A DNA stretch of 64,000 nucleotides. Source: Candidatus Saccharimonadota bacterium (GTDB lineage Bacteria; Patescibacteriota; Saccharimonadia; Saccharimonadales; Saccharimonadaceae). Within the stretch, counting starts at the first letter, position 1; every line of letters begins with the position of its first letter. The stretch lies in NCBI GenBank assembly GCA_027492735.1, contig JAPUEE010000013.1, positions 1 through 64,000 on the forward strand. Reading direction: 5' to 3'. The notes under the pieces were generated by a model. It searched no databases and was not told the DNA's origin. It worked only from the letters and a program-made list of their open reading frames with translations. The position numbers and the translations under genes are program-made. Of the stretch, positions 1 to 64,000 are shown one piece after another.

Positions 1-1733
1 CCAGTGGTCCTTCCGGCCCCCAAGGTCCAACTGGCAACCAAGGCGCCACTGGTGCGACGGGAATCCAAGGTGCGACGGGTCCCAAAGGTGACAATGGTAC
101 AGACGGCCAAGACGGCACATCCGTCACCATAGCTGGCTCAGTTGCGAGTGTCGCTAATCTCCCTACAGGCCTCGGAGTTGGCGATGCCGGCAAAGGCTAC
201 CTTACTACCGACAATGGCCACCTTCATGTCTGGAGTGGCACAGCCTGGACTGACGTAGGAGAAATCCGTGGCCCCCAAGGTCCAACTGGCGTAACAGGCC
301 AAACGGGCGCAACCGGACCACAAGGCGCCACTGGTCCAAGTGGCACACCCGGAACACCAGGTAGTAATGGTGCAACTGGTTCTACTGGCTCGACGGGTCA
401 GACTGGAGCAACCGGACCATCTGGACCATCTGGTTCTAATGGAGCCACAGGCGCCACTGGTCCAAGTGGTCCTTCCGGCCCCCAAGGTCCAACTGGCAAC
501 CAAGGCGCCACTGGTGCTACCGGCATACAAGGCCTCCAAGGCAACCCTGGTTCAGTAGGTGCAACCGGCTCTACCGGCCCTCAGGGTGCTACTGGACCAA
601 CTGGCTCGACAGGTCAGACTGGTGCAACGGGAGCAACCGGTGCTACCGGACCATCTGGTTCTAATGGAGCCACAGGCGCCACTGGTCCAAGTGGTCCGAG
701 TGGTGCTCCCTCAACCATACCGGGTGCCACAGGAGCGACGGGACCGGCAGGGGCAACAACTATTGCCGGGATCTCTGGTTTACAAGCTGCTCTAGATAGC
801 AAAGCCTCTACATCACATACGCATGCAGCCGGCGATATCACGTCAGGTGTATTTACTCTGGAGCGTACCGCTACCGGCACTCCAGTATATGTGTTCTATA
901 ACGGCACCAACTGGACTAATGCGGCTAACGCTATTATTAGTGCGCGACCTACCACCCGCACAGATATACCCGTAGTACTGGTGGACACTACGGCTGACGG
1001 TAGTGCCCCTATACCAGGTTGGGCATTACAGCGAGATTTCGTATTACAATCCACTGGGGCCACTGGTGGTGGTAATACTGGTACGACAATATTTCAATGG
1101 TACGGTACAGGCATTGCTAATGGACATACAATTGTCACTTCTGATGCTGGCACCGGAGACTTAGCGGTTAGTTCTACCGAAGGTTCTACTACTCCCACTG
1201 TTGTTACTGGCAGCTCGATTACGCCGGCTGTATCATTTGTACAAGCAGCTGGACAAATCTGTACGCTTAACTGGACAAATGTAGGAACGCATACTACGGG
1301 ACGCGCGCGATTGTTTTTGCAAACACCCTCCTCATGGTATAGTGCAACTCAGGCTATCGCACGATTTACTAATACCAATGGTTCGACGCAATATCTAGGC
1401 ATGTCTTTACGAGGATCAGGTACGCCGGGGGCTTTGTCGCTCAATGACACGACCAATAACAATGTTCTTACAACTCCAAATAATACACTTTCATTATCGA
1501 CCTGGTATCGCGTAGAATTTGCCGTTGATCAGTTGGCAGGTACTGGCTATCTAGGTGTCTGGGATATAAATGGTAATGTGATCTATGATTCCGGCACAAC
1601 TTCTCTTTCGGTTGGCTCAGGTGGTTGGGAGCGATTCCGTTGGGGTCCAATGGTGTCAGGCGTTACTACCTCGCTGCTCATGGCGAAGCTGAAAGTTATA
1701 CAGGAGTCCGGCGTTACTGTAGGAGCAAATTAA
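1..1733 (+). CDS. Collagen-like fibre protein, 5' end outside the window
   Basis: One open frame runs without a stop from base 3 to 1733 (about 576 residues visible); the true start lies to the left. Residues 1 to about 245 are mostly Gly-X-Y triplets rich in GAT, GPS and GPQ, interrupted by a roughly 60-residue non-collagen block (bases 123-270). Then comes a motif around [16 protein letters not shown], which is typical of phage tail-fibre proteins, and a beta-rich C-terminal domain of about 280 residues with Thr/Gly/Ser-rich sequence. No catalytic motif is visible. The next gene starts immediately after its TAA, so the two are probably co-expressed. From family knowledge this is a trimeric fibre, either a phage or prophage tail fibre or a surface adhesin. 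Which of these applies cannot be decided here because no capsid, terminase or integrase gene is visible. Confidence 0.8.
3..697 (+). repeat. Long identical DNA repeats inside the collagen-like region
   Basis: Bases 3-55 recur exactly at 465-517, and bases 423-472 recur exactly at 648-697. Many shorter G-X-Y-encoding repeats lie between them. The repeats keep the reading frame, so recombination between copies would change fibre length by whole triplets. The second pair is 225 bases apart and the first 462, both multiples of three. Confidence 0.9.
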
Positions 1734-2588
1734 ATGGCTCTCGATACTTGGATAAATTATAACGGGACCCATTTCCGCAACTTTAGGACTGGTGATACTA
1801 ATGGGGCGGGTACTGATCCAGGCGTTCAAAACTGGGGACTCTATCGTACGTATAATTTGACTATAGATGAAGGTTGGACGCACACCACAGGTGTTCGCAC
1901 TACTGATTCGGCATATAACCGAGCGCAGCAAACCACCTTCACCTCGGATGGTATGCGTATCACGGCCGAGCGCGCATCTGAGAGTGCAACGATTTATAGC
2001 TCTGACGCTCAAGCGCGATATGCACCAGTACCAAATATGTTTGCTGTCGAGGCAGACATTGATCTAGGCGGTTACGATCCGGTCAACGACCATCTTGGCA
2101 TGGGCTGTTTCCCGGCAATGTGGCTACGACCTTCGACAGGAATCAAAGGTGAAATTGACGTCTGGGAGTACATAGGTAACTACGCGAATATTGGCTCACC
2201 CGAGATGAAATTTACACTTATCAAGGTCGGCAGTTCGCCGTACAACCAAGGTAGTCGCGAATTTGCTATTCCGAAAAATAAAATGGCGAGTAACGATTTT
2301 CGTGGCCTACATACATGGAGATTTGAGAAAAAGCCGGGACGATGTGATTTGTGGGTTGATGGCAACTATGTGGCAGGTATGACTCAGGCTCAGTTTGATG
2401 CTTCAACTTCCGTTGGCTCATATGTCGATCAGTTTGAAAATGGCACGCCGTGGTATCTGCGCCTTACCTACCAATTTGGCCCTGCGCCGGGTGGCAACTG
2501 GAATGCCGGCGGCTCTGTACCGTCGGTATGGCGAAAGTCGGTAATGCATATCTCACGTATGCAAGTGTGGGAATATACAGGTAATTAG
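1734..2588 (+). CDS. GH16 / concanavalin A-like glucanase-lectin domain protein
   Basis: 284 residues, starting at the ATG directly after the stop of the fibre gene. Around residues 122-148 it reads as a GH16-type active-site strand: an aromatic/Pro-rich run (FPAMWLRP), then GEIDVWEYIG, with Glu140, Asp142 and Glu145 placed as in the family E-x-D-x-x-E motif (nucleophile, helper and acid/base). WEYTG at the C-terminus closes the jelly-roll. There is no signal peptide or membrane segment. GH16 enzymes cut beta-1,3/1,4-glucans or galactans. Coupled to a fibre protein, it could be a tail-borne or surface-borne depolymerase or a carbohydrate-binding tip. Activity is inferred; a non-catalytic lectin is the alternative. 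Confidence 0.65.
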   Translation: MALDTWINYNGTHFRNFRTGDTNGAGTDPGVQNWGLYRTYNLTIDEGWTHTTGVRTTDSAYNRAQQTTFTSDGMRITAERASESATIYSSDAQARYAPVPNMFAVEADIDLGGYDPVNDHLGMGCFPAMWLRPSTGIKGEIDVWEYIGNYANIGSPEMKFTLIKVGSSPYNQGSREFAIPKNKMASNDFRGLHTWRFEKKPGRCDLWVDGNYVAGMTQAQFDASTSVGSYVDQFENGTPWYLRLTYQFGPAPGGNWNAGGSVPSVWRKSVMHISRMQVWEYTGN

Positions 2589-2596
2589 GAGGTAAT

Positions 2597-2701
2597 ATGA
2601 ATGAAGCAGAAACGACTCCCGTATGGTATATCTTAGTCGACGATGGCAATGGTACTCTGGAGAAACGAGGATTAATTTTATCTCTTGTGTCTCAATTGTA
2701 G
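2597..2701 (+). CDS. 34-residue small protein, unknown
   Basis: A short frame opens eight bases after the GH16-like gene, behind a very strong Shine-Dalgarno (AGGAGG at 2587-2592, overlapping the previous stop). The product starts MNEAETTPVWYILVDDG and ends with a hydrophobic tail (GLILSLVSQL). It is too short for domain recognition. The strong ribosome-binding site and tight spacing are the main reasons to think it is translated as the last gene of the fibre unit. The C-terminal hydrophobic stretch could associate with a membrane or a partner protein. The region from 2702 to 2803 holds only weak hairpins and no clear terminator. Confidence 0.5.
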   Translation: MNEAETTPVWYILVDDGNGTLEKRGLILSLVSQL

Positions 2702-2803
2702 TATTTATAGCATAGCCTCTAGTGAGTGTCGGTAGTCCAAGTTAAATCTTAACACTGAATAAATTCTGGAAATAGAGTATCCAGTACGGCCGGAGTTTTT
2801 TGT

Positions 2804-3439
2804 TTAATCGCGATCGATCAACCGAGCAGCTTCTTCGGTCGGCATGTTTAGGGTAACTGACACCATTCGATTATTGCCGAACAGGAGTCGTCTAGTTTCA
2901 TTGGTCAGGTAGTTGTTGTTGACGGCGGGCAAGTCCGGTAGCTCAAAGCGACCACGCAGCGGACGGCGGTTACTAATAGATTTTCGTTCCATATCTAATC
3001 TAGACATCGTGACGCCTAGGGCTAGAGCAGATAATCTCAAATTGTCGACAATTATTTCTACGTTGTCTCTAGGGGTCTCGGATGATACCTCTGTATTGCC
3101 AAAAACGGTCGTCAAATTATCACCATTTTGACCTGTCCATCCCTCAATAGCTGCTCTCGTCGGAGGATTTGATGTGTCGATTGGGGTGTGATGACGGTAG
3201 TAGTCGCCCTTGTTGTGAATGAAGCGCAAGGCAGAATGATGCGTCTCCTCGCCAGCTACAATATGATAGGTGCGCCCAATGTCTGGCGAACCGCGCTTCT
3301 GATCGAAAGTGATGTTTGCTATATAGGCCGATATGTTCCTACGATTAAAATGATAATCAGGATGTTGTTTTACTCCATAATCCAGTGGATAGTATGTATA
3401 GTGTATCTGGTTCGAAGGTAGTTGATTTCTACGAAGCAT
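2804..3439 (-). CDS. Hypothetical protein
   Basis: About 211 residues, family not recognised. It is soluble and Arg/Asn-rich, with no signal peptide, membrane segment or known catalytic motif seen. Of two consecutive ATG codons, the second (3439) lies exactly six bases after a TATAAT on the minus strand (3446-3451), which predicts a leaderless mRNA starting at this codon; the first is only three bases away. The C-terminal part (MVSVTLNMPTEEAARLIDRD) looks like a regular strand-helix element. It ends convergently with the small ORF at 2597-2701, with about 100 bases between them. Confidence 0.6.
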   Translation of the reverse strand: MLRRNQLPSNQIHYTYYPLDYGVKQHPDYHFNRRNISAYIANITFDQKRGSPDIGRTYHIVAGEETHHSALRFIHNKGDYYRHHTPIDTSNPPTRAAIEGWTGQNGDNLTTVFGNTEVSSETPRDNVEIIVDNLRLSALALGVTMSRLDMERKSISNRRPLRGRFELPDLPAVNNNYLTNETRRLLFGNNRMVSVTLNMPTEEAARLIDRD

Positions 3440-3561
3440 CATGTAATTATAACATAATTATAATGAAAATACAATGATTGCTAAACACAATACCAGTGAT
3501 CGAGGCGGCACATTAGCGTTAGCATTGTAAATTATAACAAATTGTGGTATAATACAATTAT

Positions 3562-4062
3562 ATGAGTAACATAGATAAACCCGGTATTATTTGTGAAATC
3601 ACTGTTGCTCCTGACCCAAAACGCTCGAATCTTTTCTACAGAGCACCGATCGGCTTGATATATGATATCAATACTGATACCTCAGTAGCCAAAGCGGCAC
3701 TCGCTTCTGGCGGTAACCATACTGATTTGCATCAGTACCTCTTTGATTACAGATCGAGAGTCCATGGTGGCAATCCAGAATTGGACTATTATGAAGCGTT
3801 AATCCATACTGCTTGGACAGATGATGGGGATATGGAGTATGTCTATGGTTTATCGGGTATATATTGGGAAAACTGCAATATGAACCAAAAGGCAATCGAA
3901 GTAGCGCGCCGAGCGACTCAGGCTCTGGTATTACTAAACCTCAATTTCGATCACCTGCCGGAGGGCGACTCAGTCAGAGTATTTTCGGAGGGAGAGCTGG
4001 ACGCTGCTCCGGATGAACATATCATTTACGAATTGGATGACGTAGAAAAAATCTGGGCATAG
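3562..4062 (+). CDS. Hypothetical acidic protein
   Basis: 166 residues, acidic, no recognised domain and no membrane segment. The start codon is eight bases after a good -10 box (TATAAT, 3548-3553), so the transcript is probably leaderless. The N-terminal half has beta-like sequence (ICEITVAPDPKRSNLFYRAPIG), and the middle is helical with conserved-looking Trp/Tyr positions. It stands alone between a leftward hypothetical gene and a leftward Nudix gene. No function is proposed. Confidence 0.6.
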   Translation: MSNIDKPGIICEITVAPDPKRSNLFYRAPIGLIYDINTDTSVAKAALASGGNHTDLHQYLFDYRSRVHGGNPELDYYEALIHTAWTDDGDMEYVYGLSGIYWENCNMNQKAIEVARRATQALVLLNLNFDHLPEGDSVRVFSEGELDAAPDEHIIYELDDVEKIWA

Positions 4063-4123
4063 AGTTCGGTTTGTTTATGTTACCAAAAGACGTTTCGCCA
4101 AATTTTACATGGAATAGGGTGGA

Positions 4124-4639
4124 CTATAACTGACGCAGGGCTTGGTTTAGTAGGGCTAGGTCTCTTTTTTGGATGAATAATCCCTCATAGTTGGTTGGAC
4201 GGTCGTTTTCTAATAGGGTAATTGCGGCGTCAATGCTATCGACCCACATGACAGAAAAGTCGTCGGCGATTTCCTCGGGTGTGAATTCTGGCTCGGAGAT
4301 AGGTCCGAACTGTTTTGCGAGATAGCAATAGGAAGTTTGTTTTAACTCCCATTTGTCTCGTAATTCGACGATAACACCTAGCTCGGCGATAACATTAGCA
4401 TCGCAACCGATTTCTTCGATGAACTCTCGGGACAGGGCTTCGATTTTGTTTTCACCTTCGTCAATGCCGCCACCTGGTAGTTTATGATAACTGTGCTTTC
4501 CTACTCGGAGTAGCGCAACTTTACCATTATTGTCGATCACAACTGCTCGGGCCGCCTCGCGAATGCGGAACGCGTCAGTATCGAGGCGAGAACTATCGGG
4601 GAAGAAATCTTGATGGGTGATCGTTAGAATGGTGTCCAT
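4124..4639 (-). CDS. Nudix hydrolase
   Basis: 171 residues. The Nudix box is intact: GGGIDEG followed by E..SREFIEEIG fits G-x5-E-x7-RE-U-x-EE-x-GU, the Mg2+-binding and catalytic loop that hydrolyses nucleoside diphosphates linked to another moiety. The N-terminal strand AARAVVIDNNGKVALLRVG is the usual first strand of the fold. The chosen ATG (4639) is seven bases after TACAAT (minus, 4647-4652), implying a leaderless message; an ATG three codons upstream overlaps the -10 box and is unlikely. It follows the purine permease on the same strand. The substrate cannot be told from the motif; oxidised nucleotides or sugar nucleotides are typical. Confidence 0.85.
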   Translation of the reverse strand: MDTILTITHQDFFPDSSRLDTDAFRIREAARAVVIDNNGKVALLRVGKHSYHKLPGGGIDEGENKIEALSREFIEEIGCDANVIAELGVIVELRDKWELKQTSYCYLAKQFGPISEPEFTPEEIADDFSVMWVDSIDAAITLLENDRPTNYEGLFIQKRDLALLNQALRQL

Positions 4640-4754
4640 TGACTCCATTGTAGCATGAAAATTTCAATAAATTGGTCGGGGATCCCCCGAGGCCAAGGTG
4701 CGAGTAAAACTCTAGCAGCACCTGACCCCGGGGAACCCGAGTGGAGCTGATCCT

Positions 4755-6218
4755 TTACGGGGTCAGCAGGGCAGAGATTGGGTTGATGGCGAAGAACACG
4801 ACGAACAGTGTCGCCACGACCCACATAAGAGGCGACACCTCCCTTGACTTACCGCGGACAGCCTTGATCGATGCGTAGGCGATGAAACCAGCGCCGATAC
4901 CGACGCTGATCGAGTAGGTGAACGGCATCAGGACGATCGTCAGGAAGGCCGGGATACCGATCTCCGGACTCCTCCAATCAATGTCCTGCACCTGCATCAT
5001 CATCAGGAAGCCGACCAGGATCAGAGCGGCCACCGCGGCCTCGCTCGGTACGACCTCGACGAGAGGCGCGAACCAGATGCTTAGGGCGAAGAGCAACCCA
5101 GTGACCACGCTGGCCAAGCCAGTCCGAGCACCCTCCGCGACACCGGCGGTCGATTCGATATAGCTGGTGTTGCTCGAAACTCCGGCCATGCCGCCGGCCG
5201 CCGCCGCGATCGAGTCGATGACCAGGATTTGCTGGACCTTTGGCGGTGTGCCGTCCCGATTCAGCAGATTGGCCTCGGAGCCAACCGCTGTCACGGTTCC
5301 CACTGTGTCGAAGAAGTCCGACAACAGTAGGGTGAACATGAGCAACACGGCGCCGACGATCCCGATGTTGTCGATCGATCCCAACAGGTTGAACTGACCC
5401 AGGGTGCCGAAGTCGGGTATCGCAACGACGCTCTCCGGCAAGGCCGGAACGTTGAGCGCCCAGCCGCCGAACGGGTTATCGACGCTGCTGCCTAGGTGCA
5501 GGCTCGACTCGATGGCGATCGACGCCACGGTCGCAACGGCGATCGTGATGAGGATCGCCCCCTTGACCTTGTTGACGTACAGCACGATCAGCAGCGCCAG
5601 CGCCAGGACGAATACCAGCACCGGCCAGCCGTTCAGCGAACCGTTGAGGCCGAGTTGGACCGGAACGGTTGTGTTGGCGATGTCCGGGATTCGTGTCACC
5701 ACCCGGGCGTCGACGAGCGCGATGAAGGTGATGAACAGGCCGATCCCGACACTGATCGCCACCTTCAGACTGGATGGCACGGCCTCGAACACCGCCTTGC
5801 GTAGACCGGTGAGCACGAGGATGAGGATCAGCAGCCCCTCGAGGACCACCAACCCCATCGCATCCGCCCAGGTCATCTTGGATGCGATGCTGAATGCCAC
5901 GAAAGCGTTTAGGCCGAGGCCGGTAGCGAGCGCCAACGGAAAGTTCCCGACGACGCCCATCAGCACGGTCATGACGGCCGCGACCAGTGCTGTTCCGGCG
6001 GCGATGGCTGCCAGATTCGGTGCATCTCCTCCACCGAGGAACTTGCCGTCCGCATCCTTCGCGAACCCCAGGATGAGGGGGTTTAGGACGATGATGTACG
6101 ACATCGTCAAGAACGTGACAAGTCCGCCACGAACTTCACGACCCAGGGTGCTCCCCCGAGCCGTGATCTGAAAGAAACTGTCGATCGGCGACAGCTCCTT
6201 CGTCTTTGCTGCCGGCAT
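4755..6218 (-). CDS. NCS2-family (AzgA-type) purine permease, G+C-rich
   Basis: 487 residues with 11-13 hydrophobic segments. It matches the AzgA branch of the NCS2 nucleobase permeases: an early GGLVTFLTMSYIIVLNP, then ALATGLGLNAFVAF and LLLSDFFDTVGT, and SSNTSYIESTAGVAEGARTG near residue 350. The role is uptake of adenine, guanine or hypoxanthine across the cytoplasmic membrane. The start is the ATG behind AAGGGAG; an upstream in-frame extension would include the promoter (TATACT on the minus strand near 6275). Base composition differs sharply from the neighbours: 35 of 60 bases at 4861-4920 are G/C and third codon positions are mostly G or C. This suggests recent acquisition, plausibly from an actinobacterial host. 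Confidence 0.92.
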   Translation of the reverse strand: MPAAKTKELSPIDSFFQITARGSTLGREVRGGLVTFLTMSYIIVLNPLILGFAKDADGKFLGGGDAPNLAAIAAGTALVAAVMTVLMGVVGNFPLALATGLGLNAFVAFSIASKMTWADAMGLVVLEGLLILILVLTGLRKAVFEAVPSSLKVAISVGIGLFITFIALVDARVVTRIPDIANTTVPVQLGLNGSLNGWPVLVFVLALALLIVLYVNKVKGAILITIAVATVASIAIESSLHLGSSVDNPFGGWALNVPALPESVVAIPDFGTLGQFNLLGSIDNIGIVGAVLLMFTLLLSDFFDTVGTVTAVGSEANLLNRDGTPPKVQQILVIDSIAAAAGGMAGVSSNTSYIESTAGVAEGARTGLASVVTGLLFALSIWFAPLVEVVPSEAAVAALILVGFLMMMQVQDIDWRSPEIGIPAFLTIVLMPFTYSISVGIGAGFIAYASIKAVRGKSREVSPLMWVVATLFVVFFAINPISALLTP

Positions 6219-6359
6219 GGCAGTCTCCCTTCGATAAGGACCCATATCTCTGATTGTTAAGGGCCCACCTACGGTATAGTATACACTATTCATTTCGTAT
6301 ATTGTCGAAATCTTTCAGGGATGAGACTTGCTATATCTAACCTGCTATAATTATAGATA

Positions 6360-7277
6360 ATGAAGATCGTTACATCGGGTGCGAGCTATATCGATATTGA
6401 CGCGTATGCGGGATGTATCGCCTATGCCGAGTTGCTACGATTACAGGGAGAGGACGCGCTCGCAGTCTGTACTGCACCACTAAACGAAAGTGTGAACGAC
6501 ACTATACGCTCCTGGGATGCGTCGATACAGACTGCCCACGAGCCGTCAGAACGAGATGAGTTTATTATGATAGACGTCTCTCACCCAGAGTACTTCGATA
6601 CTATCGTGAATATAGAAAAGGTTAGCGAAGTCATCGATCATCATCCAGGCTTCGAGCAATATTGGCGAGATAGAGTAGGAGATAGGGCACTTATTGAATT
6701 TATCGGCGCTGCCTGCACGCTTGTCTATGAAAAATGGAAATCGGCAGGCTTGCTAGATAGTATGAGCGTCACGAGTGCCAGATTGTTGATCTGTGGTATT
6801 TTGGATAATACGCTCAATTTCGGTGCAAAAGTCACTACGCAGCGTGATATCGAAGCATATGAAGAACTGCTAAAAATCGCAAATCTACCTGGCGATTTTA
6901 CGGCACAGTATTTTAGTGAGTGTCAGAGCGCGATTCTACGAGATCTAGTAGGCGCGATGCGTGGTGACACAAAGGTTTTATCGTTTCAGTCATTTGGTCG
7001 ACCCATGAGCGTAGGGCAATTGGTAGTGTGGGACGGCAGCAAGATCTTGGCGGAGAATCAAGACACTATTAGTCAAACACTATCAGCCGTAAAGCCAGAC
7101 TGGTATATGAACCTTGTAGTTGTTGGCGAAGGTAAGAGCTATTTCATAGCTGAAAATAGAGAGGTACAGCATTGGCTAGAAAAGCTACTAGATGTACGTT
7201 TCGATAATAATGCCGCAGTTGCCGATAGGTTGTGGTTGCGGAAAGAAATCATCAAACAGGATATAGAACGAGCGTAA
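6360..7277 (+). CDS. DHH/DHHA2-family phosphoesterase (family II pyrophosphatase-like)
   Basis: 305 residues. The motif order fits family II Mn-dependent pyrophosphatases and related DHH phosphoesterases: YIDIDAYAG (metal-binding Asp residues) near residue 11, MIDVSHPEYFD near 70, EVIDHHPGF near 92, IEFIGAACTLVYE, then ICGILDNTLNF near 145. The C-terminus (LWLRKEIIKQ) resembles the SRKKQ substrate-binding signature of DHHA2, but with Leu in place of Ser and extra changes. The first motif lacks the usual His-x-x-x-D start. The substrate could therefore be pyrophosphate or a small phosphodiester. ATG is eight bases after TATAAT (6346-6351), so it is leaderless. Confidence 0.7.
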   Translation: MKIVTSGASYIDIDAYAGCIAYAELLRLQGEDALAVCTAPLNESVNDTIRSWDASIQTAHEPSERDEFIMIDVSHPEYFDTIVNIEKVSEVIDHHPGFEQYWRDRVGDRALIEFIGAACTLVYEKWKSAGLLDSMSVTSARLLICGILDNTLNFGAKVTTQRDIEAYEELLKIANLPGDFTAQYFSECQSAILRDLVGAMRGDTKVLSFQSFGRPMSVGQLVVWDGSKILAENQDTISQTLSAVKPDWYMNLVVVGEGKSYFIAENREVQHWLEKLLDVRFDNNAAVADRLWLRKEIIKQDIERA

Positions 7278-7295
7278 GACGACTGGCGGATCTGA

Positions 7296-7529
7296 TTATT
7301 TCTGATCTACACTTGCGGCTAAGGCTTGTTTCTGCTCTCGCTCTTGTCGTATCGCAGCTTGACCCATGCGGTAGACTTCTTCTACTCGCCGGATTATGTC
7401 ATTGTTGTTTGGCCAGCCTCGCGCCTCGGGGTCGAGTGCCCACGGCTTGTTTGCTATATCATCGTTATTCGGATATTCTCTACTCTCCGGATCAAGAGCC
7501 CATCGAGGGGTACTATTTGCTGTACTCAC
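7296..7529 (-). CDS. Small protein with internal WALDPE...PNN repeat
   Basis: 77 residues, starting at GTG behind AGGAGA on the minus strand. Two near-copies of a 16-residue unit, WALDPESREYPNNDDI and WALDPEARGWPNNNDI, follow each other, then a charged helix rich in Arg, Glu and Gln that could form a coiled coil. There is no membrane segment. No family is recognised. The unusual direct repeat, the plausible ribosome-binding site and the absence of any other good frame here support a real gene. It lies convergent to the DHH phosphoesterase and downstream of tRNA-Leu. Confidence 0.6.
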   Translation of the reverse strand: MSTANSTPRWALDPESREYPNNDDIANKPWALDPEARGWPNNNDIIRRVEEVYRMGQAAIRQEREQKQALAASVDQK

Positions 7530-7591
7530 TATTTCTCCTGCTCGTTAAAAGTGTTGCATGTTGCATGCTAAAAACCTATTATACATCACCA

Positions 7592-7623
7592 AAGAAAAAT
7601 CGCCCATAGTTTCCCTAGGCGAT
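7592..7623 (-). terminator. Intrinsic terminator after tRNA-Leu(UAG)
   Basis: On the minus strand, ATCGCC and GGCGAT form a 6-bp stem followed by TTTTTCTTT. It lies about 20 bases beyond the tRNA 3' end. Confidence 0.8.
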
Positions 7624-7641
7624 ATAATCCAAAATTATTCC

Positions 7642-7726
7642 TGGTGCGCGCGAGAGGACTTGAACCTCCACGCCCGAAGGCATATGCTCCTAAGGCATAC
7701 GTGTATACCAATTTCACCACGCGCGC
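7642..7726 (-). tRNA. tRNA-Leu, anticodon UAG
   Basis: A class II tRNA of 85 bases with the CCA end encoded. The acceptor stem is GCGCGCG/CGCGCGC with discriminator A, and there is a long variable arm. The anticodon arm is UAUGC-CUUAGGA-GCAUA, which gives anticodon UAG reading CUA and neighbouring leucine codons. It begins five bases after the rsmD stop on the same strand and is probably cotranscribed with it. Confidence 0.95.
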
Positions 7727-7731
7727 ATGGC

Positions 7732-8325
7732 TTATATTGTAGCAGAAACGTCGTCTGCAGACAACTCGTTTTCGCTAGAATCCAAAAGGAAGAGGGCTAG
7801 TGCCGCTTCTCCGTAAATACGATTGTCCACCACAACAACTCCATCTAGGTCCGGCACAGTCTCTCTTCCTGGATACGATAATATCATAAGCCCTTCGGGT
7901 CGTAAATACTTTGTTAACCGAGAGACTGTGGATAACTGCGTATCATGGTATGGCGGATCTGCGAAAATTATGTCAAATTTATCATCTTGACTAGTATTTG
8001 TCCAGCCTGTTACCCCTGTTTGGATCACTTTGGCTCGATCACGTACGGATAATGTTGTAATATTCACATTTATAGTACGTACAGCAGTCTTGTCACGCTC
8101 GAGAAATACGACACTATCTGCCCCTCGACTGAGAGCTTCGAATCCCAATGCGCCCGTCCCGGCGAAGGCATCGAGGACCCGTGCGCCCTTTAATCCGCCG
8201 CGTGATTCTAGCATGGAAAACAGCGCCGAGCGAACTCGGTCGCCCATTGGGTGCGTGGCTCGAGCCACGTCGGCCGAAATCCACCGTCCGCCAAATTTGC
8301 CAGCAATAATTCTCAGTCGTGCCAC
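7732..8325 (-). CDS. rsmD: 16S rRNA (guanine-N2)-methyltransferase RsmD
   Basis: 197 residues. Features of RsmD are present in order: LRIIAGKFGGRW, then THPMGDRVRSALFSML, the SAM-binding strand VLDAFAGTGALGFEALSRG (near residue 52) and the catalytic FADPPYHD (DPPY variant of NPPY) near residue 120. The enzyme methylates G966 of 16S rRNA (E. coli numbering) using S-adenosylmethionine. The start chosen is GTG (8325) because AAAGGAGTTCCT stands directly before it; a longer in-frame reading would start at the -10 region. It is divergent from the FAD oxidase and is followed by tRNA-Leu. Confidence 0.92.
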   Translation of the reverse strand: MARLRIIAGKFGGRWISADVARATHPMGDRVRSALFSMLESRGGLKGARVLDAFAGTGALGFEALSRGADSVVFLERDKTAVRTINVNITTLSVRDRAKVIQTGVTGWTNTSQDDKFDIIFADPPYHDTQLSTVSRLTKYLRPEGLMILSYPGRETVPDLDGVVVVDNRIYGEAALALFLLDSSENELSADDVSATI

Positions 8326-8386
8326 AGGAACTCCTTTGTCATACACATATTGTATCAAAGAAGTGGACTTGTGCTAGAATATAAGT

Positions 8387-10012
8387 ATGAGCAAAATCGC
8401 AGACTATCTTCGTGAGAGATTAACGGGTGAGGTGTCGGCAGAGCCGGCAGTACGTAAACGTTTTGCAACTGACGGCAGTGTGCTACAAATAGCACCGCAA
8501 ATAGTTGTATATCCTAGGACAACTAACGATGTACGTAAACTAGCGCGCTTCACCTGGCGACTTGCAGAGCGCGGCCAGGTCCTGCCGATCGTGCCGCGTG
8601 GTGGAGGAACTGACACGACAGGTGGTTCTATCGGCTCTGGTGCGGTCGTCGTTTTCCCGGCGCATATGTCACGAATATTAGAGCTCGATATTAAATCACA
8701 AATGGTACGCGTTCAGCCTGGCTTGAATCTAGCGACGTTGCAGGAGGCTATGGCGACTCACGGGCTATTTTTGCCGCCAGTCCCGAGTGATTTCAAAGTC
8801 TCAACAGTCGGTGGGGCGTTTGGTTGCAATACGGCCGGCACCAAAGCTGTCAAATATGGCACGCTACGAGACTGGACTGATCGGCTTGAGATTGTGCTAG
8901 CTAATGGTGAAATTATCCAGACTGGACGCATATCGAAACACGAGCTAAATGCTAAAAAAGGTCTACAGACAATGGAGGGCGAGATTTACCGTAGCCTCGA
9001 TAATTTGATCGAAGATAACCCAGAGCTCATCCAGAAATTAGCCGAGACTAATACACCAAATGCGAGCGGTTATGCCCTCGATCTCGTCAAAGCCAAGGAC
9101 GGATCGTTTGACTTGACACCACTCATCATAGGTTCACAAGGTACTCTCGGGGTGATAGTTCAGGCTATCGTGAGACTCACGAGTCGTCCGACGGAGGTCT
9201 CGATGATTGCGGCCGCTATTACGAGTGATCAGGACCTGCCAGCCTTGACCGAGGATTTGTTGCAACTCGAACCATCAGAGTTGGAATTTATTGATGGCGA
9301 GACATTGACGCTGATTGACACGTTGGGTGGCGGTACGCCTTGGAAAGTTGTATCAGATATGAAACCATCAGCAATGGTGTTCATTGAGTTTGATGACCGT
9401 AATCGTGCTCGCAAAGTCAAAAAAGCAGCCAAGTTACTCGAATCTGTTGGCGTCATGGATGCCCGTATTGCAACTGAATGGGAAGATCAGGAGAGCCTCC
9501 GTTCAATCCATCATTCTGTATCGACTGTCACTAATTATTCTCACCAGGGCACGTCCGCTCTACCGCTAGCCTCTGATATTGCCGTAGAACCGAGCAAGGT
9601 TCCGCTGCTCGTAGAAAAAGTTCGCGAGCTATTGCGACGCCACCATATCGAAGGTGGCATCTGGGGTCATCTAGGTACCGGTGTTGTGTCGGTACGACCT
9701 CTCATCAACCTAGCTAATTTAGGGCAACGTCAGATCGTGTTCAAATTCATCAGTGAATTAGCCGAAGCGGCGGCTGATCTAGGCGGATCCTTGACGGGAG
9801 AGTTCGGCGAGGGGCGCACTGCGAGTGTGGCTGCTAACGACCAAAATGGCCAGGAGCTAACCGATCTATTTGTCAAAGTCAAACAGGTGTTTGATCCCTA
9901 CGGTACGTTAAATCCTGGTGTCAAATCCGGCAGTGACCAGCAAACGCTTCTCGCTCATTTACGTCAAGAGTATGACCAGCCGTATTATGCAGAGTTTAAC
10001 TTCCGTGGCTAA
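8387..10012 (+). CDS. FAD-linked oxidase (GlcD/lactate-dehydrogenase-like)
   Basis: 541 residues. The N-terminal FAD-binding PCMH-type domain (about 35-220) shows VPRGGGTDTTGGSIG and FLPPVPSDFKVSTVGGAFGCNTAG, the pyrophosphate- and flavin-binding loops. A C-terminal FAD-oxidase domain follows (about 260-510), with HHxEGGIWGHLGTG-like sequence and GSLTGEFGEGR. Relatives oxidise 2-hydroxy acids such as glycolate or D-lactate. No iron-sulfur CCG subunit follows, unlike classical glcDEF. ATG is six bases after TAGAAT (8375-8380), so the message is likely leaderless. In an organism with little respiration it may feed electrons from lactate or a sugar acid; the substrate is unknown. Confidence 0.8.
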   Translation: MSKIADYLRERLTGEVSAEPAVRKRFATDGSVLQIAPQIVVYPRTTNDVRKLARFTWRLAERGQVLPIVPRGGGTDTTGGSIGSGAVVVFPAHMSRILELDIKSQMVRVQPGLNLATLQEAMATHGLFLPPVPSDFKVSTVGGAFGCNTAGTKAVKYGTLRDWTDRLEIVLANGEIIQTGRISKHELNAKKGLQTMEGEIYRSLDNLIEDNPELIQKLAETNTPNASGYALDLVKAKDGSFDLTPLIIGSQGTLGVIVQAIVRLTSRPTEVSMIAAAITSDQDLPALTEDLLQLEPSELEFIDGETLTLIDTLGGGTPWKVVSDMKPSAMVFIEFDDRNRARKVKKAAKLLESVGVMDARIATEWEDQESLRSIHHSVSTVTNYSHQGTSALPLASDIAVEPSKVPLLVEKVRELLRRHHIEGGIWGHLGTGVVSVRPLINLANLGQRQIVFKFISELAEAAADLGGSLTGEFGEGRTASVAANDQNGQELTDLFVKVKQVFDPYGTLNPGVKSGSDQQTLLAHLRQEYDQPYYAEFNFRG

Positions 10013-10042
10013 TGATAGTCTGAAAACAGTTATGGCAATCTA

Positions 10043-10537
10043 ATGGCAAGACGAATAGGTATTTATTCGGGTACGTTCGACCCGGTTCATAAAGGACACA
10101 TAGCATTTGCCCATAGTGCAATGAGAACTACTAATTTAGACGAAGTAGTGTTCATGCCAGAACCATCACCTTATGCTAAAAGTAGCGCTAGCTCTATAGA
10201 GCAACGCATCGTAGGTCTAAAAGAGTCGCTAGACGACGATAGATGTAGCATTTATCGCTCAAAACAGCCTAGATTTACTGTTAATGAAACATTACCTGAG
10301 CTCATACGTTCGTATCCTAATGCAGAGCTCTATTTTCTGATGGGATCAGACGTTGCACTGACAATTGCGGCGTGGCAAGACGTTGAGCGACTGGTTGAGC
10401 GTCATAAACTTGTTATCGGGATGAGGCTAGGCGATGATCGTAGAGAAGTGGAGGACGTGTTAGATAGGCTTGGCGCAACCTATGTAGTCATACCGTCTCC
10501 GCATCCTGCTATTTCTTCGCGGCAGATTAGAAAATGA
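10043..10537 (+). CDS. nadD: Nicotinate-nucleotide adenylyltransferase, short C-terminus
   Basis: 164 residues. Nucleotidylyltransferase fold: YSGTFDPVHKGHIAFA at residues 8-23 carries the HxGH ATP-binding motif, FLMGSDVAL lies mid-protein and ISSRQIRK at the very end matches the ISSTxIR signature. The enzyme joins ATP to nicotinate mononucleotide in NAD synthesis. Typical NadD continues 15-30 residues beyond ISSTxIR; here translation stops right after it, so the last helix is missing. The gene follows the FAD oxidase by 30 bases. A pantetheine-phosphate adenylyltransferase is the alternative, but the SGTFDPVH start fits NadD better. Confidence 0.85.
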   Translation: MARRIGIYSGTFDPVHKGHIAFAHSAMRTTNLDEVVFMPEPSPYAKSSASSIEQRIVGLKESLDDDRCSIYRSKQPRFTVNETLPELIRSYPNAELYFLMGSDVALTIAAWQDVERLVERHKLVIGMRLGDDRREVEDVLDRLGATYVVIPSPHPAISSRQIRK

Positions 10538-10543
10538 GCAATC

Positions 10544-10570
10544 AAAGAAAAATCGCCCATTTCGGACGAT
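10544..10570 (-). terminator. Intrinsic terminator after tRNA-Leu(CAG)
   Basis: On the minus strand, ATCGTCC pairs with GGGCGAT (one G-U) around a five-base loop, followed by TTTTTCTTT. It is closely similar to the terminator after the other tRNA-Leu gene. Confidence 0.8.
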
Positions 10571-10590
10571 AATTTCTCATAAAATATTCC

Positions 10591-10677
10591 TGGTGCGCGC
10601 GAGAGGACTTGAACCTCCACGTCCTTGCGAACACTAGCACCTGAAGCTAGCGCGTCTACCAATTCCGCCACGCGCGC
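10591..10677 (-). tRNA. tRNA-Leu, anticodon CAG
   Basis: A class II tRNA of 87 bases with encoded CCA. The anticodon arm CUAGC-UUCAGGU-GCUAG gives CAG. The acceptor (GCGCGCG/CGCGCGC) and T-arm sequences are identical to those of tRNA-Leu(UAG) at 7642-7726, and the terminators are related, so the two genes look like duplicates that diverged in the anticodon and variable arms. Confidence 0.95.
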
Positions 10678-10787
10678 AGAACCAAGTAGTATTTTACCAA
10701 ATAACCTATGAAAATCATAGACAGAGCATCTATTCATGGTACAATGGGCCGCAATTAGTGAGGCAGTAGCTGGAATAGACTGACAGT

Positions 10788-11882
10788 ATGAATTGTAATA
10801 CTATGAAACAGGATACTACGTTACCAACTGGCAACGCAGTAGAGAGACGCAAGCATCCCATTAGAAACCGCCTCATGGCTTTGGGTGGAATAGCGGTAGG
10901 GCTAGTGACGACAATTACAGGGACTGGCGTCGCAATTACTGACTCGGCGCCTCCTCCACCAGAAAAGCCTGTGGTTCGAGTGTTTGATCCGAACATAGTC
11001 TGGACTGAGAATCCACAGGTAACCGCTAGCTATGAGGCTGATAATCCGGACCTCAAACGAGAGTGCGCGAAAAGCAAATTTTTCACGATAGATTTTAGCG
11101 GCACGGGCATGGAAACGAGTCACTATTCGGCAGGAATAAAGGATCCAGTTATTAAGAAGTTAGGTGGTTGCTCGTTATATCTCTGGTATGGACAAGAGTA
11201 CAATAATGATGCGAATGTTGCAGCAATTGAGACGGCTGTCGAAGAACTCACAGAACCAGGACAATCCAAACCAGTGATCTTTCGCGGCGCCAGCTTCGGC
11301 GGGATCGCAGCAGAAGCTGCAGCTTCGCATCCGCTGATCCAACATTCGAAAGTCATTAAACTTGCTGGCGTTATGATGGAGGATAGTCCGCACGATATGG
11401 AAGATGTGAAATATAGTATTTTGGGGATACCATTCCGTGAAATTGCAAAGTATGTTGACTTCGCTAATCTACCTTATTTCATAGAGCATAATCATCTCGG
11501 GGTAGTTACTGCCGCTATCAAGGGTCAAAATGACATGGGCAAAATCGATAACCAGACGGAATGGGGCTACACCTGGAACAATATCAAAAAAACCTGGCCA
11601 CCGCTCATGTGGTCTCAGTTGGCCGGGATAGACCGCGGCATGGTGGATTATAATCCTAATGTACCGGTTGTTTATATGGAATCTAATATTGATGATACTG
11701 TTAATGGTACACAGGCTAGTGAAAAGATAGGGCAAAAAATCGCAAAGACAAAAGTTGTTCATTTATCGTACGATGGTTTAGCTATGAAACATGCACCTAG
11801 CTGGCTCAGCGAAGCGCAACCATACTCAGGAAGCTCCTACGAGGAAGAAACGAAGGCGTTGCTGGACAATATGGTGGCATAA
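10788..11882 (+). CDS. Membrane-anchored alpha/beta hydrolase
   Basis: 364 residues. A basic N-terminus is followed by one hydrophobic segment (about 30-52), which predicts a signal anchor with the bulk outside the cytoplasm. A Pro-rich linker (APPPPEKP) comes next, then a hydrolase-like domain with the nucleophile elbow FRGASFGGIAAEAA (G-x-S-x-G-G, Ser near residue 170), a plausible Asp in the NIDDTVNG loop near 305, and His in AMKHAPSW near 330. It could be an esterase, lipase or peptidase acting at the cell surface. The start may be 10788 or the in-frame ATG at 10803; neither has a strong Shine-Dalgarno. A promoter with TAGACA and TACAAT lies at 10718-10745. Confidence 0.65.
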   Translation: MNCNTMKQDTTLPTGNAVERRKHPIRNRLMALGGIAVGLVTTITGTGVAITDSAPPPPEKPVVRVFDPNIVWTENPQVTASYEADNPDLKRECAKSKFFTIDFSGTGMETSHYSAGIKDPVIKKLGGCSLYLWYGQEYNNDANVAAIETAVEELTEPGQSKPVIFRGASFGGIAAEAAASHPLIQHSKVIKLAGVMMEDSPHDMEDVKYSILGIPFREIAKYVDFANLPYFIEHNHLGVVTAAIKGQNDMGKIDNQTEWGYTWNNIKKTWPPLMWSQLAGIDRGMVDYNPNVPVVYMESNIDDTVNGTQASEKIGQKIAKTKVVHLSYDGLAMKHAPSWLSEAQPYSGSSYEEETKALLDNMVA

Positions 11883-11926
11883 TCAATTTTGTTGTTAGTT
11901 TCTCTAGTGGTATAATAACTAATAAT

Positions 11927-13207
11927 ATGTCCTTATCAACGAGCAGCTACAAAGGTACTCGCGATCTCTATCCAGAGGATATGAGAGTTCGCAACTATAT
12001 ATTTAATACATGGCGCCAGGTCGTCGAGAGTTTTGGGTACGAAGAATACGACGCTCCAGTTCTCGAGCCTCTCGAGGTCTATGCTGCTAAATCGGGTCAG
12101 GAGATCGTCAATGACCAGACCTATCAGTTTGTTGATCGCGGTGGACGCAATGTGGCTATTCGTCCTGAAATGACACCGAGCGTTGCCCGCATGGTGGCAG
12201 CCAGGCGTCAGGAAATAGCTCTACCGGCCCGGCTCTACTCAATTGATAATTTTATGCGGTACGAACGACCGCAAAAAGGTCGCGAGCGTGAGTTTTGGCA
12301 GTTGAATTTCGATCTTTTTGGTGTCGAGGAGATAAAGGCTGACATTGAAATTTTGAGTCTGTCGAGTGCGGTGGTGAAATCTTTCGGTGCAACTGACGAT
12401 ATGTTTACGATTCGCATTAGCGATCGTCAGTGGATAGATTTTGTCATGCATGATTACCTGAAATTAGACGAGATTAGGGCGCTCGCCATGATCAAATTGT
12501 TCGATCGCTTTGAAAAAATGGACAGAGATAGTTTTAATGAGCAGGCAGCAGTTATATTCGGCACAGAAGATGCAGCTATGGGTATCGAGAGTATCAATAG
12601 ACTACTCGTGAGTAGTATTGACGATTTACCGGTTGACGTTCGTGGCGCGGAATTCGCAGCGATTCGTGTAACTGTCGAGGAGCTAAAGAAACGCGGTGTC
12701 ACTAATGTGAAATTTGATCCGACCCTGATGCGCGGTTTTGATTATTATACGGGTATTGTGTTTGAAATTTTCGACGAAGCACCAGAAAACCGACGTGCAA
12801 TGTTTGGTGGCGGACGCTACGATGGTCTAGTCGGACTGTTTGGTGTCGAAGACCTGCCAGTGGTTGGCGCAGCTCCGGGCGAGACGATGTTCCTAGAATT
12901 CCTGACGGCACACAATCTACTACCTGATTTCCGATCGACCACGCAGGTAACGGTGATTGAGCTGGGCAATGTCGATAGCTTGAGTGTTGTCGATCAATTA
13001 CGTACTAATGGCATTAGAGTATCGGTAGACTTTACCAATCGCAAGGTAGACAAAAAGATCAAAGCAGCTGCTAAATCTGGCGTTCCGTATGTTTTATTTG
13101 TTGGTGGCGATGAGCTAGCTAGCGGTAATTTCCCGCTCAAAAACCTTGTGAACGGTGATCAAATGACGCTAGATCTAGAGCAAATCACCGTCACAGTATC
13201 GCGCTAG
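11927..13207 (+). CDS. hisS: Histidyl-tRNA synthetase
   Basis: 426 residues, normal for the family. Class II motifs: KGTRDLYPEDM at the start; RPEMTPSVARM (motif 2 region) near residue 84; LMRGFDYYTGIVFEIF near 268 (histidine-A box) and MFGGGRYDGLVG near 295 (motif 3). The C-terminal anticodon-binding domain starts near 340. It charges tRNA-His with histidine using ATP. ATG lies ten bases after an extended -10 (TGGTATAAT, box at 11911-11916), so the leader is absent or very short. It is followed by tig, which has its own promoter. Confidence 0.96.
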   Translation: MSLSTSSYKGTRDLYPEDMRVRNYIFNTWRQVVESFGYEEYDAPVLEPLEVYAAKSGQEIVNDQTYQFVDRGGRNVAIRPEMTPSVARMVAARRQEIALPARLYSIDNFMRYERPQKGREREFWQLNFDLFGVEEIKADIEILSLSSAVVKSFGATDDMFTIRISDRQWIDFVMHDYLKLDEIRALAMIKLFDRFEKMDRDSFNEQAAVIFGTEDAAMGIESINRLLVSSIDDLPVDVRGAEFAAIRVTVEELKKRGVTNVKFDPTLMRGFDYYTGIVFEIFDEAPENRRAMFGGGRYDGLVGLFGVEDLPVVGAAPGETMFLEFLTAHNLLPDFRSTTQVTVIELGNVDSLSVVDQLRTNGIRVSVDFTNRKVDKKIKAAAKSGVPYVLFVGGDELASGNFPLKNLVNGDQMTLDLEQITVTVSR

Positions 13208-13248
13208 ATTTGGCCGCGACAGGTTTTCTGTGGTACAATCGACAGATT

Positions 13249-14535
13249 ATGAAACATACCCGCAAAGACTTATCAGAGAGTAAAATTGAATATCAAATCG
13301 AAGTAGCAGCCGAAGATGTTGCCAAGCATCATCGTGCCGCCGTGAGTAGGCTAGCAAAAGACATCAAAGTTTCTGGCTTTCGGCAAGGTCATGTACCGCC
13401 AGAAGTCGCGGAGAGGAATATCGACCCAGCTCGTTTGGCCGATGAATCGGTGAACGGTGCCATTAATGGTGCATTGATTGAACTAATTGAACTAGAACAG
13501 ATTCAACTACTAGATCAACCGGATATCTCCGTTACTAAATTTGTCTCAGGGCAGGCCTTGGAATTCAAGGCTATAGTCGAGGTTGTTCCACCCGTTAAAC
13601 TAGCTGATCCAGCCAAGCTCAAGACAAAAAAGACAGCGGTAAAGATAGAAGACGACGAAGTCAACGAAGTTATCGAACGTATTCGTAACGACGCAGCCAA
13701 AAAAGCTATTGTTGATCGCGCTGCTAAATTAGGCGACGAAGCCATCATTAATTTCAATGGTAAAGACAAAGATGGCACATCAATCGAAGGTGCAAAGGGC
13801 GACGATTACGCATTAAAACTCGGCTCGAATACGTTTATTCCAGGATTCGAAGAAGGCATCGTTGGACACAAAGCTGGCGATACATTCGATCTACCGCTGA
13901 CATTTCCAAAAGATTATGGTGCGAAACAGCTTGCCGGAGCCAAGGTTAACTTTGCCATTGAAGTAAAAGAAATCAAAGAAATTAAATTGCCGGACCTGGA
14001 TGATAAGTTTGCAGCGTCAATTGCTCCAGACTTTAAAACTATCGCTGATCTAGAAAAAGACATCCGTAGCGAATTGGAGGCTCGTGCCGAACAAGATTCG
14101 GAACAGAAATTCAAAGACGATTTGCTCGATGAGCTAACAGAGAAATCAAAGGCTCCAACTCCAGAAATTCTGGTAGATGATCAGATTACCTCGCTCGAAC
14201 GAAACTTTACACAGAATCTGATGTACCGAGGCATGACTCTAGAGCAATACCTAGAAAACGAAGGATTAAGCCGCGAGGACTGGACAAAGAAAGAGCTGCG
14301 CCCTGCCGCTGAAAAGCGCGTTCGCAACAGTCTCGTTATGGCGCAGCTAACGCGCGATTGGGATGTGACAGTTAGCGAAGACGAAGTCGTAGCCCAGCAG
14401 GCAAAAGTGATCGCCCAGTACAATGATCCTAGCTTGCGACAGCGATTTGAATCCGATGAAGCCAAGAGACAGCTAGCTCAACAACTGATAGCTGACAAGA
14501 CGCTCACGAAACTCGCCGAGTTGAACAGTAAATAG
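13249..14535 (+). CDS. tig: Trigger factor, ribosome-associated chaperone
   Basis: 428 residues. The N-terminal ribosome-binding domain has VSGFRQGHVPPEVAE (the GFRxGxxP signature, about residues 40-53). A central FKBP-type prolyl isomerase domain follows (GDEAIINFNGK through LPLTFPKDYGAKQLAG), and the C-terminus is helical. It binds L23 at the tunnel exit and folds nascent chains. The start is set at the ATG at 13249, nine bases after TACAAT (13234-13239); a longer frame from 13210 would include the promoter. It is followed by clpP, as in many bacteria, although here clpP has a separate, CIRCE-controlled promoter. Confidence 0.94.
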   Translation: MKHTRKDLSESKIEYQIEVAAEDVAKHHRAAVSRLAKDIKVSGFRQGHVPPEVAERNIDPARLADESVNGAINGALIELIELEQIQLLDQPDISVTKFVSGQALEFKAIVEVVPPVKLADPAKLKTKKTAVKIEDDEVNEVIERIRNDAAKKAIVDRAAKLGDEAIINFNGKDKDGTSIEGAKGDDYALKLGSNTFIPGFEEGIVGHKAGDTFDLPLTFPKDYGAKQLAGAKVNFAIEVKEIKEIKLPDLDDKFAASIAPDFKTIADLEKDIRSELEARAEQDSEQKFKDDLLDELTEKSKAPTPEILVDDQITSLERNFTQNLMYRGMTLEQYLENEGLSREDWTKKELRPAAEKRVRNSLVMAQLTRDWDVTVSEDEVVAQQAKVIAQYNDPSLRQRFESDEAKRQLAQQLIADKTLTKLAELNSK

Positions 14536-14552
14536 TAGGTTAGAACAACAGA

Positions 14553-14595
14553 GCAATCTAGCACTCTTGACACGTGAGTGCTAGATTGCTACAAT
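14553..14595 (+). promoter_or_regulatory. CIRCE-like operator overlapping the clpP promoter
   Basis: A perfect inverted repeat with 14-base arms, GCAATCTAGCACTC (14553-14566) and GAGTGCTAGATTGC (14576-14589), is separated by nine bases. The core TAGCACTC-N9-GAGTGCTA matches the HrcA operator CIRCE. The spacer itself contains the -35 box TTGACA (14567-14572); the -10 TACAAT is at 14590-14595, with 17 bases between. A repressor bound here would cover the polymerase site, so clpP is predicted to be heat- or stress-inducible through HrcA. Confidence 0.93.
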
Positions 14596-14601
14596 GATAG
14601 T

Positions 14602-15201
14602 ATGACAAAACCGAGTAGTTTATTGATACCAACCGTACTCGAAAAATCCTATGACGGAGAACGAGCATACGATATCTATTCTCGCTTACTAAAAGATCGA
14701 ATTATCTTTATTGGTGATGAAGTTAATGATCAAACTGCCAATTTGATCGTGGCTCAACTGCTATTTTTGGCGAGTGAAGACGATAGTAAAGATATCAATC
14801 TTTATATCAATAGTCCAGGTGGTAGTGTCTATGACGGTCTCGCTATTTACGATACGATGAACTTTATAAAACCAGATGTAGCGACGTTTGGTATCGGCTT
14901 GCAAGCTTCGATGGCGGCTGTGTTGCTCGCTAGTGGCGCAAAAGGCAAACGCTACATGTTGCCGCATGCCAAAACGATGATTCATCAGCCGCGTGGTGGG
15001 ACCGAAGGTGTCATGACCGATATGGAGATCTCTCTGCGCGAAGGACTCGATATTAAAAAGACACTATCAACCATCATGGCACATAACACTGGCCAAAAAC
15101 TAGACAAGGTTACTGCTGATATGGAGCGTGACTTTTGGATGAGCGCCGAAGAAGCTAAAAAGTATGGCATCATCGACAAAGTTGTGAGCAACAGACCGTA
15201 G
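14602..15201 (+). CDS. clpP: ATP-dependent Clp protease proteolytic subunit
   Basis: 199 residues. The serine-protease triad is visible: Ser in [12 protein letters not shown], His in MIHQPRGG and Asp in [27 protein letters not shown] is the substrate-binding strand. It forms the double-heptamer degradation chamber fed by ClpX or ClpC unfoldases, neither of which is in this window. ATG is six bases after the -10 box, so the mRNA is probably leaderless; an upstream GTG lies inside the operator and is rejected. It is regulated by the CIRCE element directly upstream. Confidence 0.96.
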
Positions 15202-15208
15202 ACACCGA

Positions 15209-15964
15209 TCAAGTTATAAGTTCTGCTAGATCGCGTATAGGTGTTGGTTCAGGAACGTGCTTTAGCTGTCGATAGAGAGTACCTATTCTGCCATCGATCA
15301 TCGTTTGTACGAGATGAGGTGCGAAACCTCCAATGAATTCTTTCATTTTATTCCTCGCCGGAGGTGGACATATTTCTCGATATCGCTTGAGCTCTTTGAC
15401 TGATCTTTCTAGTTCCGTATGATCGCCACCGGTGCAAAGCTGACGTCTGCGCTCCTCCAGGGCATTATACTGCTCGGAATGCTTAAAGGATCGGTTTCCA
15501 CAGAGATAGTTAAAGCCTTCCTGGACGAGCAAGAAACCGCAGGCGTCTGGTGTCGTTACGGTCTTGTCGCTATTATCTGAAAAGGTAACAGGTTGTATTC
15601 CTAGAGATTCTAAACTAAATTCAGCAATTGAGTCGGCCAAGTGCGTATGATCAGATCGAAACCTGTCGTAGAATCCCCAGGTGAGAGAATTCTCCGAGGT
15701 TGGACGTAGCAGTCTCGCCACATGGGTATCTATTTTGATATGATCTGGCGTTGTGTAAAAATCCGGTTTGGGATGTAGTGGTCGAGTACTGTTGATAATA
15801 TCAATATCTCGAAACAGTCTGGATTTTTCAGACACAGAGCCAACTAATTCCTCGACAGTTCGGTCTAATGCAAAACCGCGACCAAATGACCCTATTACGA
15901 GGTATTGATCCGCATCGGACACTGTTTCGAAGGCTCTCGCCATACTCCTAGCTCGGTTTGACAT
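15209..15964 (-). CDS. Hypothetical protein with nucleotidyltransferase-like motif
   Basis: 251 residues. Near the N-terminus VIGSFGRGF, then RDIDIINS about 25 residues later, resembles the GS...DxD pattern of the polymerase-beta-type nucleotidyltransferase fold, although the spacing is longer than the usual 9-13. The remainder is mainly helical, with a RYREICPPPARNKMKEFIGGF segment. No membrane part. ATG is about nine bases after TATGAT on the minus strand. It stands convergent to clpP, with only seven bases between stops. A MNT-type toxin or a housekeeping transferase are both conceivable; no partner gene is adjacent. Confidence 0.5.
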   Translation of the reverse strand: MSNRARSMARAFETVSDADQYLVIGSFGRGFALDRTVEELVGSVSEKSRLFRDIDIINSTRPLHPKPDFYTTPDHIKIDTHVARLLRPTSENSLTWGFYDRFRSDHTHLADSIAEFSLESLGIQPVTFSDNSDKTVTTPDACGFLLVQEGFNYLCGNRSFKHSEQYNALEERRRQLCTGGDHTELERSVKELKRYREICPPPARNKMKEFIGGFAPHLVQTMIDGRIGTLYRQLKHVPEPTPIRDLAELIT

Positions 15965-16005
15965 AGTTTATGTATCATAACATAAAAGACAAATGTATAA
16001 ATATG

Positions 16006-16209
16006 TTGCATAGAACTATAATCTTTGCTATACTATGTAACAATGAAGTAGTGTAAGTCTGTTCCTGGCGACTCGCCGTGGCTGGTGGGTTGTGTTCGGG
16101 TTAGACCCTTTGCGCCACACTACCGCAAAGTGTCGTATCTGAACCAGGCAGAATTAGTTCCTTCTTTAAAGGCCAAGAGTTAAGTAGTAAAGGATAAAGG
16201 AGCAAACGC
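16006..16209 (+). promoter_or_regulatory. rpoBC promoter and structured leader
   Basis: TTGCAT (16006-16011) and TATACT (16029-16034) are 17 bases apart; the start point should be near 16041. This leaves a leader of about 169 bases, unlike the leaderless genes around it. GTAGTGT (16048-16054) pairs perfectly with ACACTAC (16117-16123), enclosing a GGCG/CGCC hairpin and a GTCT/AGAC pairing. A second, unstructured part carries AAAGGAG before the GTG start. This suggests post-transcriptional control of polymerase synthesis. Confidence 0.7.
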
Positions 16210-19200
16210 GTGGCAAAAACCGTTACGAACGGCGCCGAATCGGCGACCAAAGTCAATGGCATTACGAAACGAAAATATTTTACTCCGCAACACAAAGTTC
16301 TGGATTTGCCAGATCTAGCGGAACATCTAAAAAAATCATGGCAACAGTTCGTTCAAGATGACTTGGGCGAAATTTTTGCTGAGCTAAACCCGATCGAAGA
16401 CTACACCGGGCAAAAACTCTCGTTGTCTTTCACTGACTACCGATTTGAGGATCCAAAGGTCAGCGATCGTGAAGCTATGAGTAACAATGTGAGCTTTGAG
16501 GCACCGCTGTATGCCAATATCGAGTTAACAAACAAAGTTACCGGTGAGGTAAAAACCAGCGAGCTGTATCTCGGAGACTACCCATGGATGACTGATCGCG
16601 GCACCTTTATCATCAATGGTAGTGAGCGTGTCGTAGTGAGCCAGCTCATTCGTAGCGCTGGCGTATTCTTTACCGCTGATCGAGTGGGAGATCGCAACTA
16701 TTATGGCGCTAAATTGATTCCAGGCCGCGGCGCATGGCTAGAGTTTGAGACCGCTGCGAATGGTGCAATCTTTGTCAAGATTGATCGTCGCCGCAAAATC
16801 GCTGTTACAACACTGCTGCGTGCTCTTGGCTACAGCACTAACACCGCTCTAAAAGATCTGTTCAAAGATATCGACACCGGTGACACCAAATACATCGATG
16901 CTACTATTGATAAAGATTCAAGCCGCGGAACAAACGAGGCTCTTATCGAGGTTTTTCGTAAGATTCGCCCAGGTGATCTCGCAACCGTCGATAATGCCAA
17001 GCAAATGGTTGAGCGAATGTTCTTTGACTTCAAACGCTTTGACGTTAGTCGTGTTGGTCGTTACAAGATGAATCAACGTCTCGGCTTTGATGTTGCTAAC
17101 ACTCCTGAAAATCGTGTGTTGCGTCTCGAAGACCTTGTCGCTATCGTTTCCGAGATCATCCGCCTCAACAACACCCAAGAAGCAGCCGATGATATCGACG
17201 CTTTCCATAATCGTCGCGTCAAAATGGTTGGCGAACTCGTTGGTCGTCAGTTCCGCGTTGGTATGCTCCGTATGGACCGTAACGTTCGCGACCGCATGAG
17301 CGTGGCTGATATCGATAGCGTTACTCCAGCTCAGTTGGTAAACGCACGCCCAATCGTGGCAGCGGTGCGTGAGTTCTTTGCCTCCAGCCAGTTATCCCAG
17401 TTCATGGATCAGGCTAACCCAATGAGTGAATTGTCGCACAAACGACGCCTCAGCTCAATGGGTCCTGGTGGTTTGACTCGTGAGCGTGCTGGTATCGAGG
17501 TTCGTGACGTTCATCCGACGCACTACTCTCGTATTTGTATCGTTGAAACGCCAGAAGGCGCTAATGTGGGTCTCGTGCTGAACTTGGCTTCCTATGCCAG
17601 GGTTAACGAATATGGCTTTATCGAGGCACCATATGCCAAGGTAAAAAATGGTAAAGTCACCGACGAGGTCGTCTATCTTGATAGCTTGACCGAGGAAAAA
17701 GAGATCATTGCCGAGAGTTCAACTGAACTAAACAACGATGGTACATTCAAACATGACCGCGTTGATGTTCGCCGTAATTTGCGACCAGAAACTGCTGATG
17801 CCACCGAAGTAACCTACATGGACGTTAGCCGTACCCAGGTTATCGGTACGACAGCAGCTCTGATTCCGTTCCTAGAAAAGAACCGTATCGACCGCAACTT
17901 GATGGGTTCAAACATGCAACGCCAGGCCGTTCCACTGATTCGACCGAGCGTGCCGGTTGTTGGTACCGGTATCGAACACGACGTAGCTCGTAACATGTCA
18001 GAGCTCGTTGTAGCTGAGGAAGATGGCGAAGTTATCCGCGCTGATGCTGACGAAGTTCAGGTTAAGTATAGCGCCAAAGATATTCGCGCCTACCAGCCTA
18101 TGCACTTTGTTAAATCAAACGAAGATCGCTCATTTAACCAACGTGTTGTTGTCAACCGAGGCGACAAAGTCGTCAAGGGTCAACCATTGATCGAAGGTGC
18201 TTCGATCGCTGATGGCGAATTAGCTCTCGGTCGCGACATGCTAGTTGCCTACATGCCATGGAAAGGTTACAACATGGACGACTCGATCATCATTAGCCGT
18301 CGCTTGGTTGAGGATGACGAGTTAACCAATATCAACATTACGTCTTCGATGGTTGAGATTCGTGACACGAAACTCGGTCCAGAAATTGTTACTCGCGATA
18401 TTCCAAATGTCGGCGAAGAAGCTCTGCGTCATCTCGATGAGCGCGGTGTCGTAACCGTTGGTAGCGAAGTAAAAGCCGGCGATGTTTTGGTTGGTAAAAT
18501 TACGCCAAAAGGTGAGCAAGAGCTCAGCTCTGAGGAACGACTCCTTCGCGCTATCTTTGGTGAAAAAGCCAAAGATGTTCGTGATACCTCACATCGTGTT
18601 GGCCGCTCAGAAGGTGGTAAAGTCGTCGCCGTCAAGATCTTTGACCGCGAATCGGGCCACGAGCTAAAAGCTGGCGTCTTGCAACAGATCGAGATCTTTA
18701 TTGCGCAAACGCGCAAAATCCAGGTTGGTGACAAGCTAGCCGGTCGTTATGGTAACAAGGGCGTTGTTGCCCGCGTTCTACCAGTCGAAGACATGCCATT
18801 TATGGATGATGGTACCCCAGTTGATATGATCCTAAACCCACTCGGTGTGCCGAGCCGTATGAACCTTGGACAGTTGTTCGAAGTCCATATCGGTATGGCA
18901 GCGCGAGCTCTCGGCTACAAAGTAGCGAGCCCAGGTTTCGATGGTATTCCGCGCGAAGCTATCGTTGAGGAGCTAAAGAAAGCTGGTCTACCAGAGGACG
19001 GTAAAGTCCAATTGTTTGATGGCCGCACCGGTGAAGCATTCCAGGAGAAGACGACGGTCGGTAACATGTACATGATCAAATTGCATCACATGGTGGCAGA
19101 CAAGATTCACGCCCGCTCAACTGGTCCATATACTATGGTGACTCAGCAACCACTCGGTGGTAAAGCCCAAAACGGTGGCCAGCGCTTCGGAGAGATGGAA

Positions 19201-19674
19201 GTCTGGGCACTCGAAGCTTACGGTGCCGCAACCACACTTCAGGAAATGCTGACGATCAAATCTGACGACGTCAAGGGTCGTGCTAAAGCCTACGAGAGCA
19301 TTATCAAGAATATGCCGATCGAAGGTCCAGATGTGCCAGAAGGCTTTAAAGTTTTGGTCAAAGAACTCCAAGGTCTCGGTCTTCGCGTTGATATGGTCGA
19401 GGACAACGAACTGCAGGATGCAGAAAATCTCGTAGTAGCTCGCGGAACTGGCGGTAAGCTCGACGAAGCTACCGACGCAGAGATTGTTGATCCCGAGAGC
19501 GAAACAGTTGGCGATGAAGCCGATGAGGGTGGCGAAATTGAACTCGGCGATGGCGCTCATATTGTTGAAACTGATGAGAGTGGCTTTGCCGAAGAAGTCG
19601 AAGACGTCGAAGTTAGCGAACCTGAACTAGACGAAGATACAGCAACAAATGATGACGAAGAGGAGGACGCGTAA
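16210..19674 (+). CDS. rpoB: RNA polymerase beta subunit
   Basis: 1154 residues. Conserved blocks are in order: the rifampicin pocket ([20 protein letters not shown], about 394-413), [11 protein letters not shown], the active-site-proximal [15 protein letters not shown] (about 680) and [20 protein letters not shown] near 985. The rifampicin-contact residues look wild type apart from Asn-to-Ala at the E. coli 518 position. After the family end comes an acidic tail of roughly 80 residues ending DDEEEDA, not normally present. The start is GTG behind AAAGGAG. The stop overlaps the rpoC start by one base (TAATG), giving translational coupling. Confidence 0.98.
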
Positions 19675-22600
19675 TGGCAAGGCAAGACGACAAAACAATC
19701 GCTGATTTTGACGCAGTGCGCCTAGCAGTCGCTAGCGCTGATGACATTCTGTCGTGGTCATACGGTGAAGTCCTAAAACCAGAGACAATCAACTATCGTA
19801 CGCAGAAGCCAGAACGTGACGGTTTGTTCTGCGAGCGAATTTTCGGACCAGTCAAAGATATCAATCCGCATGACGCAAAACTCAAAGGTGTTCGTAGCCG
19901 TGAAGCCGCTGTCGATAAAAACGGCGAGCTGGTAACGAAATCGAGTGCTCGTCGCGAGCGTATGGGTCACATCAAACTCGCTACTCCAGTTGCTCACATC
20001 TGGTTTATGCGCGGTGTTCCGAGCGCTATGTCATTACTGTTGAACTTGACAGTGAAAAATATCGAACGTGTCGCGTATTTCCAGTCCTACATCATCCTGA
20101 GTGCCGATGAGGAAAAGATCGCTCAACTACTCGCCGACAACGAAGCGCAATTCGAGGCCGGTCGCGCCGCAATCAAGATTCGCTACGAAAAGGCTGCTGG
20201 CCTAGAGAAAAGTGATGAGACTGATGAGTCGACTCCAGATAACTCAATCGATATCAAAGAGCTATCCGCTCAGATGAATCGTGAGCTAGAAGATTTAACC
20301 GATGACTATAATGACAAAAAAGCTGCTCTCGAGAGTCTGAAAAAAGGCGCCCTCATGAGCGAAATGGCGTACCGAAACCTACCCGAGGAGTACGAAGATC
20401 TCGTCGAAGTCGGTATGGGTGGCTCAGCGCTATATCAGTTACTCAGCGAAATTGACTTGCCAAAGCTGATTGCTGAACTCTCCGCCGAAGCCGAAGAAGC
20501 CAAAGGTCAACGCAAAAAGAAGATCCAAAAGCGTCTCAAAATGCTCGAGGGCATGGCGAGTGCAGGAGTATTGCCGGAATCTATGTGCATGACCGTATTG
20601 CCTGTGATTCCTCCAGATCTACGCCCAATGGTGCAGTTGACTGGTGGTCGCTTTGCAACCTCCGACCTGAACGATCTTTATCGTCGTGTCATCAACCGTA
20701 ACAATCGTCTCAAGAAACTTAATGAGCTCAATGCTCCAGCAGTAATCACCAGAAACGAAATGCGTATGCTCCAAGAAGCCGTCGATGCATTGATCGATAA
20801 CAGCGCCACTCGCGGTACTCGTTCGGCTCAGGCTACGGGTAATCGTCGTCGTCTCAAATCACTCAGTGACCTGCTAAAAGGCAAGCAAGGTCGTTTTCGC
20901 CAGAACTTGCTCGGTAAACGCGTTGACTACTCAGGTCGCTCCGTCATCGTTTCTGGTCCAGAGCTCAAGCTCAACGAGTGTGGTCTGCCAAAGGCAATGG
21001 CTATGGAACTATTCAAGCCATTTGTTCTCAGTAAATTACTCGAGTGGGAGCAGGCTCATAACATCCGTACTGCTACACGCCTCATCGAAGCTGGCGATCC
21101 AATTATCTGGGACGCTCTCGACGAAGCAATCAAAGGTAAATATGTGCTCCTAAACCGTGCACCAACCTTGCACCGCTTGTCAATTCAGGCTTTCCAGCCG
21201 CGACTCATCGAAGGTCAGGCGATCCAGTTGCCACCACTAGTGACATCAGGCTTTAACGCTGACTTTGACGGTGACCAGATGGCTGTTCACTTGCCGCTCA
21301 GTGCTGAGGCTCAGGCTGAAGCTCGTGATTTGATGTCAGCTACTAACAACTTACTGAAACCGGCCGATGGCTCGCCAATCTTGTCGATCTATCAGGATAT
21401 CGTGCTCGGTTGTTACTATCTAACCTATGACAAGCCAAATGCACAGCTAGCAAAGGGTGAGAAGCCACGTGTCTTTGCTGACGCTGGTGAGGCACTCCTT
21501 GCTCGTGACGCAGGTGAGATCGAGAATCAGACACCGATCATCATCAAATTCCGCGGTGAAATTCGCGAAACAACTCTAGGTCGCGTATTATTTAACGAGG
21601 TTCTACCAGAAGATTTCCCATATGTTAACGAAATCCTGAACAAAAAAGCCGTTAGTCGTGTTCTCGCCCGAGTCTTTAACTACTATGGTGCTGAGATTAC
21701 TGCTGCGACTGCTGACGCTATCAAAGACTTGGCTCTCGAACATGCTACCAGGGCTGCTATCTCGACCGGTATGGACGACTATTTTGAGCTATCTGATCTA
21801 GATGAGATTATCGCCGAAGGTGATGAAAAGGTCTCAGCTATCGCCGATCAATACGATCAAGGTTTGATCACCAATGACGAACGTTACAAGCTCACGGTCA
21901 AGACCTGGCGCGATATCGACGCTCGAATTACTGACGAAGTCAAGGCTTCTATGAGTGGTCTCGATACGTCTACCGCCGTTCTCGCTAACTCTGGTGCTCG
22001 CGGTTCTGTTGATAATATTAAGCAGGCTGCTGCTATGATCGGTATTCAGGTGGATGCCCTCGGTCGTGCTATTGAGCTACCAGTTCGCCACAGCTTTAAA
22101 CACGGTATGACACCTCTTGAAGCCTTCGTGGTAACTCGCGGTTCACGCTTTGGTGCCGTCAGTACCGCATTAAAGACTGCTGACTCAGGCTACCTAACCA
22201 GGCGTCTCGTCGATGTGTCACAAGATGTCTTCACAGTAGACGACGAAGGCGCTAGCGAAGACCCAGGTTTTGCTATCTACCGCAGCGAGACCGAAGATAC
22301 CATGATCAACTTTGCTGATCGTATTTCTGGCCGTTATGCCGCCGAAGACGTCGCTGGTTATGTCAAGAAGGGCGAACTAATCACTCTGGACGTTGCCAAC
22401 GATATCCAAAACGACGAATCAGTAGCTGAAGTCAAGATCATGTCAGTTTTGACCACTCCAGAGCTGAATGGTATCCCGCAAAAATCCTATGGTATCGATA
22501 TGTCTACCGGCTTCCTCGTCAGCCAAGCCGAGCCAATCGGTGTCATCGCTGCGCAATCAGTCGGTGAGCCAGGTACACAGCTAACACTGGACACGAAACA

Positions 22601-23561
22601 CTCCTCCGGTGTCGGTGGCGATGACATTGCCCAAGGTCTTCCACGTGTTGATGAGCTGTTCGAAGCTCGCGCTCCAAAGGGTGAAGCCATCTTGAGTGAA
22701 TGTGACGGTGTTGTATCGGTGAGTGAGCGTGATGATAAATATGTCGTCGAGGTTACTCCAACCAGTAGCCGTGCTGAAACTATTGCCCTCAGCGAAGGTC
22801 AAGTCGTCAAGGTGAAAAACGGTGCGATTGTCAAAACTGGTGACATACTCGCTACTGATGATGATAATGAAATGCCGCTTGTTGCACCATTTGATGGCAC
22901 TGTCGAAGTTGGTAAGGGCAAATTGACCTTGACCGCAGCCAAGAACGCGACACTCAAATACGAGTTCCCGAATTATCGACAGCTTCTGGTTACCTCTGGT
23001 GATGAAATCAAAGCCGGTGATCGTATCACCACTGGTTCTATCAATCTGCACCAACTCATGGCTCTAAAGGGTATCGAAGAAACTGAGCGCTATATCATCA
23101 ATGATATCTTGCGTATCTACGCTGCTCAGGGTCAGAATATTTCGCCGAAACATCTCGAGATCATCGTACGTCAGATGTTTAGCCGTGTTCAGATCGAAGA
23201 GCCAGGTGACGGTCCATTTGTAGCTGGCCATGTTGCCTCGAAAGCATTGGTGGTTCATACCAACAAGCAGCTCGAAGCCGAAGGTAAACAGCCGATCGAG
23301 TTTACGCAGCTACTTCTCGGTATCACCAAGGTCTCGATCTATAGCGATAGCTTCCTCTCGGCTGCTTCGTTCCAGGACACCACTCGCGTTCTGATCGCTG
23401 CCGCTACCTCGGGTCGCGTCGACCATCTCTACGGTCTCAAAGAGAACGTGATCATTGGTCGCAAGATCCCAGTCGGTACTGGCGTTCTATCGGAACAAGA
23501 GTTTGCGAATGAACAGTACGACAATCTAGACGCCGATAATCAAATGGATATCGCAGAATAG
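19674..23561 (+). CDS. rpoC: RNA polymerase beta' subunit lacking both zinc sites
   Basis: 1295 residues. The catalytic NADFDGDQMAVH is present near residue 528, and PIGVIAAQSVGEPGTQLT and trigger-loop sequences are intact. Both structural zinc sites are gone. At the N-terminal site (about 58-88) the region between FGPVKD and ARRERMGHI has no cysteine. At the second site the canonical LTCxxxxGVCxxCYG reads LTTPELNGIPQKSYG (about 925-939). The enzyme should still be active because the catalytic core is complete. It is followed by a strong terminator at 23584-23615. Confidence 0.98.
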   Translation: MARQDDKTIADFDAVRLAVASADDILSWSYGEVLKPETINYRTQKPERDGLFCERIFGPVKDINPHDAKLKGVRSREAAVDKNGELVTKSSARRERMGHIKLATPVAHIWFMRGVPSAMSLLLNLTVKNIERVAYFQSYIILSADEEKIAQLLADNEAQFEAGRAAIKIRYEKAAGLEKSDETDESTPDNSIDIKELSAQMNRELEDLTDDYNDKKAALESLKKGALMSEMAYRNLPEEYEDLVEVGMGGSALYQLLSEIDLPKLIAELSAEAEEAKGQRKKKIQKRLKMLEGMASAGVLPESMCMTVLPVIPPDLRPMVQLTGGRFATSDLNDLYRRVINRNNRLKKLNELNAPAVITRNEMRMLQEAVDALIDNSATRGTRSAQATGNRRRLKSLSDLLKGKQGRFRQNLLGKRVDYSGRSVIVSGPELKLNECGLPKAMAMELFKPFVLSKLLEWEQAHNIRTATRLIEAGDPIIWDALDEAIKGKYVLLNRAPTLHRLSIQAFQPRLIEGQAIQLPPLVTSGFNADFDGDQMAVHLPLSAEAQAEARDLMSATNNLLKPADGSPILSIYQDIVLGCYYLTYDKPNAQLAKGEKPRVFADAGEALLARDAGEIENQTPIIIKFRGEIRETTLGRVLFNEVLPEDFPYVNEILNKKAVSRVLARVFNYYGAEITAATADAIKDLALEHATRAAISTGMDDYFELSDLDEIIAEGDEKVSAIADQYDQGLITNDERYKLTVKTWRDIDARITDEVKASMSGLDTSTAVLANSGARGSVDNIKQAAAMIGIQVDALGRAIELPVRHSFKHGMTPLEAFVVTRGSRFGAVSTALKTADSGYLTRRLVDVSQDVFTVDDEGASEDPGFAIYRSETEDTMINFADRISGRYAAEDVAGYVKKGELITLDVANDIQNDESVAEVKIMSVLTTPELNGIPQKSYGIDMSTGFLVSQAEPIGVIAAQSVGEPGTQLTLDTKHSSGVGGDDIAQGLPRVDELFEARAPKGEAILSECDGVVSVSERDDKYVVEVTPTSSRAETIALSEGQVVKVKNGAIVKTGDILATDDDNEMPLVAPFDGTVEVGKGKLTLTAAKNATLKYEFPNYRQLLVTSGDEIKAGDRITTGSINLHQLMALKGIEETERYIINDILRIYAAQGQNISPKHLEIIVRQMFSRVQIEEPGDGPFVAGHVASKALVVHTNKQLEAEGKQPIEFTQLLLGITKVSIYSDSFLSAASFQDTTRVLIAAATSGRVDHLYGLKENVIIGRKIPVGTGVLSEQEFANEQYDNLDADNQMDIAE

Positions 23562-23583
23562 ATTTACGGTCTATGACAAAATT

Positions 23584-23615
23584 GCCGCCTCGCATCTAGC
23601 AAAGGCGGCTTTTTT
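23584..23615 (+). terminator. Intrinsic terminator after rpoC
   Basis: GCCGCC (23584-23589) pairs with GGCGGC (23604-23609) around a 14-base loop, followed by six T. Confidence 0.93.
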
Positions 23616-23617
23616 GC

Positions 23618-23689
23618 TGGACAAAGACGGTAAATTTTGCTACAATAGTTCACGAGTTTCATAGCTTTTCATCTGTGCTGAGGTGAAAA
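23618..23689 (+). promoter_or_regulatory. rpsL promoter and leader hairpin
   Basis: TGGACA (23618-23623) and TACAAT (23641-23646) are 17 bases apart, starting transcription near 23653. In the leader TTTTCATC (23666-23673) pairs with GGTGAAAA (23682-23689) over eight base pairs. The hairpin stands about 35 bases before the start codon and may be an S7- or S12-type autoregulatory site; that role is inferred only. Confidence 0.65.
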
Positions 23690-23723
23690 ACTAGTTAAAG
23701 TTGTTAAATTTCAAGGAGAATTG

Positions 23724-24137
23724 ATGCCAACAATCAATCAATTAGTGCGCAAACCGCGCAAATCGGCTGCTAAAAAGTCCAAATCACCGGCACTTTTGAG
23801 CATCCAAAACACCCTAAAGGTCAAAACGTACCAGAAAAACGGCCCTCTGAAACGTGGTGTCTGTATCAAAGTTACGACCAAAACTCCGAAAAAGCCTAAC
23901 TCCGCTATGCGCAAAGTTGCTCGTGTTCGTTTGACGAACGGTCAAGAGGTTTGGGCTTATATCGGTGGCGAAAAGCACAACCTACAAGAGCATGCTGTTG
24001 TTCTAGTTCGCGGTGGTCGTGTGCCAGATCTTCCGGGTGTTCGTTATCATATCGTTCGCGGTGCTCTCGACCTTCAGGGTGTTGAGAACCGTAAACAGGG
24101 CCGCAGTAAATACGGTACCAAGAAGGGAGATAAATAA
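23724..24137 (+). CDS. rpsL: Ribosomal protein S12
   Basis: 137 residues, start at ATG after AAGGAG. The universally conserved [20 protein letters not shown] and [21 protein letters not shown] are present; there are about 14 extra residues near the N-terminus relative to E. coli. In the PNSA loop the streptomycin-contact lysine (E. coli 42/43) is retained. In the second loop, GGRVKDLPG reads GGRVPDLPG: proline (residue 101) replaces the lysine at which E. coli streptomycin-resistance mutations occur. The protein maintains decoding accuracy in the 30S subunit. The stop overlaps the rpsG start by one base. Confidence 0.97.
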
Positions 24138-24616
24138 TGCCACGCAAAACTACTAAATCATTGCAGCGCAAAATCAATCCTGATCGCAAATACAATAGTA
24201 TTCTGGTACAGCGTTTGATCAACAAATCAATGCTAGACGGTAAAAAGCACATTTCTGAAAAAGCTGTCTATAGCGCTCTCGAATCTGCTGCTAAAAAGCT
24301 CAAGAGCGAAGAACCTCTCGAGGTTCTCGAAACTGCGCTAAAGAACGTTAGTCCGAACTACGAAGTCAAAAGTCGTCGTGTCGGCGGTGCTAACTACCAG
24401 ATTCCGTTCCCAATTTCGGGCCATCGTCAGCAACACTATGCCTTTATGTGGCTAGTTCAATCAGCTCGCGCTCGCCGTGGCGTGCCATACGATCAGCGCC
24501 TCGCCGCTGAGATCGTTGACGCTGTTAACCAAACCGGTGCTGCGTACAAAAAGCGTGAAGATACGCATCGCATGGCCGAAGCTAACCGTGCCTTCGCACA
24601 CTTCGCCCGCGGATAG
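24137..24616 (+). CDS. rpsG: Ribosomal protein S7
   Basis: 159 residues. Typical S7 sequence: INPDRKYNSILVQRLINKSMLDGKK at the start, then YEVKSRRVGGANYQIPFPI, the beta-hairpin that touches the E-site tRNA, and a basic helical end with HRMAEANRAFAHF. It organises the 3' domain of 16S rRNA. It starts in the TAATG overlap with rpsL. The usual fusA and tufA do not follow; a terminator comes 26 bases downstream. Confidence 0.97.
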   Translation: MPRKTTKSLQRKINPDRKYNSILVQRLINKSMLDGKKHISEKAVYSALESAAKKLKSEEPLEVLETALKNVSPNYEVKSRRVGGANYQIPFPISGHRQQHYAFMWLVQSARARRGVPYDQRLAAEIVDAVNQTGAAYKKREDTHRMAEANRAFAHFARG

Positions 24617-24641
24617 TCAGATACAATTTGACGTTTTAGAG

Positions 24642-24668
24642 ATCGACCACCATAGGTGGTCGATTTTT
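24642..24668 (+). terminator. Intrinsic terminator after rpsG
   Basis: A 10-bp perfect stem ATCGACCACC/GGTGGTCGAT with a three-base loop, followed by a T run. It sits just before the convergent methyltransferase gene. Confidence 0.93.
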
Positions 24669-24679
24669 ATACTGCGAGA

Positions 24680-25306
24680 CTAGTCTTTGCGTATAGAAAA
24701 ATAAGCTGCTTTGCCATAGGCGCTATTTTCATGCAACTCAATTGTTTGCACTGCTACATTAGCAAAACCAGCAGATACCATGTCGCGATGGACATCCTCG
24801 GCGGTCAACGAAATAGGGTGCGCCACGTTGGTACCGGTCTCTATCCAGTCAAAGAATCGAAAAGTCCCACCAGGTTTTAGATAGCGCAGAACATTTTCAA
24901 ATATTTTTTGTGGATCTGTAGTGTGTTGCAACACGTTATAGAGCCAGACTTCATCGGCAGTTTCAGCTAATTCGGGTTGGTAGGTCTCAGCAACATCCTT
25001 GATCCAACGCACGTTATTTTGCTCGTATCTGCCCCTGACCCAGGCAGGATAGCTGCAGGGATCGATAACAGTCTTCAGGGCAGCTTTCGTTTTGAGCAGT
25101 AGCGAAACTGGGCCGCCGCCAATGTCTATGATCGATTTATTCGGTTTATTTATAACATAGGGAGAATTTCCGTCATGTTCGAAATCTAACCCTAATAGCG
25201 GAGCATAGGTTAGTTGTTTTAATTGCTCGCCCAATTCCGCACCTGGGCTCAGCCAAAATGCGAGTTCTTCGGCTTGGGCTTCTTCGTGAGTATGATTATG
25301 TGCCAT
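24680..25306 (-). CDS. Class I SAM-dependent methyltransferase
   Basis: 208 residues. Motif I of the Rossmann methyltransferase fold is SIIDIGGGPVSLLLKT, with VIDPCSYP as the following acidic strand, EVWLYNVLQHTTDPQKIFENVLRYLKPGGTF as motifs II-III, and a C-terminal sheet. The GGGP loop and the Asp-Pro-Cys region resemble enzymes acting on small or polymeric sugars, but the substrate is not identifiable. Start 25306 is eight bases after TACAAT (minus). It is divergent from the hypothetical gene at 25383, and the two promoters face away from each other across about 76 bases. Confidence 0.75.
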   Translation of the reverse strand: MAHNHTHEEAQAEELAFWLSPGAELGEQLKQLTYAPLLGLDFEHDGNSPYVINKPNKSIIDIGGGPVSLLLKTKAALKTVIDPCSYPAWVRGRYEQNNVRWIKDVAETYQPELAETADEVWLYNVLQHTTDPQKIFENVLRYLKPGGTFRFFDWIETGTNVAHPISLTAEDVHRDMVSAGFANVAVQTIELHENSAYGKAAYFSIRKD

Positions 25307-25382
25307 TACACTCCATTGTATCATTTGTGCGCACCCGAGGCTATTGCCATTAGCGTATACCTGATATAGAATGGGGATCAAT

Positions 25383-26375
25383 ATGATGAGACAGGGTGAT
25401 ACTTTGGTCGGCTACAGAGCTTTGACAGAAACGCCGCCTGTAGGTTCTCCTCCAAAGAAAGCAAGAGGCCCGAATGGTAAGGCAATCCGATCTGTCATTA
25501 ATCATTACCTCAAAATGAACAAAGTGCTCGTCGGACCGTCTGGCGCAGCTCAATTGGTCAGCATGGCGGACAGGCTAGAGGAAAAAGGAGCCAGCTCATC
25601 CAATGCATTATCAATCAAAGGTTGGATGCTGGCAGAGGCTAGTCTAGCCGGTCACTTGGCATTCTCTTGGGACGAGAGAGCAGATTTGCTAGACAGAGCT
25701 GAAGCGGCATTTAGCGAAGCCGCGGAGCCTATAGATGAAAATAGACGATTCACAGACAATCGTTACCGAATAGCACTGGCTATGTCGCATGTACCACTCA
25801 TTCGAGCCGTCGTTGATGGTAACGTAACTAACGACATCCAAGAGTCGGTCACGCAAGATGTACTAGAAATCACCAACACGATTCCCGAAAATAACAATCC
25901 AGATCGGCTATATGGACTAGCTCACGAGCTTAGTATGATGGGCTTGATACATATGATGAAAGACTCGCGTTACGTTACCATTCCGTCAACCTATCGCGGC
26001 GGAAATGGCACGTACCATAAAAGCCAAACGCACGATTTGACCTTGATAAAGCAGCATTTCGGGCACATTCGCCAGGTCCAACCAATAGAGGTAAAGGGTC
26101 ATGTAGTCGACCGTCACAGGCAAAGATATTGGTCGACATTGTTATCCAGCGAAGAATTGATCTCCAATCTAAGCGTCGACCCAATGGTTTTTAATCGATC
26201 GATGCTCGAGGTGTTCAACGGTAATGCATCCGAAGCGCAATTTGAAGCAGTGCAGGTGGCCATGAGTAGTCTCGTAGCGTCGCTAAAGACGTATCGAATG
26301 ACCGGCAAGCCCAAACGACATTCCATGAATACACCAACGCGCTTTTATGGCCGAAATCAATTCATGATAGCCTGA
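25383..26375 (+). CDS. Hypothetical helical protein
   Basis: About 330 residues, mostly helical, no membrane segment, no recognised motif. The N-terminal part is basic (PPKKARGPNGKAIRSVINHY), the middle repeats helices of 30-40 residues that could be TPR-like (LSIKGWMLAEASLAGHLAFSW, LDRAEAAFSEAAEP), and the end is basic again. ATG at 25383 lies ten bases after TAGAAT (25367-25372); the earlier ATG at 25371 overlaps that box and is less likely. It is followed by trpS with its own promoter. Confidence 0.55.
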   Translation: MMRQGDTLVGYRALTETPPVGSPPKKARGPNGKAIRSVINHYLKMNKVLVGPSGAAQLVSMADRLEEKGASSSNALSIKGWMLAEASLAGHLAFSWDERADLLDRAEAAFSEAAEPIDENRRFTDNRYRIALAMSHVPLIRAVVDGNVTNDIQESVTQDVLEITNTIPENNNPDRLYGLAHELSMMGLIHMMKDSRYVTIPSTYRGGNGTYHKSQTHDLTLIKQHFGHIRQVQPIEVKGHVVDRHRQRYWSTLLSSEELISNLSVDPMVFNRSMLEVFNGNASEAQFEAVQVAMSSLVASLKTYRMTGKPKRHSMNTPTRFYGRNQFMIA

Positions 26376-26407
26376 TCTAGCTCGATGCAATATGCTATAC
26401 TAGTCCT

Positions 26408-27442
26408 ATGAAACAAGTGATTTTGACAGGTATACGGGCTAATAATGATCTCCATATCGGCAACTATTTTGGAGCTATGTTGCCAATTATTGATATGGCA
26501 AAGACGCGCGCTGACGAATATCAAGTCAATATGTTTATTCCGGATCTTCATAGCTTTACGACGCCAATTGAATACGGTAAGCCGCTCCATGATGCCATTA
26601 TTAATAATGCTCGCGTATTTGCTGCTGCAGGATTACCGTTCGATAATGATAGTATCAATCTCTACCGTCAGAGCCATATCGCAGCACATAGCGAGCTAAC
26701 GTGGATTCTGGACTGTTTTAGCGGTATGGGTCAACTAGAGCGTATGACTCAGTTCAAAGACAAATCAGCAAAACTAGGTAATGAACAGATTAGTGTCGGC
26801 CTATTCAATTATCCAGTGCTCATGGCAGCCGATATTTTGCTCTATAATGCAACCTATGTGCCAGTCGGCGAGGATCAAACGCAGCACCTAGAATTTACTC
26901 GCGACATTGCGGAACGAATGAATAACCGATTCAATCAGCCACTATTCGTAGTGCCAGAACCAGTCAAGAAACAGCACGAATTTTTTGGCAAAGATCAGGG
27001 GCTTCGTATCAAAGATTTACTCGATCCTACAAAAAAGATGAGCAAGAGCGACGAAACAGGCAACGGTGTCATATTCCTGAGCGACACGCCAGAAGCCGCC
27101 AAGCAGAAAATCATGCGTGCTACTACAGATAGCCTGGCTTCAGTTCATTACGACAAAGAATCTCAGCCGGGCATAACTAATCTCATCGATATTTTAGCTC
27201 TTTTGCGTGGCGAACAGCCACAAAAAGTTGCGACTGAGTACGAAGGGATGGACCGCTACGGCGATTTTAAACGGATTGTTGCAGACGAAATGGCTCAGTT
27301 CCTGATTGAGTTTCAGCAAAACTTGGCGGCCGTCGACAATAGCGCAGTAGTAGCTAAACTAGAGCGGTCAGAGGCTGCTATGCGCGAACAAGCGGGTGAA
27401 ACCCTATTGAGCGTCCAAAAAGCCGTAGGTCTACGAGCATGA
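26408..27442 (+). CDS. trpS: Tryptophanyl-tRNA synthetase
   Basis: 344 residues. Class I synthetase: TGIRANNDLHIGNYFGAM near residue 6 is the HIGH region, PVGEDQTQHLEFTRDIAERMN is the central binding segment, and PTKKMSKSDET near 210 is KMSKS. It charges tRNA-Trp, whose gene is at 38279-38354. ATG is six bases after TATACT (26396-26401), so it is leaderless. The stop overlaps the pseudouridine synthase start by four bases (ATGA). Confidence 0.97.
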   Translation: MKQVILTGIRANNDLHIGNYFGAMLPIIDMAKTRADEYQVNMFIPDLHSFTTPIEYGKPLHDAIINNARVFAAAGLPFDNDSINLYRQSHIAAHSELTWILDCFSGMGQLERMTQFKDKSAKLGNEQISVGLFNYPVLMAADILLYNATYVPVGEDQTQHLEFTRDIAERMNNRFNQPLFVVPEPVKKQHEFFGKDQGLRIKDLLDPTKKMSKSDETGNGVIFLSDTPEAAKQKIMRATTDSLASVHYDKESQPGITNLIDILALLRGEQPQKVATEYEGMDRYGDFKRIVADEMAQFLIEFQQNLAAVDNSAVVAKLERSEAAMREQAGETLLSVQKAVGLRA

Positions 27443-28299
27443 GATTAGACGCGTATGTAGCTGAATATTGGCCAGAATATTCACGATCAACCTGGCAAAA
27501 ATATATTGAGAAGGGATTCGTGCGGGTTAATGGTGCAACTGTTACTTCTACTAAATACCAGCTCGACGAAGATGACGCCGTTACGATTGATGCATTACCT
27601 GAGCCTCCATCGACGAATCAAGACTTGCCAGTCCTATATGAAGACAATAATGTTATTGTAATAAATAAACCCGCTGGCGTGCTAACCCACACTAAAGGCG
27701 CCGTGGCGGATGAGTTTACCGTAGCCGATTTCGTGAAATCTCGTATTAATTCTAGTGATGAAACGTTCCTACATTCTAATCGAGCTGGCATTGTCCATCG
27801 TCTCGATCGAGCCACATCAGGTATCCTAGTGGCCGCTAAAAATCCCGAGACAGCGAGCCTGCTGCAGAAGCAATTCGCCAACCGCAAGGCCCATAAAACC
27901 TACCTAGCAATTGTCGAAAAAGCACCGAAATTACCTGAGGCCAAAATCGATTTACCAATTGGGCGCAACCCTAAAAAGCCATCGAGTTTTCGTATCGACG
28001 CCAAAGGTAAGCCTGCTATTACGAATTACAAAACAATAGAAACATTAGGCTCAGGAGGCGCTCTATTAGAACTAAAACCATTGACAGGTCGCACCCATCA
28101 GCTGCGTGTTCATCTAGAACATATCGGATCACCTATAGTTGGCGATAGTCTATACGGGTCAGGAAAACCCGGCGAACGTATGTTTCTGCATGCTGCATCA
28201 CTAGAAATCACCATCCCAGGAAAAGAAGGTAATCAGCGCATTACGTTTGAGGCACCTGCACCTGATGATTTCGAGACAACGCTAGAAAATCTGAGGTAG
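27439..28299 (+). CDS. RluA-family 23S rRNA pseudouridine synthase
   Basis: 286 residues. An N-terminal S4 RNA-binding domain (about 1-55, MRLDAYVAEYWPEYSRSTWQ) is followed by the synthase domain with VHRLDRATSGILVAAKN (catalytic Asp, near residue 120), NRKAHKTYLAIV and LKPLTGRTHQLRVHLEHIG. The order and the S4 domain suggest RluD, which modifies 23S helix 69, but RluC is not excluded. It is coupled to trpS by a four-base overlap and followed after three bases by the delta'-like gene. Confidence 0.9.
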   Translation: MRLDAYVAEYWPEYSRSTWQKYIEKGFVRVNGATVTSTKYQLDEDDAVTIDALPEPPSTNQDLPVLYEDNNVIVINKPAGVLTHTKGAVADEFTVADFVKSRINSSDETFLHSNRAGIVHRLDRATSGILVAAKNPETASLLQKQFANRKAHKTYLAIVEKAPKLPEAKIDLPIGRNPKKPSSFRIDAKGKPAITNYKTIETLGSGGALLELKPLTGRTHQLRVHLEHIGSPIVGDSLYGSGKPGERMFLHAASLEITIPGKEGNQRITFEAPAPDDFETTLENLR

Positions 28300-28302
28300 T
28301 TC

Positions 28303-29151
28303 ATGACGATAGATGATGTAGTATTGAACTCAGCGACGCGAGCGCAGCTAGAGTCCTATATGGCTCGACCAACGCACGCACTACTGCTCTCGGGGCTACC
28401 TGGTGTTGGACTAGGCACCATCGCAAACAGCCTCGCTAAACAGATCGCCGGACCTGAAATTATAACGATACAGCCGACTGTGCATAGCAAGAATAAATCG
28501 GCGGCACCCACCATCAATATCGAAGATATCCGTAGCATCAATTCTTTTATTGGTCGTCGTCGTACGAATAAATTAGTTATTGTACTAGACGATATAGATG
28601 CAATGACGAATGATGCCCCCGAGGCCTTTTTGAAACTATTAGAGGAGCCGAGTCGTGAGGTATACTATCTATTAACTACTCACGATCTGAATCGAGTCAA
28701 AGATACCATTTTGTCTCGCGCTCAGGTAATAACAGTGCTGCCAGCTAGTCAAGATGATTGCCAAGTACTATTTGAGCAGAGTCCGCTGCGTCTGACGGAC
28801 GATAAACGAAAAAAGATATCTTTCATGGCGAATGGTTATCCTGCAGAAATTATTCGCCTCGTTACGGATGAAGCTCACTTCCGTAGCAAAGCAGAATCTA
28901 TCGAAAAAGCTAAACTATTTCTAACGGGTAGCACTATGGATCGTCTCGAGATTATTTCAGGAATTGGCAACAGAGAGCTAGCGGCAGAACTAGCGCGCAA
29001 TCTCGCAAAACTCACTATATTAACTGCCGGTCAAGCTCACCATGTCAAACAGTTACCGGTCAAGCTAGAAACTATCTCGGGTGTGCTAGATAATCTCAAG
29101 CAAAATGGTAATACCAGAGCGCAATTGCTTTTTCTTGCCCTGAATATCTGA
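28303..29151 (+). CDS. DNA polymerase III delta'-like clamp-loader subunit
   Basis: 282 residues. AAA+ fold: LLLSGLPGVGLGTIANSLAKQ stands where the P-loop should be, with Leu in place of the catalytic Lys, as expected for delta', which does not hydrolyse ATP. VIVLDDIDAMTNDAPEAFLKLLEEP is the Walker B/DEAD-like region and TILSRAQVI is the SRC-like motif with Ala-Gln instead of Arg-Cys. With DnaX (51792-53321) it would load the sliding clamp. The family assignment is firm as a clamp-loader ATPase; holB is likely but less certain. Confidence 0.8.
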   Translation: MTIDDVVLNSATRAQLESYMARPTHALLLSGLPGVGLGTIANSLAKQIAGPEIITIQPTVHSKNKSAAPTINIEDIRSINSFIGRRRTNKLVIVLDDIDAMTNDAPEAFLKLLEEPSREVYYLLTTHDLNRVKDTILSRAQVITVLPASQDDCQVLFEQSPLRLTDDKRKKISFMANGYPAEIIRLVTDEAHFRSKAESIEKAKLFLTGSTMDRLEIISGIGNRELAAELARNLAKLTILTAGQAHHVKQLPVKLETISGVLDNLKQNGNTRAQLLFLALNI

Positions 29152-29170
29152 CAATGGTATAATTGTAGCA

Positions 29171-29818
29171 ATGTTTGGAGTAGTTGCAATAGTGGGCATA
29201 GGCTTGGCTGTATTGTTTTGGCAGCGTAAACCTAATTTAGATGATCGTCGCCCCTCTAAAATTGCTGATCAGCTAGATAAGTTATGGGATATTTCTCAGA
29301 AATCTATTCGAGAAAAACATTACCTAAAGGCTGAGAAGGCGTTGCTCACTATCTTGCGTGCTGACGAAAAAGACGCTCGCGCTTACAACCGACTAGGCAT
29401 TCTCTATGCCAAGCAACAACAGTATAACGATGCCATCGAGTGTTTCGAGATCGCTCAGAGCTTGCAGCCGAGCGCTAGCTCTCTCCATAATGTTGGTCTT
29501 ATCTATTACGAAATCGGTAAAAACGACAAAGCCCTTCTAGCATTTGAGCAAGCCATTCGAATCGAGAGTGATGTAGCCTCTAGGCACGTAGCCTACGCTA
29601 AAGTGCTCGAGGCGGTAGGCGACCATAAAAAGGTCATCGAGGAGCTCGAAATTGCTGTTCGGCTAGATCAGAACCCGCAGAGTGTTATGCTGCTCGTCGA
29701 CGCATTAGTGCGCGACGGTCAGACCGAGCGAGCTGATAAATTGCGTAAAATTGCCGAAAAAATGACTAACGAAGGCAACCGTAAACGCATAAAACAGCCT
29801 GCCAAGGTCCGTATCTAA
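29171..29818 (+). CDS. Membrane-anchored TPR protein
   Basis: 215 residues. An N-terminal transmembrane helix (about 2-19, VVAIVGIGLAVLFW) is followed by at least three tetratricopeptide repeats between residues 50 and 175 (for example YNRLGILYAKQQQYNDAIEC and HNVGLIYYEIGKNDKALLAF), with the usual Gly-8/Ala-20 pattern. The tail is basic. TPRs are protein-docking scaffolds, here on the cytoplasmic or outer face of the membrane. ATG is seven bases after TATAAT (29158-29163). The gene precedes the tRNA cluster, which has its own promoter. Confidence 0.8.
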   Translation: MFGVVAIVGIGLAVLFWQRKPNLDDRRPSKIADQLDKLWDISQKSIREKHYLKAEKALLTILRADEKDARAYNRLGILYAKQQQYNDAIECFEIAQSLQPSASSLHNVGLIYYEIGKNDKALLAFEQAIRIESDVASRHVAYAKVLEAVGDHKKVIEELEIAVRLDQNPQSVMLLVDALVRDGQTERADKLRKIAEKMTNEGNRKRIKQPAKVRI

Positions 29819-29826
29819 TACCTTTA

Positions 29827-29856
29827 TTGATTCAATCACTATAATCATGCTATAAT
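29827..29856 (+). promoter_or_regulatory. Promoter of the tRNA-Thr/Tyr/Thr cluster
   Basis: TTGATT (29827-29832) and TATAAT (29851-29856) are 18 bases apart; transcription would begin about five bases before the first tRNA. Confidence 0.75.
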
Positions 29857-29867
29857 CTTTTCGTTAC

Positions 29868-29944
29868 GCCGCTTTAGCTCAGTTGGTTAGAGCGACGGTT
29901 TTGTAAACCGTAGGTCCTCGGTTCGAACCCGAGAAGCGGCTCCA
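29868..29944 (+). tRNA. tRNA-Thr, anticodon UGU
   Basis: 77 bases with encoded CCA. Acceptor GCCGCTT/AAGCGGC, D-arm TAGCTCAGTTGG, anticodon arm ACGGT-TTTGTAA-ACCGT (anticodon UGU) and T-loop GTTCGAAC. First of three tRNAs separated by 1-5 bases. Confidence 0.97.
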
Positions 29945-29949
29945 GATTT

Positions 29950-30035
29950 GCTGGGATAGTGAAGCGGTCAAACACGACAGACTGTAAATCTGTTGGCTTT
30001 CGCCTTCGTAGGTTCGAATCCTACTCCCAGCACCA
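29950..30035 (+). tRNA. tRNA-Tyr, anticodon GUA
   Basis: A class II tRNA with a long variable arm, acceptor GCTGGGA/TCCCAGC and encoded CCA. Anticodon arm ACAGA-CTGTAAA-TCTGT gives GUA. Confidence 0.97.
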
Positions 30036-30036
30036 T

Positions 30037-30111
<75 letters not shown>

Positions 30112-30159
30112 GATTGAACTTTTTTATAAATATCAAACAAACCTACGAAAGGATATCCT

Positions 30160-30792
30160 ATGGTAAAAAACGAAAAAGGCTTTGGAATAGTAGGCGTATT
30201 ATTAATAGTAGACAGCATTCTCCTCGTTATTGCCGGTACCCTATTAGTTTTTGCCATACAGAGCGCCATCGTTAATAGTGGTAAGCCGCATTATGGTTAT
30301 ACTGATCAAAGCAGTACAGACCGTCGATCGGGGAATCGCGCCGATACAACCCCAAAGAAAATCGACACCGCCATTCACGATGTAGCTATTACACTTAACA
30401 CTGAGGCAGATCTAGCGAAACTACCTAGTTATACCCCAGAAAGTTTCAAGACATACATGGCTGGTATATTGCGCAATAATACACCGTCCTATAACGGCGA
30501 AGCTGACGTTACGATGCAGTATCGTATCAGCAAAATTAGTCAGGTAAATATTAGCGGCGGTTTATTACCAGTAGACAAGGACGGCAATGGCTACCCAGGA
30601 GGCGCACCAATTATATGGGTTCTCACTCCCTCCGGCAGCTGGGATCTAGAGAGCCTCAATAGCGCCGCATGTACGAGCAAGAATGGCGGCAAGGTCTACG
30701 TAGAATTTGTCTCACAATGCGCCACGATTCGTGATGATTACTCGTCATGGCAGAAAAACCCCAACGGCTCGATACTGTCTATCAACGACTAA
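30160..30792 (+). CDS. Type IV pilin-like protein
   Basis: 210 residues. The N-terminus (KNEKGFGIVGVLLIVDSILL) looks like a class III signal: charged leader, Gly-Phe cleavage site, then a long hydrophobic helix, although the Glu usually found at position 5 is missing. The remaining part is an extracellular globular domain with Gly/Asn/Ser-rich loops and two Cys (in SAACTS and SQCATI) about 20 residues apart that could form the pilin disulfide loop. The role could be a minor pilin in twitching or host attachment. It has a clear AAAGGA site before ATG and no pilus assembly genes nearby. Confidence 0.6.
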   Translation: MVKNEKGFGIVGVLLIVDSILLVIAGTLLVFAIQSAIVNSGKPHYGYTDQSSTDRRSGNRADTTPKKIDTAIHDVAITLNTEADLAKLPSYTPESFKTYMAGILRNNTPSYNGEADVTMQYRISKISQVNISGGLLPVDKDGNGYPGGAPIIWVLTPSGSWDLESLNSAACTSKNGGKVYVEFVSQCATIRDDYSSWQKNPNGSILSIND

Positions 30793-30806
30793 TGGTACCG
30801 GTAGAG

Positions 30807-31520
30807 TTACTCTGTGGCACGATCGCGTGAGAGAGGTTTTTTGGTGTTAATATGAAAAGAATATACTATCCATGCTACTGCCGAAACCCAGACGACACTG
30901 ACAAGCCAGCTAGCGATAATATCGGTTGGGTAATGAACGCCTAGATAAATACGCGAGAAAGCAATCGCTAGCATATAGACGATTCCTATAGTAACGGCGA
31001 GCCAACGCCACTTTGTATTCCATAAAATTACTATCAATGAAAGCGCTAGTGCGCTAGAAGCCATGGCGTGTCCACTAGGAAAGCTCGTACCGTTTTCGGA
31101 AACGATCCACTGCCAAAGTTGTGGTCTGTCGCGCCTAAATATAGATTTTAGAACAATATTGAGGGCCGAAGCGCCACCTACGCTAATAAATACTATAAAA
31201 GCATGGCGAAATCGTCGTCTATACATCAGAAAGATCGTCAAGCCAACGGCTATAGCCGGCAGTAACATGGGTCCGCCAAATTCGGTAAAGGTCTTCATCG
31301 CGGTATCCGCTATAGGGGAGGCTTCATCATGAACACTTTTTAACACTGCAGAGTCGAAACCTAATGTTTCGTTTTCGTGCACCTCATCGGCCAGACTAGC
31401 GAATAATAAGCTCGGCATAATTATCACGACAAATGCCAGAGCAATATATTTCCAGGTTCTTATTGGTATCGATCGTAACCAGACCAGACCTTTTGACATG
31501 ACAGATGAAATCTTTAGCAT
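30807..31520 (-). CDS. PAP2-family membrane phosphatase
   Basis: 237 residues with five or six membrane segments. The three phosphatase motifs are complete: KSIFRRDRPQ (K-x6-RP), SFPSGHAMASS (PSGH, with the catalytic His) and SRIYLGVHYPTD (SR-x5-H-x3-D). The family dephosphorylates lipids such as phosphatidate or undecaprenyl pyrophosphate. The start was chosen at ATG 31520 because TATAAT (31527-31532, minus) is six bases upstream; a GTG fifteen bases further overlaps that box. Recycling of the lipid carrier for surface glycans would fit the neighbouring membrane glycosyltransferases. Confidence 0.9.
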   Translation of the reverse strand: MLKISSVMSKGLVWLRSIPIRTWKYIALAFVVIIMPSLLFASLADEVHENETLGFDSAVLKSVHDEASPIADTAMKTFTEFGGPMLLPAIAVGLTIFLMYRRRFRHAFIVFISVGGASALNIVLKSIFRRDRPQLWQWIVSENGTSFPSGHAMASSALALSLIVILWNTKWRWLAVTIGIVYMLAIAFSRIYLGVHYPTDIIASWLVSVVWVSAVAWIVYSFHINTKKPLSRDRATE

Positions 31521-31620
31521 TATACGATTATACACTAGCTATGGGCTGATCGTATCGAGTCAAAACAAATGTAGTGATTTTTGTTGCGATAAACTATTTT
31601 ATATGATAGGATAGTACCAT

Positions 31621-31824
31621 ATGGCAAAGAGTAATAGTAAATCCAAGCGTAAATTAGTTGGTCTGGTCAGTGAATCTGGTCAGCGCGTTTATACCACCAA
31701 GGCAAATAGCTTGCAGGACAAGCTCGTATTAAAGAAATACGATAAAAAACTGCGCAAGCACGTCGAATTCACAGAAACAAAGAAAAACCTTGGCCGCAAT
31801 GAAGTCAAGCCTAAAAAGCGATAA
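31621..31824 (+). CDS. rpmG: Ribosomal protein L33, cysteine-free form
   Basis: 67 residues. The L33 core is recognised in RKLVGLVSESGQRVYTTKANS and KLVLKKYDKKLRKHVEFTETK. None of the four cysteines of the zinc-ribbon form is present, so this is the C-minus type, and a basic extension of about 15 residues follows. It binds 23S rRNA near the E site. The start lies eight bases after a -10-like TAGGAT (31607-31612), with TTGCGA 17 bases before that. The 3' end overlaps the next gene by 26 bases. Confidence 0.9.
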   Translation: MAKSNSKSKRKLVGLVSESGQRVYTTKANSLQDKLVLKKYDKKLRKHVEFTETKKNLGRNEVKPKKR

Positions 31825-32962
31825 CAAATTATCGACTTTTATATCTAACGTATGCGGCTCGGCCGCTACGTTTGTAGTATCAGCACCAATTTGGTTAAAA
31901 ATTAGTGTCGTAACGATCCTCTGTGCATTTTTAGTGCTATCATTCGCATCGTATGTTTCTCAGATACTAGCGGACAATCCGATGTATGTTAATACTATTT
32001 CCTATCATTATGACCATCGTGCTCTAGATTCGGCTAACCTTTTATCACACTGGGACACGCCTTTTTATGCGAGGATAGCTCAGTATGGCTACAACAATCT
32101 TACGGTAGCGTTCTTTCCGTTATATCCTGTTATTGGTGGAATGTTCGCTAGTCTCACCAGCCTTGATCCCACCATATCTCTGATGTTCATTAGCCTGGCT
32201 TCATCAATACTACTAGGTATAGTCCTGTACTATTGGGCAAAGTTCGAGTTTAGAATTCGGAAAATGAAAACATCACCATGGTTGCTACTAGGTTTGGTTG
32301 CCATATTTCCAACAGCATTCTATTTCTTTGCACCCTATAGCGAAAGTCTATTTATGGCCCTGACAGCCGGTGCTTTGTTTAGCTATAGAAAAGGTAACTA
32401 CTGGATAGCAACACTGCTATCATTTCTGGCAGCTACAGCACGGCCACAGGGTGTTTTGATTGGTCTCTATTTTGTACTAGACTATCTACTCGCAAAAGAC
32501 TGGCGAGCATGGGAAAAACTACTGCCAGCCGTTGGTGCGGGTGTAGGTATGATGCTCTACATGGTGTATTTGTGGCACGAAGGCGGTAATCCGTTCGCGT
32601 TTCTAGCAGCACAACAGTATTGGGGGAGATTCAGTGACAATCCAATTCAAATAGTTCTATGGTCATTCAATCCATTCTTTTTGTGGTACTTGCCAGTACT
32701 TATTACCGGTCTCTATTTTGTCTACCGTTATCTCGACAAACCATTATTTTGGTACAGCCTTGCTTTCATAGTAGTTCCTCTCGCCAGTGGTAGTTTGCAA
32801 AGTCTCAATCGTTATATGCTGGCCTGCCTACCGCTATTTCTAGCAACGGCCATAGCCTGGGCTAGGATCAAGTCGACGTGGAAAATGACCTACGTTTTTT
32901 CTTGCGGCGCATTGTTAGCGTTAAATATTGCGCTGTTCTTCAATAATTATTGGGTAGCCTGA
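31799..32962 (+). CDS. PIG-V-like mannosyltransferase, integral membrane
   Basis: 387 residues with about nine hydrophobic segments. HWDTPFYARIAQYGY near residue 80 carries the lumenal Asp of the GT-C mannosyltransferase (PIG-V) family, VAFFPLYPVIGGM follows, and ATARPQGVLIG and SLNRYMLACLPLF are typical later segments. It would transfer sugar from a lipid-linked donor to a surface acceptor. The start ATG at 31799 lies within the 3' end of rpmG. It is also overlapped for 16 bases at its 3' end by the convergent gene at 32947. Acceptor and donor cannot be deduced. Confidence 0.8.
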   Translation: MKSSLKSDNKLSTFISNVCGSAATFVVSAPIWLKISVVTILCAFLVLSFASYVSQILADNPMYVNTISYHYDHRALDSANLLSHWDTPFYARIAQYGYNNLTVAFFPLYPVIGGMFASLTSLDPTISLMFISLASSILLGIVLYYWAKFEFRIRKMKTSPWLLLGLVAIFPTAFYFFAPYSESLFMALTAGALFSYRKGNYWIATLLSFLAATARPQGVLIGLYFVLDYLLAKDWRAWEKLLPAVGAGVGMMLYMVYLWHEGGNPFAFLAAQQYWGRFSDNPIQIVLWSFNPFFLWYLPVLITGLYFVYRYLDKPLFWYSLAFIVVPLASGSLQSLNRYMLACLPLFLATAIAWARIKSTWKMTYVFSCGALLALNIALFFNNYWVA

Positions 32963-33588
32963 GGCGGCTGATCGAGCTGTCGCGCTAGCCATAGGCCCAC
33001 TCTCAGCATGTGATCGAGCACCTGCAGACTAATATCTGCGTTTGTAGCATAGATAATCAATTTGTCATCACAGAACTCATAGTCGAATTCCGAGAAATGA
33101 CCGGCTAGCATAGCCTGGATGTCTGGATTCAACAGAGAGCCTACCATCATTGCATATTCCGGCCTGGTGTAGGTAGCGAATAATTCAGAGAAGTGAGCAT
33201 AGGGGAAATGTTGCCAGTTAATTTCTTGCCAACGTTGGGTTGAGGCGAGGATAGAGCCGTATTCTCTCGATCTGCTGCGCCCATCTACTAGAAAATGGGG
33301 TACGCTGATAACCTTTAGTTGAATCTGTAACATGGTCCATTTACGATCAAACCTTTGACCATTACGATTGACAACTTTTCTCGATCGCTGCAAAAAAGCA
33401 ACCTCATAGTCATATACATTACCAGTGGTATAATTTTCGTCGCGAACATCCGTCGATAGCGTAAGGCCTCGAACGACTTTGTAGTCGGTGTCGACCCTGG
33501 GATCAACAGTGCCAAAATAGACGAGGTCATACTCATCGGCAATCTTTCCAAAGGCGGCTCTGTCGGTTCGACTCGGTAAAAATCTCAT
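32947..33588 (-). CDS. Hypothetical protein, last gene of the glucan operon
   Basis: 213 residues, soluble, family not recognised. A long beta-rich part (VYFGTVDPRVDTDYKVVRGLTLS, YEVAFLQRSRKVVN) is followed by a helical end (LQVLDHMLRVGLWLARQL). It starts inside the stop of the GH15 gene (ATGA overlap, AAGGAG before it), so it is translated with the alpha-glucan enzymes. It could be an accessory, for example a binding or regulatory protein for the glycogen-like polymer. Its 3' end overlaps the PIG-V-like gene on the other strand by 16 bases. Confidence 0.6.
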   Translation of the reverse strand: MRFLPSRTDRAAFGKIADEYDLVYFGTVDPRVDTDYKVVRGLTLSTDVRDENYTTGNVYDYEVAFLQRSRKVVNRNGQRFDRKWTMLQIQLKVISVPHFLVDGRSRSREYGSILASTQRWQEINWQHFPYAHFSELFATYTRPEYAMMVGSLLNPDIQAMLAGHFSEFDYEFCDDKLIIYATNADISLQVLDHMLRVGLWLARQLDQPPQATQ

Positions 33589-35576
33589 ACTGACTCCTTG
33601 TTATTAGAACGACCATAACTGAGACACGTGTTGATAAACTCCGCATGCGACCATGTGAGCGGTGCTGCCGATAGCGCTCTGTCAGTTTGTTTGTCGGTCT
33701 GTTCAGATAGAACAATCGAGCGATCCATCCGATGATTAGCCCAATCCAGCACTTTCTTTGTGAATTCTTTGGTTCCATCGCCCGAACTATACGCTTGGTA
33801 CTGAGCCATCCAAAAGGACGTGATAAACCAGGGATTGCTAAAAGTTCCGTGGACACGGTTGTAGTCATCATTCTCAAAGCGTGGCATGCGAGTATCCTCG
33901 GACTCGATAAATGTTTCTAAAACCGTGGTTGCCGCTCGGCTAATCTTGTCCGTATCAAACAGTTCGAAAGCCCATGCCCCGTAGAGTGCCGACATGTCGA
34001 TCGTATCATCTGTCTCAGTAGAGTTGTTTCGATGATGCCAGAATCCTCTATAGAAATAGCTTCGTTTGTCATTCCATAATTTACCAGACTGCTCGCTAAT
34101 ACCTCTCGATACTTCACGCCATTTCGTAGCGTTATTAGACTCATGAAATAGGTCAGCGACATCAGCAATAGCCTTTAGGGCGCCGAAAGTAACAGCTGTT
34201 GTATACGTAGTGGTTTGGTAGTTTACTTCCCATAGCTCGTACGACGGCCAGGGGAGTTTTGTCTCGGGATCTATGTAGCCTGCCAGAAAGCTAGCCGCTG
34301 GCCGACCTAGATTGTCGTATAGCTCACGCCATTCTTCTGGACGTCCGCCGCGCTGAACATCTTGATCGATGATCTTTGCGAGCAAGAAGACTATGATAGC
34401 AGTCTCATCAGCCTGAATAGGCATGACAGGCTCACCCTGCAATAGATAGGCATGAGGATTTGGGCCAACTGTGCTATCTGGACGATATGACGGCCAAAAG
34501 AATCCAGCGTGACTAACGGTATCTTTGGCAAAGCGCAAGAATTGTTTAACTTCATCCATATAACCAAGCTTCCAAAAAGCCATGGCTGCATAGGCGGCGT
34601 CACGCGGCCAGCAATTAGCATACGTGTCAGGATTATTTTTCAGCATACTGCTATCGAGACTCGCCATGATAGCTCCCCGACGGTCAGTCATCGCTTTTAT
34701 AATGAGTAGAGAAGTCAAAAAGTTTGATCGGTACTCCGGAGCAATGCGCACTTCGGCTATAGCTACAGCCGGAGCCAACCATCGTTTCCAGAATGAGTCT
34801 GTTGCGAGTAAGTGCTCGACGAGGCCTTCCGTGCGGAACCGTTCCAAAGTTTTTCTAGCTTCGTTGATAGATTTACCGGCTGATAAAAAGTAGTTCACTC
34901 GAGCTGAATCATGTGCAGCAAAATCTAGTCTAAATTCTATGATGCTATCAGTTTGGAATCGATCAACCGGGTTGCGTTCTAGTTGACCATCCTCAGCATC
35001 GCGCCAGACGCCAGCATAGTTTTTACCATTAACGTGGCCAAAGTGTCCTACGCTAAAACTATCGAACGATTTTCCGGTTTGCGGATTATAGCCACCCACA
35101 GCAAAGGCTCGACGTCCTTTGTAATGAAGTATCATTTCCGAGGCGTCACCAGTGTCAGGAACATACTGTACTGTATCATGGCCATCCTGCGAATCACCGA
35201 TGACAAAGGCTTGATGTAAAAAGAGTTTTACCTCGCGACGTTTATTGGTCAAGTTAATGACCTCAATATTACGGGCAAGCACATTAGTCTCAGCATCTAC
35301 GAAGTCTTGGAATTCAACCGAAAAACCTAACCAGTGATTCGTCGCTACCGTCTTGCTAATCAGTCTTCCTGGCAAGTAGGCTGGTCTTATATCCCAACTA
35401 CCGTCACTGAGCCAGTGCATAGTACCATCGACAAACAGACCTATTCGATGTCGAGGCGCTTTTTCGGAACAATGGTTATCGAGTCCAACATAGGGAAAAT
35501 AGAGATCGTGAACCATGCCGAATTGATTTAATCCAACCGCCATCTCTCCATTCGATAGTATAATCGGTCTAGCCAT
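33585..35576 (-). CDS. GH15 glucoamylase-like glucan hydrolase
   Basis: 663 residues. An N-terminal beta-sandwich (about 1-260, as in prokaryotic glucoamylases) is followed by an (alpha/alpha)6 barrel. Active-site blocks are NCWPRDAAYAAMAFWKLG, QADETAIIVFLLAK (the general acid Glu in DETA) and PLTWSHAEFINTCL (catalytic base Glu near the end). It hydrolyses alpha-1,4-glucan from the non-reducing end to glucose. There is no signal peptide, so it should act on an internal or imported polymer. The ATG at 35576 follows GGGTGG; a GTG two codons earlier is also possible. It lies between the GH57 gene and the unknown last gene. Confidence 0.9.
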   Translation of the reverse strand: MARPIILSNGEMAVGLNQFGMVHDLYFPYVGLDNHCSEKAPRHRIGLFVDGTMHWLSDGSWDIRPAYLPGRLISKTVATNHWLGFSVEFQDFVDAETNVLARNIEVINLTNKRREVKLFLHQAFVIGDSQDGHDTVQYVPDTGDASEMILHYKGRRAFAVGGYNPQTGKSFDSFSVGHFGHVNGKNYAGVWRDAEDGQLERNPVDRFQTDSIIEFRLDFAAHDSARVNYFLSAGKSINEARKTLERFRTEGLVEHLLATDSFWKRWLAPAVAIAEVRIAPEYRSNFLTSLLIIKAMTDRRGAIMASLDSSMLKNNPDTYANCWPRDAAYAAMAFWKLGYMDEVKQFLRFAKDTVSHAGFFWPSYRPDSTVGPNPHAYLLQGEPVMPIQADETAIIVFLLAKIIDQDVQRGGRPEEWRELYDNLGRPAASFLAGYIDPETKLPWPSYELWEVNYQTTTYTTAVTFGALKAIADVADLFHESNNATKWREVSRGISEQSGKLWNDKRSYFYRGFWHHRNNSTETDDTIDMSALYGAWAFELFDTDKISRAATTVLETFIESEDTRMPRFENDDYNRVHGTFSNPWFITSFWMAQYQAYSSGDGTKEFTKKVLDWANHRMDRSIVLSEQTDKQTDRALSAAPLTWSHAEFINTCLSYGRSNNKESV

Positions 35577-35597
35577 ATCCACCCGTCGCAGCTGCGA

Positions 35598-36815
35598 CTA
35601 TCCTTTGTGATTCTGATTATGCTGCATCAAACGGTATTTGATGTCACGCAAGGCATTCATATAGTAGAGGAATGCATCGTATGGTGAAGGGTAGGGCGAG
35701 AAATAGGCATGTACATCGCCGTCGTTCCAATACTTGGTACTCATGTAATAAGGATGATCAGACGTTGTCAAGCGTCGCCAATCGCTAATCAGGTTCTCAT
35801 CGCCAGTCTCCATAACAGCTGAACTCAGATTATAGATATTACCTTGGGATTCTTGCTGCATGCGGTTACCTAACCATGCCGATAGATCACGTTCTGTGTC
35901 TGCCCAGGTTACAGTGTGCGGCATATCGATATAGTCTTTTGCTTCGACGCTATCGGCAGCCTCGCTCACCGTCATAAACGTATGCTCAGGGCGAGATAGC
36001 CAATCGTGCGGCAATTGTCTCAGGAATTCGAATATACCCGTGTCCGCCCATTGATGTTCACCGAACGTCTCGTAGTCAACAAATAGATTTACCAGCGGTG
36101 AATCCGGTTCAGCATCGAGCCATCCAGCATATTTATCCATTGTTAGTGGCCATTCAGCCCAGCCACGATTAGAGAATCGGAAAGCCATATCGTCGGATAA
36201 TTTATAATTCTTTAGCAGCAATTTCACATTCTGAGTGCTAACAGGCCTATAGGCATAGTTTGGGCTGCGCCAGCCGAGAACGCTATCCCAGCCTTCAGCT
36301 AGGACTGCTTTATAGCCATGAATGTCTGCCCAGCGGCCCAGATCGTTATTATAAGCCAGCTCAGTATTGCGGAATGCGGTTGGTGTTACACCAAACACAT
36401 CCTTGATTTTCTTTGCATGCAGCGCAACCTGACGATCAAACTCGGCTCGATTATAAAAGAACGCTAAACTATGATAATAGGTTTCACCGACAATCTCGAC
36501 ACGTCCCGTATCGACGAGAGCTTTGAAACTACTGAGTAGTTCCGGCAAATATGCCTCACACTGCTCTAGAAACGTACCAGTAATTGACAGGCTGAGTTTG
36601 AACTCTGGATGACTGTTTAACATATCCAGTAGCATAGCGTTGGTCGGGAAGTATGATTTTTCCGCTACTTTACGCAAGATACGAGCATTATTCGCACCAG
36701 AATGGTGATTTGCTTCGTTCCAGTAGTTGTGATCAACTGCTGTATCAAATGCACTATATTCTCTAACCCGCCAAGGCTGGTGAACATGCATATAGAGGAC
36801 TATGGCCTTGCTCAT
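35598..36815 (-). CDS. GH57 alpha-amylase-type glycosidase
   Basis: 405 residues. GH57 conserved regions are clear: HVHQPWR (10-16), VEIVGETYYHS (106-115), FRNTELAYNN with nucleophile Glu152, and DYETFGEH with acid Asp247. The family includes amylases, 4-alpha-glucanotransferases and branching enzymes. The short length and paired GT fit an intracellular alpha-amylase of the MalS/PF0272 kind, but branching activity is not excluded. No signal peptide. Its ATG overlaps the stop of the upstream glycosyltransferase by four bases. Confidence 0.92.
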   Translation of the reverse strand: MSKAIVLYMHVHQPWRVREYSAFDTAVDHNYWNEANHHSGANNARILRKVAEKSYFPTNAMLLDMLNSHPEFKLSLSITGTFLEQCEAYLPELLSSFKALVDTGRVEIVGETYYHSLAFFYNRAEFDRQVALHAKKIKDVFGVTPTAFRNTELAYNNDLGRWADIHGYKAVLAEGWDSVLGWRSPNYAYRPVSTQNVKLLLKNYKLSDDMAFRFSNRGWAEWPLTMDKYAGWLDAEPDSPLVNLFVDYETFGEHQWADTGIFEFLRQLPHDWLSRPEHTFMTVSEAADSVEAKDYIDMPHTVTWADTERDLSAWLGNRMQQESQGNIYNLSSAVMETGDENLISDWRRLTTSDHPYYMSTKYWNDGDVHAYFSPYPSPYDAFLYYMNALRDIKYRLMQHNQNHKG

Positions 36816-38104
36816 GCCGCAACCCTTTCTAGGTGTAACTTGCTATCGTCGTGCATAGCTCGCCTACGGCCTCTCATAACTCGATGGTACTCACGAGACA
36901 GCTTTTCTGCAACATCATTCCAAGAAAAATTCAAATATTCTTCTTTAACACCTTCCATTAACTCTTTTTTCAGAGATGGTGATAGGGAAATATTAATGAT
37001 TTCATCAGCCAGCTTCCTCGTGTCCCAATAATCAAAGCGCATGATATTACGTAACACCTCGCCAACACCTGACTGTTTGCTAATGAGCAATGCCGTACCA
37101 TAATGTGCAGCTTCGAGTGCAGTCAGACCAAATGGTTCAGACACCGATGGCATCACGAAAATATCTGCTATTTCATAGAGTTCGCGCCATCGCTCACCGC
37201 GGACAAAGCCAACAAAGACCACTCGATCTGAAATCCCTAAATCAGCTGCTAGTTCAATTAATTGATCACGCTGCTCACCAGTGCCAGAAACCAGAAAGAG
37301 TAACTTGGGATTATGCGCTAGCGCCAAAGCAGCCGATTCCAATAGATATGTGAGGCCTTTTTGCACCGTTAAACGACCGATACTGGCAACGACAGTCCAA
37401 CCGTGTTTACGAAGCTCCTTGGCATACATGTAATTATTTGTTTCTATAATCGTGCGTTCCAGTTCATCTGGATCTAGTGAGTTATGAACAACCTCGACCT
37501 TGTCCTCAGGGATATGATATTCGCGAACGATAATGTCTTTGGTTATCTGACTCACGGCAAAGATACGGTCGGCCGCCATCAATCCGTTATATTCGATCTC
37601 GTGAATGAGCGGATTGCCGAGATGGCCACCAGCACGATCGAATTCAGTCGCGTGAACATGAACTACTAGCGGACGACCACTGACTTCCTTGGCACGTACA
37701 CCGGCTTCCATCGTCAACCAATCATGGGCATGAATTATATCAGGGCTGAGTTTGTGTCGGCGAACTAATTTCTCAACCTGATCAGCATATTTACGAGTAG
37801 CCGCTACGAAACCTTGGCCGTATTCGCGAGCATGATCACACTCGCGCGACTGACATGTCGGACACGTACCAGAATACGCTCCCATGGCCACATACTCGCC
37901 TTTATCATTGACCAGGGGCGGGGTATTGCTAGCGGCAACAACTTCCATGAACTTTTCCGAATCTTCGTGACGAGCTTTGTAGGGCAAAACAAACTGAATA
38001 TCGACGCCCTTGCCAGCTAATGCCTTCGCCATTTGGTAGCATGCGACACCTAATCCACCGCTATTATACGGCGGTAGTTCCCAACCCAGCATCATTAATT
38101 TCAT
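36812..38104 (-). CDS. GT4/GT5 glycogen-synthase-like glycosyltransferase with Cys/His insert
   Basis: 430 residues. GT-B fold: MLGWELPPYNSGGLGVACYQMAKAL at the N-terminus, HAHDWLTMEAG near 145, SIGRLTVQKGLTYLLESA near 240, and SVSEPFGLTALEAAHYGTALLIS (the E-x7-E donor site) near 330. It would extend an alpha-glucan using a nucleotide-sugar. The first gene of the operon, it is driven by a TTTACA-17-TATAAT promoter. An insert at 81-91, CPTCQSRECDH, has the spacing C-x2-C-x4-C-x-H and may bind zinc. This is notable because other proteins here have lost zinc sites. The GT5 glycogen synthase and GT4 classes are both possible. Confidence 0.85.
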   Translation of the reverse strand: MKLMMLGWELPPYNSGGLGVACYQMAKALAGKGVDIQFVLPYKARHEDSEKFMEVVAASNTPPLVNDKGEYVAMGAYSGTCPTCQSRECDHAREYGQGFVAATRKYADQVEKLVRRHKLSPDIIHAHDWLTMEAGVRAKEVSGRPLVVHVHATEFDRAGGHLGNPLIHEIEYNGLMAADRIFAVSQITKDIIVREYHIPEDKVEVVHNSLDPDELERTIIETNNYMYAKELRKHGWTVVASIGRLTVQKGLTYLLESAALALAHNPKLLFLVSGTGEQRDQLIELAADLGISDRVVFVGFVRGERWRELYEIADIFVMPSVSEPFGLTALEAAHYGTALLISKQSGVGEVLRNIMRFDYWDTRKLADEIINISLSPSLKKELMEGVKEEYLNFSWNDVAEKLSREYHRVMRGRRRAMHDDSKLHLERVAA

Positions 38105-38154
38105 CTGTTTAATCCACCTGATTTGCTCGTTTAACCTTATACACTATGCGCTCT

Positions 38155-38183
38155 ATTATAGGCGAAAAAAAATACGCTGTAAA
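38155..38183 (-). promoter_or_regulatory. Promoter of the alpha-glucan operon
   Basis: On the minus strand TTTACA (38178-38183) and TATAAT (38155-38160) are exactly 17 bases apart. Transcription should start near 38148, about 45 bases before the first start codon. Confidence 0.85.
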
Positions 38184-38226
38184 CCCCTTGACAGTGAGAG
38201 GTTGAGAGTTCATTATGTATCATGGT

Positions 38227-38255
38227 TTGCGAAAAAAGTCAGATATACTTATAAT
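38227..38255 (+). promoter_or_regulatory. Promoter of tRNA-Trp
   Basis: TTGCGA (38227-38232) and TATAAT (38250-38255) are 17 bases apart. The predicted transcript begins near 38262, within a GCTCAGA sequence that is complementary to TCTGAGC downstream of the tRNA (38360-38366). Confidence 0.75.
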
Positions 38256-38278
38256 GTATATAGCTCAGAGCTGCTGAT

Positions 38279-38354
38279 ACGGGTATAGCTCAGTTGGTAG
38301 AGCACAGGTCTCCAAAACCTGGTGTCGGCGGTTCGAGTCCGTCTACCCGTGCCA
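38279..38354 (+). tRNA. tRNA-Trp, anticodon CCA
   Basis: 76 bases with encoded CCA end. Acceptor ACGGGTA/TACCCGT with discriminator G, anticodon arm CAGGT-CTCCAAA-ACCTG. Only CCA is present as tRNA-Trp in this window, consistent with UGA being a stop. The kinase gene starts 53 bases downstream and may be cotranscribed. Confidence 0.97.
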
Positions 38355-38406
38355 ATAGTTCTGAGCCTCTAGAACACTACTAGATAACAAGGAAGGTCAA
38401 GTTTAT

Positions 38407-39045
38407 ATGCGAGATTCAGCGGAAACCACCCCTACATCAAAACCGACAATCGTTCAAGTCGTTGGTCCTGCCGGAGCTGGCAAATCATTTTTTGCACGAC
38501 GTTTTTCCAAAACGTTTGGTGCGCCTCTCGTTAGTCGCGATCGCTTGCGTTGGACATTGTTCGCTCACCATACTTATAGCGAAGACGAGGAATCAATCGT
38601 TTCTCAGGTAGCAGATGTCATGGTAGATGAGCTACTAAAGACCGGCAAGCTGTTCATTCTAGATGGCGGCTGTAATCGTCGACCAGCGCGAAATCTCATT
38701 CGAGATAAAGCCCAGAAAAATAATTATCAGATTTTTACTGTCATAGTACAGACAGATGAACCGACCGCTCGTAGTCGAGCCACCCATCGCGACCATCGCT
38801 CAGCAGATGATCGATATAATCAGTCGCTCAGCGCCGAACAGTACGCCGCTCAGTTAAAATCGTATCAATCTCCAGTAGTTGATAAAAATACGGTGGTCAT
38901 CAGCGGCAAACATACCTATTCAACGCAAGCTCGCACAGTGCTAAAGAAATTAGTCGAGGCGCAAAAAGTCCCCGTTGTTACCGGCGCCAAACCAAGAATA
39001 CGCCCCGCATCGACAGTGAGGTCACTTGGCCCGTTTATTCAGTAG
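38407..39045 (+). CDS. P-loop kinase-like ATPase
   Basis: 212 residues. The Walker A motif GPAGAGKS lies at residues 20-27 and a Walker-B-like LFILDGGCNRR near 95. Arg-rich segments (ARSRATHRDHRSADDRYNQ) follow, as in lids of small kinases. The fold resembles AAA_33/zeta-like or gluconate-kinase-like enzymes that phosphorylate small molecules or nucleotides; the substrate is unknown. ATG is preceded by AAGGAAGG. The downstream YgjP-type gene overlaps its last 20 bases in another frame. Confidence 0.75.
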   Translation: MRDSAETTPTSKPTIVQVVGPAGAGKSFFARRFSKTFGAPLVSRDRLRWTLFAHHTYSEDEESIVSQVADVMVDELLKTGKLFILDGGCNRRPARNLIRDKAQKNNYQIFTVIVQTDEPTARSRATHRDHRSADDRYNQSLSAEQYAAQLKSYQSPVVDKNTVVISGKHTYSTQARTVLKKLVEAQKVPVVTGAKPRIRPASTVRSLGPFIQ

Positions 39046-39739
39046 CCTTGCAGCTACAGCAAAAATTATCCACGACGATGAATTCGGCGATATCCATATC
39101 AAGCGCACCAAGGGCGCTACCATTAGTGTTCGCCCAAAAACCGATGGATCACTAGTAGCGAGCTTGCCCTATTTTGTTCCAGTGCGCGAAGTTCAACGAC
39201 TCATCAACGCCAATCGTGATCAACTACGCGTAACGAGACAGAAAACCTCCGGTGGCAAAACGTATCGTGATGGCGATGCGATCGGTAAATCACATCATTT
39301 ACGTGTTTCAACGGGTCCCAGAGAAATCGTCAAAACCAGAGGTCTAACTATAGATGTTACCGTTAGACCCGACACTCCGCCCGCTCGGGCAGACCAACTC
39401 ATCAAAGACGGTGTAGTAAAAGCTCTGCGCAAAGAAGCCAAAGCCTATCTCCCGCGACGATTAGCCTACCTAGCAATGCAAACCGGTTTTCGTTATGACC
39501 AGGTGCGCTTTACGCATGCGAAATCTCGCTGGGGTAGCTGCTCGTCTACTGGAACGATCTCGCTCAATATCATGCTCATGACATTACCTAATGAATTGAT
39601 AGATTATGTTCTGTTGCATGAATTGACTCACACAAAACACATGAATCACAGCTCAGAATTCTGGCGAGCGCTAGAGAACGTCTGTCCAGATGCCAAACAG
39701 AAACGCCGCCTCATTAAACGCTATTCTCCTTATTTGTAG
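39026..39739 (+). CDS. YgjP/SprT-like (DUF45) metallopeptidase-type protein
   Basis: 237 residues, TTG start. The C-terminal half has RWGSCSSTGTISLNIML and the gluzincin motif HELTHTKHMNHSSEFW (H-E-x2-H followed by downstream His), typical of the YgjP family, which is annotated as a zinc-dependent hydrolase. The N-terminus has ISVRPKTDGSLVASLPYFVP as an antiparallel sheet. The activity is not well established for the family. TTG was chosen because it begins the conserved frame; it overlaps the kinase gene by 20 bases, which suggests translational coupling. Confidence 0.85.
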   Translation: MARLFSSLAATAKIIHDDEFGDIHIKRTKGATISVRPKTDGSLVASLPYFVPVREVQRLINANRDQLRVTRQKTSGGKTYRDGDAIGKSHHLRVSTGPREIVKTRGLTIDVTVRPDTPPARADQLIKDGVVKALRKEAKAYLPRRLAYLAMQTGFRYDQVRFTHAKSRWGSCSSTGTISLNIMLMTLPNELIDYVLLHELTHTKHMNHSSEFWRALENVCPDAKQKRRLIKRYSPYL

Positions 39740-39787
39740 CGATATGCTTTTTTTATAATAACTTTAGCGCTATAATAGGCCACATAC

Positions 39788-41074
39788 ATGGTGGGAAAGA
39801 ACATAGTATCACTAACCATATTGGCCATCAGCTATATTATCGCTATGGCTTTGACACTGTCGAGTGAGATTGCCACTTGGATAGTTAGTCTACTCTGGTT
39901 GATTATTCTGATTATTACTGGATTTTTATTAGCCCATCACGATCACACTAAGCAGTCGATAAAAACGCAGTCGAGCGACCAATTAAAAACACAAATAAAA
40001 GCCGAGCGACAACGGCTGGAAACTATCATCAACAGTATCAATGACGTCATCATCCACGTTAGCACTAGAGGTAACGTAAAGCTCTACAACGCAGCCGCAC
40101 TCGCACTGCTCGATACCAACCAGGATATTAACGGCAAAAATGTCGATGAATTGCTCCATCTCGTCGACGAGAACGGCGACAAGATCATCCTATCGGAGTT
40201 CATGAGAGAGAGTAAAGTATTTCGCGAGCGTAACGACCTGTGCCATCAATATAGCGATGGGCAGAAAATCAATATATTTCTATCAATTTCACCGGTTCGC
40301 GGTATCTTCGATGCCACCAAGGCTCGAGCGTCCATAAGTGGCTTTATTCTCATTATGCGCGACATTACGAAGCAGAAATCACTCGACGACGAACGGGACG
40401 AGTTTATTTCTGTTGTGAGCCACGAGCTACGTACGCCCGTTGCTATTACCGAAGGTACGCTGTCCAATGTAGAATTCATATTAGAGAAGAATAACGCTGA
40501 TAAAACATTGATCGGCAATGTTGAGCAGGCTCACCAGCAGGTACTCTTTCTATCTCAAATGGTGAATGATTTATCAACACTCAGTCGCGCCCAACGCGGC
40601 GTCAATATGGAACCTGAGCTCATAGATGTAAAAATATTCATGGGCGAGCTATATAACAAATACCTTCCAGAAGCTCGCACTCATCAATTATCGCTCGACG
40701 TTGATAGTACAGCTACAGGCGTTGTCTCAGTAGCTCGTATGGCAATAGAGGAAATCATGCAAAACTTGATTACTAATGCCATAAAATATACTCGAGAAGG
40801 AGGCGTCGTTATCGGTGTTCACAAAGTCAGCGACGAGCACGCTGTTGAGTTTTTCGTACGCGACACCGGTATCGGTATCAGCAAGAGTGACCAAGCTCGT
40901 GTTTTCCAACGATTCTGGCGTAGCGAAGATTACAGAACGCGCGAGACCAATGGGACCGGCCTAGGTCTCCATGTCGTAGAGCAGCTGGCTGCCACTATTC
41001 ATACACAAATCGAATTAAAATCACGCCTTAACCACGGTTCGACGTTTAGTTTCAAGCTACCATTAAGCGATTAG
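39788..41074 (+). CDS. Membrane histidine kinase, orphan
   Basis: 428 residues. Two N-terminal membrane helices (about 6-27 and 32-50) are followed by a PAS-like sensor (about 80-190, starting IINSINDVIIHVS), a HisKA dimerisation domain with the phospho-acceptor His212 in SVVSHELRTPVAITEG, and a HATPase domain with NLITNAIKYTREGG (N box), RDTGIGIS (G1) and GTGLGLHVVEQ (G2). No response regulator gene is adjacent. ATG is 11 bases after TATAAT (39771-39776). It ends convergently to the small membrane protein, seven bases away. The signal sensed cannot be inferred. Confidence 0.93.
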   Translation: MVGKNIVSLTILAISYIIAMALTLSSEIATWIVSLLWLIILIITGFLLAHHDHTKQSIKTQSSDQLKTQIKAERQRLETIINSINDVIIHVSTRGNVKLYNAAALALLDTNQDINGKNVDELLHLVDENGDKIILSEFMRESKVFRERNDLCHQYSDGQKINIFLSISPVRGIFDATKARASISGFILIMRDITKQKSLDDERDEFISVVSHELRTPVAITEGTLSNVEFILEKNNADKTLIGNVEQAHQQVLFLSQMVNDLSTLSRAQRGVNMEPELIDVKIFMGELYNKYLPEARTHQLSLDVDSTATGVVSVARMAIEEIMQNLITNAIKYTREGGVVIGVHKVSDEHAVEFFVRDTGIGISKSDQARVFQRFWRSEDYRTRETNGTGLGLHVVEQLAATIHTQIELKSRLNHGSTFSFKLPLSD

Positions 41075-41081
41075 AATAACA

Positions 41082-41324
41082 CTATTTATTGAGAACGCCA
41101 CCAAAGATGAGATTGGCGATAAATCCGAGAACCAAGTTGTGAACGTTAAACATCATTATGAATCCCGCTCCGCATATGCCTAGCGCTACTAATTTATATC
41201 TCTGATAACTCGCGACACCCGAACCCATAGTATCGGCAATCTGCTTGTAAAACCTCAGAAATAAAACGCCCGCCACAATAGTGAGTATTCCGACAAAAAA
41301 CCATAGCCAGCTAAATTCATACAT
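41082..41324 (-). CDS. Small two-helix membrane protein
   Basis: 80 residues; two hydrophobic segments (about 5-22 and 45-72) separated by a short basic linker with FYKQIADTMGSGVASYQRYK. Start 41324 lies exactly six bases after TACAAT (minus, 41331-41336), implying a leaderless mRNA. A longer reading starting inside secE is rejected because it would cover that promoter and the secE promoter. No family recognised. Confidence 0.65.
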   Translation of the reverse strand: MYEFSWLWFFVGILTIVAGVLFLRFYKQIADTMGSGVASYQRYKLVALGICGAGFIMMFNVHNLVLGFIANLIFGGVLNK

Positions 41325-41372
41325 ACCGCTATTGTATACTAACGAACTAATCGAGGCAACCCGCCTCTGGCC

Positions 41373-41402
41373 TTGACAGGAGGCAGTAGATTGCCGTATA
41401 AT
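41373..41402 (+). promoter_or_regulatory. secE-nusG promoter
   Basis: TTGACA (41373-41378) and TATAAT (41397-41402) are 18 bases apart. Transcription should start near 41409, giving a leader of about 50 bases with GAAGGAG before the GTG start. Confidence 0.85.
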
Positions 41403-41457
41403 GTGGCTTGACAGTTTACGGAAAGTAAACTGGTTTTTTAGTTGAAGGAGAAAACAG

Positions 41458-41844
41458 GTGGCAAAGCAGGACAATAGCAACAAAGGTTCGACAGTAGTTC
41501 GACGCGTTAAAGCTTCGGGCTCGAAATCTACATCAGCAGCAAAGGCCGATAGCAAACAGGTTGTACGAAAAACAACCGCGGGAGCAACCCAGGCAAAAAG
41601 CCCTGCAAAGAAAACGATTAAATCTCAGCCTAAAAAACCAACGTTTATACTATTTCGTCCTTTCGTCGCATTAGGCCGCTATTTTCGTGACAGCTGGCGC
41701 GAACTACGTCAAGTCCGCTGGACAAACCGTCGAGCTACATGGGCATTGACGCTCGCGGTTATTCTATTCTCACTATTTTTCGCAGTCTTTATTATGCTAT
41801 TTGACTGGTTATTTAATTATCTAATTCAGGAGGTGATACTGTAA
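41458..41844 (+). CDS. secE: Preprotein translocase subunit SecE with Lys-rich extension
   Basis: 128 residues, GTG start. A basic, low-complexity N-terminal part of about 65 residues (Lys/Ser/Ala) precedes the SecE core: RYFRDSWRELRQVRWTNRR (the conserved amphipathic helix) and a single membrane helix near 95-120. SecE clamps SecY in the membrane channel. The N-terminal extension is unusual; the E. coli protein also has extra length, but in membrane helices. Its stop overlaps the nusG start (TAATG). Confidence 0.92.
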   Translation: MAKQDNSNKGSTVVRRVKASGSKSTSAAKADSKQVVRKTTAGATQAKSPAKKTIKSQPKKPTFILFRPFVALGRYFRDSWRELRQVRWTNRRATWALTLAVILFSLFFAVFIMLFDWLFNYLIQEVIL

Positions 41845-42392
41845 TGACAAAAGTTAAACGATACGACGATACTCGCGCTTGGTATGCTATCCATACCTAC
41901 GCTGGTTACGAAGAGCAAGTTGCTGATCAGATCAAACAGCGCATCGAAGGCGTCGATATGGCTGACAAGATTTTCGACGTACTAGTACCAAAAGAAAAGA
42001 TGATCGTCATCAAAAACGGTAAGCGTAAAGTTGTCGAGCAAAAGATTTTCCAAGGCTACGTATTGGTTGAGATGAAACTCAGCGAAGACGCCTGGTTTAT
42101 TATTCGCAACACTCCTGGCGTCACTGGGTTTGTTGGTGCTGGCACTAGTCCAACCCCAGTCTCACCAAAGGAAATTTCAAAGATCAAGAAGCGCATGGGT
42201 GTGAGCGATCCAAAGCATGATATTGATCTGCAGATTGGTGAAATTGTCAACATTACCGACGGTCCATTCAAAGGTTTTGATGGCGGCGTGAGTGAAATTG
42301 ACCCTGTCAAAGGCAAAGTCAAAGTCCTCGTCAGTATGTTCGGTCGTGATACCAGCGTTGAGCTCGACGCTCTCCAGGTTAAAAAAGTTTAG
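41844..42392 (+). CDS. nusG: Transcription elongation factor NusG
   Basis: 182 residues. The NGN domain starts RAWYAIHTYAGYEEQVADQI and contains FQGYVLVEMKL, TPGVTGFVG and MGVSD; the KOW motif is GPFKGFDGGVSEIDPVKGKVKV in the C-terminal SH3-like domain. It tethers RNA polymerase, Rho or the ribosome. It lies in the conserved secE-nusG-rplK-rplA region, but rplK has its own promoter here. Confidence 0.97.
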   Translation: MTKVKRYDDTRAWYAIHTYAGYEEQVADQIKQRIEGVDMADKIFDVLVPKEKMIVIKNGKRKVVEQKIFQGYVLVEMKLSEDAWFIIRNTPGVTGFVGAGTSPTPVSPKEISKIKKRMGVSDPKHDIDLQIGEIVNITDGPFKGFDGGVSEIDPVKGKVKVLVSMFGRDTSVELDALQVKKV

Positions 42393-42415
42393 TTGCTAAT
42401 TAGTCTATAGTTTGT

Positions 42416-42421
42416 TATAAT
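42416..42421 (+). promoter_or_regulatory. rplK -10 box
   Basis: TATAAT in the 80-base gap after nusG; the leader of about 45 bases carries GAAAGG before the ATG. No convincing -35 was identified. Confidence 0.6.
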
Positions 42422-42472
42422 ATACTAGTTACGCACCTTCAATAATGCTTCACTAATTTTGAAAGGTACAAA

Positions 42473-42898
42473 ATGGCAAAGAAAATTATCGGTAATCTAA
42501 AACTACGTATTCCAGCCGGTCGTGCGACCGCAGGTCCTCCAGTTGGTTCAACTCTCGGTCAGTGGGGTCTCAATATGATGGAATTCATCAATCCATTCAA
42601 CGACGCCACCAAAGATCTCATGGGCAAAGACGTGATTGTTCACATCCAAGTCTACGAAGATCGCACTTTTACCTGGAACAGTCTCGGCCAGCCAGTTGAT
42701 GATATGATCCGCGAAAAAGCTGGTATCAAAAAGGGTAGCGGCAAGCCTCATACTGACAAAGTTGGCAAAATCACTCGCGCTCAGGCCGAGGAAATTGCCC
42801 AGGCTAAAATGAATCAGCTAAACGCTAACGACATTGATGCCGCTGTCAAAGTCGTTGCCGGTACCGCTCGCTCTATGGGCGTCGAACTAGTCGACTAA
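42473..42898 (+). CDS. rplK: Ribosomal protein L11
   Basis: 141 residues, standard length. LRIPAGRATAGPPVGSTLGQWG is the N-terminal rRNA/thiostrepton-site signature, and the C-terminal RNA-binding domain has KITRAQAEEIAQAKMNQLNANDIDAAVKVVAGTARSMGV. It binds the GTPase-associated centre of 23S rRNA. A terminator follows; in most bacteria rplA comes directly after, but here the gap is occupied by a foreign-looking gene on the other strand. Confidence 0.97.
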   Translation: MAKKIIGNLKLRIPAGRATAGPPVGSTLGQWGLNMMEFINPFNDATKDLMGKDVIVHIQVYEDRTFTWNSLGQPVDDMIREKAGIKKGSGKPHTDKVGKITRAQAEEIAQAKMNQLNANDIDAAVKVVAGTARSMGVELVD

Positions 42899-42921
42899 TT
42901 GTTGTTTGCAATAAAAAAATC

Positions 42922-42948
42922 GCCTCCTGGTACTAGGGGGCTTTTTTT
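42922..42948 (+). terminator. Intrinsic terminator after rplK
   Basis: GCCTCC (42922-42927) pairs with GGGGGC (42936-42941), with seven T directly after. Confidence 0.92.
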
Positions 42949-42976
42949 GTTGTATTAATAATTTCATGGAAATTCA

Positions 42977-43010
42977 CCTCCCCATCGTACTGTCTTTGAC
43001 GATAGGGAGG
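42977..43010 (-). terminator. Strong hairpin downstream of the cdsA-like gene
   Basis: A 12-bp stem (CCTCCCCATCGT at 42977-42988, ACGATAGGGAGG at 42999-43010, one G-T pair) lies 16 bases beyond the stop of the G+C-rich cdsA-like gene on the minus strand. No real T run follows it, unlike the native terminators here, so it may have come with the gene. Confidence 0.7.
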
Positions 43011-43025
43011 GGGATCGTACTGTTT

Positions 43026-43829
43026 TCATCGGTGGTGCACTGTCATCGTCGTCCTGATGTAGACGATGGCGGCCACGACACCCAGCGCGAGCGCGAGTCC
43101 GATCTGCCACGACGTCAGCAATATGACGTACGCCGCCGACATAACGAACCACAATGAGTCCGTCTTGTCGAGCGCACCACCTTGCCGGCCAAATACCGCG
43201 CTCAGGCCGATAATTCGGATAACCCGGCTCGGGCTGGCAGCCACGAACTCACCAGAGTCCTTGACACCAGAGAGTCGCTTCAGTCGGCTCTCGAGCCAGT
43301 CGCCGATCTCGGCGAAGGGCGGCGTGATGATGAGAATCACTAGCCACTGTTTCCAGTTGGCCATGATTTGATTGCCGAGGCCGCCAAACTGCCAGGCCAG
43401 GCCCAGAGTAGCGACGCCTGCGACCAAGCCAAAAGCCCAGCCCCAGATAGCGCCCGCCACTGTCTTGTTTGGCGAATAGCGGGGAAACAGCTTGGTGCGA
43501 CCGAATCGCTTTCCAAAAATTTGGGCGGAGGCGTTCTCGACATAGACTGTCGCGACGATCACCATGATCGTCCAGATGCTATGATCACTGAGAATGCGTG
43601 CGGCGCTGTAGGCGCCCATCCAAACGATCCACATATGGACAAACAATGCTACATAGGTCCTGTTCGAGACTATCCTCATTGCTTGGAATGACAGAGCCTC
43701 CAGCATGCAAGCCGCCGCGACCAGAATTATCAGAGCGATGACCGCCCAGTAGCCGAGCGCCATGACACCCAACAGGCCGAGGGCCAGGACGATGCCTCGC
43801 CCGGTCTTGGTATTCAAAAAGGCCAGCAT
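43026..43829 (-). CDS. CdsA-like phosphatidate cytidylyltransferase, G+C-rich
   Basis: 267 residues with about eight membrane segments. The CdsA signature region is recognisable: GDWLESRLKRLSGVKDSGEF (KR-x4-KD), then GRQGGALDKTDSLWFV (GG-x-x-D-x-x-D, with a Gln-Gly in place of the usual His-Gly). The reaction is CTP + phosphatidate to CDP-diacylglycerol, the entry to phospholipid synthesis. The start is the ATG after AGGAGG; a GTG three codons earlier overlaps that site. Composition is markedly G+C-rich relative to rplK and rplA on both sides, suggesting transfer and insertion into the ribosomal cluster. Confidence 0.82.
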   Translation of the reverse strand: MLAFLNTKTGRGIVLALGLLGVMALGYWAVIALIILVAAACMLEALSFQAMRIVSNRTYVALFVHMWIVWMGAYSAARILSDHSIWTIMVIVATVYVENASAQIFGKRFGRTKLFPRYSPNKTVAGAIWGWAFGLVAGVATLGLAWQFGGLGNQIMANWKQWLVILIITPPFAEIGDWLESRLKRLSGVKDSGEFVAASPSRVIRIIGLSAVFGRQGGALDKTDSLWFVMSAAYVILLTSWQIGLALALGVVAAIVYIRTTMTVHHR

Positions 43830-43932
43830 GCTGACCACCTCCTATAAATTGTAGGTACAGAAACAGAACGAATCCGCGTATAATTATAGCACAATTTGCT
43901 AAATAATGCAATAGCGTAATAGCGTTGGTCAG

Positions 43933-44016
43933 TTGAATTATTCCTCTATACCTGTTATAATGACCCATACAACAATTTAATTTGTGGGAGGCCGATGAAA
44001 AGGCCGCTAGCACCAC
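43933..44016 (+). promoter_or_regulatory. rplA promoter and L1-type leader
   Basis: TTGAAT (43933-43938) and TATAAT (43956-43961) are 17 bases apart. In the leader GTGG (43984-43987) pairs with CCAC (44013-44016) and GGCC (43990-43993) with GGCC (44002-44005), leaving GGA and GCTAGCA as internal-loop bases. This stem-loop-stem resembles the L1-binding site of 23S rRNA and of known L1 mRNAs, so autogenous repression is likely. Confidence 0.65.
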
Positions 44017-44028
44017 GAAAGGAGTACC

Positions 44029-45033
44029 ATGGCAAAGACGAAACAAGAGCTTTTGAACGAGGCCGACAAACTAGGTCTCGAGCTGAGCGTTAAAAACACC
44101 GTAGCTGAGATTCAGGCTGCTATCACAGAGGCACAAAATCAGCCTGCTGAAACTGTCGAAGTAGCTACGGAGACTGCAGCTGACAATGAGCATTTTGCAA
44201 AAGCCGGCAAACGTAGCGCCAAAGCAGCTGCTGAGACCGAGGAAAAGATCGCCAAAGAAGAGCGTAAAGCCGCTGGCGACACCACACCACTAGACCCAGA
44301 AGCCGAAGTTGCCGATCGACGCGGTCCAATCCCAGTAACTCGCCCACGTATCGAACGCCGTGGCAAAAATTACCGCAAACTAGCCGAGAAAGTTGACTCT
44401 GGCAAACTATATAGCTTGTCTGACGCTCTAAAACTGGCCGTTGAAACATCGGCTACTAAATTCGATGGTACCGTTGAAATTCATGTTCGCCTCGGTGTTG
44501 ACCCACGCCAAGCCGACCAAAACATCCGCTCAACCGTCAGCCTACCAAATGGTACTGGCAAAACCGTCCGTGTCGCGGCCTTTGTCTCCGATGCCGATAG
44601 CAAAGCTGCCAAAGAAGCTGGCGCTGATCTCGTAGGCGAAGAGGCCATTACCTCTGCTCTCGACAAAGAAAACCTCGATTTCGACGTTTTGGTCGCGACA
44701 CCACAGCTGATGCCAAAACTCGGTAAATACGCTCGTCTCCTCGGGCCACGCGGTTTGATGCCAAATCCAAAATCTGGCACTGTATCCACCAACCCAAGCC
44801 AGGCCGTCAAAGAAGCCAAGGCTGGTAAGGTTGAGTATCGCGTCGACAAACAGTCGATCGTTCACCTCGGCATTGGTAAAGTATCCTTTGGCGCTGCTAA
44901 ATTAGAGCAGAATGCCAACGTGTTCCTATCGAGCCTGAACTCGGTCAAACCAGCCAGTCTCAAGGGTTCATATATCCTATCTACTGCCATTTCAACCACT
45001 ATGGGTCCTGGCATCAAAGTAGAAAACCAATAA
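44029..45033 (+). CDS. rplA: Ribosomal protein L1 with long N-terminal extension
   Basis: 334 residues against about 230 usually. The C-terminal 220 residues are normal L1: GTVEIHVRLGVDPRQADQNIRSTVSLPNGTGK, ATPQLMPKLGKYARLLGPRGLMPNPKSGTV and the closing STTMGPGIKV. The first roughly 110 residues are extra: a helical part (KQELLNEADKLGLELS) similar to SAP/Rho-N-like modules, then a Lys/Glu/Ala-rich linker. L1 forms the stalk that guides E-site tRNA and represses its own mRNA. The extension may add a nucleic-acid contact. AAAGGAG precedes ATG. Confidence 0.95.
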   Translation: MAKTKQELLNEADKLGLELSVKNTVAEIQAAITEAQNQPAETVEVATETAADNEHFAKAGKRSAKAAAETEEKIAKEERKAAGDTTPLDPEAEVADRRGPIPVTRPRIERRGKNYRKLAEKVDSGKLYSLSDALKLAVETSATKFDGTVEIHVRLGVDPRQADQNIRSTVSLPNGTGKTVRVAAFVSDADSKAAKEAGADLVGEEAITSALDKENLDFDVLVATPQLMPKLGKYARLLGPRGLMPNPKSGTVSTNPSQAVKEAKAGKVEYRVDKQSIVHLGIGKVSFGAAKLEQNANVFLSSLNSVKPASLKGSYILSTAISTTMGPGIKVENQ

Positions 45034-45053
45034 TAGTTCTGGCTCACTACGGT

Positions 45054-45103
45054 AGCTCGGCTCATGTCAACTCTACTAGAGAGGGCGAGAGTCGAGCTTT
45101 TTT
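45054..45103 (+). terminator. Probable intrinsic terminator after rplA
   Basis: AGCTCG (45054-45059) can pair with CGAGCT (45093-45098), with a large partly structured loop, followed by TTTTTT. Confidence 0.7.
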
Positions 45104-45160
45104 GAACACAGAGCCGCACCTAATTATGCTACAATAGTGCTATAGAGTAGAGAGGGAACC

Positions 45161-46081
45161 ATGAAACAGTATTTAGCATTATTGCAAGACATCAAGGACA
45201 ACGGCACGGTCAAAACTGATCGTACTGGCACAGGGACAAAGAGCGTGTTTGGTCGTCAAGTTCGCTACAATCTCGCCAACGGCTTTCCCGCAGTAACGAC
45301 CAAGAAACTTTACTTTAACAGTGTCGTCCACGAACTGCTGTGGTTCTTAAAAGGCACCGGCAATATCGAATACCTGGCGCAAAACAACGTCCATATTTGG
45401 GATGAGTGGCCGTTCAAGGCATACCTCGAGAAGAATAATTTGCCGATCCCCGAAGTCAATTCCGACGAGTGGAAAACGCAGATGAAAGACTTCATTCAGC
45501 GCGTTGCGACCGACCATGAGTTTGCCGAGAAGTGGGGCGACCTCGGTCCGGTCTACGGTGTGCAGTGGCGTAAATGGCCCGACGGACAGGGCGGTCACAT
45601 CGACCAGATCGCGGGTGCCATCGACATGATCAAGAATACGCCGGATAGTCGCCGCATCATCGTCAGCGCCTGGAACGTCGCCGAAATCCCCGAAATCGTC
45701 CGTATCGGCGGACTGCCGCCATGCCACAGTCTGTTTCAATTTAATGTGGCGAATGGTAAGCTTGACTTGCATTTGTACCAGCGGAGCGCCGATACTTTCC
45801 TCGGTGTACCGTTCAACATCGCCAGCTACTCACTCCTGCTCGCCATGATTGCGCAGGTGACCGGGTTAGAGCAGGGTGAATTCGTTCATACACTGGCCGA
45901 TACGCATCTGTACCTCAACCACATGGAGCAGGTCGACGAACAGCTCTCGCGCACGCCGCGTGAGCTACCGAAACTCTGGCTCAATCCTGACGTCAAGAAT
46001 ATTGATGATTTCACCTTTGACGATATTCGCCTCGAAGGCTACGACCCCTATCCAGCAATTAAAGCACCGATTGCGGTATAA
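45161..46081 (+). CDS. thyA: Thymidylate synthase
   Basis: 306 residues. [12 protein letters not shown] is the phosphate-binding Arg loop, [11 protein letters not shown] contains the catalytic Cys, [17 protein letters not shown] binds dUMP and [11 protein letters not shown] is typical. It uses methylene-tetrahydrofolate to turn dUMP into dTMP; the folA-encoded reductase regenerates the folate. RBS is GAGAGGG, with TACAAT near 45130. Between about 45520 and 45730 the gene is clearly richer in G+C than its ends; this may indicate a mosaic origin. It is convergent with folA, 25 bases apart. Confidence 0.97.
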
Positions 46082-46106
46082 AGATCATACTATCTGAAGC
46101 ATAGCT

Positions 46107-46598
46107 TTACTCTGCAGCTTTTTCGTACGTCACCCAGTCAAATCCATACTTATTTTTCTCGTCGGCATCATGGTGGTCGCGCAAAATCTCTGTCCAATTC
46201 TCGCAGGCAATTTGCGGAAAATAGACAGTGGCATTCGAGAATTCGGCGTCGACATAGGTAATATAGAGCCTGTCCATGTCGTCGAGCGCTTGAGTGTATA
46301 TCTGACCGCCGCCAATGACGTAGATATTCTCACGCGAAGCTTTTATGTAGGCTTCCTCGAGACTTGTCACACAGATGATATCTTCTGCCTCAAATGGCGT
46401 CCGTGTCACGACGATATTTTCGCGGCTAGGCAGGGCGCGGCCAATTGATTCGTAGGTTTTGCGACCCATGATCACCGTGCCACCGGCAGTAATCTCTCTA
46501 AAATGTTGTAGGTCGGTCGGTAAATCGCGCTGCCACAATAAATCGTTATCGGCACCAATACCGTTCATTTTGTCTATAGCTACAACTATCGCCTTCAT
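46107..46598 (-). CDS. folA: Dihydrofolate reductase
   Basis: 163 residues. MKAIVVAIDKMNGIGADNDLLWQRDLPTDLQHFREIT is the usual N-terminal sheet and substrate loop (acidic Asp at DLPTD), VIMGRKTYESIGRALPSRENIVVTR is the NADPH-binding part, and YVIGGGQIYTQAL the second cofactor loop. It reduces dihydrofolate made by ThyA. ATG lies six bases after TAGAAT (minus, 46605-46610), so it is leaderless. Its promoter is back to back with that of dcd. Confidence 0.96.
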   Translation of the reverse strand: MKAIVVAIDKMNGIGADNDLLWQRDLPTDLQHFREITAGGTVIMGRKTYESIGRALPSRENIVVTRTPFEAEDIICVTSLEEAYIKASRENIYVIGGGQIYTQALDDMDRLYITYVDAEFSNATVYFPQIACENWTEILRDHHDADEKNKYGFDWVTYEKAAE

Positions 46599-46604
46599 GT
46601 TTCT

Positions 46605-46622
46605 ATTCTATCATGCTATAAT
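46605..46622. promoter_or_regulatory. Divergent -10 boxes of folA and dcd
   Basis: TAGAAT for folA on the minus strand (46605-46610) and TATAAT for dcd on the plus strand (46617-46622) are only six bases apart; both genes begin 6-9 bases beyond their box. The two polymerases could not bind at the same time. Confidence 0.8.
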
Positions 46623-46631
46623 GTCCAGGAA

Positions 46632-47351
46632 ATGGGAGTTTATAGCAATACTGAGATCAAAGAGGCGCTTCGAGATGGCACGATTGTGTGCACACCATTG
46701 AATGACGCCGCCATAGCCGAAGCCAGTCTCGATGTGACGCTCGGTTATCATTTTTACAAACAAGAATTTAGGGATGATGATCGAATCTATAATCCATTTG
46801 ATCCTTCGGAGGTTGAACGGTATTTCAAAGGTCCGCTCATTGCCAAACCTCATATAGACTGGGTCAGGGAAAAAGGTATCAATCCTTTCCAGAATATTCC
46901 AGATGATCATCCAATTATTGTACTCGCCCCTGGTGAACGCATCTTGGCACATACTCACGAGTTCGTCGGTATCCGCGCAAATGGTGGTGCCTGTGAGATC
47001 AAGTCACGCTCTACCTGGGGTCGAAATGGTGTTGCGGTATGTTTTGATGCTGGCTGGATCGATCCAGGCTACATAAACCGTATCACGCTCGAAATTTACA
47101 ATCTAAACCAGCACGAGAGCGTTGTTTTGCCAGTTGGCGAACGCATTGCCCAGATTATTTTCCATCATTCCGAAAACGTCGAAGGTAGCTACGAACAGGG
47201 TCGTGATGGTGTGAGCGGTAAATATCAGACGAGCAGTAATCTTGACGAGTTAATTCGCGATTGGCGCCCCGAGCAGATGCTACCACGCGCCTACAAAGAT
47301 AATCGAACGCTACCGACCGTTATTGATGGACTCGCCGAAGGATTAAAATGA
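46632..47351 (+). CDS. dcd: dCTP deaminase / dUTPase-family protein
   Basis: 239 residues. Matches the trimeric dCTP deaminase fold: ICTPL near the start, then ACEIKSRSTWGRNGVAV (SRS-x2-GR phosphate-binding), FDAGWIDPGYINRITLEIYNL and LPVGERIAQIIFHH. The family deaminates dCTP to dUTP (some members also to dUMP), supplying ThyA. It is longer than E. coli Dcd by about 45 residues, mainly at the C-terminus. The start is ten bases after TATAAT. Its stop overlaps the tmk start by four bases. Confidence 0.88.
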   Translation: MGVYSNTEIKEALRDGTIVCTPLNDAAIAEASLDVTLGYHFYKQEFRDDDRIYNPFDPSEVERYFKGPLIAKPHIDWVREKGINPFQNIPDDHPIIVLAPGERILAHTHEFVGIRANGGACEIKSRSTWGRNGVAVCFDAGWIDPGYINRITLEIYNLNQHESVVLPVGERIAQIIFHHSENVEGSYEQGRDGVSGKYQTSSNLDELIRDWRPEQMLPRAYKDNRTLPTVIDGLAEGLK

Positions 47352-48019
47352 CTAAGTTCATCGTCATTGAGGGCATCGACGGTACAGGTAAAAAAACCCA
47401 ACAAGATCTACTCGTAACTTATATTCGCGAACAATTACACGCACCGGTACTGGAGCTCGATTTTCCGCAGTACGGTATGCCGTCGGCCCGCTATGTGGAA
47501 CGCTATTTGAATGGTGAATACGGCACCGATGTTCATCCAGACCTAGCATCTATGCTCTACGCATTTGATCGCTGGCAAGCCGCCCCCAGAGTGAATGCAT
47601 TTATTGCCGATAATCCCGATGGCTATATTATTGCTAATCGTTACGTTGTTTCAAATCTCGCCCACCAGGGTGGCAAGATCGCTGACACCAATGCTCGTCG
47701 TACCTTTTACGAAGAAATGATGGATTTAGAGTTTAATCAATTCAAAATCCCGCAACCAGACATTAATTTTGTGATGCTCCTACCAGAAGCAGCCGCCCAA
47801 GCCAACGTTGACAAAAAGGCTCAACGATCATACACCGACAAAAAGCGTGATATTCACGAAGCAGACCTCAATCATCTCCGAAATGCTAGCGCTGCGTACC
47901 GAGAAATCTGCGAGCTCTATGACGATAGCATGACACCGATTGACTGTTGGGATACTGGCGCGCAGCAAATCCTGCCTATCGAGACGATTCACCAAAAGCT
48001 TGTAAAAATAATTATTTAG
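47348..48019 (+). CDS. tmk: Thymidylate kinase
   Basis: 223 residues. P-loop FIVIEGIDGTGKKTQQDLL at the N-terminus, DFPQYGMPSARYVERYLNGEYG as the dTMP pocket, YIIANRYVVSNLAHQGGK as the DRY-like motif (here NRY), and KKAQRSYTDKKRDIHEAD as the lid. It phosphorylates dTMP to dTDP. It is cotranscribed with dcd (ATGA overlap). DR-to-NR replacement in the DRY loop is unusual, although Arg is kept. Confidence 0.93.
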   Translation: MTKFIVIEGIDGTGKKTQQDLLVTYIREQLHAPVLELDFPQYGMPSARYVERYLNGEYGTDVHPDLASMLYAFDRWQAAPRVNAFIADNPDGYIIANRYVVSNLAHQGGKIADTNARRTFYEEMMDLEFNQFKIPQPDINFVMLLPEAAAQANVDKKAQRSYTDKKRDIHEADLNHLRNASAAYREICELYDDSMTPIDCWDTGAQQILPIETIHQKLVKIII

Positions 48020-48051
48020 TGTTATCATAATCGCTATAAGGGTCTCATGTT

Positions 48052-49761
48052 ATGACAGAAGTTACCCAATCCATAGAACAAAAACATCTCGATTTTCCTA
48101 GTGAGAGATTTCCTTTGAGTAGTTTAGCGGCTCGCGATGCCTATCGGACGTTTTGGGAGAAAACTCATCAGATAGATGACAATGAAAGAAATCGCCAGAA
48201 TATTGAAAAATGGGAGGCGCTCGCCGTTGAAACCAATATAATACTCAATGCTTTCTGCGGTGATGGTGTAAAAGCAGTCTACCCCGAAACATACGAGGCA
48301 GCCATACTCACAACACTAGCTGACACCGAGTTAATGGACCCGCCAGATGGTGGCCGTAACGCTAGGCGTGCACTAAAACAATACTTCAATCAAGTCGGGT
48401 CAGAAAAGAATCCAGAGCAGATCGAATATGTCGGCGGTCTACTCAGCAATAGGAAAAAGATTCAGGATTTTTGGTCATCGCACGCACCCGAGTCAGTACC
48501 GATGGGGCAGTCGTACGAATGGGACAAGTTACCACCACTAGTCAACCTCGATGCTATGCTTGCATTGGTCGACGATAACGGCGAGAATCAAAATAGTGTT
48601 AATGTAGAATCGGTGCTCATCCAGGGTGCACAGCTAATCGCTGAGCTCGAAAGTTTTTTCGAGGAAACTGGTGCGACCGATAGTGTCCACGACCCAGACA
48701 TTATCGATAAGATCCACATGAGCGAATCACTGATCGTACCGCTGCTAGAAGTAATGGGGTATGACGGCTTTGCCATGCGACTCAATAGCATAACAAAGAA
48801 AATTCGTCTAAAAAATATCGGTGAAAAGGGTCAATTGGCTCTCGATATTGCAGAGAAAGTACTCGAAAAATACCAGCATGAGTATGTCATCGAGGCTATG
48901 CAGCGCGCCCTCTATCATTTATCTGGCAGTACTGATATGACGACCATTGCCCAGGACTCTACGATAGATTTTGAACATGCTAGAGTTATCATGACAGAAG
49001 GTATCTGCACTATCCCCATCACTACTGATGCTGGCCATGCTGCTTTTTACATCATGCGTGTCAAAACACCAGGTTCGCTAGCCTGGAAGTTGATGTCAGA
49101 TCACGAAAAAGGCAAGATTAACTTGTTTGCCGTCGATCAACACGCGATAGGCAGCGCTAATTTGCCCATGGATATTGTTGCCGCTACTGTCATATTTGAC
49201 GATAATAACGCCTACGATCACAACCAGGCAGATAGCGAGAATACTGCTACGGCATCCGATGGACTCGCGACGTCTTTCGGTCTCATGGTGAATAACGCTC
49301 GCAACGATACTAGCATAGAGTTGCGGCCATCCCCGAGTCGCGATGCCGCTGTCCATATTCGCGGCACTGAAAACTTTTGCAATAAAATCGCTAGCGAGGT
49401 CTACCGACGTGGCTACTATAAATCTATTGACATCCGGGACAACGAACCAGTTGCCGGTATGGAGGTGGCAAAACTCACTTTCATGTACGAGGGGCTTCGT
49501 ATGGAGATCCAATTTATCACCGAAACCAAACGTAATGCCATGCGCACCGAAGAAATCGCTCATATATTTTATAAACTCGGTATCGCCGACCCAACTGAGG
49601 AACAAATCAAAGCCGTCAAACGTATTAATGAGCGTAAAGATAGCGTCAAGTCTCCGGTGCTAGTTAATCACGACCAAGGCAAACGCTATATCAACAATAT
49701 AAAAGCTACCGACACCTTGGATGTAGCGTCCTTTACGCTCCACGCGACAACATCACTCTAG
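48052..49761 (+). CDS. Divergent RelA/SpoT-like synthetase domain protein
   Basis: 569 residues, no membrane part. The middle resembles the helix before RelA synthetase domains (VPLLEVMGYDGFAMRLNSI). Then come RVKTPGSLAWKL with Arg336, Lys338 and Ser342, which keeps the R-x-K-x3-S spacing of (p)ppGpp synthetases, DIVAATVIFDD near 374 (metal Asp candidate), RGYYKSIDI (GY-x-S-like) and RMEIQFIT near 485 (the E-x-Q strand). Insertions of about 15 and 60 residues separate the motifs. The N-terminal 200 residues show no HD hydrolase motif. It may make or sense an alarmone; a catalytically changed relative is equally possible. TATAAG stands ten bases before the ATG. Confidence 0.5.
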   Translation: MTEVTQSIEQKHLDFPSERFPLSSLAARDAYRTFWEKTHQIDDNERNRQNIEKWEALAVETNIILNAFCGDGVKAVYPETYEAAILTTLADTELMDPPDGGRNARRALKQYFNQVGSEKNPEQIEYVGGLLSNRKKIQDFWSSHAPESVPMGQSYEWDKLPPLVNLDAMLALVDDNGENQNSVNVESVLIQGAQLIAELESFFEETGATDSVHDPDIIDKIHMSESLIVPLLEVMGYDGFAMRLNSITKKIRLKNIGEKGQLALDIAEKVLEKYQHEYVIEAMQRALYHLSGSTDMTTIAQDSTIDFEHARVIMTEGICTIPITTDAGHAAFYIMRVKTPGSLAWKLMSDHEKGKINLFAVDQHAIGSANLPMDIVAATVIFDDNNAYDHNQADSENTATASDGLATSFGLMVNNARNDTSIELRPSPSRDAAVHIRGTENFCNKIASEVYRRGYYKSIDIRDNEPVAGMEVAKLTFMYEGLRMEIQFITETKRNAMRTEEIAHIFYKLGIADPTEEQIKAVKRINERKDSVKSPVLVNHDQGKRYINNIKATDTLDVASFTLHATTSL

Positions 49762-49771
49762 GCCGTGCCTC

Positions 49772-50001
49772 TTGCATACGCGACTATTTTCTGCTATTAT
49801 AGAACCAACGTTATCAAAGACAGTAGCGGGGAAACCTTAATCATGCTACCGAGATAAAAATTCTTTTTTGATAACGAGCGAAGGCGAGCGCAGTTATGAA
49901 TATATTCATAACTATGTGAGCCGAGCGAGTTATATCTCCCAAAGGGAGATATAACGAACCTTAACAATTCGGGTCTATAGTAAACTAACCAAAGGAGATT
50001 T
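49772..50001 (+). promoter_or_regulatory. rplJL promoter and L10-type leader
   Basis: TTGCAT (49772-49777) and TATTAT (49795-49800) are 17 bases apart. The leader of about 195 bases has CGTTATCAAA (49809-49818) pairing perfectly with TTTGATAACG (49867-49876), enclosing GTAGC/GCTAC (49823-49827, 49845-49849) and purine-rich bulges. This matches the design of the L10 autoregulatory leader. Two further perfect hairpins follow (49893-49912 and 49929-49955). Confidence 0.75.
49893..49955 (+). repeat. Two adjacent perfect inverted repeats in the rplJ leader
   Basis: GTTATGAATATATTCATAAC (49893-49912) is fully self-complementary. GTTATATCTCCC (49929-49940) and GGGAGATATAAC (49944-49955) form a 12-bp stem with a three-base loop. 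GAGCGA/GAGCG repeats lie on both sides of the first one. Confidence 0.9.
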
Positions 50002-50526
50002 ATGGCAATATCACGCGATAAAAAACAAGCTTTGGTTGCTGAATTAAACGAGATTTTAGCAAACGCTAAAATGACAGTATTTGCGGCATATACCAATATT
50101 CCTGTCAAAGAGCTCGAGAAATTGCGCCGTATGGCACGCGAACAAGGCGTTGGCATCAAAGTTGTCAAAAACCGTCTCGTTCGAGTTGCAATGTCGCAAA
50201 TCGAAGCCCTAAAAGACACTGATACCAGTACTCTAAAAGGTCAGGTGCTCTACGCTTATTCTAGCGAAGACGAAGTCCTGCCTGCCAAGATTTTGAACGA
50301 TTTCGCCAAAGAAAACCCGAGCCTCGAGCTCGTCGGTGCCTTTAGTGGCGAAGGTGCAAGCCTTGACACTGCAGAGACGACTGATCTGGCTAAACTACCG
50401 AGCAAAAATCAACTCATTGCCGAAGTGGTGGCTACCTTGCTATCACCAGTCAACGATGTCACGAACGCGCTCAGTGGCAACCTTCATGCATTGCTGGATG
50501 GTGTTGAAGCCAAAGCAAATTCATAA
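50002..50526 (+). CDS. rplJ: Ribosomal protein L10
   Basis: 174 residues. The rRNA-binding N-terminus has KKQALVAELNEILANAKMTVFAAYTNIPVKELEKLRRMAREQGVGIKVVKNRLVRVAM, followed by an alpha/beta part and a C-terminal helix that carries the L7/L12 dimers. It also represses its own operon via the leader. RBS is AAAGGAG. Downstream rplL is 38 bases away. Confidence 0.96.
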   Translation: MAISRDKKQALVAELNEILANAKMTVFAAYTNIPVKELEKLRRMAREQGVGIKVVKNRLVRVAMSQIEALKDTDTSTLKGQVLYAYSSEDEVLPAKILNDFAKENPSLELVGAFSGEGASLDTAETTDLAKLPSKNQLIAEVVATLLSPVNDVTNALSGNLHALLDGVEAKANS

Positions 50527-50564
50527 GCAACCAATCACACTATAATCCATAGAAAGGACATATC

Positions 50565-50942
50565 ATGGCCGATGTAAAGAAATTAGCAGAAGAACTGACC
50601 AAGTTGACGGTCCTAGAAGTCAACGAATTGAAAAATGTCTTAAAAGACGAATATGGCATTGAGCCAGCTGCAGCTGCTGTAGCTGTCGCTGCTGGCCCAG
50701 CTGCTGACGCTGGTGCTACTGCCGACGAGAAGAGTGAGTTCACTGTTCAGTTGAAAGATGCTGGCGCGCAGAAAGTTGCCGTCATCAAAGCTGTCAAAGA
50801 AATCACCGGCCTTGGCCTCGGTGAAGCTAAAGCTATCGTTGACGGTGCTCCAGCTCCAGTCAAAGAGAAAGTTAGCAAAGACGAAGCCGAAGCTGCCAAG
50901 AAAACCCTCGAAGAGGCTGGCGCTAGCGTCGAACTCGTTTAA
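50565..50942 (+). CDS. rplL: Ribosomal protein L7/L12
   Basis: 125 residues. The N-terminal dimerisation helices ([22 protein letters not shown]) are followed by an Ala-rich hinge ([16 protein letters not shown]), then the factor-binding domain with [28 protein letters not shown] and [14 protein letters not shown]. It recruits translation factors to the stalk. It ends in a terminator at 50978-51010. Confidence 0.97.
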
Positions 50943-50977
50943 TCAACTTCCGACCCGAATTTGTTATAGCTATAAAA

Positions 50978-51010
50978 ATGAGACGTTCTTTGATAGGCGT
51001 CTCATTTTTT
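50978..51010 (+). terminator. Intrinsic terminator after rplL
   Basis: ATGAGACG (50978-50985) pairs with CGTCTCAT (50998-51005), followed by a T run. Confidence 0.95.
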
Positions 51011-51120
51011 AGTCATTTTAGCAAACTCTATTCTAACGTTTTGAAAAAACTGCAAATTTATGCCTCAAAATAACAACGTTTTATGTGCTTTCCCCAGATA
51101 TCACTGTGGAAAAAAAGTAA

Positions 51121-51149
51121 TTGACTGGAGAGGTCGCTAGTAGTATAAT
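51121..51149 (+). promoter_or_regulatory. Promoter of the gene at 51199
   Basis: TTGACT (51121-51126) and TATAAT (51144-51149), 17 bases apart, starting transcription near 51156. Confidence 0.8.
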
Positions 51150-51198
51150 GTGGCATGACAGAAACCTTAATATACAGACAGAAAGCGAGATACGTCTG

Positions 51199-51726
51199 AT
51201 GAACGAGAACGAGAGCAATGAGACGGTTCTGCCCGAAAAACAAGTAAAACGCCTGCGTGCGCTTTTGAATGAGGCAGAGACTAATTTAGCAGCAGCAAAA
51301 GAACTATTATTTAGTATTATTGGTGATGATGATTTACCAAAACGTACCCCCGAAGAAGTAACCGGCAAAGTTATTGAGGGCGTATTTGACGGTCAAACCA
51401 TGCACGATGCCGACGGCAAAGCCTATCCTGTTCCAGCTAACTATGCCAGTAAATCAAAACTAGTCGAAGGCGACATTCTAAAACTAACTATTGCCGATGA
51501 CGGTTCATTTATCTACAAACAAATTGGACCAGTCGCCCGACGACAGGTGATTGGTACGCTCGTCCAACACGACGGCGCCTACTACGTCGAGGCCGGCGGC
51601 AAAGAATTCCGAGTCCTATTAGCCTCGGTGACATTCTTTAAAGCACACGTCGGTGACCAAGTCAGCATCATTGTCCCAGAAGACAATCGTGATGCAGAAT
51701 GGGCTGCTGTCGAAGCTGTTTTATAG
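51199..51726 (+). CDS. Hypothetical protein, coiled-coil plus beta-rich domain
   Basis: 175 residues. A helical N-terminus (LPEKQVKRLRALLNEAETNLAAAKELLFSIIG) could form a coiled coil; the rest is beta-rich, with VIEGVFDGQTMHDADGKAYPVPANY and two similar halves, possibly OB- or SH3-like. No enzyme motif. The start is set at 51199 since upstream in-frame codons lie in or before the promoter. It stands between rplL and dnaX as a single unit. Confidence 0.6.
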   Translation: MNENESNETVLPEKQVKRLRALLNEAETNLAAAKELLFSIIGDDDLPKRTPEEVTGKVIEGVFDGQTMHDADGKAYPVPANYASKSKLVEGDILKLTIADDGSFIYKQIGPVARRQVIGTLVQHDGAYYVEAGGKEFRVLLASVTFFKAHVGDQVSIIVPEDNRDAEWAAVEAVL

Positions 51727-51791
51727 TCTTTTTCGTGAGATCCGTGAAAATTACAACGCAAAAAAATCTCTAAAGGTTGTATAATGTTTGT

Positions 51792-53321
51792 ATGAGTGAG
51801 AGGGAATCATCCGTGCGGTCTGTTAATGATCGCCCTAAAAAGATGGGTAAATCATCGCATTTAGCGTTATATCGTAAATATCGCCCAGAAACTCTCGACC
51901 AAATCGTCGGGCAGCCACAAGTTACTGACATTATAAAAAAATCAGCAGCAGGAAACACCTTCGCTCATGCCTATCTATTCACTGGTCAACGAGGTACTGG
52001 TAAAACGAGTGCTGCTCGAATCGTAGCGCACCTCATCAATCAGACAGAGTATAGTTCAGACGATATTGATATTATTGAAATTGATGCAGCCAGCCATGGC
52101 AGTGTCGACGAGGCACGCGAACTACGCGAAAAAGCTTTCCTAGCGCCAGTTGCAGCCAGTCACAAGGTCTACATCATCGACGAAGTTCACATGCTGTCAA
52201 CACAAGCGTTCAATGCACTCCTAAAGATCATCGAGGAGCCGCCAGAGCACATCGTGTTTATTATGGCGACAACGGAGCTTCAGAAAGTTCCAGCAACCAT
52301 TCTGAGTCGTGTCCAGCGCTTTCATTTCAAACCAGTACCATTAGACGTAGTTGCGGATCATTTGGCCTACATAGCAGAGCAGGAAGGCATCGAGGCGGAA
52401 CGGTCAGCTCTCGAATTGATTGCTCGACATGGTGGCGGTAGTTTTCGCGATAGCATTACCTTGCTCGATCAATTGAGCGGATCCAGCACTATAACGGGTA
52501 AAAATGTCGAGGAAGCTCTAGGGCTGGCACCGAAAATGCATATTCAGACTCTCATTAAATCAATTGCGGAGCACGACGTGGCTGCTGTCATAAAGTCAGT
52601 CGATGACTTACAAGCAAACGGGATCAACACCGGTTCAATCGTCGGACAACTCATCGATGAACTATTGATAATCGCTCCGGAAAACCCAAAACTCTATGGG
52701 TTAATTGAGAATCTACTCGAAGTCACCAAATCAGCTGCTCCCGCCATCAAACTACTGGCCGTTTTATCCCTAGCTGCAGCTAAATCCACTACGAGAACCA
52801 CCGTTGTCGCCAGTGCCGTTAGTAGTGGAGAAGACAAGTTAGCTACCATCATCGAAAAAAAGGTGAAATCAGAACCAAAACTTATCAAACCTGATATATC
52901 CGCAACACCAGAGCAGCGCAAGCCCGAACGAGCTCCTGCCTCCGAAAAACCCGTGGATAAAAAAACTGACACCGCTCCAGAGGTAGCCACCGGCCAACCA
53001 CCAGCCGAGATCGTGTGGCAGGATATTTTAGAAGAGCTAAAGAATCTGGATCGTCCGGCTGCACTAGCCACCTTGAAATTTGCTACGATTAGCTACGAAG
53101 ATAGCACCTTGACGCTTTATTTTGAGCGAGCATTCCATAGAAAAAAAGCTGATGCACCTAATTGCCGTGAATCGCTCCGACTGGTTTTTACGAAGCTATA
53201 CAACGGAACGCCACGTATAGTAGTGGCCACCACCGCTCAATCAGCCGCTGACAGCAAAGATTCGCTCGTAGCCGGAGTGGCTGCTATAATGGGTGGTGGA
53301 GATATAGTGAGAGAGAATTGA
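51792..53321 (+). CDS. dnaX: DNA polymerase III subunit gamma/tau, no zinc module
   Basis: 509 residues. ALYRKYRPETLDQIVGQ starts the AAA+ domain; Walker A is FTGQRGTGKTSAAR, Walker B with sensor is VYIIDEVHMLSTQAFNALLKIIEEPPEH, and TILSRVQRFHF is the SRC region (Val in place of Cys). The cysteine-rich zinc loop normally between Walker A and EIDAAS is missing altogether. A Lys/Pro-rich linker (about 340-400) leads to a tau-like C-terminal domain. It drives clamp loading. ATG is six bases after TATAAT (51780-51785). No obvious slippery A/T run for frameshifting. Confidence 0.95.
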   Translation: MSERESSVRSVNDRPKKMGKSSHLALYRKYRPETLDQIVGQPQVTDIIKKSAAGNTFAHAYLFTGQRGTGKTSAARIVAHLINQTEYSSDDIDIIEIDAASHGSVDEARELREKAFLAPVAASHKVYIIDEVHMLSTQAFNALLKIIEEPPEHIVFIMATTELQKVPATILSRVQRFHFKPVPLDVVADHLAYIAEQEGIEAERSALELIARHGGGSFRDSITLLDQLSGSSTITGKNVEEALGLAPKMHIQTLIKSIAEHDVAAVIKSVDDLQANGINTGSIVGQLIDELLIIAPENPKLYGLIENLLEVTKSAAPAIKLLAVLSLAAAKSTTRTTVVASAVSSGEDKLATIIEKKVKSEPKLIKPDISATPEQRKPERAPASEKPVDKKTDTAPEVATGQPPAEIVWQDILEELKNLDRPAALATLKFATISYEDSTLTLYFERAFHRKKADAPNCRESLRLVFTKLYNGTPRIVVATTAQSAADSKDSLVAGVAAIMGGGDIVREN

Positions 53322-53322
53322 G

Positions 53323-54771
53323 ATGGCAAAACATAGTTCTAGTAGTGCAGATCTAGCAGGCGAGCGTCCGAATAGCAGCCCGCTTGTTGACGCTGCCAAT
53401 AAACAGAAATTTATTCCGAAAAACGTGCGCGACGAAGTCAGTTCAACTGGAAAGATTCCGCCACAAAATCTCGATGCCGAGATGTCACTACTCGGAGCCA
53501 TCCTAATAGATGAGGAAGTATTATCGGATGTTGCCGACAAGATTCACGTTGCTGATTTCTACGACCCGCGTCATGAGCGTATCTTTGCTGCTATGCTACG
53601 GCTTTACGAAAAACATTCGCCCATAGATCTCCTCACGTTAACGGATGAATTAAAAAAATCTGAAGACCTCAAGGTCGTTGGCGGTGCAGCATACCTCTCC
53701 GAACTAACAAATTATGTTCCTAGCTCAGCTCACGCCGGATCGTACGCGCAGATTGTTGCCTCAGCGGCCGTGCGACGACGCCTAATCAAAGCTGGCGCTA
53801 CCATTAGTGAATTAGCCTTTACCGAAGGTGAGGAAATTGGTGAAATCCTCGCTCGTGCCGAATCAGATCTCTATTCCGTGAGTGAATCTAACGCAAAGTC
53901 TGACATGGTATCTATCGAGTCGATCCTAGCCGAAAGCTTTGACCGTATGGAGGAGCTTCATCGCGACAAAGGTAAACTGCGCGGCGTTAAAACTGGCTTT
54001 CGTGATCTCGATAAACTAACTGCCGGTCTCCAAAAGTCCGACCTCATCATCCTCGCTGCCCGTCCAGCCATGGGTAAGTCAACTCTCGCACAGAATCTAG
54101 CCTATAACGTCGCTACCAAGGAAAAGAAAGCAGTCCTCATATTCAACCTCGAGATGAGCAACAGCCAGACGGTTGATCGTATGCTAGCCGAGGCCGCTGG
54201 TGTTGATAGCTGGAATATTCGAACCGGCAACCTCAATGATGATGACTTTGCCAAGATTAGTGAAGCGATGGGCGAGATGGCAGAAGCCCCAATATTCTTT
54301 GACGATACCCCGGGCTTATCGGTCCTCGAAATGCGCACCAAGGCGCGTCGCCAAGCCCACAAGACGCCGCTCGGGCTCATCGTTGTCGACTATTTGCAGC
54401 TCATGAGTGGTAGCAAGAGCTACGGCGAAAACCGTGTCCAAGAGGTCAGTGAGATTTCTCGCGGATTAAAACTGATTGCTCGCGAGCTCGATGTTCCAGT
54501 TATTGCACTTTCACAGCTATCCCGCCTCGTTGAACAACGCCCCGATAAACGACCGATGCTATCCGACCTACGCGAATCTGGCTCTATCGAACAGGATGCC
54601 GATATTGTCATGTTCCTGTATCGCGAGGATTATTACAACCCCGAGACTGATCGACAGCACATAGCCGAACTTATCCTGAGCAAACATCGTAATGGCCCAA
54701 CTGGACGAGTCGAGATGTATTTCCATCCGGAACGACTACGCTTTATGACACTCGACAAACACGCTGAGTAG
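53323..54771 (+). CDS. dnaB: Replicative DNA helicase
   Basis: 482 residues. An N-terminal extension of about 45 residues precedes PPQNLDAEMSLLGAIL, the start of the DnaB N-domain; VKTGFRDLDKLTAGLQKSDLIILAARPAMGKST is the RecA-type P-loop, LIVVDYLQLM the Walker B strand, and SQLSRLVEQRPDKRPMLSDLRESGSIEQDAD the conserved H3-H4 block. It unwinds DNA at the fork as a hexamer. The gene lies one base after the dnaX stop and is probably in the same operon. Convergent with the next gene, 3 bases apart. Confidence 0.97.
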   Translation: MAKHSSSSADLAGERPNSSPLVDAANKQKFIPKNVRDEVSSTGKIPPQNLDAEMSLLGAILIDEEVLSDVADKIHVADFYDPRHERIFAAMLRLYEKHSPIDLLTLTDELKKSEDLKVVGGAAYLSELTNYVPSSAHAGSYAQIVASAAVRRRLIKAGATISELAFTEGEEIGEILARAESDLYSVSESNAKSDMVSIESILAESFDRMEELHRDKGKLRGVKTGFRDLDKLTAGLQKSDLIILAARPAMGKSTLAQNLAYNVATKEKKAVLIFNLEMSNSQTVDRMLAEAAGVDSWNIRTGNLNDDDFAKISEAMGEMAEAPIFFDDTPGLSVLEMRTKARRQAHKTPLGLIVVDYLQLMSGSKSYGENRVQEVSEISRGLKLIARELDVPVIALSQLSRLVEQRPDKRPMLSDLRESGSIEQDADIVMFLYREDYYNPETDRQHIAELILSKHRNGPTGRVEMYFHPERLRFMTLDKHAE

Positions 54772-54774
54772 CGA

Positions 54775-56244
54775 TTATTTAGAATAAATTCGTATTAACA
54801 CCGGATCGTTACTGTGCCAGCTAGTGATAATCTTGCTAGGTAATACTTTTTTCTCAATTTGCCCCGACGATGCTAGTACCATAGTGGTGGTGTCAATCTT
54901 GCCCAGTTCATCAGTAACCGATACATTGGGGTAGTCTCTTTGCATAACCTGGTAGAACGCCAGTTGATCATGGCTTACGACTAGATGCATCTTTTCGTTT
55001 GAACGACTACGGATTTCCTGTCTAGCCATTCTAAACTCTACATTATATTCATAGGCGATAGTGGAGCTATAGTTTTGATTATTTAGATACTGGATCAGAG
55101 AGGTACAGGCAACGGTCATCACTAGGACAGACAACATGACAACTGCCGTACCGCGAGCATAAGGATTCCTCGGGAATAGTGAGTACCATTTTCCAATGAG
55201 TACCTCCATGCCGAGAGCCGTTAACAGTGTGAGAGGTAGTAGCAATAGATAAACAAGTCCTGGTTGTCGCAAGCTGATAATGAGAGTCATAACTAGTGTC
55301 GACAACAACAGATAGGAGCGCGCAGAGAAGGCATCGACGAGAGCTCTCGTAATGCCGATGACTACCAGTAATAATCCAACGATCGTAACGACAGGTACCA
55401 TGAGACCCTGATTTAGAGCCGCTTGCACACCGAACAAGGCATCGAGAACGGCTGCGAGATTAGCAATCGACCACTCGCCATCGAATAATAGTAGCTGCGA
55501 CAGGGTAGCCGAACCGCCATTTGACCAATGGAGAGAAATAGTCCAAATGAGTGGGAACATTAAACAAAACGCGAGGAGTGCCGCGAGCGCCATTTTCCAT
55601 ACTTTGATGCGCACGAGCAATAATCGAACCTTGGGGTGCAGTAGACCAGTAATCATGAGAGCCACTGTCATATATAGCCCACCCGGGAAGTATACGAGGA
55701 GTGCCAGACAGATTCCTACCGCTATTTTCGACACCAGAGCTACTAGTTGCGATCGTTTATCAACTACGATCGTAGTGGCAGCAACCAATGCACAGACGAT
55801 CAAAAATAATACCATGGCAGCCGACGCACCGTTTCTGGCTAGACTAATAAATAATACCGAAGCCACCATCAGCATGCCGCCGATCATTGCCAGACTAAAT
55901 CTCGACCACTTCTTGATCAGGAAAAACATACCAGCAGCAACCAAAATCATCAATATGACTGCAGGCAATCTCATTGAAAACGTCGATAATCCAAATACAT
56001 GGATACTAATGCTTTGTAAAAAGTTCCACGGCAGATTGACAAGCCAATCAGAGCTAGCCGATGCAGCTAGTGGCGACCAATGTCCACTAATCGATACCGC
56101 TGTCATCTCTGCTTCGGTCAATCCACCGGGCAGAGACCAAAATTTATATCCTGCGAGCAATGTAGTAGCTATGATAAAGAAGCTGAACCCCCATAAAACC
56201 CGATGTCGATAGAAAATCGATCGACGCAAAGAATCTTTCTTCAT
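54775..56244 (-). CDS. GT-C membrane glycosyltransferase (PMT/ArnT-like)
   Basis: 489 residues with about 11 membrane segments. SLPGGLTEAEMTAVSISGHW near residue 34 has the acidic motif of the first periplasmic loop, and IHVFGLSTFSMRLPAVILM is typical of the following helix of dolichol-phosphate-mannose-type transferases. A short extracytoplasmic C-terminal domain follows residue 385. It would glycosylate protein or lipid at the outer face. ATG lies nine bases after TACAAT (minus, 56254-56259). Its promoter is back to back with that of ybaB. Confidence 0.75.
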   Translation of the reverse strand: MKKDSLRRSIFYRHRVLWGFSFFIIATTLLAGYKFWSLPGGLTEAEMTAVSISGHWSPLAASASSDWLVNLPWNFLQSISIHVFGLSTFSMRLPAVILMILVAAGMFFLIKKWSRFSLAMIGGMLMVASVLFISLARNGASAAMVLFLIVCALVAATTIVVDKRSQLVALVSKIAVGICLALLVYFPGGLYMTVALMITGLLHPKVRLLLVRIKVWKMALAALLAFCLMFPLIWTISLHWSNGGSATLSQLLLFDGEWSIANLAAVLDALFGVQAALNQGLMVPVVTIVGLLLVVIGITRALVDAFSARSYLLLSTLVMTLIISLRQPGLVYLLLLPLTLLTALGMEVLIGKWYSLFPRNPYARGTAVVMLSVLVMTVACTSLIQYLNNQNYSSTIAYEYNVEFRMARQEIRSRSNEKMHLVVSHDQLAFYQVMQRDYPNVSVTDELGKIDTTTMVLASSGQIEKKVLPSKIITSWHSNDPVLIRIYSK

Positions 56245-56298
56245 TGTTCGACCATTGTACCATATGCTATACTATTCCAGTAAATCGAAGGAGGAATT

Positions 56299-56595
56299 AT
56301 GGCCGGCATGAAAGATCAAATGGCATTAGTAATGAAATTAAAAAAAGCTCAGAAAGAGCTATCGAAAGAAGTCGTCGAAGTCGAAGCAGGTGATGGCGCC
56401 GTCGTCGTGCAGATCAATGGTGAACTAAAGATTGTTAGTGTAAAACTCGATCCTGAATTGATCGACCTCGACAATGTTGCCGAACTAGAGGGCTGGATCA
56501 AAGCCGCTATGCGTGATGGTCTCAAAGAAGCCCAAGAAGTCGCCGCCGAGAAAATGAAACCTCTCATGGGCGGTCTGAGCGGCCTCGGAATGTAA
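56299..56595 (+). CDS. YbaB/EbfC nucleoid-associated protein
   Basis: 98 residues. AGMKDQMALVMKLKKAQKELSKE, then VVVQINGELKIVSVKLDPELID and a helical end with PLMGGLSGLGM: the normal YbaB profile, a small DNA-binding homodimer. RBS is AAGGAGG and TATACT (56268-56273) is the -10. It is followed by recR after 12 bases, as in many bacteria where dnaX, ybaB and recR are neighbours. Confidence 0.92.
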   Translation: MAGMKDQMALVMKLKKAQKELSKEVVEVEAGDGAVVVQINGELKIVSVKLDPELIDLDNVAELEGWIKAAMRDGLKEAQEVAAEKMKPLMGGLSGLGM

Positions 56596-56607
56596 ACCAG
56601 GCTCGAA

Positions 56608-57228
56608 ATGAATAATTCAGCTCTACCACGTGCATTATCAAACCTCATAGACGCCTTTGGGGCTCTGCCTGGCGTTGGAGCTCGAACTGCTGAACGCTAC
56701 GCCTATGCGACACTAAAAGGCGATCATGGAAAAGCTGTCCAACTATCGACAGCCCTAGCCAAGATCCATAATTCAGTGAAATTATGTCCGAAAACGTTCG
56801 CGCTCATTGACGCTGACGAAGAGGTATCGCCACTCTATGCTGACCCAGAACGTGATCGAACTGTCGTTGCCGTCGTCGAGGAGCCTTTTGACGTCGTAGC
56901 GATCGAAAACACGCATCAGTTCAAAGGAACCTATCACGTTCTCGGCGGTGCCATCTCGCCCATTGATGGTGTAGGCCCAGAGCAACTACATATCCCAGAA
57001 CTCATCCGTCGCCTGCGTGAAGACAAAACACGTGAAGTAATCCTAGCTACCAATGCTAGCGTCGAAGGCGAATCAACAGCACTCTACATTCAAAAACAGC
57101 TCGAAGAAGCTGATTTAGAAGATATTAAAATCACTCGCTTGGCTCGCGGTCTCCCGATTGGTGTCGATCTAGAATACGCTGATCAGATCACTCTGACTCA
57201 TGCGCTCAACGGGCGTCGCGAGCTGTAA
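56608..57228 (+). CDS. recR: Recombination protein RecR, zinc finger degenerate
   Basis: 206 residues. The HhH part (ALPGVGARTAERYAY), the Toprim domain (VVAVVEEPFDVVAIENTHQFKGTYHVLGGAISPIDGVGPEQL) and the end RLARGLPIGVDLEYADQITL are normal. The four-Cys zinc finger between them is not: only Cys60 remains, and the positions expected to be Cys are Thr63, Ser74 and Tyr77. RecR with RecO/RecF loads RecA at gaps. A terminator follows its stop directly. Confidence 0.93.
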   Translation: MNNSALPRALSNLIDAFGALPGVGARTAERYAYATLKGDHGKAVQLSTALAKIHNSVKLCPKTFALIDADEEVSPLYADPERDRTVVAVVEEPFDVVAIENTHQFKGTYHVLGGAISPIDGVGPEQLHIPELIRRLREDKTREVILATNASVEGESTALYIQKQLEEADLEDIKITRLARGLPIGVDLEYADQITLTHALNGRREL

Positions 57229-57254
57229 AGCCTCCGCTATTAACGGAGGCTTTT
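57229..57254 (+). terminator. Intrinsic terminator after recR
   Basis: AGCCTCCG pairs with CGGAGGCT over a seven-base loop, followed by TTTT. Confidence 0.93.
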
Positions 57255-57271
57255 GGTCGTCACGACGACTA

Positions 57272-57829
57272 CTATAGTTTAATTTCTAATTTCTTACTAG
57301 ACCAGAATGATGGCTCGTAGCGCAATGTCAAGCCCGTGTCTCCAGCGGGAACTTCAAACACAATAAAGCCGGACGTTTTACCACCAGCAGCTAGGTCTCC
57401 GCTACCAAGCGACCCATCTACTCCAAACGTGCTGGCATCTATATCTGTAATCTTTCCGTTGCTATCTTGGATTTTCCAATCAAAAGTGTTATAGCTCACC
57501 TCATTAGAAGAACCATTCTCTATAGACACCTCAACTTTCACGTATTCTTTACCTGAATCTGGCTTTATAAATTGATTACCGCTATTCCAATTACGCTCAG
57601 CACTCTGAACAATGACCTTCTTGTCATCAAAAGCTATAGTGTCACCTATTTTAAAATCCGTCTTTTCCTGTGATGAAGAATTTGTATTATCGGCATCAGA
57701 GATCTTCGTGCCATTATCTTTTGACGCAGACGAAGCAACCACGCCAATTACAATAGCTATCAATATCCAAAACCAAATTCTCTTATGTACTGGTTTTTTA
57801 TTTTTTACCGCTTTTTGTCCGTCGCTCAT
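57272..57829 (-). CDS. DUF4352-like surface protein with membrane anchor
   Basis: 185 residues. A basic N-terminus and one hydrophobic helix (about 18-35, RIWFWILIAIVIGVVASS) are followed by a Ser/Asp/Asn-rich linker and an immunoglobulin-like beta-sandwich: KIGDTIAFDDKKVIVQSAER, YVKVEVSIENGSSNEVSYN, GGKTSGFIVFEVPAG. That order fits DUF4352. It is probably extracellular and anchored in the membrane. ATG 57829 follows AAAGGAGGAGCT. A large structured element lies upstream (57877-57974). Confidence 0.72.
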   Translation of the reverse strand: MSDGQKAVKNKKPVHKRIWFWILIAIVIGVVASSASKDNGTKISDADNTNSSSQEKTDFKIGDTIAFDDKKVIVQSAERNWNSGNQFIKPDSGKEYVKVEVSIENGSSNEVSYNTFDWKIQDSNGKITDIDASTFGVDGSLGSGDLAAGGKTSGFIVFEVPAGDTGLTLRYEPSFWSSKKLEIKL

Positions 57830-57876
57830 AGCTCCTCCTTTAATTATTAATATTGCAATTTCATCCCATAAAAAAT

Positions 57877-57974
57877 GGACAACCATTGCTGGCTGTCTAG
57901 TTCCATTATCCGGTTAACGGGGCAATGGTTGCCCAAATTTTCCGTTGACCGGATGATAATATTAGAACTAGACA
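57877..57974 (-). promoter_or_regulatory. Large inverted repeat with competing terminator-like stem
   Basis: TGTCTAGTTC (57894-57903) and GAACTAGACA (57965-57974) pair perfectly; inside, 57905-57920 pairs with 57942-57957 with two G-T positions, and GGGCAA (57920-57925) with TTGCCC (57929-57934). On the minus strand, 57934-57922 can instead pair with 57889-57877 (13 bp, one G-U), directly before ATTTTTTA (57876-57869). The structures exclude each other. This could be an attenuator between the two minus-strand genes, or a terminator plus a mobile palindrome. Confidence 0.6.
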
Positions 57975-57999
57975 ATAAGCATTATAGCATAAATTATTT

Positions 58000-59742
58000 C
58001 TAGTGAACTATAAAATAGAATCCGTCGCGTTCCTCTATACGGTAACGCTCGGAGATTTTCTGGACAAAGTTACTGTCTCTCGTTACAAACAGGTAGTTAG
58101 CTAGATCGTCACGAGTCAGTGAAAAATTCTCGACTTTGTTGCGCCAGACTTCCTGCTGTTGCCAAATTGGCTCCGGTATACGCGCAAAAAATCCGATGTT
58201 GAGTGTCAGATTATTTTGTAGAGCCGCCTGAGCCATTTTATATGTGCCGCTATGGTCGCCGCGAAATCCCTTGTCGAGCATGACGATATGGCGCTGCGTA
58301 GTGACAATATCTGTGATATTCGGCGCTACGAACTCTGGTCCTGGTACTTGCTGAATACGCACAAAGCCTTCGCGTTTAGCTACCGCTTTTTCGCTATACC
58401 AAATATCAGCCAACTGAACGAGTGATAGAACCGCCAAACACCCGGTCAGCAGGGCGGGTGTTGCTTTCTTGTAGCGCAACACGAGTCGAGAGAAACCGTA
58501 GATCACTAATAGTATGACAACATAATAGAACACCCAGGCTTCACGCGCGGCTGCTCGAAATGCAGACCAAACATCATATATCTTTTGCGGTACTGAATAG
58601 GAAAATAAAGTTATTGGTCCCATATCTACTCTGATGCCAATCGCAAAAATCAACAGGCTCAAACAGGCAGCTAAAATCAATGAGTTTCGTAGTTTATGTG
58701 CGCGAAATCGAGCAATGCCGTGACGCCACAGTTTTTTATAGTGTCCGCATAATTTATATACTATGAAAAAGATCATGAGCCACACGCCGAGACCTAACCA
58801 CATGAGAGTCTCCGGTGAGGTAGAGGCATTAGGGAAGCCCGGAATGAGTGCGGAGAATCCACTAGGATTTGCGAAACTGAGCAAGTTAAATCCTTTCTCC
58901 GATAGATCTCGAACTTCTGCACCATTACCGAGATCAAACCCGCCAATCATCCAGAAAACGAAAGCCATAGCTATAATCGGTATCATGATCTTTGTGAGCA
59001 GGAGAAGACAGTTTTTCCATGTAACATCTGACATGGTCCTAAAGGCAGAAATGGCTAACATCGCAGCGAGCATTGGCATAAAATACGGGTGTACCAGTAC
59101 TGCCGCAACGAGTAAACTACTCCACGCCAGCAGAAATGACCAGTTCTTTTTGAACTTTGGCGCATCCCATACCAACAATATACCCAGCAAAATGAGCCAG
59201 TGCGCCGCCAGTGCCGCATGATAGAGCGTACGGGCAATCAACATTGGTGTTACAACAAATAACAGAGCGCCGGCAGCTACGAATACTATCTGCCATGCCA
59301 TTTTTTGATTAGGTTTCCCGGCAAAGAGTTTTAGCCATACCTTGCGCACCAGGATCGCAGCTAATCCGCCCATTAGAACATAACAACCGAGCGCCCACAT
59401 GCCAAAATACTGAAAATTCTCTGGCAATACACCAGCTAGCCACTTGAAAGGAAAGGCGAGGAGCGGAATCGCATCTGTGAATGTCACGGGTAGACCTTCT
59501 GGGTACGCCAGCCCATTAATCACTCCTCCAGTCGAGTCAGCTCGGAAAAACTCCCAACCAACAAAATGCTGGGCTGTATCATGAGTAATCGATTGAAATA
59601 TCCAGTCTGTATAACCAGGATTGACGATCGAAAGACCGTAAAAAGCTGTAAAAAATAACGCACCTACGAGCCCGCCAATGACGAAACTGCCCATCGGGCG
59701 TGTCATAAACTCTGCTGCTTTACGTTTATATTTTGAAAACAT
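58000..59742 (-). CDS. DUF6311-like multi-pass membrane protein
   Basis: 580 residues, about ten membrane segments and a C-terminal globular part of about 110 residues. SITHDTAQHFVGWEFFRAD followed by YPEGLPVTFTDAIPLLAFPFKW is characteristic of the DUF6311 family, which looks like GT-C glycosyltransferases. Whether it transfers sugars is not known. The ATG is nine bases after TATAAT (minus, 59752-59757); longer readings into the upstream gene are rejected. Its -10 overlaps that of the divergent nrnA-like gene. Confidence 0.7.
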   Translation of the reverse strand: MFSKYKRKAAEFMTRPMGSFVIGGLVGALFFTAFYGLSIVNPGYTDWIFQSITHDTAQHFVGWEFFRADSTGGVINGLAYPEGLPVTFTDAIPLLAFPFKWLAGVLPENFQYFGMWALGCYVLMGGLAAILVRKVWLKLFAGKPNQKMAWQIVFVAAGALLFVVTPMLIARTLYHAALAAHWLILLGILLVWDAPKFKKNWSFLLAWSSLLVAAVLVHPYFMPMLAAMLAISAFRTMSDVTWKNCLLLLTKIMIPIIAMAFVFWMIGGFDLGNGAEVRDLSEKGFNLLSFANPSGFSALIPGFPNASTSPETLMWLGLGVWLMIFFIVYKLCGHYKKLWRHGIARFRAHKLRNSLILAACLSLLIFAIGIRVDMGPITLFSYSVPQKIYDVWSAFRAAAREAWVFYYVVILLVIYGFSRLVLRYKKATPALLTGCLAVLSLVQLADIWYSEKAVAKREGFVRIQQVPGPEFVAPNITDIVTTQRHIVMLDKGFRGDHSGTYKMAQAALQNNLTLNIGFFARIPEPIWQQQEVWRNKVENFSLTRDDLANYLFVTRDSNFVQKISERYRIEERDGFYFIVH

Positions 59743-59751
59743 TGTCCATTC

Positions 59752-59761
59752 ATTATACAAT
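59752..59761. promoter_or_regulatory. Overlapping opposed -10 boxes
   Basis: TATAAT on the minus strand (59752-59757) and TACAAT on the plus strand (59756-59761) share two bases. The gene starts are 9 and 6 bases away, so both messages would be leaderless and the promoters mutually exclusive. Confidence 0.8.
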
Positions 59762-59767
59762 AGTCTC

Positions 59768-60838
59768 ATGCTAAACGAAGAGCAAAGAGAATATATCGAG
59801 AAAGCCCAAACTATTTTAGTGATCCAGGCTGAAAATCCAGATGGTGACTCACTAGGATCGGCTCTGGCGCTCGAGGAAATCTTTGGCGCAATGGGCAAAC
59901 AAGTCTCGCTCCACTGTCCAGTACAAATTCCAACCTACCTACGTCATATTAGTGGCTGGGACAGGGTGACTCCAGATTTTCTAAATAATGCCGATATGGC
60001 AATCATTGTCGATACTTTATCAAAAATCTTGTTATCAAAGACACTCGATAATCCGATCGCTCGGAGCTTTTTGGAGTCGAAACCGGTCGTAGTGCTAGAT
60101 CATCACGTGAGTGTCGAGCCAGACTTACCATTTAATGCTCATTACATTACGAGTCAGACTGCCGTGGCTACTGGTGAGCTCATTTATGATATTGCCAGCG
60201 AAGAATCATGGCCAGTTAACGTGCAAGCTGCCTCTCATTTGTTCATATCGATCCAAGCCGATAGCCTTGGCCTAACAACGGCTGCAACGACTGCTGAGAG
60301 CTTTGCTGCGTGCGCAGAACTCGTCCGACTGGGCGCAGTGCCAGCTGATATCGAAGCCGCTAGGCGTGAACTCATGAAAAAATCGCCTGAAATCTTGCGC
60401 TACAAAGGTCAGCTCATCGAACGAATTGAGTATTTCAACGATGGCCGCACCGCGTTAATCAACATACCTTTTGACGAAATTCACGAGTATAGTAATCAAT
60501 ATAATCCAACTATGCTGGTACTCGATGAAATGCGCCTCGTTATCGGTGTCGACGTTGCCATTGGCGTTAAAACGTATCCTGACGGCAAACTCACTGGAAA
60601 ACTGCGTTCTAACATCCCAGTATCTCATTTTGCCGCTAAATACTTCGGTGGCGATGGTCATCCATTCGCGTCAGGATTCCGTATTTATGAAAGTTACGAC
60701 GAATTCCTGCCCGAACTCGTACAATGTATGGAAAAGGTTTACGCAGAATACGATTCCGAACATCCTCGCGAAGAGACGACGACCCAGTCAGACAAAAATG
60801 ATGGCTTTAAAAGTTTTCGAATAAAAGAGGGCAGCTAG
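59768..60838 (+). CDS. DHH-family phosphoesterase, NrnA-like nanoRNase/pAp phosphatase
   Basis: 356 residues. DHH domain: ENPDGDSLGSALALEE (D-x-D motif), MAIIVDT near residue 80, VVVLDHHVSV near 113. DHHA1 domain at the end: FGGDGHPFASGFR (usually GGGHxxAAG; here an Asp is inserted and Ser replaces Ala). It degrades short RNA oligomers or pAp with Mn2+. ATG is exactly six bases after TACAAT. The downstream Nudix gene follows without a gap. Confidence 0.87.
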   Translation: MLNEEQREYIEKAQTILVIQAENPDGDSLGSALALEEIFGAMGKQVSLHCPVQIPTYLRHISGWDRVTPDFLNNADMAIIVDTLSKILLSKTLDNPIARSFLESKPVVVLDHHVSVEPDLPFNAHYITSQTAVATGELIYDIASEESWPVNVQAASHLFISIQADSLGLTTAATTAESFAACAELVRLGAVPADIEAARRELMKKSPEILRYKGQLIERIEYFNDGRTALINIPFDEIHEYSNQYNPTMLVLDEMRLVIGVDVAIGVKTYPDGKLTGKLRSNIPVSHFAAKYFGGDGHPFASGFRIYESYDEFLPELVQCMEKVYAEYDSEHPREETTTQSDKNDGFKSFRIKEGS

Positions 60839-61414
60839 ATGTCACCTGATACAACAGTTCTAATCAACCTACTGGAAAATTTTGTTCCAGAGGGCGAGCA
60901 AGAATCAACCAACCACAAACTATTCCTGGAGCGAGCCCGAGATCCTATTAATCTAACTCGTAATTCTGATGCTCATTTTACGGCCAGCGCCTTTGTCCTC
61001 AATCAGGATCATACGAAAGTTCTCGCTATCTTTCATAACATTTATCAAAGCTGGGGCTGGATGGGAGGACATGCTGACGGCGATCCAGATCTGCTACATG
61101 TCGCCGAGAAAGAAACCGAAGAGGAAAGTAGCATTTCTAATCTGACACTACTTCATCCAGCGCCAATCTCAATAGAGCGTATTCCCGTCCTAGCTCATGT
61201 TCGTCGCGGTGTTTCCGTACCCGAACATACGCATCTCAATGTGACCTTCCTCTTTCAGGCCAACGATTCGGCCGAACTCAAGATTCGACCTGACGAGAAT
61301 AGCGGCGTCAAATGGATTCCGCTGAGCGAGTTTGTTACCACATCACTAGAACCACATATGCAGGTAATCTACCAGAAAATTATCGACCGTATACAGAATG
61401 GAGACATAGTATGA
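60839..61414 (+). CDS. Nudix hydrolase, slightly altered box
   Basis: 191 residues. ASAFVLNQDHTKVLAIFHN is the first strand; the box reads GGHADGDPDLLHVAEKETEEES, where the canonical first Glu is Asp and the RE pair is KE, while both metal-binding Glu residues of EE are kept. Related to NUDIX proteins of about 190 residues that act on sugar nucleotides or isopentenyl pyrophosphate. ATG directly follows the nrnA-like stop; its own stop overlaps the cysS start. Confidence 0.82.
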   Translation: MSPDTTVLINLLENFVPEGEQESTNHKLFLERARDPINLTRNSDAHFTASAFVLNQDHTKVLAIFHNIYQSWGWMGGHADGDPDLLHVAEKETEEESSISNLTLLHPAPISIERIPVLAHVRRGVSVPEHTHLNVTFLFQANDSAELKIRPDENSGVKWIPLSEFVTTSLEPHMQVIYQKIIDRIQNGDIV

Positions 61415-62817
61415 AACTGTTCAACACCCGAACGAAGCAAGTTGACGAATTCAAGCCATTGGACGACAGTAATGTCGTTCGCATCTACTCTTGCGGTCCC
61501 ACGGTCTATAATCACGCTCATATAGGAAATTTGAGTGCCTACATAGTTGCCGACATGCTACGTCGATCAGTGCAGCTTGCTGGTTATGAGACACGCCATG
61601 TTATGAATTTTACTGATGTTGATGACAAAACGATTCGTGATTCAGCTCGCAACTATCCCGATCTAGACCCGGCTGAAGCCTTGACGAAACTAACTCGTCA
61701 TTACGAGACAATATTCCTGTGCGAAATGCAGGAAATCGGCAACGACACCGAGTCCTTGACCTTCGTTCGTGCAACTGATTCGATAGAGGCCATGAAAACT
61801 CTCATCACTAACCTCGTCAATCAAGGCGTTGCCTATATTGCAGATGACGGGGTGTATTTTTCGATCTCAAAATACCAAGAATCGAGACGTTATGGCCAAC
61901 TGTCTCACGTAGAGTTGGCGGCTGATACAAAATCTCGTGTCAATAATGACGAATACGACAAAGATTCAGCCCAGGATTTTGCGCTCTGGAAAACACAAAA
62001 ACCTGGCGAGCCAGCATGGTCGTTTACGATTGACGATGTTGACCTAACAGGTCGACCGGGCTGGCATATTGAATGTTCCGTTATGAGCGTCGGAGAGCTC
62101 GGGCAACCGTTCGATATTCATACAGGCGGTATCGATCTCATCTTTCCGCATCACGAAAACGAGATCGCTCAGAGCACGGCCGGCGATCAACCCGAACTCT
62201 ATGCCAACTTCTTTGTCCATAACGAACATTTGCTCGTCGATGGGATAAAAATGGCAAAGAGTAAACGCAACTTTTATACCCTTGTCGACGTCAAGGAGCA
62301 GCACTTTGATCCATTAGATTTCCGTATGTTGATTCTGCAGAGCCACTATCAAAGTGCCAGTAATTTCAGCTGGGATAACCTGACAGCTGCACAGAATCGA
62401 CGACGCAACTGGCGAAACAAAGCCGAACTGCGTTGGCAAATTCCGGACTCTAGTGATGACGGTCAGGTCGAAATCGTCAACAACTTGCTCGACCAAGCGA
62501 AAGCCGCGCTTCTCGATAATCTCGATACACCAAACGCACTAAAATATATTGATGAGGCATTCGATCAACTCAGTTATGACAATCTGAGCCATTTTGCGCT
62601 CGATAATATCATAAACTTTATCGACGATTGTCTGGGGTTGGCTATTCGAATTGCTACACCCAATATTTCTGAAACCGATAGAAACGACATCCAAATCCGT
62701 TTCGAGGCAAAGACAAACAAAGACTTTGAACGAGCCGACCAGATACGTCAATCACTATCTAGCAATGGCATCCTATTAAATGACCTGAGTGATCACACCA
62801 TCTGGAATCGTCAATAG
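61411..62817 (+). CDS. cysS: Cysteinyl-tRNA synthetase
   Basis: 468 residues. YSCGPTVYNHAHIGNLSAYI holds the HIGH motif and the first zinc Cys, RPGWHIECSVMS the second Cys, FPHHENEIAQS the His and Glu ligands, and GIKMAKSKRNF is KMSKS (Ala variant). So here the catalytic zinc site is intact, unlike those in rpoC, dnaX and recR. The start was placed at ATG 61411 inside the Nudix stop (ATGA). Convergent with the AI-2E-type gene nine bases on. Confidence 0.97.
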   Translation: MKLFNTRTKQVDEFKPLDDSNVVRIYSCGPTVYNHAHIGNLSAYIVADMLRRSVQLAGYETRHVMNFTDVDDKTIRDSARNYPDLDPAEALTKLTRHYETIFLCEMQEIGNDTESLTFVRATDSIEAMKTLITNLVNQGVAYIADDGVYFSISKYQESRRYGQLSHVELAADTKSRVNNDEYDKDSAQDFALWKTQKPGEPAWSFTIDDVDLTGRPGWHIECSVMSVGELGQPFDIHTGGIDLIFPHHENEIAQSTAGDQPELYANFFVHNEHLLVDGIKMAKSKRNFYTLVDVKEQHFDPLDFRMLILQSHYQSASNFSWDNLTAAQNRRRNWRNKAELRWQIPDSSDDGQVEIVNNLLDQAKAALLDNLDTPNALKYIDEAFDQLSYDNLSHFALDNIINFIDDCLGLAIRIATPNISETDRNDIQIRFEAKTNKDFERADQIRQSLSSNGILLNDLSDHTIWNRQ

Positions 62818-62825
62818 TTGAAAAT

Positions 62826-64000
62826 TTACTTTTCGCGCCTAAGGAATTTTGGTAAACGAATCTTGATAAAGTCACGCCCAACATCAAACACTGGAGCTGG
62901 CGCATCGTCGTCATCAGCGTCCATAATCACGCTGTCAGTTTTGGATTTTCGACGACGACGAGAATAGAAGGCTTCTTTGGCTAGAACTACCAAACTACCG
63001 GCTACTGGAATAGCTACCAATGCGCCCAGTAGTCCGCCAACATTCAAACCGAGTAGAATCGCTATCAATATAATGAGAGCCGATAGATTTAATTTCTTTG
63101 ACTGAATATGTGGAGCAATCAGATTATTTTCAATCTGTTGTTCAACGATAAAGTAGGCCAGATAGATGAGCGCTGCAGGCCATGAGTAAATCAGTAGCAA
63201 CAATGTTACTACGCCACCGCCAATGATAGCGCCGAACATCGGTACGAACGTCATCACAAATATGATGGTCCAGGCTGGCCAAGCGAGCGATAGTTCAAAT
63301 CCAAAGATCAAGCTCAAAATAGCTACGGCTATAGCTGTCAACGTAGCGCTGATGAGAGCCACCGTGATCTGACCGCTCATGTATCCAGTGACGACATTTG
63401 AAATTTTGCGAGCAACAGCCTGGTGATGCTTTCGCTTTTTATCATCGGTATAGGCGAGTCGCCAATATTTTTCCTCCCAGGTTGGCCCTTCGATGAGCAT
63501 GAGAAATGTCAGCACTGCGACAAAGATACTATTAACCGTGGCGCCCACTAGGCCATTCAATATACCAACAAATGAGCCGCCGATAGCACCAGCAGCACTG
63601 GCAGCTTCTTTCTGCAAGCCATTGATCCAATCATGATATTGATCGGTCAAATTATATTTAGCGAGGAAATCACCCAACCACAACGTATTTTTCTGTAACG
63701 ATTCTAACAAGTGCGGAAAATCAGCTAAAAAGTTTGCTAGCTGTTTCACAAACACTGGTACAACGTTGAAAAAGACTAAAACAAAAACAGCGAGTATCAT
63801 GAGGTATGCTACGAGCGTTGCGAATGCACGAGACTTGCCAGGCAAATGTCGCGCCAACCATGAAACTGGTCGATTGAGTACGAGAGCGAGGAAAAATGAG
63901 ATAGCTACAATAACTAATGGACCTCTCGCCAGCCAAACAAATCCAATAACCCCTGCAAATCCTAGAATAACGAGCCAAAATCTGATAAATGTTCCCGTAT
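62826..64000 (-). CDS. AI-2E-family (PerM-like) transporter, start outside the window
   Basis: At least 391 residues visible; the frame stays open to base 64000, so the 5' end is missing. Around six to eight membrane segments with the typical family layout: a long hydrophilic stretch, then PAWTIIFVMTFVPMFGAIIGGGVVTLLLL and VEQQIENNLIAPHI near the end. The tail is basic and acidic in turn. Members export quorum signals, or act as Na+/H+ antiporters or in wall-related roles; no direct substrate is visible. Confidence 0.88.
   Translation of the reverse strand, partial: TGTFIRFWLVILGFAGVIGFVWLARGPLVIVAISFFLALVLNRPVSWLARHLPGKSRAFATLVAYLMILAVFVLVFFNVVPVFVKQLANFLADFPHLLESLQKNTLWLGDFLAKYNLTDQYHDWINGLQKEAASAAGAIGGSFVGILNGLVGATVNSIFVAVLTFLMLIEGPTWEEKYWRLAYTDDKKRKHHQAVARKISNVVTGYMSGQITVALISATLTAIAVAILSLIFGFELSLAWPAWTIIFVMTFVPMFGAIIGGGVVTLLLLIYSWPAALIYLAYFIVEQQIENNLIAPHIQSKKLNLSALIILIAILLGLNVGGLLGALVAIPVAGSLVVLAKEAFYSRRRRKSKTDSVIMDADDDDAPAPVFDVGRDFIKIRLPKFLRREK

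Follow-up and report, generated by a model that had tools for sequence, protein, structure and literature searches.

The window analysed here, a 64-kb stretch of DNA, belongs to the 817 kb genome of a Saccharibacteria relative, and judged by ClpP its closest named relatives are Candidatus Saccharibacteria. In the window the genes for trigger factor (tig) and for the protease subunit ClpP follow one another on the same strand, with 66 nt between the tig stop codon and the clpP ATG. This gap holds a perfect inverted repeat (14552-14590) and a promoter, which overlap. The features are as follows.

13249-14535, forward strand: tig (trigger factor), the upstream gene; NCBIfam TIGR00115, 359 bits
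14552-14566, forward strand: left arm of the repeat, AGCAATCTAGCACTC, with the CIRCE half-site CTAGCACTC at 14558-14566
14567-14575, forward strand: CIRCE spacer TTGACACGT, 9 nt, containing the -35 hexamer
14567-14572, forward strand: -35 box TTGACA, from the promoter scan
14576-14590, forward strand: right arm of the repeat, GAGTGCTAGATTGCT, with the CIRCE half-site GAGTGCTAG at 14576-14584, between the -35 and -10 boxes
14590-14595, forward strand: -10 box TACAAT, from the promoter scan
14602-15201, forward strand: clpP, 199 amino acids; Pfam CLP_protease, 265.7 bits, and NCBIfam PRK00277 subfamily, 301 bits

The original prediction described a perfect repeat with a nine-base spacer, which is what we find, though the fully complementary arms are 15 nt long rather than 14. 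With loops of 3-15 nt allowed, every other perfect inverted repeat in the 64 kb window has arms of at most 12 nt. The core of the repeat reads TAGCACTC-N9-GAGTGCTA, the inner 8+8 bases being identical to the CIRCE core. Compared with the consensus TTAGCACTC-N9-GAGTGCTAA (PMC3842655) there are two mismatches, which together make up the outermost symmetric pair (C..G in place of T..A), a form that is common to 11 of the 46 clpP sites found in the class. This lies within the limit of about two changes that we set for a CIRCE site, and matches this good are expected 0.01 times per window, which bears out the proposed match to the HrcA operator. TTGACA lies in the spacer as predicted, forming its first six bases. 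It is separated by 17 bases from TACAAT, giving 11 of 12 matches to the promoter consensus, and TG precedes the -10 box. As the -35 box of a heat-shock gene is inside the site, the position is also that expected of a CIRCE element. From its sequence, the repeat upstream of clpP is a CIRCE operator, that is an operator for HrcA, overlying the promoter.

The clpP ATG at 14602 is only six bases past the -10 box and so the transcript is probably leaderless, starting at this ATG as inferred from the promoter spacing. With the usual start about 7 nt past the -10 box, the first transcribed base would be the A of the ATG. A GTG at 14578, given as the start by a mechanical open reading frame call, was rejected because it is located inside the operator.

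The prediction of HrcA-type control depended on hrcA being present and on further CIRCE copies, and both were found in the genome. There is one hrcA (contig C4; L011:1720-2424). Its product matches PF01628 (71.8 bits) and PF03444 (22.4 bits) above their cut-offs and NCBIfam TIGR00331 at 187 bits, just below the cut-off of 197.2, in line with its being about 100 residues shorter. The structure model (pLDDT 92) superposes on Thermotoga maritima HrcA, 1STZ, with a TM-score of 0.80 by query length, in an alignment of 332 columns for 234 residues that includes about 98 gap columns. This HrcA does not match about the first 95 positions of PF01628, and the same is mostly true throughout the phylum, the HrcA proteins of Saccharibacteria and other Patescibacteria being about 100 residues shorter than that of T. 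maritima. The missing internal block we take to be the inserted dimerising domain, and the shortening is probably due to its loss. The winged-helix part is intact, with a strongly conserved PHTSAGR-PT motif, in keeping with the unchanged operator. Given that the protein is so much shorter than 1STZ, its response to stress may differ.

CIRCE sites with at most two core mismatches number six in this genome, upstream of hrcA, dnaK, dnaJ, groES-groEL, clpC and clpP. HrcA/CIRCE regulons are marked by hrcA in the same genome and by CIRCE at the groE and dnaK/hrcA genes, and both are seen here. The clpC product has Clp_N and AAA domains and a UVR motif. Sequences resembling a -35 hexamer are present in the spacers at hrcA (TTGACG), dnaK (TTGACA, as at clpP), dnaJ (TTTACA) and clpC (TTGCAA). 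From the sequence, the hrcA, dnaJ, clpC and clpP transcripts appear to be leaderless; that of dnaK has a leader, which contains AGGAG. Three sites with three mismatches (window 36216, C15:60014 and C22:25024) were dropped, since a reversed control pattern also gives three.

To follow the clpP operator through the order we took 61 genomes, this one and 60 relatives, in which 52 clpP genes could be read together with their upstream sequence. Allowing at most three changes in 18 positions, CIRCE precedes clpP in 43 of the 52, while control windows at the same loci (n = 108) never came below five changes. The site is also present in a further genome of the order and in two genomes of the class from outside the order, which brings the total for the class to 46 of 55 genomes. 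Among the 20 named loci with the closest ClpP, nearly all of them titled Saccharibacteria and some from genomes already in the class set, 16 carry it too. No CIRCE was found at 60 outgroup loci, mostly from Proteobacteria with a few others. Elsewhere in the phylum, outside the class, only 3 of 67 clpP genes have CIRCE despite hrcA being common there (92 of 109 genomes, with good CIRCE sites in 64 of 109), and the link between clpP and CIRCE is therefore a feature of the class that is rare elsewhere. With this conservation, a chance resemblance to CIRCE, already disfavoured by the low expected count, has a negligible probability. In eight genomes of the class operators were located at hrcA, dnaK, dnaJ, groES, clpC and clpP. 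Together, hrcA, the set of CIRCE sites and the class-wide clpP operator support the predicted HrcA-type control, with clpP among its putative targets.

Further operators in the class stand before a small protein that, from its first residues, reads as Hsp20 (G148, G123 and G034) and, in G123, before one that reads likewise as FtsH. The dnaK genes of G034, G001, G011, G015 and G023 (L312, L314, L330, L323 and L319, respectively) have two tandem CIRCE-like copies about 46-49 nt apart; the other genes carry one.

The repeat could also be read as an RNA hairpin, either a terminator or a stabiliser of the 3' end of tig, instead of a repressor site. As RNA it would form a 15-pair stem with a z-score of -4.3, located 16 nt past the tig stop codon. 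However, the repeat is followed by ACAATGATAG, which has no T-run, and it is absent from the terminator scan. Moreover, the arms are conserved in their letters beyond what pairing alone would demand: GCACTC is present in all 46 class clpP sites and GAGTGC in 45, a single substitution, while the spacer varies. The same letters precede hrcA, dnaJ, dnaK, groES and clpC, where the upstream genes are different. We rejected the hairpin on the lack of a T-run and the conservation of the letters, and consider it very improbable.

The HrcA operator has a characteristic register in the class. The -35 box of the best-scoring promoter starts at offset 0-4 of the spacer in 40 of the 46 class clpP sites, wholly within the spacer in 28 of these and at offset 4 in the other 12, where the box ends on the first G of the right half-site. 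A -35-like string (TTGAC, TTGCA, TTTAC or similar) is found in 43 of the 46 spacers; at control positions offsets of 0-3 arise in 6 of 135. The first ATG or GTG is at most 10 nt from the -10 box in 34 of 45 class clpP sites. Outside the class, by contrast, the -35 box is upstream of the entire CIRCE in 22 of the 25 sites with a promoter call, and several sites have the -10 box in the spacer (TATAAT in L187, L203 and L204, from other Patescibacteria lineages). The register in which the operator overlies the promoter thus differs from lineage to lineage.

Roughly a sixth of the class genomes have no operator at clpP. In two of these, G001 and G011, clpP is downstream of a clpC with a perfect CIRCE, directly in the former and with one open frame between in the latter. 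Two more, G006 and G020, have a plausible -35/-10 pair at clpP without CIRCE. In L210 (a Saccharibacteria MAG) and L213 (oral TM7 taxon 352) clpP abuts tig almost directly and lacks CIRCE, which suggests from the sequence that HrcA control of clpP has been lost in this branch. hrcA was not detected in 3 of the 61 order genomes, and G047 (L051; 95% complete) and G052 (L029) have a perfect CIRCE at clpP with hrcA undetected in the assembly; this could be due to incomplete assembly or to loss of the repressor.

The arrangement in L210 and L213, and the short tig-clpP gap on one strand in the genome studied here, fit the idea that the HrcA site is real but that clpP is expressed mainly by readthrough from tig, with HrcA having little effect on the level of ClpP. 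Against this, the clpP promoter is near-consensus, the operator is retained across many families and the two relatives with clpP behind clpC still have CIRCE ahead of both genes. We think it unlikely that readthrough dominates. The reading that we prefer, to which we would give a probability of about 0.9, is that the element is a CIRCE operator for HrcA over the only recognisable clpP promoter. It draws on sequence for the operator and its overlap with the promoter, hrcA, the operators at the chaperone genes and clpC, and the class-wide conservation.

Searches for other heat-shock regulators covered CtsR and sigma-70 region 2. CtsR was found in none of the 61 order genomes, this one included, by a search of limited sensitivity, as of the control genomes it matched Lactococcus lactis but missed Bacillus subtilis. 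The genome has one Sigma70_r2 match, and no second sigma-70-family factor, as expected for a sigma-32/RpoH system, was found in it. It would seem likely that HrcA is the sole dedicated repressor of the chaperones and ClpCP in the class. Because CIRCE is kept on the clpP promoter in most relatives, HrcA probably governs the machinery for protein destruction in the group as well as that for protein folding.

In unstressed cells an HrcA dimer would contact both half-sites, one upstream of the -35 box and the other between the -35 and -10 boxes. Bound in this way it would occupy the side on which sigma region 4 contacts the -35 box, a simple steric block in which occupation of the half-sites flanking the -35 box would exclude the sigma-70 RNA polymerase. 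Under protein-damaging stress HrcA would lose activity; in Bacillus the inactivation comes about as GroEL is titrated away. Derepression would then allow clpP to be transcribed together with clpC, hrcA-grpE, dnaK, dnaJ and groES-groEL. As the transcript is predicted to start after the operator, CIRCE could not act in the mRNA and would work on the DNA only. For Clp proteolysis, HrcA in this class would take the place of CtsR of Firmicutes and of sigma-32 of Proteobacteria.

The kind of system is known; its set of targets and its geometry are unusual. The operator is the same as in the class I regulon of B. subtilis and many other bacteria, the repressor is orthologous and the core targets, groES-groEL and the hrcA/grpE/dnaK/dnaJ genes, are common to both. 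Unlike in the class I regulon, clpP and clpC are among the putative targets here, there are separate operators within the dnaK cluster, the -35 box is inside the CIRCE spacer and the transcripts are predicted to be mostly leaderless. HrcA is reportedly one of two regulators of clpP in Streptococcus salivarius. Dual regulation of this stress gene in that species is reported by Chastanet and Msadek (2003, J Bacteriol 185:683; cited in PMC3842655). Here the association extends across the class and takes in clpC, and HrcA would act alone on clpP since CtsR was not found in the class. In Firmicutes, clpP and clpC belong to the class III regulon, in which the same functions are under a different repressor, CtsR, and a different operator, the heptanucleotide repeat A/GGTCAAA/T (PMC3842655). 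Mollicutes resemble the present case in having reduced genomes with HrcA/CIRCE on chaperones; some proteolysis genes, clpB and lon in Spiroplasma, are included, but clpP is not named among the HrcA targets in the relevant part of PMC5138195.

Our literature search found no paper on HrcA in the candidate phyla radiation, nor one linking it with Saccharibacteria together with either CIRCE or heat shock, and the matches for CIRCE with Patescibacteria were unrelated, judging by their titles; the regulon therefore looks undescribed. A broader proposal, for which we see the odds as even, is that Saccharimonadia have a class-specific one-repressor regulon, in which a shortened HrcA alone is dedicated to the transcriptional control of heat shock, ClpCP has been absorbed and the -35 box has been re-set into the spacer of mostly leaderless promoters. 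This would show clearly how a single repressor has taken over targets which elsewhere are split among two or three regulators. The dozens of natural operator/promoter variants, natural losses included, offer material for studying how operator position evolves, and for these very reduced epibionts the regulon is one that can be tested directly.
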